Assembly: GCF_000614065.1 (NCBI RefSeq)
Contig: NZ_BAKG01000015.1
Location: 1 to 64,000 of the forward strand
Reading direction: 5' to 3'
Length of the DNA: 64,000 bases
Origin: Prevotella dentasini JCM 15908
Lineage (GTDB): Bacteria; Bacteroidota; Bacteroidia; Bacteroidales; Bacteroidaceae
The notes below the pieces were generated by a model that saw nothing but the letters and a program-made list of their open reading frames with translations, was not told where the DNA came from and did not search any database. Numbering within the stretch: position 1 is the stretch's first letter; each line of letters begins with the position of its first letter. Of this stretch, positions 1 to 64,000 are shown piece by piece. The position numbers and the translations under genes are program-made.

Positions 1-21
1 TCTTCCCCGTTAAATTTCTAA

Positions 22-284
22 CCGTATATAAATTTCCGCTAACCGTATATAAATTTTTCGCTAACCGTATATAAATTTTCCGCTTACCATATATAAATTT
101 TTCGCTAACCGTATATAAATTTTTCGCTAACCGTATATAAATTTTCCGCTTACCATATATAAATTTTTCGCTAATCGTATATAAATTTTTCGCTAACCGT
201 ATATAATTTTTCTGCTTGCCGTATATAAATTTTCCGCTTGCCGTATATAAATTTTCTGCTTGCCGTATATAAATTTTCCGCTTG
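22..284. repeat. 22-bp tandem array, family 1 (TATATAAATTT type)
   Basis: Twelve head-to-tail units fill this stretch, each exactly 22 bp except the first (21 bp). The consensus starts CCGTATATAAATTTTTCGCT and ends AA, TA or TG. A partial unit precedes position 22. Units 2-4 (43-108) and 5-7 (109-174) are identical 66-bp blocks, so the array has changed by whole units recently. The units are AT-rich and show no strong dyad. Open frames that cross the array (for example 171-437 on the minus strand) read the repeat as a periodic peptide and are not credible genes. Confidence 0.95.
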
Positions 285-537
285 CCCGAAACCACCGCTT
301 TTCCGGCCGTGGGCAGTATTCCACAGACGCGTATCCGTCCCTCCACAATGCGGATGCCCTTTCGCCGAATCTCCTTTCGGCCTTTTTGCCGTGCGGACAA
401 GACGCCCTGCTGTGGCCCTACGGTCGTCTCGTTCCACTGGGAATAGTCCTGAAACCGGGCTGCCGGACGGGGCTTCGGTACTCCTTGGGATGCCTTCCCG
501 TGGCTTTGCCCGTATTGCAGATAATGAGTACTACCCT
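285..537. other. intergenic, no gene recognised
   Basis: This GC-richer stretch follows the array. Short overlapping frames exist on both strands, but none has a recognisable domain, a signal peptide or a plausible start. It may be the worn remnant of a gene. Confidence 0.4.
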
Positions 538-610
538 ATAAAAGTGTGTAAGCCCATTTTTATTATCTTTGTATTTGAAGAAAAAAGAAAGAGAGCTTAC
601 ACACTTTTAT
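538..610. other. 16-bp perfect inverted repeat enclosing a promoter
   Basis: The left arm ATAAAAGTGTGTAAGC (538-553) and the right arm GCTTACACACTTTTAT (595-610) are perfect reverse complements with a 41-nt spacer. Inside the spacer, TATCTTTG (564-571) fits the Bacteroidetes -7 element TAnnTTTG and points rightward. Only a short open frame follows (ATG at 609, stopping after eight codons). It could be a small invertible promoter, one end of a lost insertion sequence, or a miniature element. The arms are certain; the interpretation is not. Confidence 0.6.
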
Positions 611-652
611 GGACAATACCGTACCCATATACTAATCCCTTTTCCTGATGGC

Positions 653-688
653 GTCATTAGAATTTTATAATAATAATGTTCTAATGAC
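653..688. other. perfect 10-bp stem hairpin
   Basis: GTCATTAGAA (653-662) and TTCTAATGAC (679-688) form a perfect stem around a 16-nt AT-rich loop. It lies between the inverted repeat at 538-610 and the ppiD terminator. It has no U-tract, so it is not an obvious terminator. Confidence 0.5.
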
Positions 689-722
689 TGATTGGGGATA
701 AATAAAGAAGGGAACAAAGCAA

Positions 723-755
723 ACAAAAAAGGGATGCTCCTACAGGAACATCCCT
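723..755 (-). terminator. Rho-independent terminator of ppiD
   Basis: Read on the minus strand, AGGGATGTTCC, a TGTA loop and GGAGCATCCCT form an 11-bp stem with one mismatch, followed directly by six T. It lies 26 nt past the ppiD stop and closes the envelope operon. Confidence 0.85.
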
Positions 756-780
756 CTATAGTTACAAATGAAAAGTCTGT

Positions 781-2927
781 TTAGAAGAACAGGTAGCGGT
801 TGTCAACAACATTTGCCTTAAGAACCAAGTCCTGCATAAAGTTGCCAATGTACTGCATGCCCTGCTGTGCGCACTGCTGCATCTGCTGTGCCTCGTTGAA
901 CTTAGAACCTGCACGCATGCCCTTTCTTACAACTTGGAACACATATACACCGGCATTGCCCTTCACAGGAGCCTTGGAGAACTTGCCTGCTGCAGTAGCT
1001 GCAACAGCACCTGATAGGGCTGGTTCTGCTGCACCTGTAGCCTGAACGAAGGCAGGAGCCGCGAAGGTAATCTGATTTACCGTGCTGACCTTTGCACCCT
1101 TTGCCTGAGCGGCAGAAATACTGGCGACACCCTTCAGCTTAGCCATCAGCTGCTCGGCCTTCTTGTCCTTGATGACCTCACGTTTCAGAATTTCCTTCAC
1201 CTCGGCATCATCCCAATTACGGAAACCCTGCGGATGAACGCTGGTAAGGGCTACGACCAACAGGTGATCGTTGTCGCCACACTCATAGAGAGGAGAAACG
1301 TCGCCCTGCTTGGCATCAAAGAGCCATTTAAGAGTCTCACGAGTAGCATGGATACCGGCAATATAATGCTCGGCAGTAGAAACGTTCTTCAGTTCCTGAA
1401 CCTTATAGCCATACTTCACAGCGTTCTTCTCTACATCTGCCAGTGTCGGACTCTTGGCAACGAACTCAGCAAACTTGTTGTAGGCAACACTGCGCGTATT
1501 CTTGGAGAAATCGATGGTCTTCTTGATGACAGCCGCTGTTGTCTTGGTAGTCATGGCCTTCTTATCAAGCACCTGAAGGATAACATTACCCTGTGTGAGC
1601 GCAAGATTCTGCACGCCATTCACTTCGCCATTCAAAAGTGCATTGATATACTCACGGTTGTCCTGTGTCATAGAAGGAGACTGCTCGTACTGCTGTCCCG
1701 TGAACCATGTTTTCTCGCCCGTCTGGCCATAACGCTTGGCAATAGCCTCAAACTCGGCACCGCCTGCCAACGCCTTTTGGATAGAGTCAGCCTTTGCCCT
1801 TGCCTCGTCAGGAGTATTTGCCACTACCTGAATCTGACGGAACTGTACGGAGTCTGGCAACTGTGCCTTGGAGAGTACGCGAATGATATTAAAGGTATTG
1901 TCCTGCTTGTTCTCCTGCACGCCGGTCGTGCCGACTGCCAGTGAATCAATCTTTCCTGCAATGTCAGGATAAGCCTGATAGGCCTTGCTGCTGACAGGTA
2001 CGCCGAGGTAGGAGATGAAGCTGCCGCTCTTGCTGATAACCTGTGTAGGGTCGGCAGCGGTGGCCAACTGCTTCTGCAAAGTGTTCATTTCCTTCACAAG
2101 TTCGTTGCGGTCGGCCTTGCTTGCTTCAATATGGAAGTCAACATACTTGATGTCGCGGGTCTCGGAAGACTGCCGGAATGCTGATTTCAGTTCCTCATAC
2201 TTTGCCTTGAGGTCTTCGTCGGTAACCTTTACATCAGCATCCTTAACAGAGCTGTAGGCGAGGGAAGCCAACTGAACCTGTGCCTCCTCGTTCTCGTCCT
2301 TGAAAGCCATCTTGGCTCAGCCTTGTTGGAAAGAACGCAGCTCGCCAACAAAGCCTGATACTTCTGTGCCAACAGCTGTGAGCGCAGGTTCTTTTCAAGG
2401 AACAGCCAGTAGTTATAGACCGGCCGCATCTGCTCAGCCTGATCAGGACTGGCTGTCTTTGCCTTGTTGTAGCCATCGAGGAACTGCTTCAGGGCATTTA
2501 CATCGAAACGCCCAGTCTGCTGATTGACAAACGGAGTCTGTGCCAACATCGGATTCGTACCGTCTACCAGAACATTCTGAAGTTCCTTTTCTGTAACGGT
2601 AAGTCCAACCTTCTCGGCATCGGCCTCCAACACCTTGCTGCTGACAAGCTGCTGCCAAACCTGATCCTTCACTTGATTCATTTCCTCTTCGTTGAGGTTG
2701 TCGCGTCGCATCGTGAACTTGATAGCGTCCTGATACTCTTCAACAAGTTTCTGGAAATCCTGAACGTTGACTTTCTCGCCCATAATTTCACCTACCTGCT
2801 GTCTTGCCTCACCCTTGATTCCATTGCAGGAACGGAAGGCTTCTTCGGCAATAAATGCGAAAAGACCCAAGCCGATAATAATTATCAGCGTGATGCCTCT
2901 GCGTCTGATTTTTCCTAATGCTGCCAT
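781..2927 (-). CDS. ppiD: PpiD/SurA-type periplasmic peptidyl-prolyl isomerase (frameshifted)
   Basis: Membrane-anchored folding helper for exported and outer-membrane proteins. The N-terminus (start at 2927) has a short basic stretch and one transmembrane helix at about residues 12-30, then a SurA_N-like chaperone region. A parvulin PPIC domain follows at about residues 355-455 (SVQFRQIQVVANTPDEARAK and FEAIAKRYGQ). The full product is about 715 residues, normal for Bacteroidetes PpiD. The frame breaks near 2315: one missing G after codons for LSNKAE would restore AKMAFKDENEE. The single-base nature suggests a sequence error. It is the last gene of an envelope operon read leftward from 6275. 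Confidence 0.9.
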
Positions 2928-3023
2928 TTTATTTATTTGTTTTTAATTATTCTTCTTGACAAATTGCCCACAAAAATACAAAGAAAAAGGCAATTAACAT
3001 AATCTTTTACTAAGAAAATGTAG

Positions 3024-4283
3024 TTACTCCCCGACTTTCAGTTTGACGAGTTCTATCTTCGTCATCGTATTCTTGATTATCTTGAACTCAAACCTGCCTA
3101 TCTTCACAACCTCATTCAGCTTCGGGAAACTCTGATATTCGTGCAGAATGAGTCCGCTGATAGTCATGTATTCATCGCTTTCGGGCAAGTCCAAATCGAA
3201 CATTTCGTTCACCTTATCTATCTCTAAGCGGGCAGAGAGCACGTATTCTCCCTCCTCCGTCCGCTTGGCTACATACTTCGCATTATCGTGCTCGTCTTCT
3301 ATATCTCCAAAAATCTCTTCCACAATATCTTCGAGTGAAATAATGCCGCTCGTCCCTCCAAATTCGTCCACGACAACGCCCAGACTCCGCTTCTGCTGCA
3401 AGAATATCTGCATCATCTTCTGTGCTGCCATCGTTTCGGGCACAAAGAGTATCTGCCGGATGTGCTCATGCCATTGTCTGGGATTTCGGAACATCTCCGA
3501 AGAGTGTATATAGCCCCTGATATGGTCAATGTCTCCCTTATAGACTACAATCTTGGAGTTTCCGCTTTCTATAAACATCTGCTGAAGCTCCTCCACGCTG
3601 CAATTTTCCTCGACAGCATTGATTTCCGTTCGCGGAACCATGCAGTCCCTGACCTTCGTATCGGTAAATTCGAGAGCGTTCTGGAAGATTTTCACCTCGT
3701 CCTCTATGTCCTTGTCATCCTTGGCATTATCAATAGAGCTCTGAACCAAATAGTCCAAGTCCACCTTGGTAAAGGTACCGTCATTCTCTTCCTTGCTAAT
3801 GCGCACCCCGACTATTCCCAAGAATATTCTTGATATAAAAGTAGAAAAGCGGCTAATGGGCCAAAGGATGATAAAGAATATATATGCCAGCGGAGCGAAA
3901 GCAGTCAGCAGGCGGTTAGGATTGCTTTTGAAAAAAGTTTTGGGAAGGAACTCTCCTGTAAACACCACTATAATGGTAGAGCAGGCAGTATTGAGAATCA
4001 CCTGTGTGGCAGGGTCAAGGTTTTGGAACAGGGTCTGATTAAGCACGCTGGCAAAAAGAATACCATAAAGAACAAGTACGATGTTATTGCCTACGAGCAT
4101 CGTAGACACGAATCCGTTGGGATTGCGGTAGAATACAGCCAGACAGCGTTGGGAAATGCCGTTCTTCTCCTTGTCCATCTCCGCCAACAGCCTGTTGCTG
4201 GCAACAAATCCAATCTCCATTCCCGAAAAGAATGCAGAAAGAACCAATGTGATAACGATACCGATTATTAAACTTATATCCAA
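3024..4283 (-). CDS. CNNM/CorC-family (DUF21-CBS) membrane protein, GldE-like
   Basis: The 419-residue product begins with a DUF21 (CNNM) transmembrane domain (about 1-190, with FFSGMEIGFVASNR near the start). A CBS pair follows (about 200-330, including GVVVDEFGGTSGIISLEDIV), then a C-terminal CorC/HlyC domain. Members of this family are linked to magnesium or cobalt transport. The Bacteroidetes orthologue in this gene order is annotated as hemolysin family or GldE. The gene starts 5 nt after the lptC stop, so it is probably cotranscribed. The exact substrate cannot be told from sequence. Confidence 0.88.
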   Translation of the reverse strand: MDISLIIGIVITLVLSAFFSGMEIGFVASNRLLAEMDKEKNGISQRCLAVFYRNPNGFVSTMLVGNNIVLVLYGILFASVLNQTLFQNLDPATQVILNTACSTIIVVFTGEFLPKTFFKSNPNRLLTAFAPLAYIFFIILWPISRFSTFISRIFLGIVGVRISKEENDGTFTKVDLDYLVQSSIDNAKDDKDIEDEVKIFQNALEFTDTKVRDCMVPRTEINAVEENCSVEELQQMFIESGNSKIVVYKGDIDHIRGYIHSSEMFRNPRQWHEHIRQILFVPETMAAQKMMQIFLQQKRSLGVVVDEFGGTSGIISLEDIVEEIFGDIEDEHDNAKYVAKRTEEGEYVLSARLEIDKVNEMFDLDLPESDEYMTISGLILHEYQSFPKLNEVVKIGRFEFKIIKNTMTKIELVKLKVGE

Positions 4284-4288
4284 CTTGA

Positions 4289-4948
4289 CTAACGTTTAGT
4301 AACAGGACTTCTCAGACTATCTCTATGCAGGGAGTCTACCGGCATCGGAGGCATGCTGCTTTCTGGTGCCATATCTTCCTTGGCAAAGATACTCCATCCC
4401 TTTGTCTGCCTAATTTCATAATTCGTCATCTGCTCGTCGCTCCGGAACCAGTTGCCTTCAAGTTCCTTGTCGGGAGTCTTCAGATGTGAATAAGAGTGCG
4501 ACCATATTTCGTGATTCCGCTCGTCCCAAAACAGCTCACTGCTCCGAAAGCTCAACCCCTGCGCTGTCAGGATACGCACCCTGCCACGGAGCTCCCACCT
4601 TCTTTCTTGGTCGAAATAAACGGCCGTATCGCATTGTATATAGCCCACCACATGTTTTTTTAAGTCGAACTGAGTCAGTAGCACACCTTTATTAAATGTC
4701 CACCGGGAAGGCTTTTTGTTGGTATTCACCTCCCATTCTTCGGCAATAATACGGTACTTGATGACACCTGAATCCGACACGAGCGTGTTGACACCGTATG
4801 TCGTCATCGTCGGGACAGAATCCTGCTCGCGGATGGCAGGCGCGGTATGCTCATGTTCGCTGCCACATGCTGTAAGCAACAACAATGCAGCAAAGACCGG
4901 AAATACTCCTGTCCTTAGCCTTGGAAGGCCTTGGTTTATGCTCATCAT
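4289..4948 (-). CDS. lptC: LPS export ABC transporter periplasmic protein LptC
   Basis: A lipoprotein signal with lipobox LLTACG is followed by an LptC/OstA-like beta-jellyroll (motifs DSGVIKYRIIAEEWEV, ELRGRVRILTAQGLSFRSSE, LFWDERNHEIWS). LptC carries lipopolysaccharide from the inner-membrane LptBFG complex to LptA. The longest frame begins at 4990, but that overlaps the upstream gene. Adjacent ATGs at 4948 and 4945 sit just before the signal peptide, and I chose 4948. It lies between an outer-membrane protein and the CNNM gene, which suits an envelope-assembly operon. Confidence 0.85.
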   Translation of the reverse strand: MMSINQGLPRLRTGVFPVFAALLLLTACGSEHEHTAPAIREQDSVPTMTTYGVNTLVSDSGVIKYRIIAEEWEVNTNKKPSRWTFNKGVLLTQFDLKKHVVGYIQCDTAVYFDQERRWELRGRVRILTAQGLSFRSSELFWDERNHEIWSHSYSHLKTPDKELEGNWFRSDEQMTNYEIRQTKGWSIFAKEDMAPESSMPPMPVDSLHRDSLRSPVTKR

Positions 4949-4967
4949 GACAGACACCGTTTCTTGT

Positions 4968-6275
4968 CTAATCAACTTTGAACTTGGCAAACCAACGCTC
5001 GTTGAACGTCAGGCCGACATTGATACGGAACATATTTTCCTTTATCAGTCCCGTTGCCTGACGGTTTACCCATTCGCCACTGATGTTGAGGATGCTTCTG
5101 TTATTATAGCTATTAATAATAGGTATGCCCACACCAAGGCTTGCGGAAATCTCACGGGGACCGTCCTGTCCGTTTATCTTCAGATAAGGAGAAGTATAGC
5201 TGACGCCTGCACGGTAGTGTATGCGGCTAAAGAAGTTCTGCGAACGCTCGCCCTTGCAATATTCACCACCGAAAGTGAACTTCTGACGGTCTTTCAGCTG
5301 CCCCGGAGCCAGCGCGTATGCCGAGACACCATTGGCAACACTAAACTGCGGCATGTCTATCTTGCCCCATTTCTGCAACTCATAGTCGAATCCCAGCTTG
5401 AGACGGTTATCGTGATTCCACATCAATCCGGCACCGAAAGTATGCGGAAGCTCCAAGGCGTTGCTGATGCTATAATGCGTCGTGTCTGTAACCGAAGTCT
5501 GCGTATTGGTCGAAATGACATCACACTCGGGGTCAGAACCCAACTTATGTCCCAAAGAGTAAGAAAGGCCCAAAGTCAGCTCGTCTGTCTTGGACATCCG
5601 CCGTGTATACTGCAATCCGAAATCCACCTTATAGCTTGCAACGTCTGTGGTATATTTCTTCGACAGCGTGTTGACATAGGCATCGCTGTACGTGTTGACG
5701 ACGGAACGGTTGACGGTTCCCCAGAGGTAGGCAACATTGGCACCGAAGGCCAATCCCCTGAAAGGCTCCCATCCTACGCCAAGATAAACCTGACGGACAC
5801 CCCCGTTGCCGCTGAACGTATTGGAGTAGGTCGTACTGGCGGAGGAAGGATTCTGGAAGGCATTGACGTTGATTGTATTGCTGTAGTTATATCCTACGGT
5901 TGTGTAGGGCAGCAGTCCGAAACTGACACCAACATGCCTGAAGGCACGGAAAGCAGCCACTACATACTCTATATCTGCATTTTTAGCATTTTTCTTACGT
6001 CCATTCTCCTCGAAATTGGTAAGTTGCAGACTTACTCCGGCATCGAATATAAACGAGAGCGAATCAACAGCCGAATAGGAGGCAGGGTTCTGATAGTTCA
6101 CCTGATTATGCTCGTGGAATCCGTATGCCAGCCCGTTCATACCACGGTTGAAGCCCGTAGACTGGGGCGACAGCGTTCCTAACCCAAACTGGCTATAAGG
6201 AGAATTGGTGCCACTTTGTGCGTATGCAACGGACGATAGTGCTATCAGCAGACAGCCGGTCAGTATCTTTCTCAT
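4968..6275 (-). CDS. outer-membrane beta-barrel protein (FadL/porin-like)
   Basis: The signal peptide MRKILTGCLLIALSSVAYA is followed by a mature protein of about 415 residues. It has alternating amphipathic strands and many Tyr, Gly and Asn, typical of a transport barrel. The opening NSPYSQFGLGTLS resembles the conserved start of Bacteroidetes barrels encoded upstream of lptC. An upstream in-frame ATG at 6365 would place an unlikely hydrophobic leader before the signal peptide, so I use 6275. In relatives a pantothenate kinase gene (coaX) often comes first; I do not see one here. The ligand is unknown. Confidence 0.75.
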   Translation of the reverse strand: MRKILTGCLLIALSSVAYAQSGTNSPYSQFGLGTLSPQSTGFNRGMNGLAYGFHEHNQVNYQNPASYSAVDSLSFIFDAGVSLQLTNFEENGRKKNAKNADIEYVVAAFRAFRHVGVSFGLLPYTTVGYNYSNTINVNAFQNPSSASTTYSNTFSGNGGVRQVYLGVGWEPFRGLAFGANVAYLWGTVNRSVVNTYSDAYVNTLSKKYTTDVASYKVDFGLQYTRRMSKTDELTLGLSYSLGHKLGSDPECDVISTNTQTSVTDTTHYSISNALELPHTFGAGLMWNHDNRLKLGFDYELQKWGKIDMPQFSVANGVSAYALAPGQLKDRQKFTFGGEYCKGERSQNFFSRIHYRAGVSYTSPYLKINGQDGPREISASLGVGIPIINSYNNRSILNISGEWVNRQATGLIKENMFRINVGLTFNERWFAKFKVD

Positions 6276-7004
6276 TCGTAATTTCTTTACTTTATCTGTA
6301 GTCCTAAATGTTAAGACGAGCGCAAAGTTATTAAAAAAAAACGATACCTCGGAAAAACTATACAATAATTAAATGTTAAACACTTGTCCGGCTACTATTC
6401 ATGGCCTGTCAAAAGCTATGCAGACTACCCTCAACACCTTGACTTACGGCAAGCCATTTCACTGACAACAACAACTGAAAGGAGAAGAAAACAATTCAGA
6501 ATTTATATGACAATATTCACTCTGAGACTTGCGCAGAATCCACCAACGCCCCACATGCAGCAAAAATGGACCAAACGACCGCCCGCCACAACTCTCTGGA
6601 AGCCAAGATGTTAAGAAGAAGAAAACGAAGCTCTTATGTTTTTTCTTTCTCATTTGTATACTTTTCATCAGCGAAACGGCCATTATCACACGATAAAACA
6701 AGCACTTCTACAAGTCGGAAGTGCCGTTCTCGGATTATCAAAGTGCCGTTTTCGCATAGTCTCCGGAGGTCTGCCACCTTCAAAGACCTTCGTTCACCAC
6801 ACATCAAAGCAAATTATCTCGCATCTCGGATCTATTCCACAACTTTTCAAAAAGACTTTCTCTTGTAAATAATATTACAAAACAAGACCATGACCACAGG
6901 GACAAGCCACACCTTTGTCGCAAAAGTCATCAGCCCGAAGACGACAATTGACGGCTGCGAACAAAGCACTCCGGCAAGCCTGTCAGCACAATCTCCTTCT
7001 TTTC
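6276..7004. other. divergent intergenic region
   Basis: This 730-bp gap separates two divergent genes. Apart from the repeat cores at 6674-6752 and the promoter at 7005-7036, I found no gene. The short frames on both strands have no recognisable motif. Promoter elements for the minus-strand envelope operon should lie just right of 6275, but I could not pick a convincing pair. Confidence 0.5.
6674..6752. repeat. 22-bp array, family AAAGTGsCACTTT (degenerate)
   Basis: Cores lie at 6674-6686 (AAACGGCCATTAT), 6697-6709 (AACAAGCACTTCT), 6718-6730 (GAAGTGCCGTTCT) and 6740-6752 (AAAGTGCCGTTTT). The steps are 23, 21 and 22 bp. The last two match the cores of the arrays near 30.7, 46.3 and 60.3 kb. 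The first two are worn and are called mainly from spacing. Confidence 0.6.
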
Positions 7005-7036
7005 TTTGCTTTTTCCATCCTTTTTCCGTAACTTTG
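7005..7036 (+). promoter_or_regulatory. Bacteroidetes promoter of the DUF4105 gene
   Basis: TTTG (7005-7008), 20 nt, then TAACTTTG (7029-7036) match the -33/-7 consensus of the Bacteroidetes primary sigma factor. The start codon at 7045 is only 9 nt past the -7 element, so the mRNA would be nearly leaderless. Confidence 0.75.
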
Positions 7037-7044
7037 CCCACTAA

Positions 7045-8232
7045 ATGAGAAAAAGGTTCGTTCATATCGTCCTGACGGTTTTGTTGTCGGTATTCGCACA
7101 GACAATGACGGCACAGCCGTTCACCTACTCCGACTCTGTGGAAATATCGCTGCTGACATGCTCACCCGGCAGGGAGATATGGGCGGAATACGGACACACA
7201 GCCATCCGATACAACGACCTGCACAATCATCAGGACTATACGGTCAACTATGGCGTATTCTCTGAATCACAGCCTTATTTTATTCCTCGCTTTGTGTTTG
7301 GGCTGACCGACTACAGCATGGGCATCGTCCCTACCGACCTGTTCATAGAACAATACAGTTACGAAAACCGTCTGGTAACGGAACAGAAACTGAACCTGAC
7401 AGCCGCTGACAAATTGGCAATCTGCAAGGCTTTGCAGGAGAACATGAAACCCGAGAATGTGGTTTATCGCTATAACTTCTTCTACGATAATTGCACCAGT
7501 CGCGCCCGGGACATTATTCTCGGTCATCTGCACGGCAAGGTAACATTCCCTCCTGCCGACAATAAAGCCACTTTCCGCTCCATGATTCACGAGTGGAACG
7601 GTAATGGAAGCTGGACACAGCTGGGCGAAGACATTCTCTTGGGCATCAATGCCGACCGAAAGACCACCAAGGCAGAACAGCAGTTCCTGCCGGACAATCT
7701 GCGCAAGGACTTTGAACGGGCTGTCTATAATGGACGCCCGTTGGTCAGTACAACAAAGACACTCAACATCAAGTCCCCGATGGTGGAAGACGAAAGGGGT
7801 TTTCCGCTTACTCCAATGGAAGCTGCCATTCTGTTTGCCATCATAGCCACGACAATACTTCTTGTTGAATACAAGACCCGTAAACTCCTTTGGGGATGGG
7901 ACTTGCTGCTGATGCTCGCCAGTGGGACCATCGGAGTGGTACTCTTCACTATGATTTTCTCGCAGCATCCCTGCGTCAGTCTGAATATGATTATCTTCAT
8001 CTTCAATCCGCTCGCACTGGTATTTGTCCGTCGGACTATCCGAAGCGAGTGCAGGAGAGAGAAAGGACATTGGTGGCTTCTTTGGGAAATCAGCCTGTTT
8101 ATAGGCTTCATCGGGGGATTTTTCCAACACATTCCCCTTCCCGTACTCATTGTGGCATTGTTCTTGCTGCTTAATTGCGTGATGCACCAATGGATAGACC
8201 GTCATCACACGACAAACATTCCCACAATGTAG
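7045..8232 (+). CDS. DUF4105 domain membrane protein
   Basis: The signal peptide (MRKRFVHIVLTVLLSVFAQT, cut near TAQP) precedes a DUF4105 domain at about residues 30-190. Its markers are EIWAEYGHTAIRYND near the start and NFFYDNCTSRARDI, whose Asn-Cys-Thr is typical of papain-like folds. The C-terminal third has four transmembrane segments. The start is fixed by the signal peptide and by a promoter 9 nt upstream. The family is common in Bacteroidetes; its biochemical role is unknown to me, and a cysteine-peptidase-like fold is only a guess. Confidence 0.8.
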   Translation: MRKRFVHIVLTVLLSVFAQTMTAQPFTYSDSVEISLLTCSPGREIWAEYGHTAIRYNDLHNHQDYTVNYGVFSESQPYFIPRFVFGLTDYSMGIVPTDLFIEQYSYENRLVTEQKLNLTAADKLAICKALQENMKPENVVYRYNFFYDNCTSRARDIILGHLHGKVTFPPADNKATFRSMIHEWNGNGSWTQLGEDILLGINADRKTTKAEQQFLPDNLRKDFERAVYNGRPLVSTTKTLNIKSPMVEDERGFPLTPMEAAILFAIIATTILLVEYKTRKLLWGWDLLLMLASGTIGVVLFTMIFSQHPCVSLNMIIFIFNPLALVFVRRTIRSECRREKGHWWLLWEISLFIGFIGGFFQHIPLPVLIVALFLLLNCVMHQWIDRHHTTNIPTM

Positions 8233-8286
8233 AGCACACGTCTCGCATATCCGCTCCGCAAGGACAAAACAGACAAACGACGAAGA

Positions 8287-8652
8287 ATGAACAAATACAT
8301 CACCGCGCTGCTCGTAGTATTGGCAGCAACAGGCGTAGAAGCACAGAGTTATCAGTCTGCGCTCAAGGTCGCATTGGGTGATTTCACCTTCGAAGAGATA
8401 TGCCATCAGCCGGAGTTCACAGGCTTGGAGACAGAACTGCGCTCCATTATTGAAGCCTACAAGAGCATCCGAAAGGAGAAAGAGACCGAACCGGCAAAGG
8501 TGCATGCGACTGTTTATACAGAACTGCACCCGGCTCTACTTCCCTACCCTCTCTCCACCGACCCGAATTATTCCGATCACACAATACTCCCGAACGCCTC
8601 TGTGTGTTCGTCCATAACCATAAGGGCACCCAGTTCATTTCATCAGGAATAA
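8287..8652 (+). CDS. small secreted protein of unknown function (possibly truncated)
   Basis: The ORF encodes 121 residues with a clear signal peptide (MNKYITALLVVLAATGVEA, cut before QSYQS). A charged helical region follows (ALGDFTFEEICHQPEF, then ETELRSIIEAYKSIRKEK). It starts 54 nt after the DUF4105 gene on the same strand. The tail after about residue 80 has no matching pattern and could be out of frame, given how often frames break in this window. I do not recognise the family. Confidence 0.5.
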   Translation: MNKYITALLVVLAATGVEAQSYQSALKVALGDFTFEEICHQPEFTGLETELRSIIEAYKSIRKEKETEPAKVHATVYTELHPALLPYPLSTDPNYSDHTILPNASVCSSITIRAPSSFHQE

Positions 8653-8769
8653 GGCCATTATAGTAAGGTAAGGCGGAAACTTGCAGGGAGCAGACTGCCT
8701 CGTCAGGTTTTCATCATCAAGAGGATGTACCGACATCCAATATCATTCATCAGCAAATTACAAGATAAA

Positions 8770-11700
8770 ATGAACTTCAATAAATTCTTAAAATCCCTCT
8801 TCGGAGATAAGTCCGCACGCGATATGAAACTCATCCAGCCTTTTGTGGACAAGGTGAAGGAGACTTATCCGGAAATCAAGAAACTCACCAACGACGAACT
8901 GCGTGCCAAGACCAAAGAGATACAGCAATACGTACAAGATGCAGGCAAAGAACAGCGCGACGCTATTGACGAACTGCGCAAAACCATTGACGATACGGCC
9001 ATTGACGAGCGTGAGGAAATATTCGACAAGATAGACAAGCTCGACAAGGAAGCTCTCGACAACTATGAGAAGGCTCTCAACGAGGTTATGCCGTGGCCTT
9101 CTCTATCGTAAAGGATACCGCCCGCCGTTTTGCCGAGAACGAGGAGACCATCGTTACCGCGACAGACTTCGACCGTGAACTGGCTGCCGACCCTGCCAAG
9201 GACTTCATTACCATTGACGGCGACAAGGCCATCTACCATAATCACTGGACGGCCGGCGGAAACGACCTCAAATGGGAAATGGTACACTACGACGTGCAGC
9301 TTTTCGGTGGTACGGTGTTGCATCAGGGAAAGATTGCCGAAATGGCAACGGGTGAAGGTAAGACCCTCGTGGCTACACTCCCGGTGTTTCTCAACGCCCT
9401 TACCGGCAACGGCGTACACGTTGTTACGGTCAATGACTATCTTGCCAAACGCGACTCCGAGTGGATGGGACCGCTCTACGAGTTCAACGGGCTATCGGTA
9501 GACTGCATCGACAAGCATCAGCCTAATTCCCCTGCACGTCGCAAGGCATATCAGGCAGATATTACCTTCGGTACCAACAACGAGTTCGGTTTCGACTATC
9601 TGCGCGACAACATGGCAGTATCTCCCGCCGACCTTGTGCAGCGTCAGCACAACTACGCCATCGTCGACGAGGTGGACTCCGTATTGATTGACGATGCCCG
9701 TACTCCTCTTATTATTAGCGGCCCCGTACCCAAGGGCGACGACCAGATGTTTGAGGAGTATCAGCCATTGGTTCAGAGTCTGTATGAAGTGCAGCGCAAG
9801 CAGGCTACAGAGCTGCTTTCCGAAGCACGCCATAAGATTACAGAGGCGCAGAAGGCTGCCGACGACAAGACACGCAACCAGTTGCAGGAAGAAGGATTCC
9901 TTGCCCTCTATCGCTCGTTCAAGGCTCTGCCAAAAAACAAGGCACTCATAAAATATCTCTCCGAAGAAGGAATCAAGACTGGTATGCTCAAGACCGAGGA
10001 ATACTATATGGCCAACAACAACCGCGAAATGCCAAAAGCCATCGAACCTTTGTATTTCGTTACGGATGAGAAGATGAATTCCAGCGACCTGACAGACAAG
10101 GGAGCAGCATGGCTTGCAAAGCAAGTGAACGACGACACACTCTTTGTATTGCCTGACATCACGACAGAACTCTCGCTCTTGGAGAAAGAAAAAGAAGAAA
10201 AGAAACTCGACGATCAGACATACATTGACCGCAAGGACGAGCTGATGAGCCACTATGGCGTGCAGAGTGAACGCGTTCACACGCTTCAGCAGTTGCTGAA
10301 AGCGTACACTATGTTTAATAAGGACGACGAATACGTTGTTCTCAATGGCGAAGTAAAGATTGTCGACGAACAGACGGGCCGTATCATGGAGGGACGCCGT
10401 TGGAGCGACGGTCTCCATCAGGCCGTGGAAGCCAAGGAACACGTAAAGGTGGAGGCTGCTACGCAGACCTTTGCCACCATCACATTGCAGAATTACTTCC
10501 GCATGTATCACAAGCTCGCAGGCATGACAGGTACGGCCTCTACTGAAGCCGGTGAGTTTTGGGACATCTATAAGCTCGATGTAGTAGAGATTCCGACAAA
10601 CCGCCCTATCCTCCGCCACGACTTGGAAGACCGCGTATACAAGACTACCCGTCAGAAGTATGCTGCCGTAATTGAGGAAATCGTAGAGATGCGCAACAGC
10701 GGCCGTCCTTGTCTGGTAGGTACTACCTCTGTGGAAATCAGCGAACTGCTGAGCAAGATGCTCGACATGCGCAAGATTCCACATCAGGTTCTCAATGCCA
10801 AGCAGCACCTGAAGGAGGCGCAGATTGTGGCAGAGGCAGGTCGCTCCGTCAACGGACTCGGTGCAGTTACCATCGCCACCAACATGGCCGGCGTGGTACC
10901 GACATCAAGCTGAGCAAGGAGGTAAAGGAGGCAGGAGGTCTTGCCATCATCGGTACAGAACGACATGAAAGCCGCCGCGTAGACCGTCAGCTTCGTGGTC
11001 GCGCCGGACGTCAGGGCGACCCGGGCTCTTCCGTGTTCTACGTTTCCTTGGAAGACAAACTGATGCGTCTCTTCGGCTCGGAGCGTATTGCCAAAGTTAT
11101 GGACAGACTCGGATTCGAGGAAGGAGACCGCATTGAAAGTTCCATGATTTCCAACAGCATCGAACGGGCGCAGAAGAAAGTAGAAGAAAACAACTTCGGC
11201 ATCCGCAAACGTCTGCTCGAATACGACGACGTGATGAACAAGCAGCGTACCGTTATCTACGAGAAGCGTCGTCATGCCCTGATGGGTGAGCGTATCGGAA
11301 TGGATATTTCCAATGCCATCTGGGACCGCTGCCTCAGCATCATCGAACGCAACGACTACGAAGGCTGCAAGGAAGAGTTCCTGAAAGTACTCGCCATGGA
11401 GTGTCCCTTCTCGGAAGGCGAATTTATCAATGGCAATAAGGAAGAACTGGCGGAGCGCAGCTTCCAGTCAGCCATGGCAACCTTCAAGCGCAAGACGGAA
11501 CGCATCCAAAGCGTAGCCTACCCTATCATAAAGGAGGTGTACGAAAATCAGGGAGCGATGTACGAGCGCATCATGGTGCCCATCACCGACGGCAAGCGCG
11601 TCTACAACATTCCCTGCGACCTGAAGGAAGCATACGAGAGTGAGGCTAAGTCGGTTGTCAAGCAGTTTGAAAAGGTTATTCTCCTCCATATCATTGACGA

Positions 11701-12124
11701 CGACTGGAAGGAGAATCTGCGTCAGCTCGACGACCTGCGCCATTCTGTGCAGAATGCTTCCTACGAGCAAAAAGACCCGCTGCTCATCTTCAAGCTCGAA
11801 AGCGTGAAGCTGTGGGACAACATGATTGACGACCTCAACAACCGGACGACAAGCGTACTGATGCGCGGTCAGATTCCAGAGATGCAACCTGCCGAGCAGG
11901 TACAGGAAGCAGCTCCCGAGGAGCGTAGCCAGCGTTACAGCGAGCAAAAGGAAGAACTGGTCGACCCGAATCAGGTGGCTGCTGCCCGACAGGACACCCG
12001 TGAGACGGCAAAGGAACCTAACCGCGTGCCTTACCGTGCAGAGAGGATGCCTCGCCCGAACGATCCCTGCCCGTGCGGTAGTGGCAAGAAGTTCAAGAAC
12101 TGCCACGGACGCGGCCTCCGCTAA
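8770..12124 (+). CDS. secA: preprotein translocase ATPase SecA (two frameshifts)
   Basis: SecA drives unfolded preproteins through SecYEG. The start is ATG 8770 ([20 protein letters not shown]). The Walker A motif ATGEGKT is at about residue 195 and [20 protein letters not shown] at about 300. The SEC-C zinc tail [18 protein letters not shown] closes the protein at about 1118 residues, normal for Bacteroidetes SecA. The frame breaks near 9093 (EVMP to AFSIVKD) and near 10892 (NMAG to [10 protein letters not shown]). One missing base at each point, a C in GGCC at the second, restores the conserved sequence. SecA is essential, so sequence error is the likely cause. Confidence 0.95.
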
Positions 12125-12146
12125 CGGCTGTTCCGGAAAAAACACC

Positions 12147-12183
12147 AAAAGGAGGAAGGGCTATAGGTCTTTCCTCCTTTTCA
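12147..12183 (+). terminator. Rho-independent terminator after secA
   Basis: AAAAGGAGGAA and TTTCCTCCTTTT pair around a loop of about 13 nt, 23 nt past the secA stop. The stem runs into a T-tract, and the complement has an A/T flank as well. Confidence 0.85.
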
Positions 12184-12215
12184 TATAATAAGCCCTACAT
12201 AACGAAATCTCCTAT

Positions 12216-13459
12216 ATGTCCCATTCTCCCCATATAGCCGTCATAGGCGGAGGGGCTGCCGGATTCTTCGCAGCCATCACGGCCAAGACCGTCAATCCCC
12301 AAGCCCGCGTTGCCATCTACGAAAAAGCAGGAAAAGTACTTGCCAAAGTCGGCATATCGGGGGGTGGACGCTGCAACCTGACAAATTCGTTTGAAGAAAT
12401 AAAGGATTTGAAGAACGCCTATCCCCGTGGACATAAACTCATCAAGCGGCTATTCAAATCATTCGACCATCGCGACACTTACAGGTGGTTTGAGACACAC
12501 GGCGTAGCACTGACCACCCAAGACGATCAGTGTGTCTTTCCCGTTTCCCAAGATTCACAATCGGTTATAGACTGCCTGACGCGCGAAGCCCATAAGCGTG
12601 GCGTCAGGGTGCTTCTCCATCATTCCATACAGAGTGTCGAAAAAGAAACGGACGGCAAGCTACTTGTGCACTTCAAGGCAGGGAGCCGTTATCCTTCGAT
12701 AAAGTCATCATCACGACAGGCGGCTCGCCAAAAGCCGACGGACTAAGCTATCTGAAAAAATTGGGTATCCAGACTATAGCCCCTGTGCCGTCGCTCTTTA
12801 CCTTCACCATCAAAGAGCCGTTATTCTGCGATTTGATGGGGACGGTAGCCGAAAACGCCATCCTCTCCATCCCCTCTACCAAGTTCCACAGCTCCGGGCC
12901 ACTGCTCATCACCCACTGGGGAATAAGCGGCCCTGCCACGCTGAAACTATCATCATTGGCAGCACGATACATCAGCGAACAGGACTATCGTTTTCCCCTC
13001 GCCGTCAACTGGGTGGGAAACAGCAATGCCCAAGCTGTGGCAGAACACCTGCAAGTCATCATCGCCGCCCACCCTCAGAAACAGCTGGGAAGCATCCGTC
13101 CCTTCGACCTCCCTACCCGACTTTGGCTTTACCTCTTGCAAAAAAACGGCATCAACAACACCAAACGCTGGAGCGAACTGGGCAGGAAAGGCTTCAACAA
13201 GCTGACGGAGACCCTGACCAACGACCAATACACCGTTAACGGCAAAGGCACTTTCCGCGACGAGTTCGTTACCTGTGGTGGCGTGAGCCTCTCCTGTCTC
13301 ACCCCTGCCCTTGAAAGCAAAGCCTGCCCCAACTTGTTCTTTGCAGGCGAAGTTCTTGATGTAGATGCCATTACGGGCGGCTTCAATCTTCAGGCAGCGT
13401 GGACAACCGGATACATGGTCGGAAAGACTTCAGCCAAGGGAGAACAGCCTTTGTCGTAG
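12216..13459 (+). CDS. HI0933-family FAD-dependent oxidoreductase (frameshifted)
   Basis: The N-terminal Rossmann motif AVIGGGAAGFFAAITAK and the FAD-binding GGGRCNLTN mark the HI0933/YhiN flavoprotein family. The C-terminus FAGEVLDVDAITGGFNLQAA is the family signature. The product is about 414 residues. The frame shifts between about 12660 and 12690: the first part ends in nonsense after HFKAG, and the second continues with FDKVIITTGGSPKADGLSYL. The offset fits one lost base. It is cotranscribed with no obvious partner. The substrate of this family is not established. Confidence 0.85.
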
Positions 13460-13470
13460 ACGGGTTGCCC

Positions 13471-13836
13471 TCAATCCTCCATCTTTCCGTCCATGGGCAG
13501 TTGCTGCCTTTCCAGCAACAGCTCCATGAGGTGTTTCCTGAGATTTGTATTGGCCGGCACGTCCAGCTTCCGGCGGATATGGGCGCGCACCACACCGACG
13601 TTCTTCTCCGACTTCTCGAGCAGCTGCCCTATCTCACTCATTGTCTTGCCCTGCAGAATGAGGTTGCACACATCCACCTCCGACTTAGTCAGCATCGGGA
13701 AGAGGCGCGTCAGGTCGCTGTCGTCCGCCAGATGGCTGCGCAGGCACAGACGCACGGCATTGACGAGGTGGTGCTGCGACTTCGGTCTGAGCATACGAAA
13801 CAGGCGGCCGGAGTCTTCGGCTGTCGGATGGCCATC
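13471..13836 (-). pseudogene. LuxR-type HTH fragment, 5' end lost
   Basis: The open frame ends with a GerE/LuxR helix-turn-helix (LTKSEVDVCNLILQGKTMSE and VGVVRAHIRRKLD). It is open upstream to a stop near 13837 with no good start; the first ATG is at 13794. Such domains usually close longer Bacteroidetes regulators with TPR or sensor regions, so this is probably the 3' remnant of one. It sits tail-to-tail against the flavoprotein gene, 11 nt apart. Confidence 0.55.
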
Positions 13837-13902
13837 TTATAAAGTTGGGGTAATCTATTACATCTGATAGCCTACAAAGCTAACTGCTGTTCCATCACCT
13901 AC

Positions 13903-16900
13903 CTACTGATTAACTTTTACGATTTCATTTTGCATTACGTACCACAGGTAGCCACTGACATTTTGGTATCCCATACAAATAAGGAGGGAAATATAGCGGC
14001 GTACCTGCTCCTTGTATTCCTCGCGTGGCTTGCCAAACTTAAAGTCTACGATAATCATCTCATTGCCGTCAGTCATCACTCGGTCAGGACGGTGTTCAGT
14101 AGTTTCATCGGTTTCTTTGTCATATTGCAGGATGGTACACTCGTTAAAAAGCTGCCACTTGGGAGAAAACCAGTCCTTCACCTGTACGGATTGCATGGCT
14201 ACTTCGATGCGATGACGGAGTTCGGAAGAGGTTATCTCGTCATTATAGACGATGCCTTCTTGCTCCAGTTCGTTAAGTTTAGACTCAATGTCGGCTTCTG
14301 TATAGATAGTGGAGAAAAGTTGGTGAAGAATGTTTCCCATTTGTATATATCTGTTTCGCTCACCAAGGTTATCCTCGTAACCTTTGACAAAATCGCGGCT
14401 CTTGTTGCTCTGCCGGAAACTGACAACGTGAGGGAATGTCTCTATGCGGATGGGAAGCGTATGGATGGGCGAGGTAAAGGGATTTCCGTCCGTTTCTTTA
14501 CTCATGCCTGCGGTTTCGACAGGCGAGAGCGAACCATATTCAAAGTGTATAGGCTCGTCGGCATTGTCGGCTGTGTAGATGCTGCCAGAAAGTCGGGCGG
14601 CGATGTTCTCAAGTGAGAGTTCGATGGCCTGCGAACGGTTGACGGTCGTTTCGTTATCCATACGCTTCTTTAGCGTACTGGCAGACATGCGTTTGCCTGT
14701 AATGAAAAGATTCTTGGCGGCACGGGTGAAGGCGACATAAAGTAAGTTCATGTTGTCCACCGTGTTCTGAAAATGCTCCTGCCGATAGTCTGACTCGTAG
14801 ACGGTGCCTGTCATGGAAGTTTTTGAGAAATCGACGGGAACGACAGGGATAGCATTAAATGGTTCTTCCTTGTCTTTGGTTTCACACCAGATGGTCGTCG
14901 TCTTCTCCAATTCCCAGTCGCAGAATGGAATGAGCACATTGTCAAACTCCAATCCCTTGCTCTTATGGATGGTAATGAGACGAATGCCTTCTATCTCGTC
15001 GCTCTGTATAGTTTTGCCTGAAAGATTGTCCGACCACTCTTTTAGAAAGTCGTCAATATCGGCAGGGTGGTCGTTCAGATACTCACTGAGCGTATCGTAG
15101 AATGTACAGAGGTAGGCACTCTGTCCATCAAGGCGATTTAGTTGGAAAAGACTGAAGAGTTTGTCTACCAAGTCCATGACAGGCATCTGTATGAGATACT
15201 CGCGCTGACTGACGTACTCTGCCGGTAGCAGGCTGTTGAGGTGATGCAACTGCGCCTCGTTGCGGAGCCGCTGCAACTCTTCCTTGGCCTGATTACCCTT
15301 TTCTTTCACAGATGCAACTACGAGCAACTGGCTGTCGGTAATAGTTTTTCCAAGAACTTTCTGTTGGTAGTTGATGATGAGCCTGCCACGGGCACAATTG
15401 TCATCAGGATGAGTGAGGAGGTGAAGTGCATCTATAAGCACGTTGACGGCAAGCGAGGCGTCAAGACGAAACGCCTCATCGGAAACAATGCTTACATCAT
15501 TGCCGAAACGACGAACAAAGGTATCGGCAATGTCCTGTATGACTCCCTTTGAGCGGACGAGGATAGCAATGTCTTTCTGTTGGTAGCCCTTGGCAAGCAG
15601 CTCCGCCACCGCAGTAGTCAGATAATCAAGCACGCTCTGTTTGTAATCCTTGTTGGGTAGGAGGTCTATGCGCACACAGCCCTGTTGCCCCGTGCAGTGA
15701 GGTATCTGTACTGCATCCGCATAGGCTGTTTCAAAGAGAACTTTCTGAGGAATGTTGTCGGCTTCGAGTTCAGCAGTCGTTGTCTTGATAACTTCCTCAA
15801 AGAAGACATTATTGAACATGATGATATTCTCCTCCGAACGATAATTGTGTGTCAGCGTTTGAATATCTATCTGATGTTCCGGGAAGCTGAGCCGATGTTA
15901 TTAAGCAATTCCCAGTCGCCTTGTCGCCATCTGTAAATGCTCTGCTTGACGTCTCCTACAATAAGATTATGTGATTCTGCCTGTGCCAAGCAGTTATCCA
16001 AAAGTATACGGAAATTGCTCCATTGGATGGTACTCGTATCCTGAAACTCGTCTATCATAATATGCTTCAGTCTTGCACCTATCTTCTCGAAAACAAAAGG
16101 CGTATCAGTGTCGCGCATCAGTTCCTTTAGCAACGTCTGCGTGTTGCTAAGCATGAAGCGGTTGGAATCGCGATTCATCTCGTCTACCGTCTCGGCAATG
16201 GCTTGCAACAAGCGGAGTTGTGAAAGATGTGCAAGGGTGAGGACCGCAGACTGGTAGGGTTTCCATACTTCCAGTCGAAGAGCTTCCAACGCTTTCAGCT
16301 GCTCTTGCAGCGTGGTTGCAGCAAAGTCACGAATGATGGTTTTCTCCGGATTAGGACATTTCCCCGAAGTCCACTTCTCGGCAGAGTCCATACATTTAAG
16401 GACGTAATTTCTCGTATCACCAGGCGTGGGCTTGCCTTTGGCTTGGTCTGTAATCCATTTATAGAGATTAGCAGTGAAATAACTTGAATCGTCTACGTTA
16501 GCATCACGGATTACACGAAGCAAGTCCTGTCCGGTCTTGTTGAGCCGAGCCTTAGCTTTGTCGCGCATCTCTCGTAACTGACGGGTATATTGACGAAAAA
16601 ACTTCTCATCCTTGAACAACTTGCCAAGCTCCCGTTCATGTTCCTTGTAGAAGTCCTTGAAGATGTTTTCTCCAAAGTCCTTTATCTTTCTGATAACATT
16701 CCATCCAAGGTTGTCCTCAATGTTGCGGTCAATATAATCGCGAATCCACGCGAGTACTTCTTGTCCCTGCTCAAGCTGTCAATGAGCTCGTCAACGGCAT
16801 GGTTCTCCACCTGCGTATCGTTGAGGTCAATGCGAAGATTGGCTGTAAGATTCAACTCGTGTGCCAAATTGCGAAGCACATGCTGAAAAAAGGCATCAAT

Positions 16901-17227
16901 GGTCTGAACGCGAAAATCGTTGTACCTATGGATAAGTAGCGAGAGTGCTGTCTGTGCGTTGGAGCGAATGACTGCTTCTGACATACCTGTTTTCACCTTC
17001 ACTTGCTGCAAATAGCCATCTGAAGAGGACAATTGGTGCGCGATGCCATAGAGCTGTGAGAGGATACGCGTCTTCATTTCCTGTGTAGCCTTATTCGTGA
17101 AGGTAACAGCGAGTATTTTGCGGTAATTGTCGGGGTCTTCCACCACGAGCGAGATATATTCTACGGTAAGTGTAAAAGTCTTGCCAGATCCTGCGGAAGC
17201 CTTGTAGACGGTGAGGGGCTTGAACAT
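13903..17227 (-). CDS. addA: AddA-like UvrD helicase / exonuclease (two frameshifts)
   Basis: Helicase-nuclease subunit for processing DNA double-strand ends. From the start at 17227: Walker A YKASAGSGKTFTL (residues about 7-19), motif II MIDEFQDTSTIQW, IHKSKGLEFDNVLIPFCDWE, and motif VI NLLYVAFTRAAKNLFI. A C-terminal RecB-type nuclease motif follows (MIIVDFKFGKPREEYKEQVR). The whole product is about 1108 residues. Frames break near 16772 (a G missing; restores DSLEQGQEVLAWIRD) and near 15884 (a T missing; restores GSAFPEHQIDIQTL). The probable partner AddB is at 50754-53627, about 33 kb away. Confidence 0.88.
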
Positions 17228-17373
17228 AGTTTAACAGGTTGAAGAGTTAGCAGAGAACTAAACTAATTGCTGACACAGCGTGTAAGGACAGACGCTTCCG
17301 TCAGTCCCACTACAATTAGTCGTTGAGTCGGATACACGGGTGCACCTAATTCAATAAGATATGAAATCGGCAG

Positions 17374-17982
17374 TTACCTTAAATCTATAATCTCCGCATT
17401 GGGATATGCCTTAGCAGGAAAAACAAACAGGGCATCGGACTGATTCTTAGCGTGGAAATTACGGATGTTTATAGTCGTCCAATGTTTACCTTGCAAGAGT
17501 TTTACGGTCATTGGCAAATAATTCTTGCCAATGGTAATATACATTTGCTGTACACTTCGGGATTTGTTAGTGGCTTGCAAATGTATCCGATAAGCACCAT
17601 TGATGATTTTCATCGAAAGATTATAGCCGCTGCGATACATTGTAACAAAACTATAGGGATTCATTGCTGCACGCTGTGCCTCAGTAGGGCGTGAGACATT
17701 CACTTCGTCTGTAGACTTTGTATAAGACCATTGAGTTCTACCATCATACCAAACCTTCACCTGTGGTGTGCTTGCCATGAATTTGCTTCCCTTGATAGCT
17801 ATACTTCCACCTGTTCGTCTGTATGAACCGCCAGATATGGTGAAATCGGCTGCAGCTCCACCTTTGCGTCCGACGATGGCTGCTGTCTTGTCAAGTATCC
17901 GTTTTGCCTGTGTCGCGTTCTGTGCATAAAGGCTACAGCAGAGCATCAGTGCCACAACAGTAAGGAATAGTTTTGCTTTCAT
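17374..17982 (-). CDS. LolA-like outer-membrane lipoprotein carrier
   Basis: The signal peptide MKAKLFLTVVALMLCCSLYA is followed by a LolA-fold protein of about 180 residues. Its features are ADFTISGGSYRRTGGSIAI near the start, FMASTPQVKVWYDGRTQWSY, and strand-rich repeats to the end. LolA-type carriers move lipoproteins across the periplasm. The ATG at 17982 fits the signal peptide better than the upstream ATG at 18009. Its place downstream of ftsK is common in Bacteroidetes. Confidence 0.8.
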   Translation of the reverse strand: MKAKLFLTVVALMLCCSLYAQNATQAKRILDKTAAIVGRKGGAAADFTISGGSYRRTGGSIAIKGSKFMASTPQVKVWYDGRTQWSYTKSTDEVNVSRPTEAQRAAMNPYSFVTMYRSGYNLSMKIINGAYRIHLQATNKSRSVQQMYITIGKNYLPMTVKLLQGKHWTTINIRNFHAKNQSDALFVFPAKAYPNAEIIDLR

Positions 17983-18240
17983 AATTTCTGTTATTTTTAA
18001 TAGTCCCATATTTCATTTAGTTCATTCTCAACCATTCGCTAAACAAAGAGAAAGTGAACACTTTTCTGGAATAAGTCCATGGATAAGGATTTGTTTTTGG
18101 ATATTACCTTTACAAGAATTGGCAACAACTACGCCCAATGAGTTTAAGATATTTATCGTAGTTTTACTACTACCTGAAGCAGGCTTTAACATAAATAATT
18201 TGTCTCTCATCGTTGTAACTCTTAAAATCCTTCATCCTAA

Positions 18241-20676
18241 CTAGATCCCATGCAGCGATGCCAAGAGATTATTAAGACTCACCTCGTCGCTGATAAGTAC
18301 CTCGCGCGGTTTAGAGCCTTGGGCAGTACCTACAATACCAGCCCTTTCCATTTGGTCCATCAGACGGCCAGCACGATTGTAACCGATGGAGAAACGACGC
18401 TGAATCATGCTTGTTGACCCTTGCTGACTGAGTACGATGGCCCGTGCAGTATCAGCAAAGAGTGGATCAAGGTTGTGAGTGTCAAGATCGCTGCTTCCCG
18501 TACCATTATCTTCTGCTATGGGTTCGGGTATTTCGAGTGGCACGACAGGACCTGGCTGGGAAGAGATAAACTTTGTGATATTTTCTACCTCGGGTGTATC
18601 GACGAAAGCACATTGTACACGGGTCGGTTCACCTCCGTTTAAAAAGAGCATGTCGCCCCGTCCTACAAGCTGCTGTGCGCCCGGACGGTCGAGGATGGTT
18701 CGGGAGTCAATCATGGCACCCACGCGGAAGGCAATGCGTCCGGGGAAGTTAGCCTTAATATTACCGGTGATAATAGTAGTCGTAGGACGCTGTGTGGCAA
18801 TAATCATGTGTATGCCGACTGCACGGGCAAGCTGTGCAATACGGGTGATTGGCATCTCTATTTCCTTTCCTGCGGTGAGGATGAGGTCGCCAAACTCATC
18901 TATAATAACCACGATATAAGGCATGTATTCATGCCCCTCTTCTATATTGAGCCTATGATTGAGAAACTTCTCATTGTATTCTTTTATGTTGCGTGCTCCA
19001 GCAGCTTTGAGACGATCGTAACGCTCGTCCATCAGTACGCAGAGGCCTTTCAGCGTCTTTACCACTTTTTGCACATCAGTAATAATCGGTTCATCCATGT
19101 TCTCGTCTACAGCCGCCATAAATGGCTTGGCTATGGGTGCATAGACGCTGAACTCCACTTTCTTTGGATCTACAAGTACGATTTTCAACTCGTTCGGATG
19201 CTTTTTGTAGAGCAGGGACGTAATGATGGCATTTAGTCCGACTGACTTACCCTGCCCCGTTGCTCCTGCTACGAGCATGTGTGGTATCTTCGCCAAATCT
19301 ACCATGAACACTTCGTTGGTAATGGTCTTTCCTAAAGCAATGGGAAGTTCCATCTTTGAGTCTTGGAACTTGCGTGAGTTGAGGATGGAAAACATAGAGA
19401 CAATAGATGGCTTGGCATTCGGCACTTCTATGCCGATGGTTCCCTTGCCCGGCATTGGAGCTATGATACGAATACCAATAGCAGCAAGGCTGAGGGCTAT
19501 GTCGTCTTCAAGGTTTTTTATTTTGGATATACGTATGCCCTGAGCTGGAGTAATTTCATAGAGTGTAATGGTTGGGCCTACCGTGGCACGGATGCTACGA
19601 ATCTGCACGCCAAAGTCACTCAGAACTTTGATAATGCGGTTCTTGTTAGCTTCGAGTTCTTCCTTGTCCACATAGTTCGTCAATCGGTCGGTATCATATT
19701 CCTTAAGCAGGTTCAGTGTCGGGAACTTCCATCTTGTAAATGGTTCACGTGGATTGATGGGCATAGAAAGGTCTACCTCACCTGCTACAGTCTTGCCCTT
19801 GGCTTCTTCTGTTTTCTCTGTCTTTGCTATATCAAAACCCGGTTCGTTGCTTTCCAACTTTGAATCTTTTTCTGTTAGAACAACGGGCGCGGATGGGGTT
19901 GGAAGATTGTCTGCCTCAAACTCCACCACATTCGGCAGAGGGTCTTCAGTCGGTATTTGCGGTTCCTCAACAGGTTCAATGTAGTCGTCAACAGGCTGCT
20001 CGGTTTCTTCTCCATGACCATGTACGACGGTAAACTTCACCTTGTCTCTTATATATCCCACGGGGTTGAGCATTTTGCGAATGACCGTTATCGTCTCGGA
20101 TGTAATGTAAGTGAGGAACGACACCATCACGATAAGCAGTATCGCAACAAGTCCCGGTACTCCCACCATATTTTCCATATAGAGTACGCAGAACGCTCCA
20201 TGATCACCACCGGCATTGAAAATCTGTTCGCCCATCAGCGGAGCAACGAATTTGGCAAAGGTTACCGAACACCATACCATTACAAGTGCTGTGCCGAAAA
20301 ACCATTTCCATAAGCTGAGCGTCTTATATGCACCCATCATCTTTACTCCACACAGCACAATGAAGAATGGGATGAGAAAAGCCGAAAAACCAAAGCATTT
20401 TGCAATGAAGAAATGAGATAAAATAGCCCCTATGGAACTGCAAACATTCTGAAACTGCCGTCCATTGTTTTCAATTTCTCCCGGGCGCAAAGACATAACG
20501 AGACTTTGGTCTGCCTGTCCCGTAGAAAAGTAGCTGATGAAAGCTATAATAATGAAAATCGCCAGACAAATCAAGATAAGACCCAATATGAAACTTGTTT
20601 TGTCGTTGATTATATTGTTGACGCCGAGTGCTTCACTGAATGTTTTCGATTTGCGCTCCGGTTTTTTCTTTACCAT
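18241..20676 (-). CDS. ftsK: DNA translocase FtsK/SpoIIIE
   Basis: At 811 residues it has the usual FtsK layout. Four to five N-terminal transmembrane helices (about 25-200) come first, then an acidic, proline-rich linker (about 225-310). The RecA-like motor has Walker A VAGATGQGKSVGLNA near residue 470 and Walker B IVVIIDEFGDLI. A winged-helix gamma domain follows at the end (STSMIQRRFSIGYNRAGRLM) for KOPS-like site recognition. It pumps DNA at the division septum. The short AT-rich gap to the lolA-like gene (17983-18240) has only one doubtful 60-codon frame. Confidence 0.95.
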   Translation of the reverse strand: MVKKKPERKSKTFSEALGVNNIINDKTSFILGLILICLAIFIIIAFISYFSTGQADQSLVMSLRPGEIENNGRQFQNVCSSIGAILSHFFIAKCFGFSAFLIPFFIVLCGVKMMGAYKTLSLWKWFFGTALVMVWCSVTFAKFVAPLMGEQIFNAGGDHGAFCVLYMENMVGVPGLVAILLIVMVSFLTYITSETITVIRKMLNPVGYIRDKVKFTVVHGHGEETEQPVDDYIEPVEEPQIPTEDPLPNVVEFEADNLPTPSAPVVLTEKDSKLESNEPGFDIAKTEKTEEAKGKTVAGEVDLSMPINPREPFTRWKFPTLNLLKEYDTDRLTNYVDKEELEANKNRIIKVLSDFGVQIRSIRATVGPTITLYEITPAQGIRISKIKNLEDDIALSLAAIGIRIIAPMPGKGTIGIEVPNAKPSIVSMFSILNSRKFQDSKMELPIALGKTITNEVFMVDLAKIPHMLVAGATGQGKSVGLNAIITSLLYKKHPNELKIVLVDPKKVEFSVYAPIAKPFMAAVDENMDEPIITDVQKVVKTLKGLCVLMDERYDRLKAAGARNIKEYNEKFLNHRLNIEEGHEYMPYIVVIIDEFGDLILTAGKEIEMPITRIAQLARAVGIHMIIATQRPTTTIITGNIKANFPGRIAFRVGAMIDSRTILDRPGAQQLVGRGDMLFLNGGEPTRVQCAFVDTPEVENITKFISSQPGPVVPLEIPEPIAEDNGTGSSDLDTHNLDPLFADTARAIVLSQQGSTSMIQRRFSIGYNRAGRLMDQMERAGIVGTAQGSKPREVLISDEVSLNNLLASLHGI

Positions 20677-20774
20677 CTTGCCTTAAGTATTTTCCTGCAA
20701 AAGTAGCAATTCTTATGCATAATCGGGTATAATTTCAGAACTTTTTTCTAATTTTGCACCTTCAAACAAGCTGT

Positions 20775-21413
20775 ATGAATACGATTCTATATAACAAATT
20801 CGACAAACATCGCATTGGCGAGCTTCCCCGAGTAGCTTTTCCCGGCAGAATTGTCGTCGTACTCAATGAAGCCGAGGCGGAAAAAGCAGTCGACTATCTT
20901 CTTTCGCGTGATATTCTCGGAATTGATACTGAAACACGTCCGATGTTCCGGAAGGGACAGCACCATAAGGTTGCATTGCTTCAAGTAAGCGACCGCGACA
21001 TCTGCTTCCTTTTCCGTTTGAACATTATTGGCATGCCCCCGTGCATAGTCCGCCTTTTGGAAGATACGCGTGTACCCAAGGTAGGACTCTCGCTGTCCGA
21101 CGACATGATGATGCTTCATCAGCGTGCACCGTTCAATAAAGGATATTTCGTTGATTTGCAGGATATGGTCAAGGAATTTGGTATAGAAGACCTGAGTCTT
21201 CAGAAACTTTATGCCAACGTTTTCCATGAACGCATCGTAAAACGGCAGCAACTATCCAATTGGGAGAATCCCATCCTTGACGACAAACAGAAGATGTATG
21301 CTGCCACTGATGCTTGGACGTGTATCCGCCTTTATGAACGTTTGCAAGAGCTGAAAGCTACGCATGGTTATGATTTGGTCGCTACTACGGAAGACCCCCA
21401 AAAAGTCGGATAA
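20775..21413 (+). CDS. 3'-5' exonuclease (RNase D/DEDD type)
   Basis: The DEDDy exonuclease residues are visible: Exo I ILGIDTETRP, Exo II VGLSLSDDMMML, Exo III YAATDAWTCIRLYERL. The product is 212 residues, a single exonuclease domain without the HRDC domain of true RNase D. I chose ATG 20775 over a TTG at 20754. A -7 element TAATTTTG (20749-20756) gives a short leader. It is divergent from ftsK. The natural substrate (RNA or DNA) cannot be told. Confidence 0.85.
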   Translation: MNTILYNKFDKHRIGELPRVAFPGRIVVVLNEAEAEKAVDYLLSRDILGIDTETRPMFRKGQHHKVALLQVSDRDICFLFRLNIIGMPPCIVRLLEDTRVPKVGLSLSDDMMMLHQRAPFNKGYFVDLQDMVKEFGIEDLSLQKLYANVFHERIVKRQQLSNWENPILDDKQKMYAATDAWTCIRLYERLQELKATHGYDLVATTEDPQKVG

Positions 21414-21483
21414 CCCAAATATATACGAGAACTGGCGTTGCCTTATTCAGCAACCCTTATAACTTCTCTAACTTCCTCAAAAA

Positions 21484-22680
21484 ATGTACAAACAAATATA
21501 CTTAAAGAAAGGTAAAGAAGACAGCCTGCTACGGTTTCATCCATGGATTTTCTCCGGGGCAATCAATAAGATGGACGAGGAGATTGCCGAGGGCGACTTC
21601 GTCCGCATATTGACTCAAAAAGGCGATTTCATCGCTGTCGGACAATTCCAAATCGGCTCAATTGCTGTGCGCGTATTGTCTTTCCGCGACATCACTATTG
21701 ACAGAGACTTTTGGATTAGCCGTCTGTCTGCCGCATGGGAGGTACGCAAGGCCCTGAACATCCTCCGCTCCGACAATGCCCATGGCTATTCCAACACGAC
21801 CTACCGGCTTGTCCATGGTGAGGGAGACAACCTTCCCGGCCTGATAATTGACATATATGGAAAGACTTGCGTCATGCAGGCGCACTCCGTTGGAATACAT
21901 GTTTGCCGCAATGAGATAGCCCAAGCCCTAAAGGCTGTTTTAGGCAATGATTTAGACAGCATTTACTATAAAAGTGAAACTACGCTGCCTTTCAAGGCAG
22001 AACTCGGGCAGGAGAACGGCTTCCTTTATGGAGAGACCGACAACGACATTGCCATTGAAAACGGACTGAGGTTCCATATTGATTGGCTCCGTGGACAAAA
22101 AACAGGCTTCTTCATTGACCAACGCGAAAACCGCAGTCTCTTGGAGCATTATGCCAAGGGGCGCAGCGTGCTCAATATGTTTTGCTATACGGGTGGTTTT
22201 TCCGTCTACGCCATGCGTGGCGGTGCAAAGCTCGTACACTCTGTGGACAGCTCTGCCAAGGCCATTGAGCTGACCAACCAGAATATTGCCCTCAACTTTC
22301 CCGACGATTCACGCCATGATGCTTTCTGCGAGGATGCCTTCAAGTATCTTGACGACCACGATGACAAATACGACCTCATCGTGCTCGACCCTCCGGCCTT
22401 TGCCAAGCACCGCAATGCGCTGAAGAACGGACTTCGCGGTTACACCCGCTTGAACGTGAAGGGATTTGAGCGTATCAGGCATGGCGGTATTCTGTTTACC
22501 TTCAGCTGTTCGCAGGTAGTAACAAAAGACCATTTCCGACAGGCGGTCTTTACCGCAGCGGCACAGGCAGGACGAAAGGTTCGTGTCCTGCATCAGCTTC
22601 ATCAGCCTGCCGACCACCCTATCAACATCTATCATCCTGAAGGCGAATACCTGAAGGGACTTGTACTCTATGTTGAATAA
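21484..22680 (+). CDS. rlmI: RlmI-type 23S rRNA cytosine-C5 methyltransferase
   Basis: An N-terminal PUA domain (about 1-70, with FHPWIFSGAI) is followed by a Rossmann methyltransferase. Markers are the EEHD-like region, motif I VLNMFCYTGGFSVYAM, motif IV IVLDPPAFAKH near residue 300, and the catalytic TFSCSQVV near 340. The 398-residue length matches RlmI/YccW. The enzyme is expected to methylate a cytosine in 23S rRNA, although position specificity is only inferred from the family. The tilS start lies inside its last codons. Confidence 0.87.
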   Translation: MYKQIYLKKGKEDSLLRFHPWIFSGAINKMDEEIAEGDFVRILTQKGDFIAVGQFQIGSIAVRVLSFRDITIDRDFWISRLSAAWEVRKALNILRSDNAHGYSNTTYRLVHGEGDNLPGLIIDIYGKTCVMQAHSVGIHVCRNEIAQALKAVLGNDLDSIYYKSETTLPFKAELGQENGFLYGETDNDIAIENGLRFHIDWLRGQKTGFFIDQRENRSLLEHYAKGRSVLNMFCYTGGFSVYAMRGGAKLVHSVDSSAKAIELTNQNIALNFPDDSRHDAFCEDAFKYLDDHDDKYDLIVLDPPAFAKHRNALKNGLRGYTRLNVKGFERIRHGGILFTFSCSQVVTKDHFRQAVFTAAAQAGRKVRVLHQLHQPADHPINIYHPEGEYLKGLVLYVE

Positions 22681-24001
22681 AGTAAGCGAATATATAGCGC
22701 GGCATGGTTTGCTTGACAAAAGCAAGCCTTATATTGTTGCACTTTCGGGAGGGGCTGACAGTGTCAGCCTCTTGCTCGTCTTGAAGTCTCTTGGCTATCG
22801 TGTAGAAGCTGCCCACTGCAACTTCCAACTGCGTGGAAAAGAGAGCTTCCGGGACGAAGACTTCTGTAGGAAACTATGTAAAGAAAGAAATGTGCCATTT
22901 CATCTTATCCACTTTGACACAAGGACATACGCCTCCTTGCACAAAGTAAGCATTGAAATGGCTGCACGCGATTTACGCTACCGCTATTTTGAAGAATTAA
23001 GAAAGGACATGGGGGCTGAGGCCATCTGCGTTGCTCACCATCGGGACGATTCCATCGAGACAGTACTGCTCAATCTCATCCGCGGAACAGGACTGAACGG
23101 ACTGACTGGCATCAAGCCCCGTCATGGTTGCGTCGTACGGCCGTTACTTTGCTGTTCACACGATGAAATCATGGATTATCTACGCTTGCAGCAGCAAGAC
23201 TATGTTACCGACAGCAGCAACCTTGTCAATGATGTCATGCGCAACAAGATACGGCTTGACCTTCTTCCGCTTCTGGAAACCATGAATCCATCGGTGCGTA
23301 CATCGTTGGTGCGGATGGCGGGGCGACTGGCGGAAGCCAATAAAATAACAGAAGCCTCGTTACAGGAAACAGCCGACTCCCTTACAACCGTCAAAAATGA
23401 AATCATTCAGTGGGAGACTGACAAGATAAATTCATATATCTCTCCCGGCTATCTACTCTTTTATCTATTGTCTCCCCATGGGTTTAATTCGGTTCAGATA
23501 GAAGAAATCACCCGTTCCATCGGCCATGCCCAGACAGGAAAGTCATGGCAATCGGCTACCCACGAGCTGATTGTAGACCGTGCCTGTCTTCTTCTTACCC
23601 CATTGAGAAAGAGAGAAGACAAGATAATGAAACTCCCCGAGACAGGCAAGTATGTCTATTCGGAAGACTTGGCAGTAAAGGTAGAAACATCCGATTTCAC
23701 CGACAACTTTATCATTCCCCATAGCAAGGATACTGTCGTATTCGACAAGGACAAAGTCTCCTTTCCCCTTATATTAAGAAAGGTGCAGGCCGGCGACCGC
23801 TTTACTCCTTTCGGCATGAACGGCTCAAAGCTCGTCAGCGATTTCCTGACCGACATTAAGGCCAATGCCATAGAGAAACGGACACAGACCATCCTGACCG
23901 ACAGCCGTGGAGAGATTCTCTGGCTGGTCGGGAAGCGTATTGCCCACCCCTACCGCATTTCAGACAATACCCGCGAGGTCTTGAAAATAACCATCTGCTA
24001 A
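22670..24001 (+). CDS. tilS: tRNA(Ile)-lysidine synthase TilS
   Basis: TilS converts C34 of the CAU-anticodon isoleucine tRNA to lysidine. The PP-loop ALSGGADSVSLLLVL is near residue 25, followed by HCNFQLRGKES and DSIETVLLNLIRGTG. The C-terminal TilS domain has FTPFGMNGSKLVSDF. The 443-residue length is normal. ATG 22670 is preferred over TTG 22661. It overlaps rlmI by 11 nt, so the two are translationally coupled. Confidence 0.93.
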   Translation: MLNKVSEYIARHGLLDKSKPYIVALSGGADSVSLLLVLKSLGYRVEAAHCNFQLRGKESFRDEDFCRKLCKERNVPFHLIHFDTRTYASLHKVSIEMAARDLRYRYFEELRKDMGAEAICVAHHRDDSIETVLLNLIRGTGLNGLTGIKPRHGCVVRPLLCCSHDEIMDYLRLQQQDYVTDSSNLVNDVMRNKIRLDLLPLLETMNPSVRTSLVRMAGRLAEANKITEASLQETADSLTTVKNEIIQWETDKINSYISPGYLLFYLLSPHGFNSVQIEEITRSIGHAQTGKSWQSATHELIVDRACLLLTPLRKREDKIMKLPETGKYVYSEDLAVKVETSDFTDNFIIPHSKDTVVFDKDKVSFPLILRKVQAGDRFTPFGMNGSKLVSDFLTDIKANAIEKRTQTILTDSRGEILWLVGKRIAHPYRISDNTREVLKITIC

Positions 24002-24189
24002 ATAATAACCGGAATATTTTCACGGCCTTCCATAGCATCGCCTAAGGTACGGGAGGAAGTCTGTCAGGCATAAGAAGCCCGCTGAAAAGGCTCACAGAGT
24101 GTGGGGGTAGGCACAGGGCACATCCCACATTATATATTATAGACCCTGTGTCCGCCCGAAATCCAAAAGGGAAAACTGGGAGACACAGG

Positions 24190-24466
24190 GCATGCTTTCA
24201 GAATTGACAGAAAATGCCTTTCTCGGGAAAATTCGCGGACAATTTCCGGAAAGCTCAAGACCATTCTGTAAAAAGCCAGCGAGCAATTCCGAAAAGGCTC
24301 GCGAGCTATTTTGAAAAAGTTGGCGAACTTTTTTAAAAGAGTTGGCGAACTTTTTCAAAAAAGTTGGCGAACTTTTCAGACATTGATAATTTGGCCTTAA
24401 AAAGGTAATGATTTCCGGGATGCTTAGAGCGATTGTCTCTGCGAGTCTGATGTCCGGTCTGCTCCA
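24190..24466. repeat. dispersed element A with a 22-bp array (AAAGTT-AACTTT family)
   Basis: Seven 22-bp units start at 24231, 24253, 24275, 24297, 24319, 24341 and 24363. The best ones carry AAAGTTGGCGAACTTT, an imperfect palindrome; the outer ones are worn. After the array, about 100 bp (CATTGATAATTTGG to about 24466) match a stretch at 28295-28382, and the lead-in matches too. The rest of the tilS-pyrF gap (24002-24189 and 24467-24539) shows nothing else. A minus-strand frame at 24137-24490 crosses the repeats and is not convincing as a gene. Confidence 0.8.
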
Positions 24467-24539
24467 CATTCCCGTCCGGAAGCAAGGCATAAGGAAGTTT
24501 CTGTGAGAATATGACTGTTACGTCGGTTTGTTATGGATA

Positions 24540-24575
24540 AAATTTAGGGAGAATCTGCCGATTCTCCCTAAATTT
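24540..24575 (-). terminator. perfect 16-bp hairpin terminator of pyrF
   Basis: AAATTTAGGGAGAATC and GATTCTCCCTAAATTT pair perfectly around TGCC. It lies 23 nt past the restored pyrF stop (24598) and can serve either strand. The U-tract is only AAATTT on each side. Confidence 0.8.
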
Positions 24576-24597
24576 GATTGATATTCTGATGATTCTT

Positions 24598-25421
24598 CTA
24601 TCTGATTTTTTCCAATTCAGTCTCCATCTCTGCCTGAAGTTCCTTTGCCTTTTGCGCAGCTACCTCGCGAAGTTTTCAGCCTTGCTAGCGTAGATAATGC
24701 CACGGGAGGAATTGACGAGCAGACCGCAGTCCTTGGTTATTCCATACTTGCAGACCTCCTGCAGGCTGCCGCCCTGTGCACCTACACCGGGAACGAGGAG
24801 GAAGTGGTCGGGAGCAAGGCGACGAATGTCCTCAAACATCTTGCCCTGCGTAGCTCCTACTACGTACATCAAGTTGTCGGGTGTTCCCCATTCCTGTGAT
24901 TTCTTCAGGACTTTCTCAAATAGCCGTTCGCCCTGCGCGTCCTCCGTCAGCTGGAAGTCGTGGCTGCCCTTGTTGCTCGTCAGCGCAAGAAGAATGACCC
25001 ACTTGCCATTGTACTCGAGAAATGGCCTGACGCTGTCCTCACCCATGTAGGGGGCTACGGTAACAGAGTCAAGATTATATTCCTCAAAGAAAGTCTGGGC
25101 ATACATCTTCGACGTGTTGCCTATATCGCCGCGCTTTGCATCGGCAATGATGAAATGCCCGGGATGATTCTCCTTTATATACTGAATGGTCTTCTCAAAT
25201 GCCGACATGCCCTTTAGTCCGTAGCACTCGTAAAAGGCGAGGTTAGGCTTGTAGGCTACGCAGTAGGGGGCTGTAGCGTCGATGATGGCCTTGTTGAAGG
25301 CAAGGACGGGGTCTTCCTCCTTCAGCAGATGCCCGGGAATCTTGTTGATGTCAGTGTCCAGTCCCACGCACAGGAAGGACTTCTTCGTGAAGATTTGGTT
25401 GATTAGTTGTCTGCGGTTCAT
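24598..25421 (-). CDS. pyrF: orotidine 5'-phosphate decarboxylase (frameshift near C-terminus)
   Basis: PyrF makes UMP, the last step of de novo pyrimidine synthesis. Motifs are [14 protein letters not shown], the catalytic [13 protein letters not shown], and GVGAQGG plus [10 protein letters not shown] in the phosphate site. It is the long (about 274-residue) class 2 type. The raw frame stops at 24660, but restoring one base near 24667 continues [20 protein letters not shown] to a stop at 24598, just before a strong hairpin. The last helix is therefore real and the break looks like an error. Confidence 0.92.
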
Positions 25422-25436
25422 GTTGTTGGGAATTAA

Positions 25437-25612
25437 AGGGGGGTTATAGACTTGGAGAGATGTTGAAAGAGATAAGGGAAGTCATGGAATTTGTCGCTCG
25501 TTACGCTTGCCGGGGAAGTTAAGGGACGATGCTGCTTAGGCATGGAGATAGCCCTTTTTGCATTTGTCCTTCAGCTTCTTCTGAATCCCATAACACCCTT
25601 TAACTACAAAAA
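25437..25612. repeat. paralogous intergenic spacer, copy 1
   Basis: The prfA-pyrF gap aligns with the purM-prfA gap (26741-26882): shared CGCTCGyTACGCTT, TAAGG, TTGCATTTrTCC and a closing TTTAACT. It contains no start codon in a plausible gene context. The outer ends carry GGGnGTT and AACnCCC-like runs that could pair. Confidence 0.5.
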
Positions 25613-26725
25613 TTACAATTCCGACTCTTTCAGCTTCTCGGCATTTTCAGCTACCGTGAGCGCATCGATCATCTCCTGAATATCACCGTTCATAAAACCT
25701 TGTAGGTCGTGGGTGGTGAAGCCGATGCGATGGTCGGTAACGCGGCCCTGTGGAAAGTTGTAGGTGCGAATCTTGGCACTGCGGTCGCCGGTAGATACGA
25801 GAGTCTTGCGCCGGCTGGCAATGTCGTCAATATATTTCTGATGCTCGTGGTCGTAGATGTAGGTGTAGAGACGGCTGAGAGCACGCTCCTTGTTCTTCGG
25901 CTGATCGCGCGTCTCGGTACACTCTATGAGGATTTCCTCCACTTCGCCCGTATTCGGATTCTTCCACGGATAGCGCAGGCGCACACCCGATTCCACCTTG
26001 TTTACATTCTGACCACCTGCACCGCTCGAACGGAAGGTGTCCCACTTGATGTCGCCTTCGTTGATGTTCACCTCAAACTTGTCAGCCTCGGGCAGCACAG
26101 CCACCGTTGCAGCAGAGGTGTGCATGCGGCCCTGCGTCTCGGTGGCCGGCACACGCTGCACGCGGTGAACCCCCGACTCGTACTTCAGGATGCCATACAC
26201 GCCCTCGCCCTCAACGGCAAAGTCTATCTCCTTGAAACCTCCCACAGCTCCTTCCGATACGGCAGTGATGGAGAGCTTCCAGCCCTTCTTGTCGCAGTAG
26301 CGTTTGTACATGTTGAAGAGGTCGCCTGCAAATAGGGCAGCCTCGTCGCCGCCTGCTCCGCCACGTATTTCCATCTGTACGTTCTTGGCATCCTCGGGGT
26401 CTTTCGGCACAAGCAGGAGCTTTATCTCTTCTTCGAGCTTCGGCTGAAGTTCTTCGTTCTCGGAGAGTTCCTCGCGTGCCATCTCCTTCATGTCGGCATC
26501 GCTCTCGTTGGCAATGATGTCCTTCGCCTCCTTGATGGTTGTGAGGCAATTGATGTAACGTCGCCGGGCATCCATGATGTCGCCCAAATCCTTGTATTCT
26601 TTCGTGAGCTTCACATAGCGCGACTGGTCGGCAATGACGCTCGGGTCAGTGATTAGCGTCGAGACTTCCTCGTACCGGGCTTCAAGTCCGTCGAGTTTTT
26701 GGAGTATGTTGTTATTGTCTGTCAT
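25613..26725 (-). CDS. prfA: peptide chain release factor 1
   Basis: RF1 reads UAA and UAG stops. The codon-recognition motif PAT is in [12 protein letters not shown], and the peptidyl-hydrolysis GGQ is in [19 protein letters not shown] at about residue 235. The 370-residue length is normal. It sits between purM-like and pyrF genes, an order seen in other Bacteroidales. No programmed frameshift signal is present; that belongs to RF2. Confidence 0.96.
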
Positions 26726-26740
26726 GTTTCTTTTTGGGGA

Positions 26741-26882
26741 GTTTATTGGGAGTTAAAGGAGTTAGGGAGGTTATCGCTCGCTACGCTTCGAGGAGCTAAG
26801 GACTCATACTACTCTTGCAGTGATGCAAGACAGGCTTTGCATTTATCCCTTGATTTCTTAAGGCTTCCCTGATTTCTTTAAC
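26741..26882. repeat. paralogous intergenic spacer, copy 2
   Basis: This is the matching copy of the spacer at 25437-25612. It opens with GGGAGTTAAAGGAGTTAGGG and closes with CTTTAACT, so the ends can pair. An inner hairpin CTTGCAgtgaTGCAAG is followed by TTGCATTT. No gene is visible. Confidence 0.5.
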
Positions 26883-26889
26883 TCGAAAA

Positions 26890-28053
26890 TCAATATTCAA
26901 ATGTTCCGAACTCGCTTTTAATTGTCAGGCTGCGCTTGCCTTCCTCTATGTATCCTACCACCTGCGCATCGATATTGAACGACTTGCTGATGGCAATGAC
27001 CTGCCCGGCAACTTCGGGGCGGACATATATTTCCATGCGATGACCCATGTTGAAGACCTGATACATTTCCTTCCAGTCTGTTCCGCTGCAATCCTTGATG
27101 GCACGGAAGAGAGGCGGAACGGGGAACATGTTGTCCTTCACGACGCGGCAGTTCTCGCCGACGAAGTGGAGCACCTTGGTCTGTGCTCCCCCTGTGCAAT
27201 GAACCATTCCGTGAATCTCGGGACGCAGTTCGTCAAGCAGCCGCTTGATGACCGGGGCATAGGTACGCGTGGGAGAGAGTACCAGTTCGCCTGCCGTAAC
27301 AGGACTGCCCTCAACAGGGTCGGTCAGCTGGTACTTGCCGCTGTAGACCAGCTCTTCGGGCACGGCATGGTCGTAGCTCTCGGGATAATGCTCTGCCAGA
27401 TACTTGGCAAAGACGTCGTGGCGCGCAGAGGTCAGTCCGTTGCTGCCCATGCCTCCGTTGTAGCGCGTCTCGTAACTGGCTTGCCCCGTAGAGGAAAGTC
27501 CGACGACGACATCGCCCGGGCGGATATTGGCATTGTCTATGACATCCTTGCGGCGCATGCGGCAGGTAACGGTGGAGTCTACGATGATGGTGCGCACAAG
27601 GTCGCCCACGTCGGCCGTCTCACCTCCCGTAGGATAGATGCCGATGCCCATCCTGCGTATGTCTGCCAGAAGCTCGTCCGTGCCATTGATGATGGCAGAG
27701 ATGACTTCTCCCGGCACAAGCATCTTGTTGCGCCCGATGGTGGACGAGACGAGAATGTTATCCACCGCGCCTACGCAGAGCAGGTCGTCGGTGTTCATCA
27801 CTATCGCGTCCTGTGCAATGCCCCGCCAGACTCCGAGGTCTCCCGTCTCCTTCCAGTACATGTAGGCAAGCGACGATTTCGTGCCTGCCCCGTCGGCGTG
27901 CATGATGTTGCAATACTCCGGGTCGCCCCCGAGGATGTCGGGGATAATCTTGCAGAAAGCCTGCGGATAGAGACCCTTGTCGATGTTCTTGATGGCGTTA
28001 TGCACATCTTCCTTGGCAGCACTTACGCCGCGCATCATATATCTGTTATTCAT
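26890..28053 (-). CDS. purM: PurM-like AIR synthase (phosphoribosylformylglycinamidine cyclo-ligase)
   Basis: The 387-residue product carries the AIRS fold: MHADGAGTKSSLAYMYWKE near the N-terminus, VMNTDDLLCVGA, then PTGGETADVGDLVRTI and the C-terminal GGAQTKVLHF. PurM makes aminoimidazole ribotide in purine synthesis. This divergent Bacteroidetes form is longer than E. coli PurM (345), so I call it PurM-like. It is the first gene of the purM-prfA-pyrF group, read leftward. Confidence 0.85.
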   Translation of the reverse strand: MNNRYMMRGVSAAKEDVHNAIKNIDKGLYPQAFCKIIPDILGGDPEYCNIMHADGAGTKSSLAYMYWKETGDLGVWRGIAQDAIVMNTDDLLCVGAVDNILVSSTIGRNKMLVPGEVISAIINGTDELLADIRRMGIGIYPTGGETADVGDLVRTIIVDSTVTCRMRRKDVIDNANIRPGDVVVGLSSTGQASYETRYNGGMGSNGLTSARHDVFAKYLAEHYPESYDHAVPEELVYSGKYQLTDPVEGSPVTAGELVLSPTRTYAPVIKRLLDELRPEIHGMVHCTGGAQTKVLHFVGENCRVVKDNMFPVPPLFRAIKDCSGTDWKEMYQVFNMGHRMEIYVRPEVAGQVIAISKSFNIDAQVVGYIEEGKRSLTIKSEFGTFEY

Positions 28054-28204
28054 ATTCTTTTGTTAGCTGATGAGCTGAGAGGCTGCAACTCCTTCATCCT
28101 GCGGCCTGCCCGTCCACTTGAAATTCAAGTGCAAAGGTAGTATATATTTGTTGATTTTGAGCCGAAGACAGCCATATTTTTTGCCTTATCCCCATACGAA
28201 TGGG

Positions 28205-28382
28205 AAAGACCCGGAAAGGACTGACGGGAAACACCAAAGAAATTCGCGAAAAATCCATAGGGCTGACTTATTATAAAGCTGACGAGCTTTTCGGGCATTG
28301 ATGATTTGCTATGAAAAGGACGATGATTTCCGGGTTGTCTGGAGCAGCCGCCTCTGCGGATTTAATGGCATCCAGCCTGCGT
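28205..28382. repeat. dispersed element B (short copy of element A)
   Basis: The segment AAGCTGACGAGCTTTTCGGG and the following 90 bp align with 24361-24466 at roughly 70%. The lead-in AAATTCGCG aligns with 24230-24238. Element A has seven 22-bp units between the shared parts; B has about two. On the minus strand both copies read a related peptide (NPEIIVLF and IPEIITFL, then NxQCxKSS). The rest of the purM-dcp gap (28054-28493) is otherwise empty. Confidence 0.65.
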
Positions 28383-28493
28383 GAAGCTGACAACAGATCG
28401 GCAAAATCCTGACTTACACGCTTCCTGTTTTGAAATTTTATGCCTATCTTTGTGCCGTCAAAAGCAAATAAAATCAATAACAAACGAAAACTT

Positions 28494-30640
28494 ATGAAGA
28501 TTCATCTCAAGCAAATGCTCCTTGCCGCAGGAATAGCCTGCACCGCACTCACGCATACGCCGTAACGGGAAAGCCACAAGGCAAGAAGACCACAACGCCT
28601 GTCAACCCGCTTATGAAACCAAGTCCACTACCCTTTAATGCCCCTGACTTCAGCAAAATCAAGGGCGAACACTACCTGCCTGCCATCAAGGCTGCCATCG
28701 ACGAGCAGCGACGGGAAATAAAAGCCATCACTGACAACCGGCAGAAACCAACCTTCGCCAACACCATTCTCGCCTACGAGCGGAGCGGACGGACGCTGGA
28801 ACGTGTGTCGAATATCTTCTTCTGCGTTGCCGAAGCCCATAAGACACCCGACATAGAACAAGCCGAGACGCTCATCATCCCCCTGCTGACCGACTTTGAG
28901 AACGAGGTGAAGTTCAACCAGAAATTCTTTCAGCGCATCAAGTACGTGTACGACAACGAACGTACACGGCTCAAGGGTGAGGATGCCAAACTTCTGGAAG
29001 AAGTCTACAAGGGCTTCACTCATGCCGGTGCCCTCCTCCCACAAGCCAAGATGCAGCGCATGCAGGAGATAAACAACGAACTGGCAAAGCTCCAGCAGGA
29101 ATTCGGCAACATGCTCCCCAAGGCAGCCGGCGAGGCCACAGTATGGGTAGACGACGCAAAAGAGCTTTCCGGACTTGGCGAGGCCGACATAGCCCAGTGC
29201 AAAAAAGATGCCGAGAACCGGGGAAGCAAGGCACCCTACTGCATCGTCATCACCAATACCACCCAGCAGCCCATCCTCGCCAGTCTTGACAACCGGAGCC
29301 TGCGCGAGCGCATCTACAACGCATCCATTCACCGCACCGACGGGACAGGGGCTTTCAGCACCTTCCCCATTGTAGAGAAGATAGCCCGGCTGCGTGCCGA
29401 AAAGGCTGAGCTGATGGGATTCAAAGACTATGCCTCCTACTCTCTCGACCAGACTATGGCGAAGAACACTGCCAACGTATATACCTTCCTCCGCCAGCTC
29501 ATCGCGGCCTATCAGCCCAAAGCAGAGGCAGAGACTAAGGCCATTGAGCAGTATGCCCGGCAGACGCAGGGAGCCGACTTCCGCCTGCAGCCCTACGACC
29601 GTTTCTATTATTCTGCAAAAATGAAGAAAGAGCAGTACAGCTTCAGCGACGACGACGTGAAGCCCTACTTCAATCTCGACTCTGTGCTGGTCAACGGAAT
29701 CTTCTATGCCGCCCACCGTGCCTATGGTCTCAACTTCCATGAGCGTAAGGACCTGCCGACATATCACAGCGACATGAAGGTTTTCGACGTGCTCGATGCC
29801 AACGGCAAGCAGGTAGCCCTCTTCTATTGCGACTACTTCCGCCGCCCCACCAAACGCGGCGGAGCATGGATGAGTGCCTTCCTCAAGCAGAGCCGCGACC
29901 GCAGCCAGCTGCCCGTCATCTACAACGTATGCAACTACGCTAAGGCACCCGAAGGACAACCAACACTCCTGACATGGGACGAGACGACCACTATGTTCCA
30001 TGAATTCGGACACGGACTCCACGGCATGCTGTCCGACTGCAACTACAATACGCTCAGTGGTACGGCAGTAGCCCGCGATTTCGTAGAGATGCCGTCTCAG
30101 TTCAACGAGTCGTTTGCGAGCATCCCCGAGGTGTTCAACAACTACGCACGCCACTACAAAACCGGTGAGGCCATGCCCGAAGACTTGAAAAGCAAGATGC
30201 TCGGCTCTCTCAACTTCCAGTCGGCCTACGCTCTCGGCGAGAACCTTGCCGCAACCTGCCTTGACATGGCATGGCACTGCCTCTCCTCCTCGCAGATACC
30301 TACAGCTGACAAGGCAAAGGACTTTGAGACATCAGCCCTGAGAGAAGTCGGACTGCTCAGCACACAGATACCTCCACGCTACTCCACCTCCTACTTCAAC
30401 CATGTTTGGGGCGGGGGCTACGCAGCAGGCTATTACAGCTATCTGTGGAGCGAGGTGCTTGCCGTAAACATTGCCGACTACTTTGCAGCCCACGGTGCCC
30501 TGAACCGCTCGGTAGGCGATGCTTTCCGCGCGAAGGTTCTCAGCCGCGGCAACACCCTTGACCTGATGTCTGCCTTCTCCTCCTTTACCGGCCTGCAAGC
30601 TCCCGACGCCAAGGGGCTGTTGAAAGCAAGAGGATTGTAA
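28494..30640 (+). CDS. dcp: M3 family zinc metallopeptidase, peptidyl-dipeptidase Dcp (frameshift in signal)
   Basis: Dcp cuts C-terminal dipeptides from short peptides. The zinc motif HEFGH is in TTMFHEFGHGLHGML, with the third ligand in DFVEMPSQFNESF. The raw frame begins at 28613, but ATG 28494 opens a signal peptide (MKIHLKQMLLAAGIACTALT) that runs into a stop. One missing G near 28553 (ACGGCA read as ACGCA) restores AYAVTGKPQGKKTT into the main frame. The full product is about 715 residues and secreted. A -7 element TATCTTTG lies at 28445-28452. Confidence 0.92.
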
Positions 30641-30649
30641 GGCTGCTCC

Positions 30650-30737
30650 AAAACGGCACTTTGGCACAACGAACAAGCCCGTTTCGCACAACGAAAGTGG
30701 CACTTTGACACAACAAAAGTGCCACTTTTGTTTTTCC
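30650..30737. repeat. 22-bp array, family AAAGTGsCACTTT
   Basis: Four 22-bp units start at 30650, 30672, 30694 and 30716. Cores are AAAACGGCACTTT, AACAAGCCCGTTT, AAAGTGGCACTTT and AAAGTGCCACTTT, each followed by a 9-bp spacer rich in CACAAC. It starts 10 nt after the dcp stop. The last unit ends in a T-run and may also act as the dcp terminator. Confidence 0.92.
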
Positions 30738-30796
30738 ATATTCTCATGCTCGCACCAATACAATAAATATTATGGTTTTGACGTTATAGTAATTGT

Positions 30797-32880
30797 ATGA
30801 ATGATCAAATGGATTTTCACTCATTGTATAATCGTCTGCTGGTGCTTGCGATATTTTCCTGTGTTGCCGTAACACTGGGAAGCTGTGGTGTGGAGCGAAA
30901 CATCAAGAAAGGAGAAAAGTTCCTTTCGCTTGGTGAATATTATGATGCAGCTGCACAATTCAAGACAGCTTACCAACGCACACCACCGAAAGACAGGCAG
31001 CAGAGGGGTGAAATGGCTCAAAAAATGGCATTATGCTACGACCGTATAGCTGTTTCTCAACGGGCAATTGCAGCCTACAGGAATGTTATCCGATACAAAC
31101 AGGATGATGGGGAAACACATCAACGACTGGCAGACAACCTGATGAAGAATGGAAGTTATGCCGATGCAGCAAAGGAATACCGAATAGCTCTTGATTCTAT
31201 GCCTGACAACCCGGGTATTATCAGCAAGCTGCAAGCAGCTTCAGCCGCGTCAGCTACCAAGGAGCAAGGCTCGAAATATATTGTAAAGAAGATGGATATC
31301 TTCAATTCACGCCGGCAGGACTTTTCCCCCATGCTGTACGGAGACCACTTTGAGCAGCTCTATTTCACCTCTACACGCAACGAGGCACAAGGCGATGAAT
31401 TGAGTGGTATCACAGGCGTAAAGCCGGGCGACATCTTTGTCAGTGAGAAAGACGACAAGGGCAAATGGGGCAATCCCCACACAATAGAATCTGGCTGAAC
31501 ACTGTGGCCGATGAAGGGACGCCTGCGTTCTCAGCTGATGGCAGAGAAATGTACATCACCCAGTGTCTGACCGACCCAAGCTATCCGCGCTATGCACAGA
31601 TAGCCGTCAGCAATCGCTCGGATGCTGCATGGGGCAAGGCTACCAAACTCGAAATCAGTCGCGACACGCTCTCCAGCTTCGCCCATCCTGCTATTTCGCC
31701 CGACGGCAATTGGCTCTATTTTACAAGCGACATGCCCGGTGGAAAGGGCGGACTTGATATTTGGCGCGTTCGTCTCATCGGCGGTACGACAGGTGGTGTT
31801 GAAAATCTCGGAGAACCCATCAATACACCCGGCGACGAGACTTTTCCTACGTTCCGCCCCAATGGAGACCTTTATTTTTCCAGTAACGGACACGGCGGAT
31901 TGGGAGGCCTTGACATCTTTATAGCCAAGGTTGGCAGCGACCGACGCTACCATTTGGAACATCCCGGCTATCCGCTCAACTCTCAAGGTGATGATTTCGG
32001 CATGACCTTTGAAGGACCTCACAACCGTGGGTTCTTCTCGTCCAACCGAGGCGACGGCCGTGGCTGGGACCACATTTATAGCTTTGAGCTTCCCGAAATT
32101 ATACAGACGGTCAAAGGATGGGTTTATGAGATGGATGGCTACGAACTTCCCGCAGCGCAGGTGTTCATGGTAGGCGATGACGGAACAAACAAGAAGCTGT
32201 CCGTTAAAGGCGATGGCTCATTCGAGCAGGAGATACAACCGGGAGTCAGCTATATTATGCTTGCGACCTGCAAGGGTTTCCTCAACCATAAGGAAGAATT
32301 GCGTGTAGAGCCGGTAGGCGAGTCAAAAGAACATACAATCCAGTTCCCATTGGCAAGCATCCGTGTCCCTGTGATGATTGACAATATCTTCTACGACTTC
32401 GATAAAGCCAACCTCCGTCCCGAATCGGAAAAAGCTCTTGACGGACTTGTCAGTCTTCTCAACGAGAATCCAAATGTAACGATAGAACTCTCCGCTCATA
32501 CAGACTACAAGGGATCGGCCGAATATAACAAAAGGCTTTCACAACGACGTGCCGATGCCGTTGTAGCATATCTTACGGCCCATGGTATTGCCGCTGACCG
32601 ACTGACTCCTGTCGGCTACGGAAAGGAACGCCCAAAAACTGTCCGTAGGAAACTCACAGAGAAATATTCTTGGCTGAAAGAGAATGATGCCCTTTCCGAA
32701 GAGTTCATCAAGAAACTCGACAAAGACAAACAGGAAATAGCCAACCAGCTCAACCGACGCACGGAGTTTGTTGTCCTCCGTACTACTTACGGTATGTTCG
32801 ACGAAAAGGGCAACCTGAAACAGCAGCCGAAACCAAAGAAAAAGGTTGAGACAGAAGAAGATGAGATTATAATAGAGTAG
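30797..32880 (+). CDS. porE: PorE-like OmpA lipoprotein of type IX secretion (frameshifted)
   Basis: The domain order matches P. gingivalis PorE (PG1058): lipoprotein signal with LGSC, TPR repeats (about 25-150), a WD40-like beta-propeller (PAISPDGNWLYFTSDMPGGK), a carboxypeptidase-regulatory domain (VKGWVYEMDGYELPAAQVFM), and a C-terminal OmpA domain (FDKANLRPESEKALDGL, ELSAHTDYKGSAEYN). PorE anchors the type IX machinery to peptidoglycan. The length, about 694 residues, is close to PG1058. The frame breaks near 31485-31494 after NPHTIES; one base restores LNTVADEGTPAFS. Confidence 0.87.
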
Positions 32881-32883
32881 CAA

Positions 32884-34191
32884 ATGCAACTTCCACAAGA
32901 ATTTGAAGCCTATACCCGGGCACTCTTCGGAGACAGCCTCTACCAGTCTTTCCTTAAAGGCTTGGAAGAGCCTGCCCCCGTAAGTATTCGTCTGAATCCT
33001 TTCAAGTTCCCTGCTCATGCAACTATCAGTGACGACTTGCACCCACAGCCAGTCCCTTGGTGCAGGGAAGGCTTTTGGCTCAATAGCCATCCGAACTTTA
33101 CTTTTGACCCACTCTTGCACGCAGGAGTCTATTATGTACAGGAAGCATCGTCAATGTTTCTTTCACACGTCCTTCGTCATTGGGTTAAACATCCGGTTGT
33201 AGCACTTGACCTCTGTGCTGCTCCGGGAGGCAAGACCACCTGCGCCCGTGCTGCCCTTCCCACAGGTTCGCTGCTATTCTCCAACGAACCTATAGGGAAA
33301 CGTGCACAAATCCTTGCAGAGAATGTGCAGAAATTTGGACATCCCGATGTAATCGTCACCAACAATTATCCACGCGATTACAAAAAGACAAAGCTCGTTT
33401 TCGATATTATCATTGCCGATGTGCCTTGCTCTGGTGAAGGCATGTTTCGCAAGGATGCACAGGCGGTTGAGGAATGGAGCCTTCAGAATGTAAAGAACTG
33501 CCGACAGCTACAACGTAGTATCATTGCAGACATTTGGGAGAATCTTAAGCCCGGTGGTCTCCTTGTCTATTCCACCTGCACTTTCAACGCGCATGAAAAT
33601 GAGGAGAATATTGCATGGATACTTAGCCAATATGACGCTCAATTGTTATCCGTACCGACAGGAGAAGATTGGAACATAACCGGTTCACTTGTCAGCAACC
33701 CATTGCCTGATGGTAACGACTTTTCCGTCTATCGATTTATCCCCGGCAGAACGCGTGGTGAAGGATTCTTCATGGCTATTATAAGAAAACAGGATAAGGA
33801 TAACTATCCTGACGACAACATTAAGACCAGTAAATACATCTCCGAGGCAGAGAAAAGACTACGCATACTCTCTCATGGAGTAAAGGAGGGGATGCTGAAA
33901 GGCAAGACGATTGTTCCTGACCATAGCTTTGCCCTCTCAACCACGGCAGACAAGTCAGCCTACCCTATCCTTCCCGTTTCTTACGCGACAGCAGTTAGTT
34001 ATCTCCGCCATGAAGCCATTACGCTTCCCGATAGTGCGCCACGCGGCATAATACTCCTTGCCTATCAGGGACAAACGCTCGGTTTCGTCAAAAACCTTGG
34101 CAATCGTGCCAACAATCTTTATCCGCAGGAATGGCGCATCAAAAGCAGCCACGTGCCGGAAGAACATAAAATTATTATATCAAGGAGTTGA
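32884..34191 (+). CDS. rsmF: NOL1/NOP2/Sun-family rRNA methyltransferase (RsmF-like)
   Basis: The SAM motif VALDLCAAPGGKT, motif IV DVPCSGEGMFRKD and the catalytic STCTFNAHENE are the hallmarks of m5C RNA methyltransferases. GEGMFR is typical of RsmF/YebU. The C-terminal third has the RsmF-type RNA-binding region ending LGFVKNLGNRANNLYPQEWR. It begins 3 nt after the porE stop and is probably cotranscribed. The exact rRNA site is inferred from the family only. Confidence 0.88.
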   Translation: MQLPQEFEAYTRALFGDSLYQSFLKGLEEPAPVSIRLNPFKFPAHATISDDLHPQPVPWCREGFWLNSHPNFTFDPLLHAGVYYVQEASSMFLSHVLRHWVKHPVVALDLCAAPGGKTTCARAALPTGSLLFSNEPIGKRAQILAENVQKFGHPDVIVTNNYPRDYKKTKLVFDIIIADVPCSGEGMFRKDAQAVEEWSLQNVKNCRQLQRSIIADIWENLKPGGLLVYSTCTFNAHENEENIAWILSQYDAQLLSVPTGEDWNITGSLVSNPLPDGNDFSVYRFIPGRTRGEGFFMAIIRKQDKDNYPDDNIKTSKYISEAEKRLRILSHGVKEGMLKGKTIVPDHSFALSTTADKSAYPILPVSYATAVSYLRHEAITLPDSAPRGIILLAYQGQTLGFVKNLGNRANNLYPQEWRIKSSHVPEEHKIIISRS

Positions 34192-34317
34192 TGATGTCAA
34201 AGAAATAAGGGAATCAAGAAGCGTTTAACACAACACTAATCCTCCTGTAAATTTCACAACAACTATATATTAGAAATTCTCCCACCGCTCCATAATCCTA
34301 TAAATTCAATTATAAAC

Positions 34318-35112
34318 ATGCAACAATACCTTAACCTCCTCAACCGCATCCTCACCGAAGGAACAAAAAAATGCGACCGTACAGGAACGGGAACGCTCTC
34401 TGTCTTCGGCAATCAAATGCGATTTAATATGGCAGATGGATTTCCTCTCCTTACGACGAAGAAACTCCATCTGAAGAGTATCATCTACGAACTCTTGTGG
34501 TTTCTCAGGGGAGATACCAACGTACGCTATCTTCAGGAACATGGGGTGAGAATATGGAATGAATGGGCGGACGAAAAAGGAGAGTTGGGACCCGTCTACG
34601 GACATCAATGGCGGTCGTGGCCTGACTACAAAGGCGGAACTATTGACCAGATAAAAAACGTAGTAGAGCAGATAAGATACAATCCTGACTCGCGCCGCAT
34701 GCTTGTAACGGCATGGAACCCTGCGGAAGTAGACGAAATGGCGTTACCCCCCTGTCATTGCCTTTTCCAGTTTTATGTGGCTGATGGCAGGCTCTCCCTC
34801 CAATTATATCAACGCTCTGCCGATACCTTTCTTGGCGTACCTTTCAATATTGCCTCCTACGCGCTTCTACTTCAGATGATGGCACAGGTAACGGGGCTTG
34901 AGGCTGGTGAGTTTATCCATACCACAGGCGATACCCACCTCTATCTCAACCATATAGAACAGGTTCGTCTACAGCTTACCCGTGAGCCACGCCCACTGCC
35001 GAAAATGAACATAAACTCTGATGTAAAAGACATCTTCGATTTTCAGTACGAAGACTTTGAGCTAATCGAATACAATCCTTATCCACACATAGCAGGTAAA
35101 GTTTCAGTATAA
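34318..35112 (+). CDS. thyA: thymidylate synthase
   Basis: ThyA methylates dUMP to dTMP with methylenetetrahydrofolate. At 264 residues it has the same length as E. coli ThyA. The catalytic Cys is in [12 protein letters not shown], with [20 protein letters not shown] before it and [20 protein letters not shown] after. It lies upstream of folA, which regenerates tetrahydrofolate from the dihydrofolate that ThyA makes. Confidence 0.97.
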
Positions 35113-35117
35113 AGTCT

Positions 35118-35252
35118 GGGAGTTGGGAAGTTATGTAGTTAGAATAAAGGTTTATACACGACGTCTTCTAAACATCATTGCAGCAAAGTACTTGGTCAAC
35201 TTCCTTTAACTTCCCAAACTCTTTTAACTTCCTTAATTCTTTTAAATCCACA
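35118..35252. repeat. thyA-folA spacer with inverted ends
   Basis: GGGAGTTGGGAAGTT near 35118 can pair with AACTTCCCAAACTC near 35220, giving a long hairpin of about 115 nt. The AACTTCC/TTTAACT words also occur in the prfA-flanking spacers (25437-25612, 26741-26882) and before rlmI (21460-21480). It may be a small hairpin element. Confidence 0.4.
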
Positions 35253-35263
35253 AACAAGATAAA

Positions 35264-35752
35264 ATGCATATCAATATCATTGCAGCTGTGGCATCTAACC
35301 GCGCTATCGGCTATCAAAACGACATGGTTTACTTCATTCGTGAAGACCTAAAACGATTCAAGCAGCTTACGACAGGACACACCGTCATTATGGGCCGCCG
35401 CACTTTTCATTCACTGCCCAAAGGCGCATTACCCAACCGTCGCAACATCGTCCTTAGCCGAACCGAAAAAAACTTTCCCGGTTGCGAGGTCTATGCTTCT
35501 CTCTCAGAAGCGCTTGCACACATTGAAACAGATGAAGAGACATTCATCATTGGTGGAGCAACGCTCTATAAGGAAGCTCTCCCCATTGCCAACCGACTTT
35601 ATCTCACCGAAATAGCAGCCGTTCCTCCCCATGCCGACGTGTTCTTTCCAGAATATGAAGATGAGGCTTGGCGTGTTGAGCTAAAAGAAGAACATGCAGC
35701 CGTCGGAGATACACCTGCTTATTCTTTCGTGGACTATATCAGGACAAAATAA
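35264..35752 (+). CDS. folA: dihydrofolate reductase
   Basis: FolA reduces dihydrofolate with NADPH. Motifs are INIIAAVASNRAIGYQNDMV, VIMGRRTFHSLPKGALPNRR and FIIGGATLYKEALPIANRL. The 162-residue length is normal. It follows thyA at 151 nt on the same strand, so the two share a pathway and perhaps a transcript. Confidence 0.96.
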   Translation: MHINIIAAVASNRAIGYQNDMVYFIREDLKRFKQLTTGHTVIMGRRTFHSLPKGALPNRRNIVLSRTEKNFPGCEVYASLSEALAHIETDEETFIIGGATLYKEALPIANRLYLTEIAAVPPHADVFFPEYEDEAWRVELKEEHAAVGDTPAYSFVDYIRTK

Positions 35753-35869
35753 TTCCCGACAAACAGATTTCCTCAGAATAAAGCTAAAGAAATTAGAGTC
35801 CTACGTACTTAAAAAGTCTCTGTTTCTGCTTCGTTTTATAGCGCTCACAACAACTTTTAATATACAGAA

Positions 35870-35902
35870 GCCGATAATTCCTTATAGAAGGAATTTATCG
35901 GC
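35870..35902. terminator. hairpin between convergent folA and wecB
   Basis: GCCGATAATTCCTT and AAGGAATTTATCGGC pair with one bulge around ATAG. It lies between two converging genes and probably ends transcription from both. The U-tract is poor on either strand. Confidence 0.6.
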
Positions 35903-35956
35903 ATTCAGAAAGGCAGGGATGATAGCCCTCCCCACATTGGGGGAAGACACTATTGT

Positions 35957-37092
35957 CTAACTTCTCTCTAACAAGGTCTGCACAATACGCTCTGCGGAAC
36001 GACCATCCCAACGGTCAGGTATGGCAGCTGATTTCCATTTTCCTGCCACCATATCGGCAACAGAGGAGCCAAGCAGCCCGGCATCTTCCCCGACAAGGAC
36101 ATTCGTCCCTATCTTGACAGTCTCTATATGCTCCGTATAACTATTGAGAGTGATACAGGGGACGTTATTGAACGTAGCCTCTTCAGCCACATTTCCCGAA
36201 TCGGTAACTATTCCGAGAGCATGTGAAGTCAGATAGCTGAACTCCAAATACCCCAATGGTTTGACGAGATAAAGATTGTGCAAATCAAAGCCATTACGAA
36301 GGCCGAGCGCAAGCAGTGTAGACTCAGCATCCTCTCGAAGCGGAGCTATTACGGGAATCTCTCCGGCAGCCTTTAACAGGGAACGTATCATCTGCTCAAG
36401 ATTGTCCTTATTTGTCAACAAAGCCTTGCGATTAAGTGTAAATACAATATAGCCTTTATCTCGAAGATGTAAATCCTTAACAGCTTCAATACCATCAAAC
36501 GATAACTTTTCCATTCGTTCACGATTGTAACGGATATTGTCTATAAGGATGTTTCCAACCATATAGACCTTTGACAGCTCTGCTCCCTCTTTATTGGCTA
36601 TGCTGTTATTGCTGAATCCGGCAGTAAAAAGGATGTCGGAAAGTCCGTCTATGACGAGTCGGTTGATTTCTTTCGGCATCGTGATGTCAAATGATCGTGT
36701 TCCAGCAGCAATATGAGCAAGAGTAATGGCCTGCTTTTTTGCAACAATGGCAGCTGCCATTGTTGATGCGAGGTCGTCCACCACAATGACAACATCGGTG
36801 GGATGCTCCTGTAGATACAACTCGAACTTGGACATGACTTGCCCTGTCAATTCATTAAGATTCTGACATTCTACACCCAAAAAGACATTGGGACGATGGA
36901 TACAGAGGTTGTCAAAAAGATTGTCTTCGAGGGTCGGGTCTGCTGCACGGCCTGCATAGACGAGCGAGTAAGAAACAATACGGTGATTTTCAATCCCCGA
37001 AAGGCTGTTAATAGCCTGATAATGGGTGCCACCTTGATAAAATTAGGGCGCGCACCGCAGAAAATACAGAGATGTAAGTTTTGTTTTGTCAT
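35957..37092 (-). CDS. wecB: UDP-N-acetylglucosamine 2-epimerase, non-hydrolysing (frameshifted)
   Basis: It interconverts UDP-GlcNAc and UDP-ManNAc for surface polysaccharide. The N-terminal FCGARPNFIKVAPIIRLL (start 37092) is the family opening. Later motifs are LAHIAAGTRSFD, IVFTLNRKALLTNKDN and TDSGNVAEEATFNNVPCITL. The frame breaks near 37003: one missing T (GCCTTTT read as GCCTTT) restores SGIENHRIVSYSLVYAGRAA joined to DPTLEDNLFDNL. The total is about 378 residues. A terminator-like hairpin lies only 20 nt upstream of the start. Confidence 0.87.
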
Positions 37093-37111
37093 TTATGAAT
37101 GTAAAATAAAA

Positions 37112-37160
37112 GCCCACCCTGACATTCCCAAAGAGAAAGAGAATGTCTAACGGGATGGGC
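37112..37160 (-). terminator. terminator of the nfeD-SPFH operon
   Basis: On the minus strand GCCCATCCC...GACATTC pairs with GAATGTC...GGGTGGGC in a two-part stem, followed by TTTTATTTT. It ends the SPFH transcript 69 nt past its stop and lies directly before wecB. Confidence 0.8.
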
Positions 37161-37228
37161 GACAACATATTCTTCTTTAGTTCTTCAACCTCTACTCTCC
37201 TTTTTCCGGGAGGGTGAAAACAGAATCT

Positions 37229-38179
37229 TTATCCTTTGAACATATCCTTTATACCCCCTATTGACCCCAAGAGGTTGGAAGCCTCAAAAGGCAGATAGAC
37301 TGTCTTTTGATTGCCACTATGCGCCATTTCCGTGAGCATTTGGATATATTTCTGCGCAATGAGATAGTTAGCGGGATTAGTGCTCTTTCCTACTGCGTCG
37401 GTAATTTTTTGGATAGCTACAGCTTCTGCTTCTGCTTTGCGAATCCGTGCTTGTGCTTCTCCTTCAGCAATAAGTATTTGCTGCTGTTTATCGGCTTCGG
37501 CACGGTTGATAGTAGAAGCTTTTTCACCTTCAGATTTGAGAATGGCAGCCTGTTTCTCTCCTTCACTTGTAAGAATCGTCGCACGCTTGTTACGTTCAGC
37601 CTGCATTTGCTTTTCCATTGCCTGAAGGACACTTTCAGGTGGCGTAATATCCTGAAGCTCTACACGATTTACCTTGATTCCCCACTTGTTGGTGGCATCA
37701 TCAAGAACAGCACGGAGCTTTGTGTTTATGGTGTCGCGCGAGGTAAGAGTTTGGTCAAGCTCCATTTCACCAATGATATTACGTAGGGTTGTCTGCGTCA
37801 GTTTCTCAATGGCATTAGGAAGATTGTTGATTTCATAGACAGCCTTGAACGGATCAACAATCTGAAAGTACAGAAGTGCATTAATCTGCATCTGAATATT
37901 GTCTTTTGTGATAACGTTCTGACGGTCGAAATCGTAAACCTGTTCACGCAAGTCTATCGCATTCGTATAGGTGTAGCGTCCATTCTTTAGGGCCACAATT
38001 TCCTTTGCACGATCTATAAAAGGGATAATGAGATTGATACCCGGCTGGAGGGTGGCATAATAGCGACCGAGACGCTCTACGATTTTGGTCTCGCTCTGCG
38101 GAATAATGACAAGGGCCATCTTGGCAAAGATAATAACCAAGACGACGATTGCTATGAAAACTACGCTTGTGATTGGCAT
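37229..38179 (-). CDS. SPFH/Band 7 membrane protein (QmcA-like)
   Basis: One N-terminal transmembrane helix (about 3-25) is followed by the SPFH domain (IPQSETKIVERLGRYYATLQ to about residue 190). A long charged coiled coil comes next (SEGEKQAAILKSEGEKAS, EADKQQQILIAEGEAQARIR), then a glycine-containing tail. The 316-residue length fits QmcA/stomatin-like scaffolds, which organise membrane microdomains. The nfeD gene just upstream is the usual partner of this family. Confidence 0.92.
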   Translation of the reverse strand: MPITSVVFIAIVVLVIIFAKMALVIIPQSETKIVERLGRYYATLQPGINLIIPFIDRAKEIVALKNGRYTYTNAIDLREQVYDFDRQNVITKDNIQMQINALLYFQIVDPFKAVYEINNLPNAIEKLTQTTLRNIIGEMELDQTLTSRDTINTKLRAVLDDATNKWGIKVNRVELQDITPPESVLQAMEKQMQAERNKRATILTSEGEKQAAILKSEGEKASTINRAEADKQQQILIAEGEAQARIRKAEAEAVAIQKITDAVGKSTNPANYLIAQKYIQMLTEMAHSGNQKTVYLPFEASNLLGSIGGIKDMFKG

Positions 38180-38328
38180 AATAATAAAATTGTTAAAGAT
38201 GTGAAAGGAATTGATAGGCCTCTACCTGCACCATCGCTTCCAAAATATTATTGGAAAATATATCTGCGCGGCTGTATAAAAACACAACGCTTAAATCATG
38301 ATTAACTTTCTATTGCAAATATCCATGG

Positions 38329-38784
38329 TCAATTGTCAATACTTTCTACACTGATAATGATGGAGTCAAGACTGCACACACGCACCTGCTGTCCTACTGA
38401 TAGAGAATGATGACCTGCTGTCTGCGCTTTCCATGAATCACCATCTATCTGTACCCGTCCATATCCGTCTGGCTCAATAGCTTCCGTTACTTTCCCCACA
38501 CGTCCGATAAGGGCGTCAGCATTGCTCGTCCTGCAATCACCACTACGATGGAAATACTTTAATGCAACAGGGCGGACAAAGAAGATACTCAACAACGAGA
38601 CAATGGCAAAGGCTATAATCTGTGCTGCCAGGCTATCAGCTATAAGCGAGACAAGGATTCCTGCCAATCCACCAATAGCAAAACACAGAATGAAAAAGTC
38701 ACCGCTGGTCAGTTCCAAAACAAGACATAAGAGACTGACAAGCAGCCACACTAACCAAAGGTTCTGAACGAAATAATCTATCAT
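38329..38784 (-). CDS. NfeD-family membrane protein
   Basis: The 151-residue protein has three to four transmembrane segments (about 8-80) and a C-terminal OB-fold (NADALIGRVGKVTEAIEPDG and GRVQIDGDSWKAQ). This is the short NfeD1b/YbbK type that pairs with SPFH proteins, as here. Confidence 0.9.
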   Translation of the reverse strand: MIDYFVQNLWLVWLLVSLLCLVLELTSGDFFILCFAIGGLAGILVSLIADSLAAQIIAFAIVSLLSIFFVRPVALKYFHRSGDCRTSNADALIGRVGKVTEAIEPDGYGRVQIDGDSWKAQTAGHHSLSVGQQVRVCSLDSIIISVESIDN

Positions 38785-38952
38785 TTTGGGTCTGGTTTTA
38801 TTTCGATGGTAAAGTTACAAATAAAAAACAAAACAACAAAGGAAAAGAAAGAAAAGTAAATTGAAAAGAGTTAATTTACCAATAGACTATTTAACAGACC
38901 TCCTCAAATGAAAAATATCTTTCCGAAAGCCAAAAGAAAAAACCTCTGTTTT

Positions 38953-38983
38953 TTTGCGCTTTCCGAAATCTTTATTATATTTG
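38953..38983 (+). promoter_or_regulatory. promoter of the glycine cleavage operon
   Basis: TTTG (38953-38956), exactly 19 nt, then TATATTTG (38976-38983) match the Bacteroidetes consensus. Transcription should start near 38990, leaving a leader of about 210 nt before gcvT. Confidence 0.8.
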
Positions 38984-39012
38984 CACAAAAATTATAAGTC
39001 CTGAACAACAAA

Positions 39013-39195
39013 ATGCAATATATCGGTCTACAGACTCTAAAGCAAGGAAAGCTGAATTTTTATTTGGCCATAGAGAGACATGCCGCTTCCCATATTAACG
39101 AAAGAGAATATTTCTTTATGCGACAAATAGACTCAACACCATCGCTATACGAGACCAAGACATACTGCATTGAGAATCGCCTACTTAAAAACTAA
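39013..39195 (+). CDS. possible 60-codon leader ORF of the gcv operon
   Basis: This frame begins about 23 nt after the predicted transcription start and stops 6 nt before the gcvT start codon. That spacing would allow translational coupling. The peptide (MQYIGLQTLKQGKLNFYLAI onward) has no recognisable domain and no run of Gly, Ser or other codons suggesting attenuation. It may be only chance in a leader. I saw no glycine riboswitch signature here. Confidence 0.35.
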   Translation: MQYIGLQTLKQGKLNFYLAIERHAASHINEREYFFMRQIDSTPSLYETKTYCIENRLLKN

Positions 39196-39201
39196 AGCAA
39201 T

Positions 39202-40287
39202 ATGCAAAACAAAACAACCTGTCTCTACGACAAGCACGTAAAATTGGGAGCATTGATGTCTCCCTTCGCTGGATATGAAATGCCTATCCAGTACACCGAC
39301 ATCACAAGTGAACACAATGCAGTCCGCCACCATTGTGGAGTATTTGATGTTTCCCACATGGGTGAGGTCATTGTTTCTGGCCATGATGCCGAGAAGTACG
39401 TTAACCATATATTCACCAACGATTTCACTGGTGTTCCTTCTGGGAAAGTTCTTTATGGAATGTTCTGCTATCCCGATGGTGGAGTTGTTGACGATACATG
39501 TATCAGCAAACTTGACACAAACCTTTACCTTATGACCATCAACGCCTCCAATATAGATAAGGATGTTGCATGGTTTGAAGAGAATGCAAAGGGTTATGAT
39601 GTTGTTCTCTGCCACAAAAGCGAATACTATGGCCAGCTCGCTGTACAGGGTCCGGAGGCCGAAGAGAAAGTTCAAGAACTTTTAGGCATAAAATGCGATG
39701 ACCTGAAATTCTACGAAGTGAAAACCGTAGAGAAATTTGATGAAACTATTATCATCTCCCGTACTGGCTATACTGGCGAAGACGGATTTGAAATTTACGG
39801 TACCCACAAGTTTATCGTTGACTGTTGGGACAAACTGATAGCAGGAGGCGTTACTCCCTGTGGACTTGGATGCCGCGACACACTCCGTTTCGAGGCTGGA
39901 CTTCCTCTCTATGGCGACGAGCTGACAGACAAGATTAGCCCTGTCATGGCAGGTCTTTCTATGTTTGCCAAGTTCGATAAGGAAGAATTTATCGGTAAGG
40001 AAGCTTTGTTGAAACAAAAGACAGAAGGTGTAGCACAGCGTCTTCGCGGTATTGAACTGGAAGGAAATGCCATTCCAAGACATGGCTACAAGATTCTTAA
40101 AGACGGCAAGGAAGTTGGTGAAGTTACAACTGGCTATCGCCTTATTTCTGTAGATAAAAGCTGTGCAGTGGCTCTCGTTGATGCTGATATAAAGTTGGGT
40201 GATCAGGTGGAAGTACAAATCCGCAAAAAAATATTCCCCGGCACCGTCATCAAAAAGAAGTTCTACGAAACAAAATACAAAAAATAA
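39202..40287 (+). CDS. gcvT: glycine cleavage T protein (aminomethyltransferase)
   Basis: GcvT moves the aminomethyl carbon from the H protein to tetrahydrofolate and frees ammonia. Its 361 residues include HVKLGALMSPFAGYEMPIQY, CGVFDVSHMGEVIVSG, ISRTGYTGEDGFEIYG and GLGCRDTLRFEAGLPLYGDE, all folate-site landmarks. It is the first enzyme gene of a five-gene operon with every subunit present and intact. Confidence 0.96.
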   Translation: MQNKTTCLYDKHVKLGALMSPFAGYEMPIQYTDITSEHNAVRHHCGVFDVSHMGEVIVSGHDAEKYVNHIFTNDFTGVPSGKVLYGMFCYPDGGVVDDTCISKLDTNLYLMTINASNIDKDVAWFEENAKGYDVVLCHKSEYYGQLAVQGPEAEEKVQELLGIKCDDLKFYEVKTVEKFDETIIISRTGYTGEDGFEIYGTHKFIVDCWDKLIAGGVTPCGLGCRDTLRFEAGLPLYGDELTDKISPVMAGLSMFAKFDKEEFIGKEALLKQKTEGVAQRLRGIELEGNAIPRHGYKILKDGKEVGEVTTGYRLISVDKSCAVALVDADIKLGDQVEVQIRKKIFPGTVIKKKFYETKYKK

Positions 40288-40393
40288 ATCAAGGCACATA
40301 GAGGAGTCCAAAGTCCACAAAGACACGTAGGAAACTATCAAAGGACAACACTATATATTAGAAAATCACAAACAATAAAAGAATAAGAATATT

Positions 40394-40774
40394 ATGGCAA
40401 AAGTTATTGAAGGACTCTATTATTCAGAGTCGCACGAGTATGTCAGAGTAGAAGGCGAAGTAGCTTACATTGGTATAACAGACTACGCACAGCATGCACT
40501 GGGTAACGTTGTTTATGTTGATATGCCAGATGCTGACGACGAGTTTGAGCAGGAAGAAGGCTTCGGTGCAGTAGAAAGCGTAAAGGCCGCTTCTGATCTC
40601 AATTCTCCTGTTTCTATCAAGGTGCTCGAAGTAAACGAAGCTCTCGAAGATGAACCAGAACTGCTCAACAAGGACGCTTTTGAGAACTGGATTATCAAGG
40701 TAGAGCTGACAGATAAGTCGCAGCTTGACAAGCTCATGGATGCTAAGGCATACGAGGCTTTCTGTGCCCAGTAA
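40394..40774 (+). CDS. gcvH: glycine cleavage H protein
   Basis: This 126-residue carrier swings its lipoyl arm between P, T and L proteins. The lipoylated Lys is in GAVESVKAASDLNSPV near residue 63, and the N-terminal YSESHEYVRVEGEVAYIGIT is typical. The genes for its partners lie on both sides. Confidence 0.97.
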   Translation: MAKVIEGLYYSESHEYVRVEGEVAYIGITDYAQHALGNVVYVDMPDADDEFEQEEGFGAVESVKAASDLNSPVSIKVLEVNEALEDEPELLNKDAFENWIIKVELTDKSQLDKLMDAKAYEAFCAQ

Positions 40775-40809
40775 TTCCCTGCCTATTTTTCCAACACCAA
40801 ATATTAATT

Positions 40810-40849
40810 CTCTCCATCTACACCGCATAAGCATGGTGTGGATGGAGAG
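40810..40849 (+). other. strong hairpin between gcvH and gcvPA
   Basis: CTCTCCATCTACACC and GGTGTGGATGGAGAG pair over 15 positions with one mismatch around a 10-nt loop. There is no U-tract, so it is not a classic terminator. It may set mRNA stability so that the small H protein is made in excess. Confidence 0.7.
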
Positions 40850-40885
40850 GTGTGACGAATAACCCAATCTTATATTACGGAAAAG

Positions 40886-42196
40886 ATGAACTATAAATAT
40901 TTTCCACATACAGAGGAGGAAATCCAGCAGATGCTTGACAAAATCGGCGTAAAAAACTTGGAAGACCTCTTTGCCGAAATTCCTGAAGAACTTCGCTATA
41001 GGGACAAGTGGGACATACCCGAAGCCAAGAGTGAAATGGAAATCAGGTCGTTCTTTAATGCCCTTGGCAACAAAAACAAGCAGCTGACCTGCTTCGCTGG
41101 TGCTGGTGTCTACGATCATTACACACCAAGCATTGTTCCTAACATCATCGGACGTTCTGAGTTCCTGACTTCATACACCCCCTATCAGGCAGAAATTTCC
41201 CAAGGTACACTCCATTATATTTTTGAGTTCCAAAGCATGATGGCAGAACTCACGGGTATGGATATTTCCAATGCGTCTATGTATGACGGCTCTACAGCTA
41301 CCGCCGAAGCAATGCTAATGGCCTTCAATGCCAGTCATAAGGCTGACACCGTGGCATATTCGGAGACTCTTGACCCAAAAATTATTTCTGTTCTCAAGAC
41401 TTACGCTCACTTCCATGGCGTGAATCTGACAGCCATTAAGGCTGACAATGGAATGACCTCTGTACAAGACCTCAACGAGCAACTCGCTACAGGAAAGGTT
41501 GCAGGTGTCATCGTCCAGCAGCCTAACTACTATGGCATAGTGGAAGATTTCACAGGCTTTGCCGATGCTTGCCATAAGAGCAAAGCCCTTTTTATTATAA
41601 ACAGCGTAGCTTCCGACCTTTCCTTACTGAAGACCCCGAAAGAATGGGGAGCTGACGTTGCTGTCGGCGACGTGCAAAGCCTCGGTATGCCTATGGCTTT
41701 CGGTGGCCCATACGCAGGCTATATGTGCTGTACAGAGAAACAAATGCGCAAATTGCCGGGTCGTATCGTGGGCGAAACCAAAGACAGCCGCGGACAGCGT
41801 GCTTTTGTCCTCACCCTCCAAGCCCGTGAACAACATATCCGCCGGCAAAAAGCAACATCGAACATCTGCTCCAACCAGAGTCTGATGGCCCTCTTTGTTA
41901 CGATCTACCTGTCAGTGATGGGTAAGGAAGGAGTTAAGGAGGTTGCACAGACCAGCTATGACGGTGCTCACTATCTCTGCGAGGAACTGCTCAAGACGGG
42001 TAAGGCGCAACTTGTCTACGAACGTCCCTTCTTCAATGAGTTCCTTATCCGCATAGACCATCGCGATGACTTTTTCGACAAGGCAGTGGCAGCAGGTATA
42101 CTTCCTGGTGTCAAGGTAGGCGAAGACCAACTACTCATAGCCGTTACCGAGAAACGCAGTAAGGAAGAAGTTGATGCACTAGTAGCACTTCTTTAA
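40886..42196 (+). CDS. gcvPA: glycine dehydrogenase (decarboxylating) subunit 1
   Basis: This 436-residue N-terminal half of the P protein opens YFPHTEEEIQQMLDKIGVKN and contains SMYDGSTATAEAMLMA and QSLGMPMAFGGPYAGYM. In Bacteroidetes and many Gram-positives the P protein is commonly two polypeptides, and both are here. It decarboxylates glycine with subunit 2 and loads the H protein. Confidence 0.96.
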   Translation: MNYKYFPHTEEEIQQMLDKIGVKNLEDLFAEIPEELRYRDKWDIPEAKSEMEIRSFFNALGNKNKQLTCFAGAGVYDHYTPSIVPNIIGRSEFLTSYTPYQAEISQGTLHYIFEFQSMMAELTGMDISNASMYDGSTATAEAMLMAFNASHKADTVAYSETLDPKIISVLKTYAHFHGVNLTAIKADNGMTSVQDLNEQLATGKVAGVIVQQPNYYGIVEDFTGFADACHKSKALFIINSVASDLSLLKTPKEWGADVAVGDVQSLGMPMAFGGPYAGYMCCTEKQMRKLPGRIVGETKDSRGQRAFVLTLQAREQHIRRQKATSNICSNQSLMALFVTIYLSVMGKEGVKEVAQTSYDGAHYLCEELLKTGKAQLVYERPFFNEFLIRIDHRDDFFDKAVAAGILPGVKVGEDQLLIAVTEKRSKEEVDALVALL

Positions 42197-42277
42197 TATC
42201 AAAACAGTCTCTTACAATGATAACCTACCCGAACTCTTCTCTATCAAGAGTCCGTGTAAAATAATCGCAGAAAGACA

Positions 42278-43756
42278 ATGAACAATAAATTATACGGCAA
42301 TCTGATTTTCGAACTTTCACATCCCGGACGCAGAGGTTACAGTCTGCCCAAGAATACATTCGGACATCATGAGATTCCATCCAATATAAAGAGGTCTACC
42401 GACGCTGCTCTTCCAGAGTGTGATGAGATGACAGTCGTTAGACACTACACCAACCATAGCGAAAATAATTTTGGTGTAGACAATGGGTTCTATCCTCTCG
42501 GGTCTTGTACCATGAAGTATAACCCTATCATCAATGAGGAGGTGGCAGCCATGCCTTCCTTCAGCAACATTCATCCGTTACAGCCAGAACATACCGTACA
42601 GGGTGCTTTGGAAGCGGAATACAATCTGCAAAGAGCACTCTCTGCCCTGACAGGCTTGGCTGATTTTACCCTCAATCCATACGCAGGTGCACATGGAGAG
42701 CTGACAGGTCTGATGATTATCCGCTCTTACCATCAAAGCCGCGGAGACGAGAAACGCAAGAAAGTTATCGTTCCCGATTCTGCACATGGCACCAACCCCG
42801 CTTCGGCAGCAGTTTGTGGGCTTGAGATAGTAGAGGTAAAGAGTACTTCCGAAGGATTGGTAGACGTTGAGGACCTCAAACCCCTATTGGGAGACGACAT
42901 CGCAGGAATGATGATGACCAACCCCAACACATTGGGTCTCTTTGAAACCGACATTCCCGAAATAGCCAAGCTCGTACACGAATGTGGCGGACTGATGTAT
43001 TATGACGGTGCCAACCTTAATCCACTCTTAGGAGTAGCCCGTCCGGGCGACATGGGATTTGATGTCATGCACATTAACCTGCACAAGACCTTCTCTACTC
43101 CTCACGGTGGCGGTGGTCCCGGCTCTGGTCCTGTTGGCGTTCGGGAAGACCTCGTAAGATTCCTGCCAAAACCACATGTAGTCAAGACTTCAGAAGGTTT
43201 CACTACAGAAAAAGGTTGCGAAACAGAATACAATGTCGAAAGCAGCCACGTCAGCACATTTTTGGGTAACTTCCTCGTCAGCCTGCGTGCCTATGTCTAC
43301 ATTCTCACGCTCGGAAAGGAAAACATCAAGATGGTTGGCCCACTTGCTACTCTCAATGCCAACTATGTCAAGGAGTGCCTGAAAGATGTTTACGAACTTC
43401 CGATAGATGTGCTTTGCAAACATGAATTTGTCTTTGACGGACTGAAGGACAAGAGTACGGGCATCACTACAATGGATGTTGCCAAGCGTCTGCTCGACTA
43501 CGGCTATCACGCTCCTACCATCTACTTCCCGCTTCTCTTCCATGAAGCCATGATGATAGAGCCTACCGAAAACGAAAGCAAGGAGACCATTGACAGCTTT
43601 ATCAGCATCATGCGTACAATAGCCCAAGAGGCCCATGATACGCCGGAGATTGTCAAGGATGCTCCACGCACAACACCTATTGGACGTGTAGACGACGTAC
43701 TTGCTGCAAAGCATCCTGTCGTAACCTACCGTCAAATGCTGCAAGAAGCACAATAA
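42278..43756 (+). CDS. gcvPB: glycine dehydrogenase (decarboxylating) subunit 2
   Basis: The 492-residue C-terminal half holds the PLP-binding lysine in MHINLHKTFSTPHGGGGPGS. NPYAGAHGELTGLMIIRSYH and DSAHGTNPASAAVCG are family motifs. It ends 13 nt before lpdA. Confidence 0.97.
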   Translation: MNNKLYGNLIFELSHPGRRGYSLPKNTFGHHEIPSNIKRSTDAALPECDEMTVVRHYTNHSENNFGVDNGFYPLGSCTMKYNPIINEEVAAMPSFSNIHPLQPEHTVQGALEAEYNLQRALSALTGLADFTLNPYAGAHGELTGLMIIRSYHQSRGDEKRKKVIVPDSAHGTNPASAAVCGLEIVEVKSTSEGLVDVEDLKPLLGDDIAGMMMTNPNTLGLFETDIPEIAKLVHECGGLMYYDGANLNPLLGVARPGDMGFDVMHINLHKTFSTPHGGGGPGSGPVGVREDLVRFLPKPHVVKTSEGFTTEKGCETEYNVESSHVSTFLGNFLVSLRAYVYILTLGKENIKMVGPLATLNANYVKECLKDVYELPIDVLCKHEFVFDGLKDKSTGITTMDVAKRLLDYGYHAPTIYFPLLFHEAMMIEPTENESKETIDSFISIMRTIAQEAHDTPEIVKDAPRTTPIGRVDDVLAAKHPVVTYRQMLQEAQ

Positions 43757-43769
43757 CACCCTCTTCATT

Positions 43770-45134
43770 ATGACTAAGACAGATATTATTATAATTGGTG
43801 CAGGTCCCGGTGGCTATCGTGCTGCTGCCTACGCAGCCCATGAAGGCAAGAAAGTGACCATCATCGAGAAGCGCAATGCTGGCGGAACCTGCCTGAATGA
43901 AGGCTGCATCCCCACTAAGAGCTTTGCACACGATGCTGACCTCTATCGCAATCCTCTCCTTTCGTGCATTGGAGGCGGACAGGTAAAGTTCAAGTATATT
44001 CAGGAACGCAAGCAGAATGTAGTGGCACAGCTCCGGCAGGGTGTAGAATCCCTGCTGGCACAACCCGGCATCACCTACATCAAGGGGGAAGCCCGGTTTG
44101 TTTCGGAAAAGGTCATAGAGGTAAACGGAGAGCAGATGACAGCCGAGAACATCATTATTGCGACAGGTTCCCGGCCCAAGATGCTTCCTTTCCTGCCAAA
44201 TCTTCAGTCAGAAGAGGGAAAGCCTTATGTGGGTAAACTCATGACTTCCACTGAATTGCTTGACATAGACTACGTGCCTTCCAACCTTGTAATCATCGGT
44301 GCAGGAGTTATCGGAATGGAGTTTGCATCAGCTTTCGAGACTTTCGGAGCCAATGTTACGGTGGTTGAGTTTATGAAGGAGTGTCTTCCTACGCTTGATT
44401 CAGACCTTGCAAAACGTCTCCGCAAGACTCTTGAGAAGCGCGGCATCAACTTCCACCTGCAAAGCGGGGTCAACAAGATAGAGCTTGCCAAGCAGGACGA
44501 GCATGAAGGACTCATGGTGCACTTCACCCAGAAAGGAGAAGAGCAGCAGGTCTTTGGCGATGTCGTTCTCGTAGCTACAGGACGTGAGCCAGTTTTGGAA
44601 AACCTGCATCTTGAAGCAGCCGGAATCGTATCAGACAGAAAAGGAATCACGGTTGACGACAATATGCAGACCAATGTGCCGGGCGTATATGCCATTGGTG
44701 ACGTTAACGGGCGGCAGATGCTCGCACACGCAGCGACTTTCCAAGGTTTCCGGGCCATCAACCATATCTTGGGAAAGACCGACTTTATCCGTTTCGATAT
44801 TATGCCTTCCGCTATTTTCACCTATCCGGAGGCAGCCAGTGTAGGCCTGACGGAAGATGCGTGCAAGAAAGAAGGCATCAAGTTCGTCTCCAAGAAAGGG
44901 TTCTACCGCTCCAACGGCAAGGCCATCGCTATGGAGGAGACCGAAGGTATGCTGAAATTGCTGGCAGACACCAATGGCAAACTTTTGGGCTGCCATGTAT
45001 ATGGTGCGCACGCAGCCGATTTGGTACAGGAAGTTGCTGCACTGATGAATCGCGATACGACCATCGATGAGGCAAAGGACATTATCCATATCCACCCGAC
45101 ACTTGGAGAAATCTTCCAAGATGCAATTATTTAG
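43770..45134 (+). CDS. lpdA: dihydrolipoyl dehydrogenase (L protein)
   Basis: The 454-residue flavoprotein re-oxidises the lipoyl arm of GcvH. The FAD motif IIIGAGPGGYRAAAYAAHEG, the redox disulfide GGTCLNEGCIPTKS, the NAD motif LVIIGAGVIGMEFASAFETF and the active-site pair HIHPTLGE are all present. It closes the gcv operon, so this copy most likely serves glycine cleavage, although it could also serve 2-oxoacid complexes. Confidence 0.95.
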   Translation: MTKTDIIIIGAGPGGYRAAAYAAHEGKKVTIIEKRNAGGTCLNEGCIPTKSFAHDADLYRNPLLSCIGGGQVKFKYIQERKQNVVAQLRQGVESLLAQPGITYIKGEARFVSEKVIEVNGEQMTAENIIIATGSRPKMLPFLPNLQSEEGKPYVGKLMTSTELLDIDYVPSNLVIIGAGVIGMEFASAFETFGANVTVVEFMKECLPTLDSDLAKRLRKTLEKRGINFHLQSGVNKIELAKQDEHEGLMVHFTQKGEEQQVFGDVVLVATGREPVLENLHLEAAGIVSDRKGITVDDNMQTNVPGVYAIGDVNGRQMLAHAATFQGFRAINHILGKTDFIRFDIMPSAIFTYPEAASVGLTEDACKKEGIKFVSKKGFYRSNGKAIAMEETEGMLKLLADTNGKLLGCHVYGAHAADLVQEVAALMNRDTTIDEAKDIIHIHPTLGEIFQDAII

Positions 45135-45173
45135 AAATAAATATTGCTGATTTGGGAAAAAGTATTATCTTTG

Positions 45174-45515
45174 CAGAAGATAAGTCGCACTGGGACGATT
45201 GGGGATAAATTCTCATAGTGCCCGTCTGCCTTTATCTTCACAGAGAGAAAGGATAAAGATTAGAGTCGTATCGATTCGATCGGGATAGTCATCAAATAAA
45301 TCAGAAAAACCGGGAAGACTTCTCTTGCCAATGGCGGGCCACATAAACCGCATTTCAGCGACTAAGCCGCAAGGCCGGTGGATTACAACGACGGAGAGTT
45401 CTCTTATCATTGATACTCGGACTTTTCATCACATCGTCGATACGACTTTTCCCATTTCCTCCGTTAGAGGAACAACAGGGTGAGGCTTCCGTAAGGATGC
45501 CCCACCCTATTTTTA
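45174..45515 (+). ncRNA. structured ~340-nt leader or ncRNA candidate upstream of ribE
   Basis: A -7 element TATCTTTG (45166-45173) precedes a gene-free stretch that ends in a terminator (45477-45515: AGGGTGAGGC, loop, GCCCCACCCT, then ATTTTTATT). Inside are AAGATAA/TTATCTT (45177-45183 and 45232-45238), a nested GCACT/AGTGC, and a perfect 11-bp long-range pairing AGTCGTATCGA/TCGATACGACT (45264-45274 and 45437-45447). The whole lies 64 nt before ribE. I could not match FMN riboswitch, RNase P, tmRNA or cobalamin riboswitch signatures. It may be a regulatory leader or an independent RNA. Confidence 0.5.
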
Positions 45516-45578
45516 TTGAAGGTTTCAGGGACGGATAATTCCGTTCCTGCCCATAACATTTAATCAGAGAAAACAGCT

Positions 45579-46184
45579 ATGTTCTCAGGAATTGTAGAAG
45601 AAATGGCCACCGTAGTGGCCATAGAGCACGACAAGGAAAATATCGACTTCACCCTTCGCTGCTCGTTTACCAATGAGTTGAAAATAGACCAAAGCATCGC
45701 CCACAACGGTGTTTGTCTGACAGTTGTCCGCTTCAAGGACGACACCTATACGGTAACGGCAATGAAAGAGACCCTCGACCGCTCTAATCTGGGACTTCTC
45801 CGAATAGGCGACCGGGTTAATATTGAGCGTTCCATGTTGATGAACGGAAGGTTGGACGGGCACATTGTGCAAGGGCATGTCGACGAAACTGCCACATGCG
45901 TGGCAATGGAAGATGCCGATGGCAGCACCTACTTCACCTTCCAGTACCCTTTCGACAAGAAGCTGGCCCAACGCGGCTATTTTACGGTCGACAAAGGATC
46001 GGTTACCGTCAATGGTGTTTCCCTCACGGTTTGTGAGCCGACAGAGAACACTTTCAAGGTTGCCATTATTCCCTACACCCGTACCAACACCAACTTTGCC
46101 GACATTCAGGTTGGCTCAGTTGTCAATCTTGAGTTTGACATTCTTGGTAAATATATATCGCGCTTAAATACGCTTGCTAAATAA
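45579..46184 (+). CDS. ribE: riboflavin synthase alpha chain
   Basis: RibE dismutates two lumazines to riboflavin. The two lumazine-binding barrels are plain: MFSGIVEEMATV and HNGVCLTV in the first, GHIVQGHVDETATCV and VNGVSLTVCEPTENTF in the second. The 201-residue length is typical. It stands alone, behind a structured terminator-ended leader. Confidence 0.96.
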   Translation: MFSGIVEEMATVVAIEHDKENIDFTLRCSFTNELKIDQSIAHNGVCLTVVRFKDDTYTVTAMKETLDRSNLGLLRIGDRVNIERSMLMNGRLDGHIVQGHVDETATCVAMEDADGSTYFTFQYPFDKKLAQRGYFTVDKGSVTVNGVSLTVCEPTENTFKVAIIPYTRTNTNFADIQVGSVVNLEFDILGKYISRLNTLAK

Positions 46185-46309
46185 TCATATAGAAATAGCG
46201 AGACAAACTGCAAAATCATTCGGAATATAAACCAAGTTCTGCAAGCAAATTCATACATGATTGCCGCTGCAAAGTGTAGTAGAGAATACAAAGGTCAGAC
46301 TACCTTGTA

Positions 46310-46394
46310 TAAACGACACTTTGATGATGACAAAATGAAAGTGGCACTTTCACACAACCAAAACGGCACTTTCACATCGTCAAAGTGCCGTTTT
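46310..46394. repeat. 22-bp array, family AAAGTGsCACTTT
   Basis: Cores: 46310-46322 (TAAACGACACTTT), 46338-46350 (AAAGTGGCACTTT), 46360-46372 (AAAACGGCACTTT), 46382-46394 (AAAGTGCCGTTTT). The steps are 28, 22 and 22 bp. It lies between convergent ribE and gph. The rest of that gap (46185-46537) has no gene. Confidence 0.9.
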
Positions 46395-46537
46395 CATTTT
46401 ACCACAAAAAGACATTAGAGCCTACCTATAGCAACACGTTGTTATAAAGAAGCTAAAATGTTTGATTATCAGAGATATATAGTATTTGTCTAAATAAACA
46501 GATAAGGTCTTTTTAGTATTCCTTTCCACCGTTATAG

Positions 46538-47182
46538 TCAATAGTTCAAAATCTCAGATGGCTTCTCTACAAAGCAATCAGCACCATGTGATGTCAGGAA
46601 CTCCTTATCGCGAAATCCCCAAAGGACGCTGATACAGGGCAGACCACTATTGCGTGCCGTCATTACGTCAACATCGCTGTCGCCTACATAGACCGCATCT
46701 TTTCCCGACACTCCCAATTGGCGCAATGCCTCCATTACCGTATCAGGAGCCGGCTTCTTGCGTATTCCTTCCCGTTCGCCTATTGCCACACTGACCGTAT
46801 CAGGAAAAAAATAGCGTGCAAGTTCCTGTGTAGCAGCATAAAATTTGTTGCTCACGATTGCAATGTTCTTTCCTCTTCGCTTTAACTCTTCCAGCAGTTC
46901 CATGATTCCGTCATAAGGGCTGGTCGTATCAAGGCTGTGTGCCATATAATATTCCCTAAACTTGTTGTAAGTCTCTTCAAACCGCGGATTATCCAAGCCA
47001 CCGGGAACAGCACGCTCCATGAGTTTCCTTACACCATTACCCACAAACATCCTTACTTCCTCCACGCTACGCTCTGACATTCCTGCCCAACGCAAGGCAT
47101 AATTGGTGCTTGTTGCCAAATCGGTCAGGGTATTCAGCAGTGTTCCGTCCAAATCAAAAATATAAGTGTTGTATTCCTTCAT
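46538..47182 (-). CDS. gph: HAD-family phosphatase (phosphoglycolate phosphatase-like)
   Basis: HAD motifs are all present: I IFDLDGTLLNTLTDL, II AIVSNKF, III KKPAPDTV, IV YVGDSDVDVMTARNSG. The helical cap domain is of the Gph/PGP type. At 214 residues it fits enzymes that dephosphorylate 2-phosphoglycolate or similar small phosphates; the true substrate is not certain from sequence. Confidence 0.85.
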   Translation of the reverse strand: MKEYNTYIFDLDGTLLNTLTDLATSTNYALRWAGMSERSVEEVRMFVGNGVRKLMERAVPGGLDNPRFEETYNKFREYYMAHSLDTTSPYDGIMELLEELKRRGKNIAIVSNKFYAATQELARYFFPDTVSVAIGEREGIRKKPAPDTVMEALRQLGVSGKDAVYVGDSDVDVMTARNSGLPCISVLWGFRDKEFLTSHGADCFVEKPSEILNY

Positions 47183-47426
47183 TGTCTATATGCTTTAGGA
47201 GAGGAGAAGGCCCGGGCTGCTTTCCCATTGCCACATTCCGACTAACATTACCCTACAGGACATCGGAACGGAATTTCTCCAGACATGCAAAAGTAACAAT
47301 TATAAACTGATTATCTGCTCCAATGACTATTAAAAAATAGAAAAACCAAAGAGCTATTTACCGACTATTCCATACATGTTTGCTCCTAAATGATTATCTT
47401 TGCACACCGAAAACAGAATTATAGCA

Positions 47427-48462
47427 ATGAGAAAAACAAAACGTAAAGTCCTCCAAGCGTACGCTCCCCCGGATTCTAACAGCACTATTCGTCATCGGAG
47501 CGATAGCCGTCTACTTTCTATTCTTTTCCGCCATGTCAAGAGACGGAGAGAAAAAGTATATCGTCATAGATGAGAATGACAATATAGACTCGGTATATAG
47601 CAAGGTGAAACCACTTGCAACAAAAACAAGCTACTGGGTGTTCAGGCAAATGGCAGCATACAGCAACTACAAAGACCATATCTGCACAGGCCGCTACGCG
47701 ATAGGAACGGCCGGAGTGCTCCGCACATTCCGCCATATCAGCCACGGACAGCAGAGTCCTGCCGACCTCACCATCAAGTCGGTACGTACACTGCGCGACC
47801 TGACCAACAACATAGGAGACCAACTGATGCTCTCGCGCATTGAGCTTCTCAACCGGCTTAGCAGCAAGGAGGAATGTGCCAAATACGGATATACGCCCGA
47901 AACTATTATCGCTATGTTCGTCCCCAACACTTACGAAGTGTATTGGGATATTTCCATAGATAAGTTTCTTGAGAAAATGGATAAGGAGAGTAAGAAGTTC
48001 TGGACTTTCGAGCGCAGGCAAAAGGCAAAGGAAGACAAACTAAGCCCCGTGGAGGTTATGACGCTTGCCAGCATCGTAGACGAAGAGACCGACAATGAAA
48101 AAGAAATGCCATTGATTGCAGGAATGTATATCAACCGCCTTCATATAGACATGCCCCTGCAGGCCGACCCGACGGTGAAATTCGCTACCAAGAATTTCGA
48201 GGCACACCGCATCTATCATAAATGGCTCGATTACGACAGTCCGTATAACACCTATAAATATCATGGCCTGCCTCCGGGGCCTATCCGGATACCATCAATA
48301 GCAGCCATTGATGCCGTCCTCAACTACGTTCATCACGACTATATATATATGTGCGCCAAAGAAGATTTCAGCGGTACACACAACTTTGCCAAGACCTACG
48401 AGGAACATCAGGAGAACGCTGCCAAATATGCCAAGGCCCTGAACGAAAGGGGCATAAAATAA
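47427..48462 (+). CDS. mltG: endolytic transglycosylase MltG (frameshift at N-terminus)
   Basis: MltG cuts nascent peptidoglycan in the membrane. The YceG domain has the catalytic Glu in MTLASIVDEETDNEKEMPLI, followed by NRLHIDMPLQADPTVKFAT and LPPGPIRIPSIAAIDAVL. The raw frame starts at 47533 without a membrane anchor. ATG 47427 plus removal of one A in the A5 run at about 47432 gives MRKQNVKSSKRTLPRILTAL and a transmembrane helix in frame. A -7 element TATCTTTG (47395-47402) precedes it. This is the only break explained by an extra base. Confidence 0.9.
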
Positions 48463-48540
48463 ATTAGACCATGCCTATTTGGCGGATTGCCGGCATCAGC
48501 CTGCTAAATATAAGTTACAGACAATAAGGTGTTTATATAC

Positions 48541-48577
48541 AAAAATGACATACATGCAAGGCATGTATGTCATTTTT
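48541..48577. terminator. bidirectional terminator, perfect 17-bp stem
   Basis: AAAAATGACATACATGC and GCATGTATGTCATTTTT pair perfectly around AAG. It lies between convergent mltG and the zinc-ribbon gene, with five T on each strand's 3' side. Confidence 0.85.
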
Positions 48578-48605
48578 ACTCTTGAACCATGTAAGGATTA
48601 TTCTT

Positions 48606-49891
48606 TTACTTTGCCGTCCAATTGATGGAGATGATTTTACCTTCCTTGACCACGGCATGAAGCTGATATTGCTTTCTTGATGTACCTCCTTCTCTTTGTA
48701 TCTCCAATGTTGCAGGAATAGCCACATGCTGCTCTGCACCGCTTTCGTCCGACTTCTCAGTAGTAACTTCGTCAGCCGTCCCTAAATGCCAATTGATGGT
48801 TTTCACATCGGCTGATAGAGACGATTGCGCATGTACTCTTCTATATTTGATGCTGTAGCACCAGTAGAGCCAAGGAAACTGAAAGAGGACGCTACTGCTC
48901 CTGCTATCTTTTGCTTGTTCTTGGTGTTCATTCCAACCAACAACTGTCTTATCGCATTTATGGCAGTTGCTTGGTCTTCGGCAGACGCTGTATGGTCGAG
49001 TAATTTCTTTAGAAGCTCGTCAGCTTCCTTATTATGTGCTCCTTTCGGTTCGCGCTCTTTGTATCCTAAATAAGATTCCTCTGTATTCTTGGCTGTAGCT
49101 TCTGCCCAGTCCAGTTCGTCAAGCCGCTTCTCTATTTCAGATTTATGGGGAGAATTAGGATGGGAAGCAAGATAGGAGACATAAGCCTCGCGCGAATTGA
49201 TTGCAAGAACGGTCGCCCAGTCCTCATTGTTTCGCTTCAGGCGTACAAGACATGCTTTGACGGAATCTGTATGGGCAATAGGGGCATTGGGATAATCGGT
49301 TAGAAACTTTTGCAGCACTTGTGGGTCTTTGCTTTCTATTGCCGCTATGAAGTCGTCGTTTTCGCTGTTCCTACTGGTAGTTCCCTGCTTATAGAAGAAG
49401 ACAAGAACTATACTTATAATAAGAGCAATGAGAAAAGAAACAAGCAATGCTACATGATTGTTTTTCTTTTTCTCCTCTTCGGGAATATCAAGAGGCATGT
49501 CTGTTTCTGCCAATATAGGTTCGGCAATGGCTATAGGTTCGTCATTGTCTATATCAACCTCCGTGGAGACAACAGGCTCATAGCTGGAAGAATCTGTCAT
49601 GGCAGGATTAGAACCAATTTCGGATGTCGTATTAATGGGCTGTTCCGATTCTTCTACAACTTGTTCTTCCCCATCTTCCTGACGAGAATCCTTCGGGAGG
49701 CTTTCGATAAAACTTTTTTGAGAAACGGCTTCGCTATGATGACAATTGGGACAAATACCTTCTTCTTTGAGATATGTTTCCCCACAATGGGAACACTTGA
49801 TAAGATGTCCGGCAATCTCCACCCCACAACTGGGACAGACAGGTGCCTTATCGCTGACTTGATGCCCACACTCTGGACATTTTATAATCAT
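48606..49891 (-). CDS. double zinc-ribbon membrane protein (frameshifted)
   Basis: Two zinc ribbons open the protein (CPECG with CPSCG, then CSHCG with CPNCH, residues 4-55). An acidic linker and one transmembrane helix (VALLVSFLIALIISIVLVFF, near residue 155) follow, then an extracytoplasmic part with YLASHPNSPHKSEIEKRLDE-like helical repeats. The frame ends early at 48803; one missing G near 48812 restores YQADVKTINWHLGTADE and extends to 48606, adding a strand-rich domain (about 428 residues in all). The function is unknown. Such proteins are frequent in Bacteroidales. Confidence 0.8.
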
Positions 49892-49943
49892 TGTTTACCT
49901 TGTTTTAATTATTAAAATATTTCAAATAAAGGAAAGCGAGCCA

Positions 49944-50651
49944 TCAGCGCCTTTTAGGGAAACGTATCTCCCGCATACTATGCCGCCCCATAAGACGACT
50001 CTTGTCAACATAGCCATTGACTCCGTTGATATGTCCCTTGCCAGTATATTGCCATGCGAATATATCCCGGCCATCATTGAGTTCAGGTTCTTTGCTTGAA
50101 TACTGGGCAATAAAGAGTTTGTAACCATCCAAAGCACCGCTCAAATATCGGTTATAGAAGTTGGTATAGGTATATACAAGAGGCTTGACTCCATACTCCT
50201 TTGTCATCAGTACAAGAAACTTTTGCAGACTATCGCGTAGTGCAGCGGTACTGAGACCACCAGTGGTTTCAATGTCAACCATCGGGATTAAATCCTGTTC
50301 CTGTGGGCGACATTGCATACGGAAGTTGCGCACTTGGTCTGCCTGCGGTTGGGCAGGACGATAAAAATGGTAGGAGCCTACGTTCATTCCGTACCTTTGT
50401 GCAGCTTCAATGTTTTCAAGATACCGCTTATCTATCCTCGAACCGCCTTCGGTAGCCTTGAGATAAACGTAGTTGAGCTTGTGGTTGCTGTTTTCCGCTA
50501 CGGTCTCCCACCAGACATTTCCCTGATAGTGACTCATATCCAACCCATGAATATGGTTACAAGTATCTTCACATTGAATGTAATATTGTGCCTTGATGCC
50601 TAAAAAGAAAGATAAGCATACAAGGATAAGTGATAATCGTTTTTGCATCAT
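49944..50651 (-). CDS. GH25-family lysozyme-like muramidase
   Basis: A signal peptide (MMQKRLSLILVCLSFFLGIK) precedes a GH25 domain. Motifs: HGLDMSHYQGNVWWETV, VYLKATEGGSRIDKRYLENI, SYHFYRPAQPQADQVRNF and the catalytic acids in IPMVDIETTGG. The 235-residue length is normal. It should cleave peptidoglycan outside the inner membrane. It is between the zinc-ribbon gene and addB on the same strand. Confidence 0.9.
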   Translation of the reverse strand: MMQKRLSLILVCLSFFLGIKAQYYIQCEDTCNHIHGLDMSHYQGNVWWETVAENSNHKLNYVYLKATEGGSRIDKRYLENIEAAQRYGMNVGSYHFYRPAQPQADQVRNFRMQCRPQEQDLIPMVDIETTGGLSTAALRDSLQKFLVLMTKEYGVKPLVYTYTNFYNRYLSGALDGYKLFIAQYSSKEPELNDGRDIFAWQYTGKGHINGVNGYVDKSRLMGRHSMREIRFPKRR

Positions 50652-50753
50652 AATTGCAAAGATACAATATTAAATTGACATACAATATTCCGTGTTCGCG
50701 ATTTTGTAGTTTGAAAAACTATTTAGTATTCTTTTGCGAAAAGAGCATCCCGT

Positions 50754-53627
50754 CTACCTGCCACACATCTGCCGATACGGGCAATAGGTGCAAGCATCCA
50801 CATTGTCAGTAGGGGCAAATGGAATATCCGGATTATAAAGCTCTGACAATTTATCTCTCAGCAGACGGTAAAACTCCTCGGCATAGTCCGTGGCACAGAC
50901 TATCTCGTCGCCATTCAGCGTAAGAACGGGAGAATAATCTTCCGCCCCTGCATGCTGAATAAAGAGAAGAGCCGGACTGACAGGATGGTGATCAGGATTC
51001 CGTTCAACGTCTTCGGTAGAGACGAGGAGGCTATAGAGCAGGGACTGAAGCTGATAGTCGGCCTTGCAGGTTATGATTTTCTTGCTGTCAAACAGTTCCT
51101 CCACCGTCTTCAATGGCTTGCTAACGCTGTTGCCCGTCTTGTAGTCTACGACACGCAGACGGGGAGAAGCTAAGGAGAGGTTGACTTCGTCAAGACGGTC
51201 AACGCGCCCCCCGACGGTTATCTGCCGCTGCGTTCCACAGACATCAATGCTTATCTGCTTGAAAACATCGAACTCGTGCTGAATGACTCGCAGTGGTGCA
51301 ACACGCAGGTCGGTGCGAAGAAGCTGGCGAAGATATTTTGCAATCACCTCGTGGCTGATGAGCTGCAGGCCATTGAGCTTCGGATGCTCCTTTGTACCTT
51401 CAGGCAGCTTGAACAGCTCCACTGCGAAGGCTTCATCAATGACGGTATCTATCGTAGCCGTGGCATTGCCTGCGAAAGCCGGCTGTGCCGACTTCCCCGT
51501 CTTCAGGACATATTCTATATTCTCTGCCGTAATGACCTCACGGGGAAGCAACCGCTCATAGAGCAGCTGGGCTGCGCGGTGGAAGATGTTTCCGAAGACG
51601 CGGCTGTCTATGTCGTCCTCATCCGTATCGTCAGACTCGTTCAACCCGGCTATATACTTATAGAAGAAGCGCAGCTGGCAGCGCAGATAGGTATTGAGGG
51701 CTGTGGGCGAGACGGTCGTAAAGTCGGCAAGCCTGTCCATGACCACCTCTTCCTTCGCAACGGGCAGTGCCTCGCCTTGCATCGGTTCTTGCCCGGCCTG
51801 AAGGGCAAAACGGCCGATGGGCTGCCCGAACTCTACAAGAAGCTGAAGCATAAAGCGGCTCATCTCGCCTGTCTGACTGCCCTGAGTGGAATTGTTATAC
51901 AGAATAGTTACGTCTTTGGCGCGCTGAATGAGGCTGTGGAAGTAGTAGCTGTAAACGGCCACCTTGTTGTCTATCGTCGTCAGCCCGTATGCCTTGCGGA
52001 TAACATGGGGAATAAAGGAGGTGTCGCTGACTCCCTTGGGCATGTTCCCCTCGTTGCAAGAGAGAATGAGCACATGGTCGAAGTCAAGGTTGCGCGTTTC
52101 GAGGACACCCATCAGCTGTACGCCGCGCGCAGGCTCACCGTGGAAAGGAATGTTCGTGGAAGATATGAGCTGGCCGAGCAACCGCCGGAAAACGGGCAGG
52201 CTGGCCTCAAGGTCGCCTTTTTCCATCAGGCCGGAAAGACGGGTGAGAAGGGTGTACATGCGGAATACCGATTCCTCGAAAAGCGGATTACCGTTGTCTG
52301 CCCCATTGACAGCTATGCGGCGGACACAGGCTGCAAGCCATCCGGCAAGCCGGGGGATGTCTGCCTTGCCATGGGGGAGATAGGTGAAGAGGGCGTCATC
52401 CTTACAGGTAACATAGAACTGCTTCTCCGCGTTAAGGCGTCTGAGCAATTCGGCAGTTCTGTCCGTCAGAAACCTGCCGTATGGATGGCGGAGCACACGG
52501 TTCACGTTATGGAGCCGGAAAGCCTGCCCGCGCATGGAATACCCGTCGGTCTGGAGCGTGAGCAACTGACTGACCATCGACGCGATGGGCGTCTGCTGAA
52601 GCGGATACCCCGTCGTTACGTTGAGCATCTCCACCTCGTCGGGGATGCAGTGAACGGCCGTATGGAGCAGGCTTTCGTCGCAGAGCACGATGGCGGTGCG
52701 CCTGCCGTCCTTGTAGCGTTCGTCCTCGCGCAGCCACTGGGTGATGTAGCGCGCCTGAAGATTTTCGGTCGGGGCGGAAACAAAGCGGACATTCTTCGGT
52801 TGGGCGAAGCTGTCGAAAAGGCTGCTTCCGGCATCCAGCGCGTTGGGAAACTTCTCCAGCCACTGCCTAATATAGACTCCCGCCTCGTTCGTTCCGTTGA
52901 GGTAGTAATGGTCGTAATCCCAATAGAACGATGCCTTGCCTTCGCTCTGCAGACGGCCGAAGAGCTGCTGCTCTACCTTTTGCAGGACGTTGAAGCCGAC
53001 GAAAACATAGTGTTCGTACTGCGTCGTCAGCTTCTGCTGTTCGGCCACCTCGCGGTAGAGCATGCCTTCATAGGCAAGCCCCTGACTGCGGAGCCGGCTG
53101 CGGAAGTCGGCATACACGTCGCTGAGCTTGCTCCACAGCGTTATGAAGCGTTCGCGCAGCACGGTGGTGTCGCCCGTGAAGTTGGCAAAAAAGCGTTGCA
53201 GCTCTTCTTTCTGATGCTGTGTCAGATAGTCGGCATCGTCCAGCTCGTGAATGTCGCGCACGTTGCGGAACACCTGCCCGGCGTCGGCCATGTTCTTGTC
53301 AATGTCGTCGAAGTCGGCAAGCAGCAGCTGCCCCCAGCCGTAAAACTCGTCAAGCTCCTCGCCGCGCCCGGTCATCGCGTTGTAGCTCTTGTAGAGGTCG
53401 CAGAGGCTCTTGACGGGGTCGGCAACGGTGAGCTGCGAGTGCTGGCGGAAGAATTCGGATATGGTGATATAGGCCGGACTCCATATCGGTCCGTCTGCGA
53501 GGGAGGCCAGGGCCCGGTTGAGGAAAAGGCTGGCACGCTTGTTGGGGAACACGACGGCTATCCGGCTGAGTTCGTGTCCGTATCGGGAAAGAATATCTTG
53601 GGCTACTTGCTCTAAAAAAGTCTTCAT
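50754..53627 (-). CDS. addB: AddB-like PD-(D/E)XK nuclease family protein
   Basis: This is the second subunit of an AddAB-type end-resection enzyme. The N-terminus resembles an inactivated UvrD helicase (RIAVVFPNKRASLFLNRALA). The C-terminus has a RecB-like nuclease (RLRVVDYKTGNSVSKPL) and a four-cysteine iron-sulfur site: the first Cys in YLRCQLRFFYKYI, the last three in CTYCPYRQMC at the very end. I use ATG 53627 (MKTFLEQVAQDIL) rather than 53648. The frame is intact, 957 residues. Its partner addA is at 13903-17227 instead of next to it. Confidence 0.87.
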   Translation of the reverse strand: MKTFLEQVAQDILSRYGHELSRIAVVFPNKRASLFLNRALASLADGPIWSPAYITISEFFRQHSQLTVADPVKSLCDLYKSYNAMTGRGEELDEFYGWGQLLLADFDDIDKNMADAGQVFRNVRDIHELDDADYLTQHQKEELQRFFANFTGDTTVLRERFITLWSKLSDVYADFRSRLRSQGLAYEGMLYREVAEQQKLTTQYEHYVFVGFNVLQKVEQQLFGRLQSEGKASFYWDYDHYYLNGTNEAGVYIRQWLEKFPNALDAGSSLFDSFAQPKNVRFVSAPTENLQARYITQWLREDERYKDGRRTAIVLCDESLLHTAVHCIPDEVEMLNVTTGYPLQQTPIASMVSQLLTLQTDGYSMRGQAFRLHNVNRVLRHPYGRFLTDRTAELLRRLNAEKQFYVTCKDDALFTYLPHGKADIPRLAGWLAACVRRIAVNGADNGNPLFEESVFRMYTLLTRLSGLMEKGDLEASLPVFRRLLGQLISSTNIPFHGEPARGVQLMGVLETRNLDFDHVLILSCNEGNMPKGVSDTSFIPHVIRKAYGLTTIDNKVAVYSYYFHSLIQRAKDVTILYNNSTQGSQTGEMSRFMLQLLVEFGQPIGRFALQAGQEPMQGEALPVAKEEVVMDRLADFTTVSPTALNTYLRCQLRFFYKYIAGLNESDDTDEDDIDSRVFGNIFHRAAQLLYERLLPREVITAENIEYVLKTGKSAQPAFAGNATATIDTVIDEAFAVELFKLPEGTKEHPKLNGLQLISHEVIAKYLRQLLRTDLRVAPLRVIQHEFDVFKQISIDVCGTQRQITVGGRVDRLDEVNLSLASPRLRVVDYKTGNSVSKPLKTVEELFDSKKIITCKADYQLQSLLYSLLVSTEDVERNPDHHPVSPALLFIQHAGAEDYSPVLTLNGDEIVCATDYAEEFYRLLRDKLSELYNPDIPFAPTDNVDACTYCPYRQMCGR

Positions 53628-53916
53628 TGCTTTATGTTTACCCTGCAAAGGTAATCATTTCCTGACAAAATATGATTATAAAGACGCGAGTTCGGCACAC
53701 GCATTTCTCACAGATATTGTAAGAATGGATTGTATTTGCATGATATTCATGCAGTTAGACAAGTTACGACCGCAGCAAACCCAACTGAAATATTCTCCTT
53801 GCCGGACGCCCCACCGGAAAGTATTTCCAATCCCGGTCAGGCCGTTGGGAAGCCCTGAAAGCATTCCGTCGCAATTCAACTCTACAGCGATGAAAAAACA
53901 CCCGAGAGTAACAAAA

Positions 53917-54048
53917 TTACCATCGGTTGGTAATCGGATTACCATTGGTTGGTAATTGAATTACCATTGGTTGGTAATTGAATTACCATTGGTTGGTAAT
54001 TTAGTTACCATCGGTCGGTAATTTAGTTGCCATCAATTGGAAAACGAA
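53917..54048. repeat. 22-bp array, family TTACCA-TGGTAA
   Basis: Six 22-bp units start at 53917, 53939, 53961, 53983, 54005 and 54027. The core TTACCATTGGTTGGTAA (17 bp) has 6-bp inverted arms TTACCA/TGGTAA and a 5-bp spacer (TTGAA, TCGGA or TTTAG). Units two and three are identical; the last is worn. The array shares its lead-in (CACCCGAGA) with the array at 63444. The rest of this gap (53628-54514) shows no gene. Confidence 0.95.
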
Positions 54049-54514
54049 TCTGCGTGCCCCAATGTCCTTTGCACATTAACATAAACATACGGCTTCTTTG
54101 GAAACAGGACAGCCTATCATATCAGACTCCTTGGTAACAACGGTTTGAGGTTTTGTGCCAAAGGCATAGGAATACCTAAAAAGTAGTATAAATATGGCAA
54201 TTAAATTGTGGATTTATCAGAATCTTTGTACTTTTGCAAAAGAAAAAGAGTGCAGCTACCTGATTACGTTCTCGTCAGCCATTGGAGTTTATAGTGTTAA
54301 GAATTGAAGTGATAGCCTAATCATTAATCCATTTGCCGTACGGGAGTAGCAATCATCCCTGCACTCATTTTTCTAGTGCAAAGGTAATATCCAATATCGT
54401 GTCGTGCAATACTCAAAAATCAGTATTCTCTCAAATACCTACAAATGGTGATTGTATGATTCCTATATTTTTTGTTATTTTGCACAGAGAAATTTATTCT
54501 ATGAAGCGAACCAG

Positions 54515-55471
54515 ATGAAGAATCAAAAGATGTATGAGGCCGATGACAAGATGATATTGCTCATCGGCGACAATTACGACTTGCTTCAGAGCCTTGGCAG
54601 CTTTGGCATAAACCTTGGCTTTGGCGACAAGACCGTGCGCGAGGTTTGCGAGGAGCAAGGGGTCGACGCCTATACGTTTTTGGCCGTAGTCAACTTTTCC
54701 ATCAACGGATACAAGGAGTTCGACGATGCTGACAGGCTGTCCATCCCCACGCTGATGCAGTATCTGAAGGCCAGTCATAGCTATTATCTTGACTATGAAC
54801 TGCCCTTCATACGCAAGAAACTCGTTGACGGACTTGACGAGAACGACAATCTGGCAAGACTGATACTGCGCCTTTACGATGAGTACGCCCACGACATCCG
54901 CCGCCACATGCAGTATGAGGAGAAGACGGTGTTCCCCTATGTGAAAGGGCTTCTCGAAGGAAAGGGGAACGACAACTATGACATTGAGACTTTCTCCAAG
55001 CACCATTCGCAGACCGATGTGAAATTGCGGGAACTGAAGAACATCATCATCAAGTACCTGCCCTCCGATGCTCACAGGAACAGCCAGCTTACCGCAACCC
55101 TGTATGACATCTACAATTGCGAGAACTGGCTGAACCAGCATGCCGACGTTGAGGAGGAAATCTTCATCCCGACCATCCGCCGTCTGGAGCAGAAGAGCAA
55201 GCAGAACGACGTCAGCGTGAAAATCTCCAGTATGATTAGCCAGAACACCGAGTCGAACGAGACACTCAGCGACAGGGAGAAAGACGTTGTCATTTGCGTC
55301 GTACAGGGAATGACCAACAAGGAAATAGCCAATCAGCTTTGCATTTCCACCAATACGGTCATCACTCATCGCCGGAATATTGCACGGAAATTGCAGATAC
55401 ACTCTCCGGCAGGACTGACCATCTATGCCATTGTCAACAATCTGGTGGATATCAGCAGTGTCAATCTTTAA
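54515..55471 (+). CDS. hemerythrin-LuxR transcriptional regulator
   Basis: Three parts are visible. An N-terminal DUF542/ScdA-like region (INLGFGDKTVREVCEEQGVD) comes first. A hemerythrin HHE four-helix domain (about 85-235) follows with likely iron ligands in YAHDIRRHMQYEEKTVF, FSKHHSQTDV and NQHADVEEEIFIP. A C-terminal LuxR HTH ends the protein (LSDREKDVVICVVQGMTNKE, NTVITHRRNIARKL). ScdA/RIC proteins repair iron centres under nitric oxide or oxidative stress, so this is probably a di-iron sensor that acts on DNA. I chose ATG 54515 over 54452. A paralogous regulator follows. Confidence 0.85.
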   Translation: MKNQKMYEADDKMILLIGDNYDLLQSLGSFGINLGFGDKTVREVCEEQGVDAYTFLAVVNFSINGYKEFDDADRLSIPTLMQYLKASHSYYLDYELPFIRKKLVDGLDENDNLARLILRLYDEYAHDIRRHMQYEEKTVFPYVKGLLEGKGNDNYDIETFSKHHSQTDVKLRELKNIIIKYLPSDAHRNSQLTATLYDIYNCENWLNQHADVEEEIFIPTIRRLEQKSKQNDVSVKISSMISQNTESNETLSDREKDVVICVVQGMTNKEIANQLCISTNTVITHRRNIARKLQIHSPAGLTIYAIVNNLVDISSVNL

Positions 55472-55518
55472 ATGACAGCAAAACGGCAGAGTTCCCGACA
55501 TAAATATTTAGCCATCAC

Positions 55519-55549
55519 TTGTGGTTTTACCGATTTATTCGTAACTTTG
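55519..55549 (+). promoter_or_regulatory. promoter of the second LuxR gene
   Basis: A -33-like TTGTGG (about 55519) and TAACTTTG (55542-55549) are 19 nt apart or close to it. ATG 55557 lies 8 nt past the -7 element, again implying an almost leaderless mRNA. Confidence 0.6.
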
Positions 55550-55556
55550 CGAAAAT

Positions 55557-56167
55557 ATGGAGACTGCAAGGATGAGACATAGCCGCCCGCGCATGGCGAT
55601 AGTTGACCCGAACACCTTGGCAATGTTGGGATTGAAGCAGATACTACAGAATGTAGTACCTATCATTTCGGTGGAGACCTTCTCCACTTTTGAGGAGTTT
55701 GAGAAGGCTGGTCCAAATACATTCTTTCACTATTTCGTTGCCCAGAACATAGTATTGGAAAACAGGCAATACTTTACCGAACATATACAGAAGACAATAG
55801 TGCTGACCATAACCAAGGACCCAGTGCGCAGTTGTCGGGCTTTCACAGCTTTTGCATCAATGTCCCGGAAGAAGAGTTAGTGAAGACAATCCTCCGACTG
55901 GAGCAGCATGGACATTCCGGCGGAAAGAATCTTCCCGAGATGCCTCAGGTCCTAAAAAACAAGATACTGACCAACCGGGAAATTGAAGTCTTGGCGTTGC
56001 TTGTGCAGGGATATATCAACAAGGAGATAGCGGCAAAGCTCTGCATCAGCCTTACCACTGTCATAACCCACCGAAAAAACATCACGGAAAAGCTCGGCAT
56101 GAAGAGTGTCTCGGCCCTTACCATCTATGCAATCATGAATGGTTATGTAGACATCAATAAGATTTAG
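55557..56167 (+). CDS. pseudo-receiver LuxR-type regulator (frameshifted)
   Basis: The N-terminal half looks like a response-regulator receiver (MAIVDPNTLAMLGLKQILQN, then FEKAGPNTFFHYFVAQNIV) but lacks the phospho-acceptor Asp at the end of strand 3. The C-terminal HTH (LTNREIEVLALLVQGYINKE, TTVITHRKNITEKL) is very close to that of the upstream hemerythrin regulator. The frame breaks near 55822: one missing C (CCC read as CC) restores DPSAQLSGFHSFCINVPEEE. The full length is about 203 residues. Confidence 0.82.
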
Positions 56168-56193
56168 CAACAGCCGCAAGCTGAGATTTCTGC

Positions 56194-57569
56194 CTAAAGC
56201 AGCGGTGCCAGCAGGTGGGCAATCCATCCCCGGAACTTCTGCCATGGTGTGCGCCATGCGTCCCAGCTTTCTTCTGTCAGCAAGAAACTGTCCTGCTTCT
56301 CATGTTCAAATAGCTGGTCAAGCTCCCGGGTAGTTTCCCTGTCAATGATGACCGCATTTTCCTCCCTGTCCCATCTAAGGCTGCGTGCATTTAGATTGGC
56401 AGAGCCGATGGTGCAGAACTGCCCGTCCACAAGGATGATTTTCGTGTGGTGGAATCCCGGCTTGTACATCCAAATCCTGCATCCAGCCTTCATCAGCTGG
56501 TGGGCGTTGTAGAATCCGCAATCGGGAGTAAGGGGAATGTCGCTCTTCACACTAAGCATGATTTCTACCTTTACCCCCCTTCCTGCAGCATTTTTCAGTG
56601 CCTGCTTCAGCTTTCGGCTGAGTGTGAAGTAGGGATTGATGATTTTGATGCTGTCCTTGGCATTGTTGATGGCATTGATATAGAAGTAACGGATGATTTC
56701 GTTCGATACTTGCGGCTCACGGTTTATGATGCCCACCATCTTGTGTCCGGCAGACTGGCACGTGTCCGGCTTGAGTCCGCTCATGTAGTCAGCGTTGGAA
56801 ATGCCACGATAGTATTTGGCCCCCGATACCTGTCTGCCGGAGGCAAGATACCACATCCGCAGAAAGATTCGTTGAAGCGTGTTTACCTCGTCTCCCTCAA
56901 TGCGGCAGTGCATGTCGTGCCACGCCCCTACACCTTCGTACCTTTTATATAATAGTCTGCCACATTCATGCCCCCGGTATATGCAACCTTTCCGTCAATG
57001 ACGACTATCTTTCGGTGGTCACGGTTGAATATATCGTGCAACCACGGAAATTCCAATGGCTTGAACTCATAAATCTCAATGCCCTTCTCTCTGATTGCCT
57101 TCAGATGGCGTCTCTTCATGGGCTGATTGTTACTGGCATTTCCGAATCCGTCGAATACGGCACGGACCTCCACACCCTCCCTAACCTTTGCGGCAAGATG
57201 CCTGATAAGCTCTTCATTGATAGAGTCGTTGCGGAAATTGAAGTATTCAAGATGAATACTCGACCGGGCTTGGTCAATGGCCCGGAAGAGGTCGTCGAAC
57301 TTTTCCTGCCCACTTGTCAGCAGTGTTACAGAGTTGTTGTGGGAAAAGCGGATGCCTTTGCTGCGCAGTTGCCTTACAATCATGGAGTCTGCACGCGTCC
57401 AGTCCAGCGAGTCCGCTTCTCTGTCGGATATGAAAATCTGGCCAAGGCACGGTGTTGCCATAGCCGTTGTTGCCATGAGAAGGGAAAAGGCGATAAAACC
57501 GCCTCTCCCAAAATATTCCTTTAATATCACGTTGTTCTGTCTCTCAAATCTTTTTCGGAAGGGCTGCAC
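56194..57569 (-). CDS. cls: cardiolipin synthase, phospholipase D type (frameshifted)
   Basis: Both HKD active-site motifs are present: DHRKIVVIDG (with GGMNVADYYIKG after it) and FHHTKIILVDG (with GSANLNARSL after it). The N-terminus has a signal or membrane segment (FIAFSLLMATTAMATPCL) in place of the usual two helices. The product is about 458 residues. The frame breaks near 56935; one missing G restores KGVGAWHDMHCRIEGDEV. It is downstream of kdsD with a 35-nt gap, so it is probably read with the Kdo genes. Confidence 0.88.
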
Positions 57570-57604
57570 GGGGTGAGTTATCCTGTCTCTTGTCCGTTCT
57601 GTTT

Positions 57605-58572
57605 CTATATCATGCAGCTGTAATGGTCTACGATGCCGACCAAATTCCCATCCTCATTGCATACCAACACGGTATGAATCTTGTGTTGGTTCATTATACG
57701 CTGTATCTCTACTATCTTTGTCTCGGGCAATACAGTCTTAGGCGTAGTCGTCATAATATCGCTGACGGTATGGTCGAAGAACTCCGATTGCCATTTTTCC
57801 ATGGCGCGGCGGATATCTCCGTCCGTAATGAGTCCGGCAACCTTTCCGTCCTCCAATGAGACACCAAGTCCGAGCTTGCCTTTGCTAACGTGATGATGGC
57901 TTCTCCGAGGTGCATTTCTTTCGGGATAACGGGCAACTCTTCAGACCGCATCACGTCCTGTGCCGTTGTCAGCAACCGCTTGCCAAGTTCGCCCCCGGGA
58001 TGGAACTGTGCAAAATCCTTGGGCTTGAAATTGCGAACCTCCATCAGGGCAATGGCCAATGCGTCGCCCATGACAAGAGCGGAAGTAGTTGAGCTGGTCG
58101 GTGCGAGATTCAGAGGACATGCCTCTTTCTCCACCTTCACCTTGATGTGCGCTGTAGAATACTTTGCCAACAATGAATTGGGATTGGCACTCATCCCGAT
58201 GATGGGGATTTCCATGTGCAGTACCATAGGGATAAAGCGCAGCAGTTCGTCGGTCTGCCCCGAGTTGGAGAGGGCAAGAACCACGTCGTCTTTTGTCATT
58301 ACGCCCAAATCACCGTGGTAAACGTCAAGCGGATTGACAAAAAAGGCCGGTGTCCCCGTAGAAGCGAGAGTCGCTGCAATCTTCGCGCCTATATTGCCGC
58401 TCTTTCCCACACCCGTAACTATTACCTTTCCCTTGCAGTGGTACATCAGGCTGACAGCCCTGTCGAAGTTTTCATCGAGCTGTTCTTTCAGCCGGAGCAC
58501 AGCGTCGGCCTCTTCGTCAATGCACTTTACGGCATAGCTTCTTACTTGTTTCAGTCTTTCTTCTGTATTCAT
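57605..58572 (-). CDS. kdsD: arabinose 5-phosphate isomerase KdsD (frameshifted)
   Basis: KdsD makes arabinose 5-phosphate, the substrate of KdsA. A SIS domain comes first (VTGVGKSGNIGAKIAATLAS, VLALSNSGQTDELLRFIPM), then two CBS domains (DVMRSEELPVI onward and VSDIMTTTPKTVLPETKIVE). The frame breaks near 57880; one missing G restores AKGKLGLGVSLEDGKVAGLI. The product is about 322 residues, standard for KdsD/KpsF. It starts 3 nt after kdsA. Confidence 0.93.
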
Positions 58573-58575
58573 GGT

Positions 58576-59343
58576 TTATAAAAGATTTCCGATTAGAGCG
58601 TCCAATTTGTCAAGCTCGAGCATATTGGCAGCGTCGCTCAGCCCCTTGTCCGGGTCAGGATGCACCTCGAAGAAGTAGCCTGTGGCTCCGAACGCCTTGG
58701 CTGCCATTGCCATGGAGGGCACAAACTTACGGTCGCCAACGGTTTTCCCTTCTCCGGCACTGGGTCGCTGAACGCTGTGTGTGCAGTCCATAATGACCGT
58801 GGGGACAATTTCCTTCATGTCAGGTATATTCCGGAAGTCTACCACAAGGTTGTTATATCCGAACGAATTGCCACGCTCCGTCAGCCATACTTCCCCGGCT
58901 CCGCTTTCGAGACATTTTTCTACGGGATAGCGCATATCGCGCCCGCTCAGGAACTGAGCTTTTTTTATGTTAACAATCTTGCCTGTCCGGGCAGCAGCTA
59001 CCAAGAGGTCGGTTTGCCGACAAAGGAAAGCCGGAATCTGAATAACATCTACCACTTCGCCCACGGGGCCGGCCTGCATGCTCTCGTGTATGTCAGTCAG
59101 CAGCCGGAGGCCGTATCTTTCCTTTATCTCCATGAGCATTTCAAGTCCCTTATTGAGTCCCGGCCCACGGTAAGAGTGGAGACTCGTACGGTTGGCCTTG
59201 TCAAAACTGGCCTTGAATATGATGTCCGTATGGTACTTCTTGTTCAGTCTTTGAAGCTCTTCTGCTACTTTGTTCAGTAGTTCTTTGCTTTCTATGACAC
59301 AAGGTCCTGCTATGAAAACTGGTTTATCTTGCATATATTCCAT
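58576..59343 (-). CDS. kdsA: 3-deoxy-8-phosphooctulonate synthase KdsA
   Basis: KdsA condenses arabinose 5-phosphate with phosphoenolpyruvate for the Kdo of lipid A core. Motifs: KPVFIAGPCVIESKELL, FKASFDKANRTSLHSYRGPG, LTERGNSFGYNNLVVDFR, MDCTHSVQRP. ATG 59343 (MEYMQDKP) gives 255 residues; the upstream frame adds an unlikely AT-rich leader. It is the first gene of kdsA-kdsD-cls. Confidence 0.94.
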   Translation of the reverse strand: MEYMQDKPVFIAGPCVIESKELLNKVAEELQRLNKKYHTDIIFKASFDKANRTSLHSYRGPGLNKGLEMLMEIKERYGLRLLTDIHESMQAGPVGEVVDVIQIPAFLCRQTDLLVAAARTGKIVNIKKAQFLSGRDMRYPVEKCLESGAGEVWLTERGNSFGYNNLVVDFRNIPDMKEIVPTVIMDCTHSVQRPSAGEGKTVGDRKFVPSMAMAAKAFGATGYFFEVHPDPDKGLSDAANMLELDKLDALIGNLL

Positions 59344-59481
59344 ATCGCTTTTAGCCTTTCTTGTTGTTTCTGTTCTGTCTTCTACAATATAAAAATAATA
59401 GTACAAAGTTATATATAATAAGGAGAATTGCCAAGTATTTAACTTTTGTTTAAGTATCAAGGCGAGTTTCTGACAAGAATA

Positions 59482-59514
59482 TTTGGTAGTATAACAAAAA
59501 AAACGCTACATTTG
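59482..59514 (+). promoter_or_regulatory. promoter of the small outer-membrane protein
   Basis: TTTG (59482-59485), 21 nt, then TACATTTG (59507-59514). This leaves a leader of about 90 nt before the ATG at 59613. Confidence 0.7.
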
Positions 59515-59612
59515 CAACCATAACATGTGGACAGAAGAGTACGGTCCCAATAGTTCAAGTTTAGGAAACATTAGTTTTTCAGATAACAAATAACAATTAA
59601 AAGTTAAGCAAA

Positions 59613-60161
59613 ATGAAGAAGTTTTTGATGACATTGGCTATGGCCGTTGTTGCCGTAGCTGCAAGCGCACAGGTTTATGTTGGTGGTAATATTGGAATTG
59701 CTTCCTCAAAGCAGGGCAATGGCGACAATGTAACAACCTACAAGGTACTTCCTGAGATTGGCTACAACATTGACAAGGACTGGGCAGTAGGCACAACCAT
59801 CGGTTGGGGAAAGGGTAACCCTGTAAACATTGAGGGCGAAACCAACAACTACTTCACCGTAGCTCCATACGCCCGTTATACTTTCGTGCACAGCAAGTAC
59901 GTGAACGTATTCGTTGATGGTGGCTTCGGCTATACTCACTATAATCACGCTCATGTAGGCGGTGCTTCCTACAACCAGTGGGAAGTAGGCTTCAAGCCGG
60001 GTATCTCGGTAAACCTTAACCCGAAGCTCAGTTTCGTTGCACATGTCGGCTTCGCAGGATGGAAGTCTGTAAAGCGCGACGGCGCAAGCAAGGATAGCCA
60101 CGCATGGGGAGTTGACCTTGACGGAAACAACATTACTTTCGGTATCAGCTACAACTTCTAA
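59613..60161 (+). CDS. small outer-membrane beta-barrel protein
   Basis: The signal peptide MKKFLMTLAMAVVAVAASAQ precedes about 162 residues of alternating strands (VYVGGNIGIASSK, YKVLPEIGYNIDKDWAVGTT, APYARYTFVHSKYVNVFVDG), ending in ITFGISYNF with a terminal Phe typical of barrels handled by BamA. It has the OmpW/Opacity-like eight-strand size. A strong promoter, a 90-nt leader and a terminator suggest high expression. The role is unknown. Confidence 0.85.
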   Translation: MKKFLMTLAMAVVAVAASAQVYVGGNIGIASSKQGNGDNVTTYKVLPEIGYNIDKDWAVGTTIGWGKGNPVNIEGETNNYFTVAPYARYTFVHSKYVNVFVDGGFGYTHYNHAHVGGASYNQWEVGFKPGISVNLNPKLSFVAHVGFAGWKSVKRDGASKDSHAWGVDLDGNNITFGISYNF

Positions 60162-60193
60162 GCGGTCATACCCAGTAATCATCGTATGATATT

Positions 60194-60230
60194 TAGCCAT
60201 CCTCTTGTCATAGGGGATGGCTAATTTTAT
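60194..60230 (+). terminator. terminator of the outer-membrane protein gene
   Basis: TAGCCATCC and GGATGGCTA pair around a 12-nt loop, followed by ATTTTAT, 33 nt past the stop. Confidence 0.8.
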
Positions 60231-60310
60231 ACCTATTGGAGACACGATTGGACAATTCGGGAGATTTCAAAAGTAGGCTTTGCAAATGTTGATAAGCCGT
60301 TTAGCATGAG

Positions 60311-60389
60311 AAATGGGCTTTCCGGTCTAACGAAAGTGCCACTTTGACAAGCTCAAAGTGGCACTTTCACAATGCGAAAACGATACTTT
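60311..60389. repeat. 22-bp array, family AAAGTGsCACTTT
   Basis: Cores at 60311-60323 (AAATGGGCTTTCC, worn), 60333-60345 (AAAGTGCCACTTT), 60355-60367 (AAAGTGGCACTTT) and 60377-60389 (AAAACGATACTTT). Steps are exactly 22 bp. It sits between the terminator of the outer-membrane protein gene and the dead IS3 copy. Confidence 0.9.
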
Positions 60390-60484
60390 CGCTTTCCCGT
60401 TTTTAACATGTTGATATTCTGGTGTTTGCTTTTATTTGTCTTCCCTTTGCCTATTTGCAAGTTATTCGTCTTGCTTTATAGGAA

Positions 60485-61012
60485 TACGCGAGTTCGGGAT
60501 AATAATCAATCACAAGACAGTGCAGAAACAGATGAATCAGATGGGGCTTAAGGCAAAGGCCAGGAAACGGCACTATCACTCCTATAATGGGGATATAGGC
60601 AAGCTTGCCCTCAATGTGATAGAGCGCGATTTCTGTACAGACAAACTAAACCAGAAATGGGCCCCGAATGTCACGCAAGTATGCATAAACGACAGGAAAC
60701 TATACTTGTCACCCATATTGGAAATACTTAAAGATCATAAACATCACTCAGAGTTTGTCGCGCAAGGGCAACTGCCTGGACAATACAATGATGGAAAATT
60801 TCTTTGGTCTGATGAAGAACGGACTCTTGTATGCCAACAAGTTTGAAACCATCAGGGATTTTGAAAGGGCTTTGAGAAAATATATAGATTGGTATAACAA
60901 TAAAAGAATTAAATTGAGGTTAAAAGGAATGAGCCCGGTACAATACCGAGCTCACTACTATAAAGAGTTGAATAATTAATGTCTAATTTAATGTCCAACT
61001 TTTCGGGGGACA
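60485..61012 (+). pseudogene. IS3-family (IS150 group) transposase remnant
   Basis: Two pieces of an OrfB integrase survive. The first (INHKTVQKQMNQMGLKAKAR, DKLNQKWAPNVTQVCINDRK, YLSPILEIL) lacks its 5' part and has NVTQV where active copies have a DVT catalytic start. The second (MSRKGNCLDNTMMENFFGLM, YIDWYNNKRIKLRLKGMSPV) is in another frame. The region between, with the second catalytic Asp, is deleted. A likely right end TGTCCAACTTTTCGGGG lies near 60990-61007. The copy is clearly inactive. Confidence 0.88.
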
Positions 61013-61070
61013 CATCAGAGCAGCGTCTTCCTTTTTACATTATAATATATAAGTCTTTATAATCTGATGA

Positions 61071-62702
<1,632 letters not shown>

Positions 62703-62737
62703 TTAATTTTATCTTTGTATAACTATATATGAAAATA

Positions 62738-62854
62738 CTACTTTTTTGGAGGGTTATTGCCACGGCCTCCACCACTTTTGTTGCCTGTTGTTGAAGGCAT
62801 CCTTCCTCCTTCTTTAGACAAAGGATTGGCAGGACTTACTGTTGTTTTCCCCAT
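62738..62854 (-). CDS. 38-residue basic, Gly-rich small ORF between groES and groEL
   Basis: An ATG at 62854, 18 nt after the groES stop, opens 38 codons ending TAG at 62738, about 40 nt before groEL. The peptide begins MGKTTVSPANPLSKEGG and ends in a basic Gly/Asn-rich tail (NKSGGGRGNNPPKK). No stop interrupts it, and its position keeps it inside the groESL transcript. It has no recognisable domain or signal peptide. It could be a heat-induced small protein or chance. I rate it likely because of position, start and composition. Confidence 0.55.
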   Translation of the reverse strand: MGKTTVSPANPLSKEGGRMPSTTGNKSGGGRGNNPPKK

Positions 62855-62872
62855 ATTAATTCCAAAAAGGAT

Positions 62873-63142
62873 TTATTCCACCACTGCCAACACGTCACTC
62901 TGACGCATCATCAGATACTTCTCACCGTCGTTCTCAATCTCCGTACCGGCATACTTGCCATAGAGAACCTCATCGCCAGCCTTGAGAACCATCTCCTCAT
63001 CCTTGGTACCGTTGCCCACGGCGATAATCTTACCGTGCTGCGGCTTTTCCTTCGCTGTGTCAGGAATAATGATGCCGCCTACTTTTTCTTCTGCCTGTGC
63101 CGGAAGCACGAGCACTCTGTCTGCTAATGGTTTAATTGTCAT
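62873..63142 (-). CDS. groS: co-chaperonin GroES
   Basis: The 89-residue lid of Gro[22 protein letters not shown], the mobile loop [24 protein letters not shown]-like [12 protein letters not shown] and the ending [13 protein letters not shown] 63142 is used instead of a longer in-frame start at 63208, which adds 22 non-conserved residues. It is the first gene of the groES operon. Confidence 0.97.
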
Positions 63143-63230
63143 AATTATTATATTTTTTAAGTTCACTTTCCGATTCCGTTGACTACACCCGAAGGCGTAT
63201 TCGACCAATATTATACGAAAACCGTGCCAA

Positions 63231-63278
63231 CTGACAATGGCTGACAGAAATACTGACAGCGACTGACAGATTTGTCAG
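63231..63278. promoter_or_regulatory. CTGACA direct-repeat cluster upstream of groES
   Basis: CTGACA occurs at 63231, 63241, 63253 and 63263 and its inverse TGTCAG at 63273, with steps of 10, 12, 10 and 10. The last pair forms CTGACAGATTTGTCAG. The cluster ends about 90 nt from the groES start, beyond the likely promoter (partial -7 TAATATTG on the minus strand near 63211). No CIRCE element is present. It may be an operator for a heat-shock activator or repressor. Confidence 0.5.
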
Positions 63279-63443
63279 TCTCACCATGGCAGACTATCCT
63301 GCAAGACCCTCCCGGCCGGGAGTCTGCACGACACCGACAAGCACCGACACGGAGACGGATTTCCACTATTAATTGTACACTTCGGGAACTTTGGGAATGG
63401 CACTACCTGACTAATAAATTATGACCACCCGAGAATAATAGAA

Positions 63444-63531
63444 TTACCACCGGCTGGTAATCGAATTACCATCGGTTGGTAACCGGATTACCATCGGTTG
63501 GTAATTGAGTTACCACCGATTGGTAATTCAA
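63444..63531. repeat. 22-bp array, family TTACCA-TGGTAA
   Basis: Four exact 22-bp units start at 63444, 63466, 63488 and 63510 with cores TTACCACCGGCTGGTAA, TTACCATCGGTTGGTAA (twice) and TTACCACCGATTGGTAA. The preceding 22 bp (TGACCACCCGAGAATAATAG) look like a worn first unit and match the lead-in of the array at 53917. It lies between groES and glxK. The rest of 63279-63550 has no gene. Confidence 0.95.
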
Positions 63532-63550
63532 CCACGGCAAGCACTACCTA

Positions 63551-64000
63551 TCATATATTGGCCAATGCCCTGCGGATATTCTCCCTTGCCACCGCGGGAC
63601 GTAAGGCATCGGCAAGGGGAAGTCCCGGCGGATTGATGCAGCAGACACGGGCAAATCCGGCAGCCAAAAGCGCGTCGCTGCCGCTCACCCTGCCTGCTAT
63701 CAGCACGACGGGGATACCCTTCCGCCGGCCGTATTCGAGTACCCTGACAGGTATCTTCCCCATCAGCGTCTGGGCATCGGCACTCCCCTCTCCCGTTACT
63801 ATCAGGTCGGCATCAGCTGCCAAAGTCCCGAAGCCGGCCTGCCGCAGAATAAGGTCGGCCCCCGACTCCACCTTTGCTCCCAAGAACTGGATGAAGCATA
63901 GCCCAGTCCTCCTGCCGCCCCTGCCCCATGGTCGTGCGAATGGTCTGTTCCCATGTGCCGGCTTGCCATTCGGGAAAAGGTCCGGGCACGGCGGTCGAGG
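63551..64000 (-). CDS. glxK: glycerate kinase, C-terminal part (partial, frameshifted)
   Basis: The frame read from the right window edge gives DHGAGAAGGLGYAF, the GarK/GlxK family motif, then breaks near 63895. One missing T (GCTTTC read as GCTTC) joins it to IQFLGAKVESGADLILRQAG. It continues with LIVTGEGSADAQTLMGKIPV and ends at 63551. The enzyme phosphorylates D-glycerate, usually to 2-phosphoglycerate. The N-terminal part lies outside the window. Confidence 0.85.
   Translation of the reverse strand, partial: PRPPCPDLFPNGKPAHGNRPFARPWGRGGRRTGLCFIQFLGAKVESGADLILRQAGFGTLAADADLIVTGEGSADAQTLMGKIPVRVLEYGRRKGIPVVLIAGRVSGSDALLAAGFARVCCINPPGLPLADALRPAVARENIRRALANI

Follow-up and report, generated by a model that had tools for sequence, protein, structure and literature searches.

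A Bacteroidales 6S RNA gene upstream of ribE in Prevotella dentasini, with a 5′ hairpin that resembles a dispersed repeat

What is the structured RNA encoded just upstream of the riboflavin synthase gene in Prevotella dentasini JCM 15908? We examined this question in a window of 64,000 nucleotides, which is the whole stretch of DNA analysed here. A preliminary description had marked positions 45174–45515 of the window as a structured, terminator-ended RNA of 340 nt without an ORF or an FMN riboswitch core, and had left open whether it is a new type of leader controlling ribE or an independent non-coding RNA. The gene that follows is ribE: the 201-aa protein encoded at 45579–46184 on the + strand matches NCBIfam TIGR00187 with 193.3 bits against a cut-off of 156.6, which confirms the riboflavin synthase named earlier. 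The upstream side of the RNA gene is occupied by a glycine cleavage row (gcvT, gcvH, gcvPA, gcvPB and dihydrolipoyl dehydrogenase, 39202–45134), and only 5 of the 31 same-genus loci of this RNA have dihydrolipoyl dehydrogenase as a neighbour closer than 1.5 kb. On the + strand no ORF of at least 60 aa lies within 45174–45515, as had been stated; the statement does not extend to the − strand, where a 65-aa ORF spans 45213–45410.

The identity of the RNA was settled by an Rfam scan of the whole window, the search that the preliminary description had called for. The sole match over its gathering score was RF01693 (Bacteroidales-1), at 45264–45453 on the + strand, with 110.8 bits against a cut-off of 60 and with model positions 1–179, i.e. 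the full length, covered. The Rfam label for this family, ‘6S-Bacteroidales RNA suggested’, is worded as a suggestion. The RNA at 45174–45515 is therefore already known in kind, as a Bacteroidales 6S RNA; the idea of an independent non-coding RNA holds, but for a known one, and the idea of a new type falls with the match to a 6S family. It resembles Bacteroidales-1 (Weinberg et al. 2010, PMC2864571, as far as the part of that paper used here goes) in the full-length match, the AUGGCGGGCC and GGAUUACA blocks and the taxonomic range, and differs from it by an extra hairpin of ~65 nt between the −7 box and the core. Other Rfam rows near the locus (mir-350, RsaE, snoU61 and osmY) were rejected as they score far under their gathering scores, and a tmRNA or tRNA identity was rejected because a scan of the window for both returned none. 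As a whole, the locus is very probably a Prevotella 6S RNA gene of the RF01693 family, whose product would hold RNA polymerase as a promoter mimic, with an acquired 5′ hairpin and with ribE expressed by read-through.

The genome of P. dentasini carries one RF01693 copy. Using 60 genomes of the order, its own included, and a threshold of E ≤ 0.001, RF01693 was present in 36 genomes and above cut-off in 35 (own included); these comprise 31 of 36 same-genus genomes and 5 of 24 other genomes of the order. All 21 same-genus genomes listed as at least 90% complete contain it, and the 24 genomes without a match are 19 of other families and 5 same-genus genomes at 50–85% completeness. In a class-wide sample it was found in 10 of 149 genomes, 5 of them over the cut-off. 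The canonical 6S model RF00013 matched none of the same 60 genomes at E ≤ 0.001, own included, and was positive in 5 of 14 controls, which include E. coli and B. subtilis; RF00013 is not known to extend to Bacteroidales, so this null carries little weight. The control genome Bacteroides ihuae has a match to RF01693 and none to RF00013 or the 6S-Flavo model RF01685. RF01685 likewise has no match in the P. dentasini genome. At one locus in a genome of the same class (L050/L056, G343:C1:875172-875320), matches to RF01693 (41.1 bits) and RF01685 (49.3 bits) overlap on the same strand, both below their cut-offs. This locus may connect the two 6S models of Bacteroidota.

A 6S RNA is built from a closing stem, a central bubble and a terminal stem. 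Judged by the model match and by co-variation, this is the core architecture of 45264–45453. The stretch 45174–45515 folds at −104.7 kcal/mol, a stability reached by none of 100 dinucleotide shuffles (z −3.09). A perfect 11-bp pairing joins 45264–45274 to 45437–45447 and forms the closing stem. The central bubble, with 45281–45309 facing 45421–45432, is spanned by no more than two short helices, one of 3 pairs and a weak one of 5 (45310–45314 with 45416–45420; CCGGG/CUCGG here and CCGAG/CUCGG in relatives). The terminal stem carries the conserved AUGGCGGGCC block on its 5′ side (45318–45342) and the invariant GGAUUACA block on its 3′ side (45378–45399). The long-range pairing and nested stems of the preliminary description were thus recovered. 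Its 340-nt extent holds for the structured stretch, and the part conserved in RF01693 is limited to 45264–45453.

Compensating changes in relatives were sought in 39 RF01693 sequences over the cut-off, with six sub-threshold loci (L048–L052 and L063) left out. The tested structure was written down from the window plus Rfam's stem, and the sequences were aligned by MAFFT, which shifted the last bases of L011, L012, L014, L018 and L027 and so broke their closing-stem pairs. Across the 39 homologues, 88.7% of cells in the whole structure are standard pairs, against 38.5–44.3% when partners are slid by 1–3 columns; 23 of 38 pairs show changes on both sides, and none of 500 shuffles reached any of the five measures. 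In the closing stem, 88.7% of cells are paired and 10 of the 11 pairs are compensatory, i.e. at least one sequence has both partners changed, so that the pairing is conserved. The two apical helices have 89.2% and 100% of cells paired, with 10 of 16 pairs changed on both sides, and the inner CCGAG/CUCGG helix is weak at 73.8%. The closing stem likewise emerges from an RNAalifold prediction that had only the alignment as input. Its positions are unpaired in Rfam's RF01693 structure line, in contrast to the pairing here, and the 39 sequences were therefore not picked for this stem. As the terminal stem belongs to the model that found the 39, the closing stem is the sole independent structural test. 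RNAalifold also offers an alternative in which the CCGAG arm pairs with a local AUCGG instead of CUCGG, and such an alternative pairing inside the bubble would suit the refolding of a 6S RNA upon release. On the antisense of the bubble, a TAnnTTTG-like sequence is not kept in all aligned rows, so the alignment does not show promoter mimicry at the level of sequence.

The −7 box claimed earlier is TATCTTTG at 45166–45173 (+), which fits TAnnTTTG, the −7 consensus as quoted in the part of PMC7366714 covered here. In 35 of the 39 sequences such a box starts 15–70 nt ahead of the core (shuffles: mean 1.7, maximum 6), and it does so 15–68 nt before the core at 44 of 48 6S loci found through RibE. 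The four exceptions among the 39 are L016, L030 and L061, where a scan of 130 nt found no box, and the window itself, with its box at 98 nt; in the other 38 homologues over the cut-off, any such box starts at most 58 nt ahead of the core. At 45233–45240 (+), TATCTTCA is a possible decayed second −7 box with two mismatches; it precedes the core by ~31 nt, about as the −7 box does in relatives. The final terminator is also present, as an intrinsic-terminator-like hairpin with a T-rich tail at 45477–45517 (+; −20.5 kcal/mol). The hairpin proper, 45477–45508, was not picked up by a consensus terminator scan, probably due to its interrupted stem.

We next consider the relation to ribE. At 29 of 31 same-genus RF01693 loci ribE lies downstream on the same strand with a gap of 15–309 nt, the exceptions being L030, where ribE is convergent, and L029, with no ribE within 1.5 kb. 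Starting instead from RibE and examining up to 1500 nt upstream, a 6S core was found on the same strand at 48 of 58 loci; the loci found by the two routes overlap partly and the counts are not additive. Named loci of the RibE-found set are mostly Prevotella/Prevotellaceae, plus Segatella and Hoylesella. The ten without 6S are L120 and L139 (both Prevotella), L163, which has only 106 nt of upstream sequence, and L166–L169 and L171–L173, from Dysgonomonas, Proteiniphilum, Bacteroidaceae, Paludibacteraceae, Candidatus Caccoplasma, Bacteroidales and Flavobacteriales. By gene order, the 6S–ribE link is conserved across the genus. We found no description of it in the titles and abstracts of the papers listed; in the portions of the two key papers covered, ribE is not mentioned in PMC2864571 and occurs in PMC7366714 only within an author name.

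The 6S–ribE gap is at most 45 nt in 16 of 29 loci, and no gap among the 29 contains TAnnTTTG; in most of the species, transcription of ribE therefore probably comes through the 6S gene, as far as TAnnTTTG promoters, which the scan covered, are concerned. A terminator-like hairpin occurs in nine of the 29 gaps (the window and eight others, that of L062 being weak) and is lacking in 20. In the window, the −20.5 kcal/mol hairpin between 6S and ribE suggests partial termination, and the RNA probably forms the 5′ part of a 6S–ribE transcript.

Could the RNA then be a cis-acting leader of ribE, of the riboswitch or attenuator kind, that senses flavin or another signal and sets read-through at 45477–45517, rather than a 6S RNA? 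The same-strand order at 29 of 31 genus loci with TAnnTTTG-free gaps, and the RNA upstream at 48 of 58 RibE-found loci, are what such a leader would show, and Weinberg et al. (PMC2864571, in the part used here) enter ‘?’ for cis-regulation and for switch under Bacteroidales-1. Outside the genus, however, ribE was found within ~1.5 kb downstream at none of eight RF01693 loci above the cut-off and none of six below it, and the null at the eight indicates that the RNA is kept independently of ribE. With a terminator-like hairpin in only nine of 29 gaps, an attenuator is not conserved either. An FMN riboswitch or another Rfam cis-regulator was rejected for want of a match, that for FMN being absent from the window at the gathering threshold and from 44800–45900 at E ≤ 10, in agreement with the missing core noted at the outset. 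We therefore regard a leader in place of a 6S RNA as highly improbable. The earlier idea of a new leader survives only in that the position before ribE is conserved in the genus with TAnnTTTG-free gaps; a new ligand-sensing leader is unsupported.

Compatible with the 6S reading, and in our estimate somewhat favoured, is that the 6S RNA is at the same time the 5′ part of a dicistronic 6S–ribE precursor, which would couple ribE supply to 6S transcription and from which processing would free the 6S RNA. The short gaps (16 of 29), the lack of TAnnTTTG in all 29 and of a terminator-like hairpin in 20 argue for it, as does E. coli, whose dicistronic SsrS-FAU1 (ygfA) transcript yields 6S RNA by processing (PMC7641849, in the portion consulted). 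The likeness to ssrS-ygfA is that the gene after 6S encodes a metabolic enzyme and shares the 6S transcript, the sharing being presumed here (same source and portion); the enzyme gene is a different one, ribE, and the RNA belongs to another Rfam family. Against a shared precursor stand the strong terminator between the genes in the window, likewise present at eight other loci, and the possibility that ribE uses another type of promoter.

For the Prevotella 6S RNA gene we envisage the following course. Transcription would start just past the −7 box that begins at 45166; most of it would end at the hairpin 45477–45517, and transcripts passing this terminator would supply ribE. From 6S biology and the report on B. 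thetaiotaomicron, the RNA would mimic a melted promoter and bind RNA polymerase bearing the primary sigma factor, to be released once the polymerase has used the bubble as template for a short product RNA. In B. thetaiotaomicron a 6S RNA was reported, along with product RNAs of two classes (Ryan et al. 2020, PMC7366714, in the part covered). That species is of the same order, and a Bacteroides control genome has RF01693; the equivalence of the reported RNA to the RF01693 RNA is putative. The setting differs in that ribE is not within ~1.5 kb downstream at the eight above-cut-off RF01693 loci outside the genus of the window. The front hairpin of ~65 nt would be a copy of the repeat that the gene has acquired and that is either removed by trimming or tolerated.

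This hairpin (45176–45239, +, −21.9 kcal/mol) is the sole part of the locus that may be new. It could be argued that it is a functional part of the 6S RNA rather than an acquired copy: it is predicted to fold, and it lies downstream of a TAnnTTTG box that is the sole one within 130 nt ahead of the core. Its stability, however, is equalled by 23 of 200 shuffles (z only −1.39), and in the other 38 homologues the box, where present, starts at most 58 nt from the core. In 299 same-genus genomes no similar sequence was found at any other 6S gene examined, nor was a unit-like palindrome found within 150 nt upstream of the 48 RibE-found cores, and similar units sit at unrelated genes. A functional hairpin is thus unlikely, and by similarity the −7 box and hairpin together appear to be one diverged copy, 67 bp long (45166–45232, +), of a dispersed Prevotella hairpin repeat of ~66 bp.

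This segment opens with the −7 box, which is the first half of the repeat signature TATCTTTGCAnAAGATA, an exact palindrome at 45166–45182, and ends at TATCTTCA; two further palindrome matches in the window, at 54229 and 54370, are weak with three mismatches each. The segment as a whole occurs once in its own genome, where the first 18 of its bases are also part of 66-bp tandem arrays. Searching the 299 same-genus genomes with the hairpin returned similar sequence in three others, with near-whole units only in G017, where they are 77% identical to the window hairpin and located at two places, neither of them its 6S gene; matches in G314 and G021 (23 and 26 nt) were dropped, being away from any unit. 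In the reverse comparison, the G017 unit aligns to the window with 79% identity over query positions 1–72 of 81 (E 5.5e-11), the window unit being 67 bp and not in tandem. This is the one match of the G017 unit in the P. dentasini genome (G000), i.e. the 6S leader itself. Elsewhere the same query gave 41 alignment pieces in G010, 11 in G017, 5 in G003, 3 in G026, 1 in G314 and 0 in G021, some of them partial. Tandem copies in the P. dentasini genome were seen at L032 (G000:C41:174574-174734), at L037 (G000:C26:81290 to the contig end) and at L034 and L036 (G000:C17:60-150, at the contig start); the units of C17 and C26 do not differ in sequence and both lie at contig ends, so that a single array may have been split in assembly.

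The pattern TATCTTTGCA N41-71 TATCTTTGCA matched in 83 of 299 same-genus genomes, a count that includes CRISPR-like arrays with a 76–78-bp period, compared with 1 of 299 for the reversed control. Among the matches listed there are 31 unit clusters in 30 loci, from 19 of 20 places in G010 (one gave none) and 11 elsewhere. Units are spaced by 66 bp, except for 73 in G024. Orientation was counted without L075, the same place as L086, and L098, where no unit was found. Among the matches listed, 29 of the 31 clusters have an ORF downstream within the locus, 27 on the same strand and 2 on the opposite strand, and upstream neighbours are on the same strand in 18 cases and the opposite in 12; at L032, one of the two opposite-strand cases, a 106-aa + strand ORF is also present. 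The first −7 box is unlike the later ones in several arrays (TAACTTTG in L095, TACCTTTG in L096 and TATTTTTG in L040), which is expected if the element inserts behind a native −7 box. The hairpin itself co-varies among units. In an alignment of 28 rows (27 of 45 distinct units plus the window), 95.5% of cells pair, compared with 32.1–46.7% in slid versions, and 11 of 19 pairs are changed on both sides; of 500 shuffles, none reached four of the measures and 16 reached the number of pair types. As most rows are from G010 (18 of 28) and three from G000, they do not represent independent species.

Several known sources of such a repeat were considered. A REP/RAYT-type element driven by a Y1 transposase was rejected because the occurrence of PF01797 does not track the repeats: it is in 7 of 14 genomes, absent from 7 genomes with the TATCTTTGCA pattern and present in the pattern-free G016 and G028. 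A known Rfam RNA was rejected as well, three loci giving only mir-942 far under the cut-off. CRISPR as the cause of the 66-bp spacing was rejected since the 66-bp units have no variable spacer and the CRISPR-like arrays have a period of 76–78 bp. Those arrays, with a repeat of ~47 bp containing TATCTTTG and variable spacers of 29–31 bp, were observed at L079 (G017:C29:2015-3023), G024:C1:2731537-2732236, L081 (G187), L083 (G108) and G161:C4:1189673-1190372. A promoter inside each repeat is known for some type II-C CRISPR arrays, and TATCTTTG may possibly serve as a promoter within every repeat here. A separate motif, AACGGCACTTTC, has 20 copies on both strands of the window at up to two mismatches (5.6 expected; 20 reached by 0 of 100 shuffles), partly grouped as inverted pairs, at 6717–6750, 46312–46392 and 60332–60390, and is perhaps a second dispersed palindromic repeat with one cluster right after ribE.

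The closest likeness is the BrickBuilt MITE of Porphyromonas gingivalis (PMC4596501, in the part covered here), also a tandem intergenic element of Bacteroidota with promoter elements. According to the same portion of that source, BrickBuilt has a 23-nt unit with leader and tail flanking, whereas the Prevotella unit is ~66 bp, forms one long hairpin and is mostly oriented with the downstream gene. No description of the 66-bp repeat was found in the titles and abstracts of the papers listed. The 6S gene is the locus that was compared with and without the unit. We tentatively propose, as a reading we hold slightly more doubtful than probable, that an undescribed Prevotella hairpin family of ~66 bp settles behind −7 boxes (TAnCTTTGCA), brings a −7 box at its 3′ end, expands in tandem and heads many transcripts, that one copy captured the 6S promoter here, and that the 6S–ribE transcript is nearly genus-wide.

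As a 6S RNA, the locus is an ordinary, expected regulator in one more Prevotella, and co-variation of its closing stem supplies a part of the 6S architecture that is missing from the RF01693 structure line. What makes the locus of interest is its conserved link to ribE and its promoter-anchored hairpin repeat, the functions of both being putative. The 6S–ribE order across the genus repeats the ssrS-ygfA layout of Proteobacteria with another enzyme, and why 6S precedes metabolic genes becomes testable. If the proposed capture is true, 6S, a global transcription regulator, itself begins with a repeat element in P. dentasini. Should the promoter-anchored hairpin repeats prove to be mobile or regulatory, they would constitute a new mode of promoter remodelling in Bacteroidota.
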